Source: Flavobacteriaceae bacterium
GTDB taxonomy: Bacteria; Bacteroidota; Bacteroidia; Flavobacteriales; Flavobacteriaceae
DNA length: 11,060 nucleotides
NCBI GenBank assembly: GCA_002693605.1
Contig: NZQO01000044.1
Span: forward strand, 1-11,060
Direction of reading: 5' to 3'
Below, piece after piece: positions 1 through 11,060 of this stretch. The notes beneath the pieces were generated by a model. The model was not told the DNA's origin. It searched no databases and was given only the letters and a program-made list of their open reading frames with translations. Every line of letters begins with the position of its first letter. Positions within the stretch are counted from its first letter, which is position 1. The position numbers were made by a program, and so were the translations under genes.

Positions 1-1319
1 CCAATAAACTGGGTCATGCTCTCTACCAATTCGCCTTTATAGGCAACGCGGCCAACGATGCCTTCCGGCACCAATTTCTTGATATCATCTTCGACATCCT
101 GGAAATAGCGATCCTTAGACCCTTGCTTCATAGCCTCGACAGAGCCCATTCCGCGGTATGACTTAAATTTGCGTCCCTCATAAATAATGGTCTCACCTGG
201 CGATTCCTTAGTCCCGGCCAACAGCGAACCCAACATAACGCTATCTGCCCCGGCTGCGATGGCCTTCGGAATGTCTCCCGTATAGCGAATGCCTCCGTCG
301 GCTATAACCGGTACGCCGGAGCCCTTAATGGCCGCTGCCACTTCCAAAACGGCAGAAAATTGTGGAAAACCAACGCCGGCCACTACGCGCGTAGTGCAAA
401 TAGATCCCGGACCAATGCCTACCTTAACCGCATCGGCACCTGCCTCAACCAAATATTTGGCCGCTTCAGCCGTGGCTATGTTGCCAACGACGACATCCAG
501 TTCGGGGAACTTCGACTTTACTTCCTTCAAAACACTCACTACGCCCTTGGTATGGCCGTGGGCGGTATCGATAATAACGGCATCTACCTGGGCCTGTACC
601 AGTGCCTCGGCACGCTCAACGGCATCGGCCGTAACGCCTAGGGCTGCGGCAACCCGAAGTCGACCGTAACTATCTTTATTGGCAATGGGCTTCTTGGTCA
701 TTTTCGTTATATCCCGGAAGGTAATTAGGCCCAGTAACGTGCCATTGTCATCTACTACGGGTAATTTTTCGATTTTATTTTTCTGAAGAATAATCTCGGC
801 ATCCTTTAGAGAAGTGCCCTTTCCCACGGTCACCAGATTCTCGGAAGTCATTACCTCAGAAAGCGGTCGGCCATAGTTCTTCTCGAAACGCAAATCCCGG
901 TTAGTAACGATACCGATGAGTTTCTTGGCATCGTCTATAATGGGAATACCGCCAATGCTATATTCCTTCATCGTGGCCTGTGCGTCGCCCACGGTAGCCG
1001 ACTTGGGCAGGGTAACCGGATCTATGATCATGCCGCTTTCGGCACGTTTCACCTTTCGTACCTCGGCCGCCTGCTGCTCAATGGACATATTTTTATGAAG
1101 CACCCCAATGCCGCCTTCCCTAGCCATGGCAATGGCCATAGCGCTTTCGGTAACGGTATCCATCGCTGCGGAAACGATGGGCACGTTGAGCGTGATGTTG
1201 CGTGAAAATTTTGTTTCTATCGAAACTTCCCTTGGTAAAATTTCAGAATAGGCAGGCACCAAAAGAACATCGTCGTACGTAAGGCCTTCACCAAGAATTT
1301 TGTTGTCGTGTGCGGTCAT
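1..1319 (-). CDS. guaB: IMP dehydrogenase, partial (C-terminus beyond window edge)
   Basis: Cytosolic enzyme that oxidises IMP to XMP with NAD+, the committed step of GTP synthesis. Translating the minus strand from the ATG at 1319 gives 439 complete codons running off position 1; family members are about 490 residues, so roughly 50 are missing. The start [20 protein letters not shown] is the usual N-terminus. A tandem CBS-domain insert lies at about residues 95-215. The catalytic loop GPGSICTT is present, with Cys308 encoded at 398-396. The phosphate-binding stretch around VIADGGI and the flap start YRGMGS also follow in the right order. No frameshift or missing motif is visible. It is separated by 129 bp from the receptor gene upstream and has its own TAnnTTTG promoter, so it is probably transcribed independently of the iron operon. 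Identification is firm. Confidence 0.97.
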
Positions 1320-1320
1320 T

Positions 1321-1371
1321 GCAATTAAAATTTTATTCCGAAGAAACCGGAAGGGGTTACTATTTAATTGC
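1321..1371 (-). repeat. Inverted repeat in guaB leader
   Basis: GCAATTAAA (1321-1329) and TTTAATTGC (1363-1371) are perfect 9-nt complements separated by 33 nt. In the guaB mRNA leader they could pair to form a stem directly ahead of the start codon, possibly with an inner CCGG-type pairing. The stem is AT-rich and the loop long, so stability is doubtful. No known guanine or purine riboswitch pattern was recognised here. Confidence 0.3.
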
Positions 1372-1374
1372 GTG

Positions 1375-1382
1375 CAAAAATA
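1375..1382 (-). promoter_or_regulatory. Promoter -7 element of guaB
   Basis: On the minus strand this reads TATTTTTG, an exact match to the Bacteroidota -7 consensus TAnnTTTG. Transcription would begin near 1370, giving a leader of about 50 nt before the guaB ATG at 1319. No clear TTG sits at the -33 distance, so the second box is weak. The element overlaps the end of a perfect inverted repeat (1382-1394). Confidence 0.6.
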
Positions 1383-1394
1383 CAATTAAATTGT
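1382..1394. repeat. 13-bp perfect palindrome at guaB promoter
   Basis: ACAATT-A-AATTGT is a perfect inverted repeat with a single central base. It directly abuts the guaB -7 element, occupying the spacer side of the promoter, where a bound protein could block RNA polymerase. It is very AT-rich and could occur by chance; no regulator can be named from the sequence. Confidence 0.35.
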
Positions 1395-1448
1395 GAGATA
1401 TAATGGCACCGTATGGGGCAAAGCCCATGTTTTCGAATTTATACCCGA

Positions 1449-3899
1449 TTATAAGCTTATTTGAAGGCCAGCGTAAAAGGTGCGCGGCTGACTGGGTATA
1501 ATGCCAGGACCCGGATATCCAGTGGCCCGGCGCACGAAATAGCTATTGTCCAGCACATTATTGAGTCCGCCCTCTACCCGGAAGCGACCATAAGTATAGC
1601 TCAATGAAAGATCCAAAATATCATACGCGGGAATTTCACCCACAATACCACTTTGGCTCTCAAAATCGCGAAGGCTATTCGTGGCATCGGTAAATTGCCT
1701 GCCCAGATAGGTATACTGTAAGCTGCCCAAAAGATTTTTGTAGCCAAAATGCACCCCCGTTTTGAGGTTAACCGACGGAATGAACTCCACCTCGTTGCCG
1801 GCAACGTTATTCTGTCCTGAAGAAGTATATTCACTATCGGTCACCGCCAGATTCAAGAACGTGGAGAGTTTTACGCGATCGTCTTCAAAAAAAGTGGTCC
1901 AAATGTTCCAGTCCACAAAACCTTCGAAGCCGTATATGGAGGCATCGCCAATATTTCCGCGGAAACGTTCCTCTTGAATATCGCTCAGTTCACGAATTAC
2001 AACTCCCAAACGGTCGCGGTAGCGCAGATAGAATGCCCCGATATCGTACGACACGTAATTTCTGAATCGACCCCGCACCCCAATATCGGCCGTGTAACCT
2101 TCTTCATCTGTAATTTCGGGGTCTATCGTAAGCGACGGGTTGGTTATTCGAATATCGTTGAAGGTGACCGACCGGTAGTTCTGGCTCACGTTCGCATAGA
2201 GTTCGGCCTTTGTACTGGGCTTATAGCTAAGGCCCAGCCCAAGTAAGATAAAGCTACGGTCGAACGTGCGATTATCAGGAATGGTCTCGTTCAAGATGGG
2301 ATTTCCAGCCAAATCGAAACGGATATCCTTGTACGCTCCCTCACTTTCGGTTTTGATATATTCTACCCGAAACCCTGGCGTCACCGAAAACCTATCGGAA
2401 AGTTGAAAAATATGCTCACCGAAAAATGCCAGGTTCACATTAGGAAACTCAAAATCGCTTTGCCTTGGGTAATCGGGAAACGCATCGTTGGCAAACTGAA
2501 AATCGGCATCATTTCCCGTGCTACCAGGGCCTTGTCGTTCGGCATTGTTACTTTGGTAATACTTGGCACCCAAGAGCAGGACGTTCTCGTTTTCCAAAAA
2601 ATCGTAGCGCGTTAACAACCTGGTCTCGGTACCCCAATTCCGAAATTTTCCGGAGATTAGTTCGCGGGGCGAAGTTAAATCGTCTTCCTGCGATACTCTG
2701 TTTTCCCTAAAGCCTACTGATTTTCGCGAAGCATCCAACGCAAAAAGATTGGCACTAAACTGGGTTTTTTCTGAAAATGAATGTTCCAGTAAAAGTGCAT
2801 ACAACTTCCAGTCAACTTCGAACCAGTTTCTACTCCGGTTGCTAAAGGTCGGATCCTCCTCAAACTGCCGGTCTGTCAACCCGCCAGGTTGTTGTGCCAA
2901 ATAGTACAGGTAACTGAACTCGCCCGTTACCTTGGTTTTTTCGTCAAGCTCGTACGCCACATGAGCATAGGCATTATAGCTATTGAAGCCCGAGTTGGGC
3001 CTAAAATCTTCGCCCGTCTTATAGTTAAAATAGGAATAATAGCCAACCTTTCCCACCGTACCGGAGGCACTGTTAAAACTGTTGAAAAGATTGTAGCTTC
3101 CTACCGTTTGGCGCGATACCCACTCGAATTCCTTCTCAGCATTTGGTGCTTTCAGCTTGAAATTTACCAAGCCGCCAAATTGCGTTCCATACTGCAGTGA
3201 TGCGGCCCCTCGCACCACCTCTATTTGCTGCAGCGCTTCGGCGGGCGGCGTGTAGTAGCTTTCTGGATATCCCAGAACATCGGCAGAGATATCATAGCCA
3301 TTTTGGCGCACGTTGAAATTCGCCGATCGATTGGGGTTGAGGCCCCTACCTCCAATGTTTAGCTGAAGGCCCGCGTCGTTATTCTCGTAAATATTAAGAC
3401 CAACCACCTGCGCGTATATCTGTCTCGCATTTCCCGTGGCGAGATTAGCGGTAAGATTGTCAAGCAATACAACTTCGCTCTTCTTACCCGCATAGATAGC
3501 GGTACCCTCTACTGGACGTAGTTGTTTTAAGGCAAATTGGCGCTCCTTACGCTTTGTAAGCACCACTTCGGTGAGGGTTTCACCCAAGGGCTGTAAGCTG
3601 AAATTCTGAACCGTATTCCCGTTAACCGTAACTTGGGTTTCGGCTATTTCAAATTCGAAGGTGAAGACCACAAGGTAATGATCGCCGTTGGATACCGATT
3701 CAAACGAAAAATTTCCAGAGCCATTTGTAACGGTACTTTTCCCCGTACTGGTGAGGTACACCTCGGCCCCGGCAATAGGCTCCCCGGCCAAGGTGGTGAC
3801 CGTACCGCTGAGGCTGGATTGTGCCAACGTTTGACACGCAATTAGCAGTATAAGCGCAAAACTCAAATTCTTCAAAACACTACAATCCTTTAATTTCAT
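1449..3899 (-). CDS. FecA-like TonB-dependent outer-membrane receptor
   Basis: Outer-membrane gated channel that takes up a metal chelate using TonB/proton-motive energy. The 816-residue protein has a signal peptide (about 1-27, cleavage after QTLAQ), a carboxypeptidase-regulatory-like beta-sandwich (about 29-105), a TonB-box-like LTEVVLT (109-115), a plug with GRGLNPNRS (184-192) and VRGAASLQYGTQFGG (229-243), and a beta-barrel to the end, which closes with an aromatic-containing strand (RTFYAGLQISL). The plug motifs resemble the ferric-dicitrate receptor group. It is the last gene of the DUF4856/imelysin/carboxylase-like operon and its ATG overlaps the preceding gene by 20 nt. A TTG at codon 9 (position 3875) would remove the overlap and give a more standard signal peptide (MKNLSFALILL), so the true start is uncertain. 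The substrate is inferred from neighbours as iron, not shown directly. Confidence 0.93.
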   Translation of the reverse strand: MKLKDCSVLKNLSFALILLIACQTLAQSSLSGTVTTLAGEPIAGAEVYLTSTGKSTVTNGSGNFSFESVSNGDHYLVVFTFEFEIAETQVTVNGNTVQNFSLQPLGETLTEVVLTKRKERQFALKQLRPVEGTAIYAGKKSEVVLLDNLTANLATGNARQIYAQVVGLNIYENNDAGLQLNIGGRGLNPNRSANFNVRQNGYDISADVLGYPESYYTPPAEALQQIEVVRGAASLQYGTQFGGLVNFKLKAPNAEKEFEWVSRQTVGSYNLFNSFNSASGTVGKVGYYSYFNYKTGEDFRPNSGFNSYNAYAHVAYELDEKTKVTGEFSYLYYLAQQPGGLTDRQFEEDPTFSNRSRNWFEVDWKLYALLLEHSFSEKTQFSANLFALDASRKSVGFRENRVSQEDDLTSPRELISGKFRNWGTETRLLTRYDFLENENVLLLGAKYYQSNNAERQGPGSTGNDADFQFANDAFPDYPRQSDFEFPNVNLAFFGEHIFQLSDRFSVTPGFRVEYIKTESEGAYKDIRFDLAGNPILNETIPDNRTFDRSFILLGLGLSYKPSTKAELYANVSQNYRSVTFNDIRITNPSLTIDPEITDEEGYTADIGVRGRFRNYVSYDIGAFYLRYRDRLGVVIRELSDIQEERFRGNIGDASIYGFEGFVDWNIWTTFFEDDRVKLSTFLNLAVTDSEYTSSGQNNVAGNEVEFIPSVNLKTGVHFGYKNLLGSLQYTYLGRQFTDATNSLRDFESQSGIVGEIPAYDILDLSLSYTYGRFRVEGGLNNVLDNSYFVRRATGYPGPGIIPSQPRTFYAGLQISL

Positions 3900-5244
3900 C
3901 TTGAAAGGGTACTATCCAGGTTTTATGCGCGAACGATTCGCGCTGATTCAATAAATTGACTGTCGGGTATACAAAGGGTTGGCTCATTCGACCATTTAGG
4001 GCCACATAACTTTCTACATATATCTCGAGGGGGCCGTGTCCCTGAGCCTTAAACTGGTCGCCCAAGAAATGTGCATACTCAAGAATAAAATCCGGCTGGA
4101 AGCTCATTTGTTTTTCCTGAAAGGGCGTCAGGAAATCACTGTTATCAACGTAAAAATAATTTCCCGTGGCAGGGTTTACTACCTTAAACTGTGCGTAGCC
4201 AGCCTTTTCCATTAGCATGACGCGCCAAGAAAACCGAAATCCCTCCTCGGTCCAGAAAAGTTCACCCGGATACAAGACATAGCGCCAGGGCAATAAAAAC
4301 TGGATTCCGATAAATAGGGCCACTACCCATTTTACCATCGATGTGGTTTTTTCTTTTTTCTTCGGAAGCAATACGGCATCCCATTTCTCCTTTCCAATTC
4401 GAAAAACGCCCGATAAAAAAAGCAAGATGCGATGATGGAATTTCGCATCGAAGAAGATCAAGGTGCTCACGATCATCACAAAGGGAAAAATACCGATGGG
4501 GAACAGCACGCGCGTAAGCACGTGGAAAATAACCACCATGGCGAAGGCGAACCAGCGGGTTTTTCGGTATAGCAGTAAAAAGGGAATACTCAAATCGTAC
4601 AGTGCGCCACTCCAGCTAAAGGCAAAGTGCGCCCATTCCTCTTGTAGGATCGTTCCCAACAAAGGAAGGTCATAATTGGAGGGGAGCCATATTTTAAGGG
4701 GCATAGCGCGAAAAAGCCAGTCGCTATTCAATTTTGCCAATCCGGCATAGAAGTAGACTATTCCCAGAAGTACTTTAATGCTATCTATGGTCCAGGAGGG
4801 AATATAGTACGCGGCCAATTTCTTATTCCGCCAAGCATCTACCGAAAAGTAACGGTGGGCCGGCAAAAAAAGCATCAAAAAGCTTACGCAGCTTATAAAG
4901 TAATAATGGTTAAGGTAGGTGGTCTTATCCATCAATTCGATATAGGTAAAGCTCAGAAAAAAGGTGAGTATGGATAGGCGATACTTAAAGCCCAGGGCCA
5001 CACCCAATGCACTGAGACCGCATACCAAGAAAATTACGTAGGTAAAAGCGCCCAGCGGCCTTACCCATTCGAAACCGTAATATGAAAAGTGAAAAGTGGG
5101 CTCAAGGTATAATTTTTCAATCCAGCCATTGGCCCAAAAACGGAGCAAGCTCCCTACCATCATAAGGCCAAAGAAAATACGAAAGACCGCCAACGGGGCG
5201 GCCTCTGTAGGCTTATCAAGGTATTTTGCGAGCGGGCTACCCAT
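3880..5244 (-). CDS. HTTM / vitamin K-dependent gamma-carboxylase-like membrane protein
   Basis: Polytopic inner-membrane protein of 454 residues with several hydrophobic segments between about 17 and 265, another at about 303-320, and a hydrophilic C-terminal domain (about 325-454). Family features visible in order: YLNHYYF (110-116), YFYAGLAKLNSDW (164-176), FHVLTRVLFPIGIFPFVM (240-257) and GFRFSWRVMLMEK (335-347). Asn112-His113 and Lys171 line up with Asn159-His160 and catalytic-base Lys218 of human gamma-glutamyl carboxylase; the His-to-Lys spacing is 58 in both (human numbering recalled from literature). Known members convert Glu to gamma-carboxyglutamate using a reduced naphthoquinone, O2 and CO2 on the exported side of the membrane; bacterial homologues mostly lack a proven function. 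The ATG overlaps the imelysin stop (TAATG), indicating translational coupling. Family assignment is strong; carboxylase activity is inference. Confidence 0.9.
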   Translation of the reverse strand: MGSPLAKYLDKPTEAAPLAVFRIFFGLMMVGSLLRFWANGWIEKLYLEPTFHFSYYGFEWVRPLGAFTYVIFLVCGLSALGVALGFKYRLSILTFFLSFTYIELMDKTTYLNHYYFISCVSFLMLFLPAHRYFSVDAWRNKKLAAYYIPSWTIDSIKVLLGIVYFYAGLAKLNSDWLFRAMPLKIWLPSNYDLPLLGTILQEEWAHFAFSWSGALYDLSIPFLLLYRKTRWFAFAMVVIFHVLTRVLFPIGIFPFVMIVSTLIFFDAKFHHRILLFLSGVFRIGKEKWDAVLLPKKKEKTTSMVKWVVALFIGIQFLLPWRYVLYPGELFWTEEGFRFSWRVMLMEKAGYAQFKVVNPATGNYFYVDNSDFLTPFQEKQMSFQPDFILEYAHFLGDQFKAQGHGPLEIYVESYVALNGRMSQPFVYPTVNLLNQRESFAHKTWIVPFQDEIKGL

Positions 5245-6362
5245 TAGTCTCCGTCGGCATCGATATAATCGACATTTACATCCAACGCTTGTAGCATATC
5301 TACCTTCAACAGGATAACGTTACGCTGCAGTTCGTCAAAGGCATTCAGCATTTTAGAATTATCTATTTCAATTTGCGCCACGAAGTTTTCATCCAACAGA
5401 TTCAACGCCGCACGAGCATCCTCAAACTGGGCATTGATCAATAGGGCGAGATCCTCACCATTTTTTATGGTGTTCAGGTAATCAAGATAGCTTTTGAAAC
5501 TTTTCCCGGTCTGGTTTCCTGCAAAATGTTTTCCGTTGAAAAAATCTTGCGCGGCCTGTAGCGACGTCAATGCTAATTGCCTTGAAAAGTCCTTCTTATA
5601 AAAAGCTTCTACATTTCCGGGCAAGGGCAAATTGGAAAACACGCCAGCGGGGATTCCTATCTTTCCGGCACGTAGCGCCTTTTCATAATAAAAAACATAG
5701 TCATTCGCCAGTTTATCAACCGAGGCGGAGGCCGAACCGCCAGAATTACTAACAAAGGTATCGCGATACCCAGTATTCCAATTGGCCACGACACTAGCTG
5801 TGAGCGAGTTGGCAATTTGCGCCAAGTTTACCAGGTAATTCGTATAGTTAGTGGCACTTGCGTTGGTGCTATAGAATGCCACGATTTCTGAATCGGTTTC
5901 CCCCAATCCGTAAAGCAAATAATCCATTGCCGGAAATCCTTGCGCATCCATCGTTGAAGGAAGCGAAAGATCATAGGTTCCGCTAGCGATAAAATCTTCT
6001 ATCTCGGTTGTATTGGCAGGATAGGTGTTCAATCGATTCCGGAAAAAGACCGTTTCGGCGGGGCCGATATCGAACATAGAAACTTGCTGAAACGCGATAT
6101 AGGCAGTTTGCCATGCCGAGCGCGCTTCCTGAAGGGTAGCCTCAGATGGGTTTTGAGTAAAACTTGCCACCGCAGATTCTAGAGCCTGGGTCGTCCCACC
6201 AAAATTTAAGTACGCCGGAATTATAATATTATCGGCCCAATTTACCAGCATGGCACTGCGATCGAACGAATCGCCCGAACTCGCGGGACCACCGCTATCG
6301 TCTTCCGAACACGCCCAAAGCGCCAAACATAAAATTCCAAAAAAGAATGATTTCTTTAACAT
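5244..6362 (-). CDS. Imelysin-like (peptidase M75 family) surface lipoprotein
   Basis: Lipoprotein of 372 residues related to imelysin, IrpA and EfeO, proteins tied to bacterial iron uptake; proteolysis is not generally established for the family. The lipobox LALWAC places the lipidated residue at Cys18, followed by SEDD, which fits the Bacteroidota lipoprotein-export signal for surface display. The all-helical imelysin domain spans about 35-372. Recognisable parts are the N-terminal repeat (ARSAWQTAYIAFQQ, GPAE), GFPAMDYLLYG (142-152), AGKIGIPAG (232-240) and the characteristic end NVDYIDADGD. The usual GxHxxE metal motif is altered: GFPAMD has Pro for His and Asp for Glu. The gene has a TAnnTTTG box close upstream and its stop overlaps the next start. 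Together with the receptor it suggests surface capture of iron. Confidence 0.92.
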   Translation of the reverse strand: MLKKSFFFGILCLALWACSEDDSGGPASSGDSFDRSAMLVNWADNIIIPAYLNFGGTTQALESAVASFTQNPSEATLQEARSAWQTAYIAFQQVSMFDIGPAETVFFRNRLNTYPANTTEIEDFIASGTYDLSLPSTMDAQGFPAMDYLLYGLGETDSEIVAFYSTNASATNYTNYLVNLAQIANSLTASVVANWNTGYRDTFVSNSGGSASASVDKLANDYVFYYEKALRAGKIGIPAGVFSNLPLPGNVEAFYKKDFSRQLALTSLQAAQDFFNGKHFAGNQTGKSFKSYLDYLNTIKNGEDLALLINAQFEDARAALNLLDENFVAQIEIDNSKMLNAFDELQRNVILLKVDMLQALDVNVDYIDADGD

Positions 6363-6378
6363 ATCGCAAAAATTTGTG

Positions 6379-6386
6379 CAAAAGTA
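6379..6386 (-). promoter_or_regulatory. Possible internal promoter for imelysin gene
   Basis: Minus strand TACTTTTG matches the -7 consensus TAnnTTTG. The predicted start near 6374 would give a leader of about 12 nt before the imelysin ATG. No convincing TTG lies at -33 (only a GTG at 17-nt spacing), so this would be a weak or activator-dependent promoter. It sits just downstream of a GC-rich hairpin. Confidence 0.4.
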
Positions 6387-6397
6387 CTAAAAAGCAA

Positions 6398-6421
6398 CTG
6401 GCCCACTTTCACGCAGGCCAG
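6398..6421 (-). terminator. Hairpin with short T-run between DUF4856 and imelysin genes
   Basis: CTGGCC (6398-6403) and GGCCAG (6416-6421) form a perfect 6-bp GC-rich stem with a 12-nt loop. In the direction of transcription it is followed by TTGCTTTTT. It lies 21 nt past the DUF4856 stop. It could be a leaky terminator or mRNA-stability element that lets the first gene be expressed at a different level from the rest of the operon. The stem is short and the T-run is offset, so efficient termination is not assured. Confidence 0.4.
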
Positions 6422-6442
6422 CCGCAACCTAATTCAAATATT

Positions 6443-7666
6443 TTAATTGGCGGCCATTTGAACGGTGAAGTCGAACTTCGCCGCAATGGCTTCGGAAATT
6501 CTATCTAACGTTTCGGGGGTTACATTCCAAAGTCCATTCGAACCATCCGAAAGCAGTTCGGAAAGGAAACTGTCTACCTCACCTTTACTGAAATAAGGCA
6601 TATCATCTGCCGTGTTACGCGTAAAGCGAAGGCTATAGACAAACCCGTATCCTTCCGATAGGTCGTGGAATGCCGCACCAAAATCGCCGTCCTGGATTCC
6701 CACCTTACCGGCCTGCAAATAGTATACCGCACGAATGGCAATTACTTCGGAAACCAGTTGGCGAATCAAATCGGCCTGTTGGTCGCGCACCTCGTAATTC
6801 TTGGCTACGATGGCCGCCCTACCTAATTTAAAGGCATCGAATATCTCTTGCGCAATACCTTCAAAATCAAGATCGGAATTCACCTTTCCTACGTACTTGT
6901 TCAAAAAGCCGTCCGCCTCGCCAATGGCGGGAACCGGATTGGCCGTGTTTTGCGCGGCACCAAAAAGGTAGCCATATGCCTCGTCCCACTTATGTTCCAT
7001 TGTGGTGTAGGGCTTATCGGCCACGGTGATTTCGTTATCGTTATCAGTCCGGTTATTTGCTTCATCCAAAACAGAGGTGCTCAAATAGTTGTTCAACATT
7101 TGGTCGGCCATTAGGGCCCCAATAAGCCCCTTGGCGAAAATTTGATTCATCTCCAACCCATTGGCAGCGACGTAACGCGGAGAGGAACCGTCGGCAATCT
7201 GGCCCGAAACCCCGGGGGCCGCGGCGACATTGCGATTGGGCACTACCTCGGCAAAATGGTTATCGATGTACCCGTCGAATGTGTTTTTTATAGTGGCCGC
7301 CTCGGTTGCGTTGCTTCCGAAGTAGTCTTTAGAGGCCGCAGTTTTACTGCGAACATTTTTTCCAGAAGCATTTAAACGCGAATCGCTAAAGTTATTCTCA
7401 CCCTCTTGGTGGGCGAACATCGCCTTAACGGAAGCTTCGGTAGAAGCATCGAAATCATTGAACGCGCCGGCAATTTCACCCGCCATTAGTATGCGAGTGG
7501 TTTGGCCCTCGAACGATACGGTAGACTGCCCGTCACGTTCAAAAACGTAGGTTGCCGGTGCCTCGACAGAAGAGTTATCAATAGAGCTTCCCTCGTCATC
7601 GTTGGCACAAGAGAATAAGGCAAAACTTGCTAGGAGAGCGGTGAAAAGATAGTTTTTCATCATCAT
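6443..7666 (-). CDS. DUF4856-family lipoprotein, first gene of iron-type operon
   Basis: Lipoprotein of 407 residues with no assigned biochemical role. The lipobox (SFALFSC, Cys20) is followed by ANDDE, which resembles the Bacteroidota surface-export signal. The family is recognised by APATYVFERDGQSTVSFEGQ near the N-terminus, TMEHKWDEAYGYLFGA (222-237) and AGKVGIQDGDFGAAFHDLSEGYGF (319-342). His225, Asp228, Glu229, His334 and Glu338 in these blocks are candidate metal ligands. The AGKVGIQDG segment resembles AGKIGIPAG of the neighbouring imelysin-like protein, suggesting a related helical fold. Three successive ATGs (7666, 7663, 7660) are possible starts; all give the same lipobox. Transcription is probably from the promoter at 7707-7737, flanked by twin palindromes. 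It co-occurs with imelysin and TonB receptor genes here, so a role in surface metal acquisition is a reasonable inference. Confidence 0.85.
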   Translation of the reverse strand: MMMKNYLFTALLASFALFSCANDDEGSSIDNSSVEAPATYVFERDGQSTVSFEGQTTRILMAGEIAGAFNDFDASTEASVKAMFAHQEGENNFSDSRLNASGKNVRSKTAASKDYFGSNATEAATIKNTFDGYIDNHFAEVVPNRNVAAAPGVSGQIADGSSPRYVAANGLEMNQIFAKGLIGALMADQMLNNYLSTSVLDEANNRTDNDNEITVADKPYTTMEHKWDEAYGYLFGAAQNTANPVPAIGEADGFLNKYVGKVNSDLDFEGIAQEIFDAFKLGRAAIVAKNYEVRDQQADLIRQLVSEVIAIRAVYYLQAGKVGIQDGDFGAAFHDLSEGYGFVYSLRFTRNTADDMPYFSKGEVDSFLSELLSDGSNGLWNVTPETLDRISEAIAAKFDFTVQMAAN

Positions 7667-7667
7667 T

Positions 7668-7690
7668 TTATTTAGACTTAATATAAATAA
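7668..7690. promoter_or_regulatory. Operator candidate, leader copy
   Basis: A 23-bp palindrome TTATTTA-N9-TAAATAA. Pairing about the central base holds at 9 of 11 positions. It lies in the expected 5' leader of the DUF4856 mRNA, roughly +13 to +35, ending 2 bp before the first possible ATG. It matches the copy at 7740-7762 in both arms and in the first two spacer bases (GA). A protein bound here would act as a roadblock or promoter blocker. Confidence 0.55.
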
Positions 7691-7706
7691 GAGTTTATTT
7701 CAAGCG

Positions 7707-7737
7707 CAAAAATAATGAGACAAAATAAATCTACCAA
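7707..7737 (-). promoter_or_regulatory. Promoter of DUF4856-imelysin-carboxylase-receptor operon
   Basis: This is the only promoter in the window with both Bacteroidota boxes well placed. The -7 element TATTTTTG (7714-7707) matches TAnnTTTG exactly, and a -33 TTG (7737-7735) lies 20 nt upstream. The start of transcription is expected near 7702, giving a leader of about 36 nt. Palindromes sit on both sides: one 2 bp upstream of the -33 box and one in the leader. Confidence 0.7.
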
Positions 7738-7739
7738 GT

Positions 7740-7762
7740 TTATTTAGATTAAATTTAAATAA
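7740..7762. promoter_or_regulatory. Operator candidate, upstream copy
   Basis: A 23-bp palindrome TTATTTA-N9-TAAATAA in which 10 of 11 base pairs are symmetrical around the central A at 7751; the only mismatch is G7747 against T7755. It ends 2 bp from the -33 box of the operon promoter and 22 bp after the stop codon of the haem-binding gene. The centre-to-centre distance to the leader copy is 72 bp. Dimer-binding metalloregulators of the Fur or DtxR type are plausible given the operon, but the sequence alone does not name one. Confidence 0.6.
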
Positions 7763-7784
7763 TGTCGGGGTGAATGAGATATGG

Positions 7785-8261
7785 TTATTTCCGTGAAACC
7801 TGTAGCTGGTTCTTGTACTGCAATCTAGCCAGTCCGGCCCATTGCAACAACATACTTTTTTCTGGTTCCTCGAGTTTTCCGTGGATCCAAGTATACGACT
7901 CTAGGGGCATTTCCTCGGCCTCTACCATTTCAATGAGTTCTTCCAATTTATGGTCCTTTTTCTTTACTGAATAGGTTTTCCATTCGGAAACGTTGAAATG
8001 TTCCTTGCCGTGCTCTATGTGCTCCTCGAGCCAGAGCGACACCGGGGCGATTTCGGCATACCAAGGGTATTGCGTCTGATTGCTATGGCAATCATAACAG
8101 CTTTCCTTCAAAATGCTGGCCACTTGAACGGAAGGCTTTGTCTCGTTTTCAAAATACATTATCGACTCGTATCCGCCGTTGTTTTTCTGCGGACGAACGA
8201 ACTGTATGCCGATTAGTACCACGAGTAAAATAACACCTACTATTTGAAAGAGTTTGATCAC
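7785..8261 (-). CDS. Membrane-anchored haem-binding domain protein (CxxCH)
   Basis: A 158-residue protein of the Bacteroidota haem-binding-domain family (Haem_bd). An N-terminal hydrophobic segment (about 5-22) anchors it in the inner membrane with the rest in the periplasm. CYDCH (55-59) is a c-type haem attachment motif followed by the family block SNQTQYPWYAEIAPVS. Met118 in EEMPL and His127 in SYTWIHGK are conserved-looking candidates for the sixth ligand. Translation starts with GTG at 8261, overlapping the nucleotidase stop as GTGA, so the two are translationally coupled. The electron-transfer partner is unknown. The family is often encoded near redox or phosphodiesterase-type genes, but no specific role can be read from this context. 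Confidence 0.9.
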   Translation of the reverse strand: MIKLFQIVGVILLVVLIGIQFVRPQKNNGGYESIMYFENETKPSVQVASILKESCYDCHSNQTQYPWYAEIAPVSLWLEEHIEHGKEHFNVSEWKTYSVKKKDHKLEELIEMVEAEEMPLESYTWIHGKLEEPEKSMLLQWAGLARLQYKNQLQVSRK

Positions 8262-9805
8262 TGGGCCGTTGGTTGATTTTTCATAAATAGGATCACGGCC
8301 TTGCGAATATCGGTCGCAGGTTCGCTTATTTCAGGTTCATATACCTTGATAACTCCCGGATGGGAAGGGGTGAGAAATGGAATGTCGTATCCCTTCATCA
8401 GGAAATCGCTAAGGGCGATGGTATAAACGGTATTATCCTGAATGGATTTATCGCGTAGCAGCCAATCGCCCGTTGCCGATTCGGTTATATGATAGCGCTG
8501 CAAATATGCCCCGGTGCCGCGACTTGCCTTGCCATATTCCAAGACTGCGCGCAGTAAGCTTCCCTTCATATCGACCTTTAATACCGGGCCGCCAAAGGGA
8601 AGAATCCGGAATACATCCTGACTGGTAAGCGGCCCCTCCATAATATCATCAACCCTTATGGAGCCACCGTTAACGATAGCCGCATCGACATTGTGGTTAA
8701 AACTGAGCAGCATGGCGTTGGTAATCAATTCGCCAAGGTTGGTCTGTATGTTTCGGTTGGCACTGTCGGTACCATCTAAGGGTGTTTTGGGAACGTAAAT
8801 TATTTCGTTGGGGTTTTTGGCAATCGTCTCCACCTTTTCCTCTAATACCTCGGTCCATTTCTTCACAATTCGGTCTATCGCCGGTTGGGAGGGGATCTTA
8901 GAATCGATAGGCACCAATTTCGAGTGCACATGCACGTAGTTGGTAATAAGGTCGTAGGTAATGGTATGGACATACACCGTCTTTGCATTGGCATCGGCTT
9001 TCGTAATTAATGACCTGCCCTCCCTAATTAGCATACTGGAATGTTCGTGCCCACCCATAATGAGGGGCACCAACGGCAGGCGCTTTGCCAATTTTCTATC
9101 TTGATCTATGGTAAGGTGCGTAAGGCCAAAAATAATATCGGCCTTGTCCTTAACGAGCCTATAGGCTTTATCTGCACTCTCGTACACATCGCCATAATAA
9201 ACGAAATCCTGCGGATTAGAATCTAGGGTAACGCTAAAAAAGCCAATCTTAATTTCGTTACCCAAGGTATCTCTTACGGGAATAGTGAAATAATCGGGTA
9301 CGGGTAGTGATCCAAATTCCAAGTCCTTTTTAAAGGGTTTAAGGCCTCCTTCGGTAGCGTGGCGCACATTCGACGATACCCATTGAAAGTTAGATTCGTT
9401 CAATCGCTTCTGAAGGTCCTCCTCGCCAATATCGAATTCGTGGTTTCCGAAGGTTACCAGATCGAAGTCCATGGCATTCATTACATCGATCATCTGTTTG
9501 CCATGAATAGTTTCGCCGTTGTGAGACAGGGTACCTAGCAAGGAAGGGTTGAGAAAATCGCCTGCCATGAAAAGATAAGTGTTTGGATTTTCACGTGCTA
9601 TGGAGTCCCTAATGTGGGCCACACGGGCAAGACCGCCATACTGTCCGCCATTTAAGGGCGCAATTTCATATACATCATTCAGCTGAATGAACTTGAAGGT
9701 CATGGTACCATCGCCGTAGATGGTTTCGGGATTGACCGGCTGAATTATCTTGCAACTAACTAATAAGGCACTAACTATAATTGAAAACAACACCCCTTTT
9801 TTCAT
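8258..9805 (-). CDS. 5'-nucleotidase-family metallophosphatase lipoprotein
   Basis: Member of the UshA/YfkN-type bifunctional metallophosphatase/5'-nucleotidase family, 515 residues from the chosen start. It likely hydrolyses nucleotides or other phosphomonoesters in the periplasm. The start at 9805 gives MKKGVLFSIIVSALLVSC, a textbook lipoprotein signal with Cys18; the longer ATG at 9856 would overlap the upstream gene by 50 nt and spoil the signal peptide. Metallophosphatase motifs are LNDVYEI (43-48), MAGDF (80-84), GNHEFDIG (120-127), THL (229-231) and GGHEH (251-255). The C-terminal nucleotidase domain has NLGELITNAML and NGGSIR (379-384) and FRILPFGG. The usual first motif DxH reads DVY here. 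No acidic stretch follows Cys18, so periplasmic retention is more likely than surface display. It is 1 nt after the HMG-CoA lyase stop. Confidence 0.9.
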   Translation of the reverse strand: MKKGVLFSIIVSALLVSCKIIQPVNPETIYGDGTMTFKFIQLNDVYEIAPLNGGQYGGLARVAHIRDSIARENPNTYLFMAGDFLNPSLLGTLSHNGETIHGKQMIDVMNAMDFDLVTFGNHEFDIGEEDLQKRLNESNFQWVSSNVRHATEGGLKPFKKDLEFGSLPVPDYFTIPVRDTLGNEIKIGFFSVTLDSNPQDFVYYGDVYESADKAYRLVKDKADIIFGLTHLTIDQDRKLAKRLPLVPLIMGGHEHSSMLIREGRSLITKADANAKTVYVHTITYDLITNYVHVHSKLVPIDSKIPSQPAIDRIVKKWTEVLEEKVETIAKNPNEIIYVPKTPLDGTDSANRNIQTNLGELITNAMLLSFNHNVDAAIVNGGSIRVDDIMEGPLTSQDVFRILPFGGPVLKVDMKGSLLRAVLEYGKASRGTGAYLQRYHITESATGDWLLRDKSIQDNTVYTIALSDFLMKGYDIPFLTPSHPGVIKVYEPEISEPATDIRKAVILFMKNQPTAQ

Positions 9806-9806
9806 A

Positions 9807-10670
9807 CTAATGATATTTGGTAAAAATCTTTGTAGCTTCATTGTGAGCACTTTCAAAAGACATTGTATTAATATTGCTAATTACCTTCTTGGCAGTAAAA
9901 TAGCTAAGCATTTTTTCAGTAGGCATATTACCTGTTAGTTCGTCCTTGGCCATAGGGCAACCGCCAAACCCCTGTATGGCCCCATCAAATCTACGGCAGC
10001 CCGATTTGTAGGCGGCGTCGATTTTTTCGAACCAAGAGGTCGGGGTGGTATGCAAATGGGCCCCAAACTCGATATGGGGATAGGTGGGGATTAAATTAGA
10101 GTAAAGATAAGTAATAATTTCTGAAGTGGAAGTGCCCACGGTATCGCTGAGCGACAAGATAGTAACCCCCATACCAGCGAGTTTTTCGGTCCATTCACCC
10201 ACGATGTCGACATTCCACGGATCGCCATAGGGGTTTCCGAAGCCCATAGACAGATAGGCAACTACCTCCTTGCCGTGGGTATCGGCCAAATTGAGTATGT
10301 CCTGTAGGATCACGATAGACTCGGCTATAGTTTTGTGGGTATTTCGCATCTGGAAATTCTCAGAAATGGAAAATGGATAGCCTAGATACTGGATCTCGGG
10401 GTGAATAACCGCCTCTTGTGCCCCCCTCACGTTCGCCACGATGGCCAGCAGTTTGCTCTTGGTACGCGACAGGTCGAGGGCAGCGAGTACCTCGGCGGTA
10501 TCCTTCATTTGTGGAATGGCGCGCGGAGATACGAAACTGCCAAAGTCCAACGTATCGAAACCGCACCGAAGCAGTGCCTGAATGTACTGTACTTTCTGCT
10601 GCGTAGGAATCCAGTCCTTAATTCCCTGCATGGCGTCACGAGGGCATTCTATTAGCTTTACATTCTGCAT
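9807..10670 (-). CDS. Hydroxymethylglutaryl-CoA lyase
   Basis: Cytosolic TIM-barrel enzyme that cleaves HMG-CoA to acetoacetate and acetyl-CoA, the last step of leucine breakdown. The 287-residue product is close to the family's usual length of about 300. Key elements are ECPRDAMQG (8-16; Arg11, Asp12 and Gln15 match the active-site PRD-x-x-Q), SFVSPRAIPQM (45-55), the metal-binding AHLHTT (204-209; His205, His207), and the signature GFGGCPMA (234-241) with catalytic Cys238. The start at 10670 is supported because the essential PRD motif begins only ten residues in. The gene appears to lead a three-gene unit with the nucleotidase and haem-binding genes. The other leucine-degradation genes are not in this window. 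It could be assigned to the related homocitrate/HMG lyase superfamily, but GGCP and SFVSP favour HMG-CoA lyase. Confidence 0.92.
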   Translation of the reverse strand: MQNVKLIECPRDAMQGIKDWIPTQQKVQYIQALLRCGFDTLDFGSFVSPRAIPQMKDTAEVLAALDLSRTKSKLLAIVANVRGAQEAVIHPEIQYLGYPFSISENFQMRNTHKTIAESIVILQDILNLADTHGKEVVAYLSMGFGNPYGDPWNVDIVGEWTEKLAGMGVTILSLSDTVGTSTSEIITYLYSNLIPTYPHIEFGAHLHTTPTSWFEKIDAAYKSGCRRFDGAIQGFGGCPMAKDELTGNMPTEKMLSYFTAKKVISNINTMSFESAHNEATKIFTKYH

Positions 10671-10675
10671 TGGTT

Positions 10676-10683
10676 CAAAGATA
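10676..10683 (-). promoter_or_regulatory. Promoter -7 element of HMG-CoA lyase unit
   Basis: Minus strand TATCTTTG matches TAnnTTTG and lies only 5 nt before the ATG. The predicted start of transcription falls at or next to the start codon, implying a leaderless mRNA. No TTG is found at the -33 distance. The 96-bp gap to the LysE gene otherwise holds no recognised site apart from an 8-bp palindrome, TACCGGTA, near 10736. Confidence 0.4.
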
Positions 10684-10766
10684 ATAGAATTGATAAACCC
10701 TTTGGCGAAATGTCAATATGAAATTTAATACCAACTACCGGTAAAGCCATTCCGAAGCTATCCAGC

Positions 10767-11060
10767 TCAGGGAATAAGTATATATATCGCAATGCCAATA
10801 AACACTACTACCTGAAGCCACTTTAAAACGACCCCGACTGAGGCGTGCTGTTTTATGTACTTGGCGATTCTTCCGGCCAATAAGGCAATACTCGAAAAGA
10901 CAGAAAAAGAAACCGCCATAAAAACCAGACCCAACACATAAAACTGAAACACCGTATTTCCATTTTCGGCCCATAGAAATCCGGGGAAAAATGCCAAGAA
11001 AAAAATCATCACTTTGGGGTTCAACAAGTTCATGATTACCCCCTGAACAAATAACTGACC
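10767..11060 (-). CDS. LysE-family amino-acid exporter, partial (N-terminus beyond window edge)
   Basis: C-terminal 97 residues of an inner-membrane exporter of the LysE/RhtB family, normally about 205-210 residues, which pump out amino acids or related small molecules. The reading frame is open to the window edge and begins GQLFVQGVIMNLLNPKVMIF. The block GxxxNLLNPKxxIFFLAFFPGF is the family's characteristic NPK segment opening the second half. Three hydrophobic segments follow, ending in VVVFIGIAIYILIP. The stop TGA is at 10769-10767. The ATG at 11033 is an internal Met, not the start. The substrate cannot be told from this fragment. Confidence 0.88.
   Translation of the reverse strand, partial: GQLFVQGVIMNLLNPKVMIFFLAFFPGFLWAENGNTVFQFYVLGLVFMAVSFSVFSSIALLAGRIAKYIKQHASVGVVLKWLQVVVFIGIAIYILIP

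Follow-up and report, generated by a model that had tools for sequence, protein, structure and literature searches.

An 11,060-nucleotide stretch of Flavobacteriaceae DNA (the window) encodes a GGCX homologue whose key active-site residues are intact. Its gene belongs to a conserved cluster that responds to iron and neighbours the gene of a surface lipoprotein, an imelysin, an arrangement suggestive of a so far unrecognised modification of proteins in bacterial metal capture. We propose, at about an even chance of being right, that this protein is a working, menaquinol-dependent enzyme using the GGCX mechanism, induced at low iron, and that in a metal-uptake operon of the Fur type it either modifies the IPPA-type imelysin or works alongside it. 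Animals are known to carry out vitamin-K-dependent carboxylation, and the human vitamin-K enzyme GGCX activates clotting factors. If carboxylation does occur here, bacterial metal uptake would include a step that makes metal ligands after translation. This one bacterial branch offers a conserved neighbourhood, a likely trigger (low iron) and a prime partner (the IPPA-type imelysin), as well as a natural genome in which the imelysin is missing and the active site has decayed.

Results

The core operon lies on the minus strand. Its first gene encodes a DUF4856 lipoprotein (6443..7666), followed by an IPPA/PA4372-type imelysin lipoprotein (PF09375; 5244..6362), which of all neighbours is most tightly tied to GGCX, then by the GGCX homologue itself (3880..5244; 454 residues) and last by a TonB-dependent receptor (1449..3899), whose gene overlaps that of the GGCX homologue by 20 bases. 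This order is kept in 77 of the 80 named loci; marine flavobacteria with the operon include Zobellia uliginosa and Christiangramia portivictoriae. A gene for a haem-binding-domain protein (PF14376; 7785..8261, minus strand in the window) is an optional neighbour, which 28 of the 80 loci have in the same orientation. The preliminary description had placed the gene among these neighbours, in an operon of the iron-uptake type; the genes are real, and a location inside a conserved operon of the metal-uptake type that has Fur-box-like sites is supported.

Two such palindromes are predicted ahead of the operon, at 7670..7688 on the plus strand and at 7742..7760 on the minus strand, each differing at 3 positions from the predicted consensus of Riemerella anatipestifer; the mean number expected in the window is 0.01. 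In the available part of PMC5609570 (Table 4), Riemerella genes of this make-up are iron-responsive: RAYM_09779-RAYM_09794 encode, in tag order, a TonB receptor, a 'vitamin K-dependent gamma-carboxylase', an imelysin and a hypothetical protein. According to the same part of that paper the low-iron rise persists in the Riemerella fur mutant, and Fur is therefore not the whole of the control. Among the papers searched this is the one in which the terms 'gamma-carboxylase' and 'imelysin' occur together, the carboxylase being, in the part available, a mere table row. In the literature that we searched, which left most subscription journals outside its scope, we found no description of this operon as a carboxylase system.

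The GGCX homologue consists of an HTTM membrane domain (residues 11-267; PF05090, E-value 1e-83, score 281 bits, cut-off 27.7) and a VKGC lumenal domain (residues 302-450; PF22777, 6.2e-58), and phmmer aligns its residues 6-447 with human GGCX at an E-value of 2.5e-39, far beyond chance. The GGCX fold spans both domains. The bacterial protein stops near the counterpart of human residue 508. Human GGCX has a complete PBD-2 and an Arch domain, whereas the remaining part of PBD-2 and the Arch domain are missing from the bacterial protein; with human K217 replaced as well, features of a vertebrate-type, propeptide-guided gamma-carboxylase are absent. The operon-type group had a support of 0.93, which went down to 0.68 when eight sequences were added, with membership unchanged. 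Alignment A2 is without L044, L037 and the fragment L193. Another bacterial GGCX type sits between the RibF and SerS genes; the neighbours of that type gave no substrate hint, and other unlinked GGCX genes have varied neighbours.

The catalytic residues are in place. In the alignment with human GGCX that the preliminary description had proposed, H113 and K171 fall on H160 and K218, as it had held: N112-H113 (codons 4906..4911, minus strand, re-read) corresponds to N159-H160 of the Glu pocket and K171 (4732..4734, minus strand) to the catalytic base K218, with a His-Lys spacing of 58 in both proteins. All correspondences to the human enzyme given here come from sequence alignment rather than from an overlay of coordinates. 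All 111 operon-type relatives carry the N-H-K set, and so do all 27 further rows, which include one gene twice and one row already among the 111. Other GGCX homologues also keep it (20/20 and 8/8), so the motif is not peculiar to this operon. The vitamin-K pocket is mostly preserved: the equivalents of V210, A214, W223, G259, F286, F294 and F299 are all retained in the window protein, with F240-H241 (4522..4527, minus strand) matching F286 and H287, and the replacements are M401 to Val and N290 to Thr. By contrast, human residues with a role in gripping the Gla-domain backbone or in coupling substrate binding are replaced, N158 by Leu, R436 mostly by Gln and K217 by Ala, the last in 111 of 111 relatives. 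Human Y395 is Phe in the window protein and Tyr in most relatives. Of the FSWR block described earlier (F338-S339-W340-R341; 4222..4233, minus strand), only S-W is common with the human enzyme, which reads Y397-S398-W399-D400, and R341 is a bacterial feature. The first reading stands in part, for the carboxylase-type active site, most of the quinone pocket and the GGCX fold.

Few positions of the protein vary less than those of catalysis and the pocket. An eroded GGCX homologue lacking N112 and H113 occurs in one genome (G014); imelysin and receptor are missing from it together, and the decay thus cannot be tied to the imelysin in particular.

Which of the neighbours is the partner? The preliminary description had proposed the DUF4856 protein, the imelysin and the receptor alike, and it is the imelysin that follows GGCX best, which refines that proposal. 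Among 392 Bacteroidota genomes, all 72 with an IPPA/PA4372-type imelysin carry a GGCX homologue, as against 0 of 17 whose imelysin matches are all of other kinds; these are raw genome counts, uncorrected for shared ancestry, with mostly five imelysin candidates scored per genome. Likewise, GGCX is intact in genome G146 and in the 13-kb stretch of locus L305, in both of which the DUF4856 gene and the operon receptor were not found. The 12-kb contig of L121 carries DUF4856 and GGCX without imelysin or receptor.

The window imelysin has the imelysin fold. As is typical of the IPPA/PA4372 family, the position of the GxHxxE motif is without its His, reading G142-F-P-A-M-D147, and no conserved His is present there in 111 rows. 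A comparison with GGCX-free relatives for a Glu that is invariant only alongside GGCX found none. The 'canonical imelysin' profile, chosen by ORF length, mixes imelysins with other cluster genes and serves solely as a cluster pointer.

The last 12 residues of the imelysin (5247..5282, minus strand) have no predicted secondary structure (mean pLDDT 80 for 361-370 and 51 for 371-372) and end in an invariant D370-G371-D372-COOH. In an unselected count, DGD closes 134 of 135 GGCX-linked imelysins, the remaining one ending in DGDS; alignment A4 comprises only imelysins already ending in DGD, so that its tail invariance is by construction, and 'tailed' in the genome count (72/72) refers to matches that extend to the final position of the model, C-termini having been read for fetched genes. 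The tail is not a GGCX-specific tag, since all eight proteobacterial relatives fetched from 33 matching plasmid records share DGD without a nearby GGCX; when the plasmid records were searched for GGCX, four were listed, none of them from these eight. The Psychrobacter IPPA (3pf0) ends in DGD as well. Nor do the codons derive from a ribosome-binding site: the Gly is encoded by each of its four codons (37, 32, 29 and 13 of 111), and the distance from DGD to the GGCX start ranges from -17 to 242 bases.

VKOR recycles vitamin K epoxide in animals. As a partner it shows no association with the operon (9 of 47 operon genomes vs 49 of 199 others, 246 genomes in all), and it was not found in the source genome, which is 68% complete.

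Discussion

How might such an enzyme work? We propose that the GGCX homologue is a protein of the cytoplasmic membrane whose lumenal domain faces the exported side. K171 would deprotonate menaquinol, which oxygen would then convert into a strong base; this base could take the carbon-bound proton off an acidic side chain held by N112 and H113, and CO2 would add to the deprotonated side chain. The extra carboxylate would provide an exported partner, of which the imelysin is the likeliest, with a ligand for metal. Human GGCX works on Gla proteins, whereas the neighbours of the bacterial gene encode iron-type lipoproteins.

The same IPPA/PA4372-type imelysin, with its DGD end, belongs in Proteobacteria to the PA4370-PA4373-type cluster, ordered ICMP, di-heme oxidoreductase, IPPA imelysin and DUF1513. 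In P. aeruginosa this cluster is Fur-regulated, according to the available part of PMC3143127. In four proteobacterial loci (L309-L312) DUF1513 follows the imelysin, no GGCX is annotated and the plasmid-record search did not list them; in the Bacteroidota loci L298 and L305, GGCX occupies the slot that DUF1513 holds in Proteobacteria. A GGCX homologue gene also exists in Leptospira, as the part of PMC4555120 available records.

These clusters bear on an alternative that we consider about half as likely as our main proposal: an active quinol-O2 enzyme that does not carboxylate, its quinol epoxidation or oxidation being coupled to iron redox handling or to some other side-chain change. The quinol half of the active site is the best kept, several residues on the Gla-domain side are replaced, and redox chemistry fits the di-heme oxidoreductases of the proteobacterial clusters, although in unannotated loci these are a guess from place and length. 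The Leptospira homologue, too, reportedly has altered activity. However, the human enzyme grips the Glu side chain through N159 and H160, and the equivalents of these two are invariant in the counted operon members. That same conservation of catalytic and pocket residues, and their erosion in the one genome without the partners, makes it very improbable that only the GGCX fold is kept, as a non-catalytic scaffold or chaperone in the membrane that helps lipoproteins to mature or to be exported, even though bacterial GGCX homologues occur in settings as varied as that between RibF and SerS.

A protein carboxylase whose substrate is the DUF4856 protein or the TonB receptor, rather than the imelysin, is unlikely. 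Of the 38 genomes with DUF4856, 35 have it no more than 6 kb upstream of GGCX, L121 pairs it with GGCX alone, and its D252 (92% conserved) and D267 (90%) are both missing in 3 of 3 GGCX-free members. These three proteins are distant, which makes the lost residues weak evidence, and the intact GGCX of G146 and L305 speaks against either substrate. Returning to the imelysin, a more specific version of the proposal strikes us as a long shot: the Bacteroidota GGCX homologue would carboxylate the ...DGD-COOH end, turning Asp into beta-carboxyaspartate (a malonate) and creating an encoded peptide chelator that passes a ferric or other hard metal ion to the TonB receptor, while Proteobacteria would use the unmodified tail with DUF1513. 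Literature matches for beta-carboxyaspartate concern, by title, prebiotic chemistry. Finally, any kinship of the DUF4856 protein with the imelysin is tentative, hhalign giving 88% over just 53 columns.

Active site and phylogeny of the GGCX homologue

Is the GGCX homologue (3880-5244, minus strand) equipped for catalysis? The preliminary description held that its N-H-K residues are intact, and this is borne out: the window enzyme is a genuine GGCX homologue whose catalytic residues are intact and whose quinone pocket is largely preserved. Among GGCX homologues outside the operon, K is kept in 22 of 22 and N-H in 21 of 22, the exception being L044, a displaced gene; all of N-H-K is kept in each of the eight such homologues added later. 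Because N-H-K is also found outside the operon, the motif marks a GGCX-type enzyme, and it is the operon that indicates a possible purpose. A tree built from 122 sequences, with human GGCX as the root, places the operon members in a single group (103 tips, support 0.93) that also takes in the two displaced genes L044 and L180; with eight sequences added, the group had the same members and a support of 0.68.

A second type of GGCX homologue in Flavobacteriaceae lies between the genes for RibF (FAD synthetase/riboflavin kinase) and seryl-tRNA synthetase (L032-L036, L042, L043, L046, L047 and L049; families were scanned in L042 only). An alphaproteobacterial homologue with N-H-K intact, on a Paracoccus albus plasmid (L301), adjoins DUF393 and AraC-family genes, with no imelysin annotated.

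Gene order and the link to imelysin

The window is a complete contig of 11,060 bases from a genome that is 68% complete. In the direction of transcription, its minus-strand genes are, one after another, a LysE-type fragment, an HMGL-like gene, a 5'-nucleotidase-like gene, a haem-binding-domain gene, the DUF4856 lipoprotein (6443-7666), the imelysin lipoprotein (5244-6362), the GGCX homologue, the TonB-dependent receptor (1449-3899) and IMP dehydrogenase. The stop codon of the imelysin gene and the start codon of GGCX have base 5244 in common; GGCX in turn shares 20 bases with the receptor gene. DUF4856 has a short profile similarity to the imelysin (88%, 53 columns), and its conserved E224-H225, D228-E229, H334 and E338 look like a metal site.

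Of 80 named loci, the best of at least 586, 77 show the same succession of DUF4856, imelysin, GGCX and receptor. The exceptions are L114, a 6-kb contig; L111, with no DUF4856 at the threshold used; and L121, whose 12-kb contig carries DUF4856 and GGCX and no imelysin or receptor, which counts against the imelysin link. In 247 sampled genomes of the phylum, the lumenal domain occurs in 56 and DUF4856 in 38; in 35 of the latter, DUF4856 lies no more than 6 kb upstream of GGCX. Profile searches show that imelysin and receptor adjoin GGCX even where Pfam misses DUF4856 because of its divergence.

The GGCX homologue is tied to the IPPA-type imelysin by gene order, by co-occurrence and by one case of joint decay. 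Across 392 genomes from the phylum, imelysins whose match to the IPPA-type model runs through to the final position occur in 72. The GGCX lumenal domain is present in every one of these 72 and in none of the 17 genomes with only other imelysin matches (raw counts, kinship ignored). On the same strand and directly upstream of GGCX lie 72 of 76 IPPA-type imelysin rows; the remaining four (genomes G224, G146, G319 and G001) are in clusters with another imelysin, and each genome has an operon-type GGCX elsewhere. In twelve genomes the lumenal domain is present but an IPPA-type imelysin is not, and at the one place examined in each (L189, L192, L193, L195 and L314-L321) the GGCX is of the other type. 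Imelysin and GGCX are also adjacent in L298 and L305, clusters of different composition: the sole receptor-like gene in L298 is a distant one (77 bits), and neither receptor nor DUF4856 was found by profile within the 13 kb of L305.

The decay case is genome G014, where no matching imelysin and no operon receptor were found. Its GGCX (L044) departs at 20 of 53 near-invariant positions, among them N112S, H113S, F240S and H241Q; when each of 139 operon GGCX rows is compared with the others, the highest count is 4 of 53. The GGCX of G146, in which neither the operon receptor nor a DUF4856 match was found, departs at 0 of 53. L044 is an operon-type GGCX in which N-H and some of the quinone pocket have been lost; its neighbours are an outer-membrane beta-barrel gene on one side and IMP dehydrogenase on the other.

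The C-terminal tail of imelysin

The window imelysin ends in DGD-COOH (5247-5255, minus strand). Among 135 distinct imelysins encoded immediately before GGCX, 134 have exactly this end (the other ends DGDS), and the only columns of the set without any variation are the three of DGD. Codon choice and gene spacing vary here, and thus the constraint acts on the protein. The imelysin model is confident through residue 360; from 361 to the end it is without secondary structure, mean pLDDT being 80 over residues 361-370 and 51 over the final pair. The last six residues of IPPA (384-389) are described as disordered in the 3pf0 crystal (PMC3143127).

DGD was first read as a substrate tag for GGCX. It ends none of 16 other-family imelysins unlinked to GGCX. 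It also ends eight second IPPA-type imelysins not adjoining GGCX, Psychrobacter IPPA itself, and 8 of 8 proteobacterial relatives retrieved from 33 matching plasmid records; Psychrobacter IPPA and these relatives rule out a specific tag and make the tail a long-standing signature of the IPPA family. In Bacteroidota, GGCX may nevertheless act on it. DGD-ended IPPA/PA4372-type imelysins occur in both Bacteroidota and Proteobacteria; besides the window, the loci are L302, L304 and L308-L313. In the four proteobacterial loci so annotated (L309-L312), DUF1513, not GGCX, lies downstream. GGCX occupies this slot, next after the IPPA-type imelysin, in L298 and L305.

The enzyme's role is best read as the modification of some exported partner, for which Glu carboxylation would be a plausible candidate reaction. 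Flavobacteria use menaquinone. The Leptospira homologue reportedly has altered activity.

Iron control

The operon had been described as of iron-uptake type, and Fur-box-like sites and expression ratios in R. anatipestifer uphold an iron-responsive type of operon. Two Fur-box-like palindromes lie in the gap before DUF4856 in the window, with three mismatches each (mean expected 0.01) to a consensus predicted for Riemerella. In 53 of 78 named loci, the 160 bases ahead of DUF4856 contain a site with three mismatches or fewer; the same holds for 2 of 780 block-shuffled controls and for none of 78 coding stretches. In wild-type R. anatipestifer, the -Fe/+Fe ratios are 2.11 for the receptor, 2.64 for a "vitamin K-dependent gamma-carboxylase", 3.07 for imelysin and 2.41 for a hypothetical protein, gene identities being the annotations of the source table (PMC5609570, Table 4). 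For these four genes the same table puts the -Fe/+Fe ratio of the fur mutant at 2.70-3.07 and, with iron present, the ratio of fur mutant to wild type at just 1.36-1.93. By these values, expression in R. anatipestifer responds to iron, but Fur is not its sole regulator.
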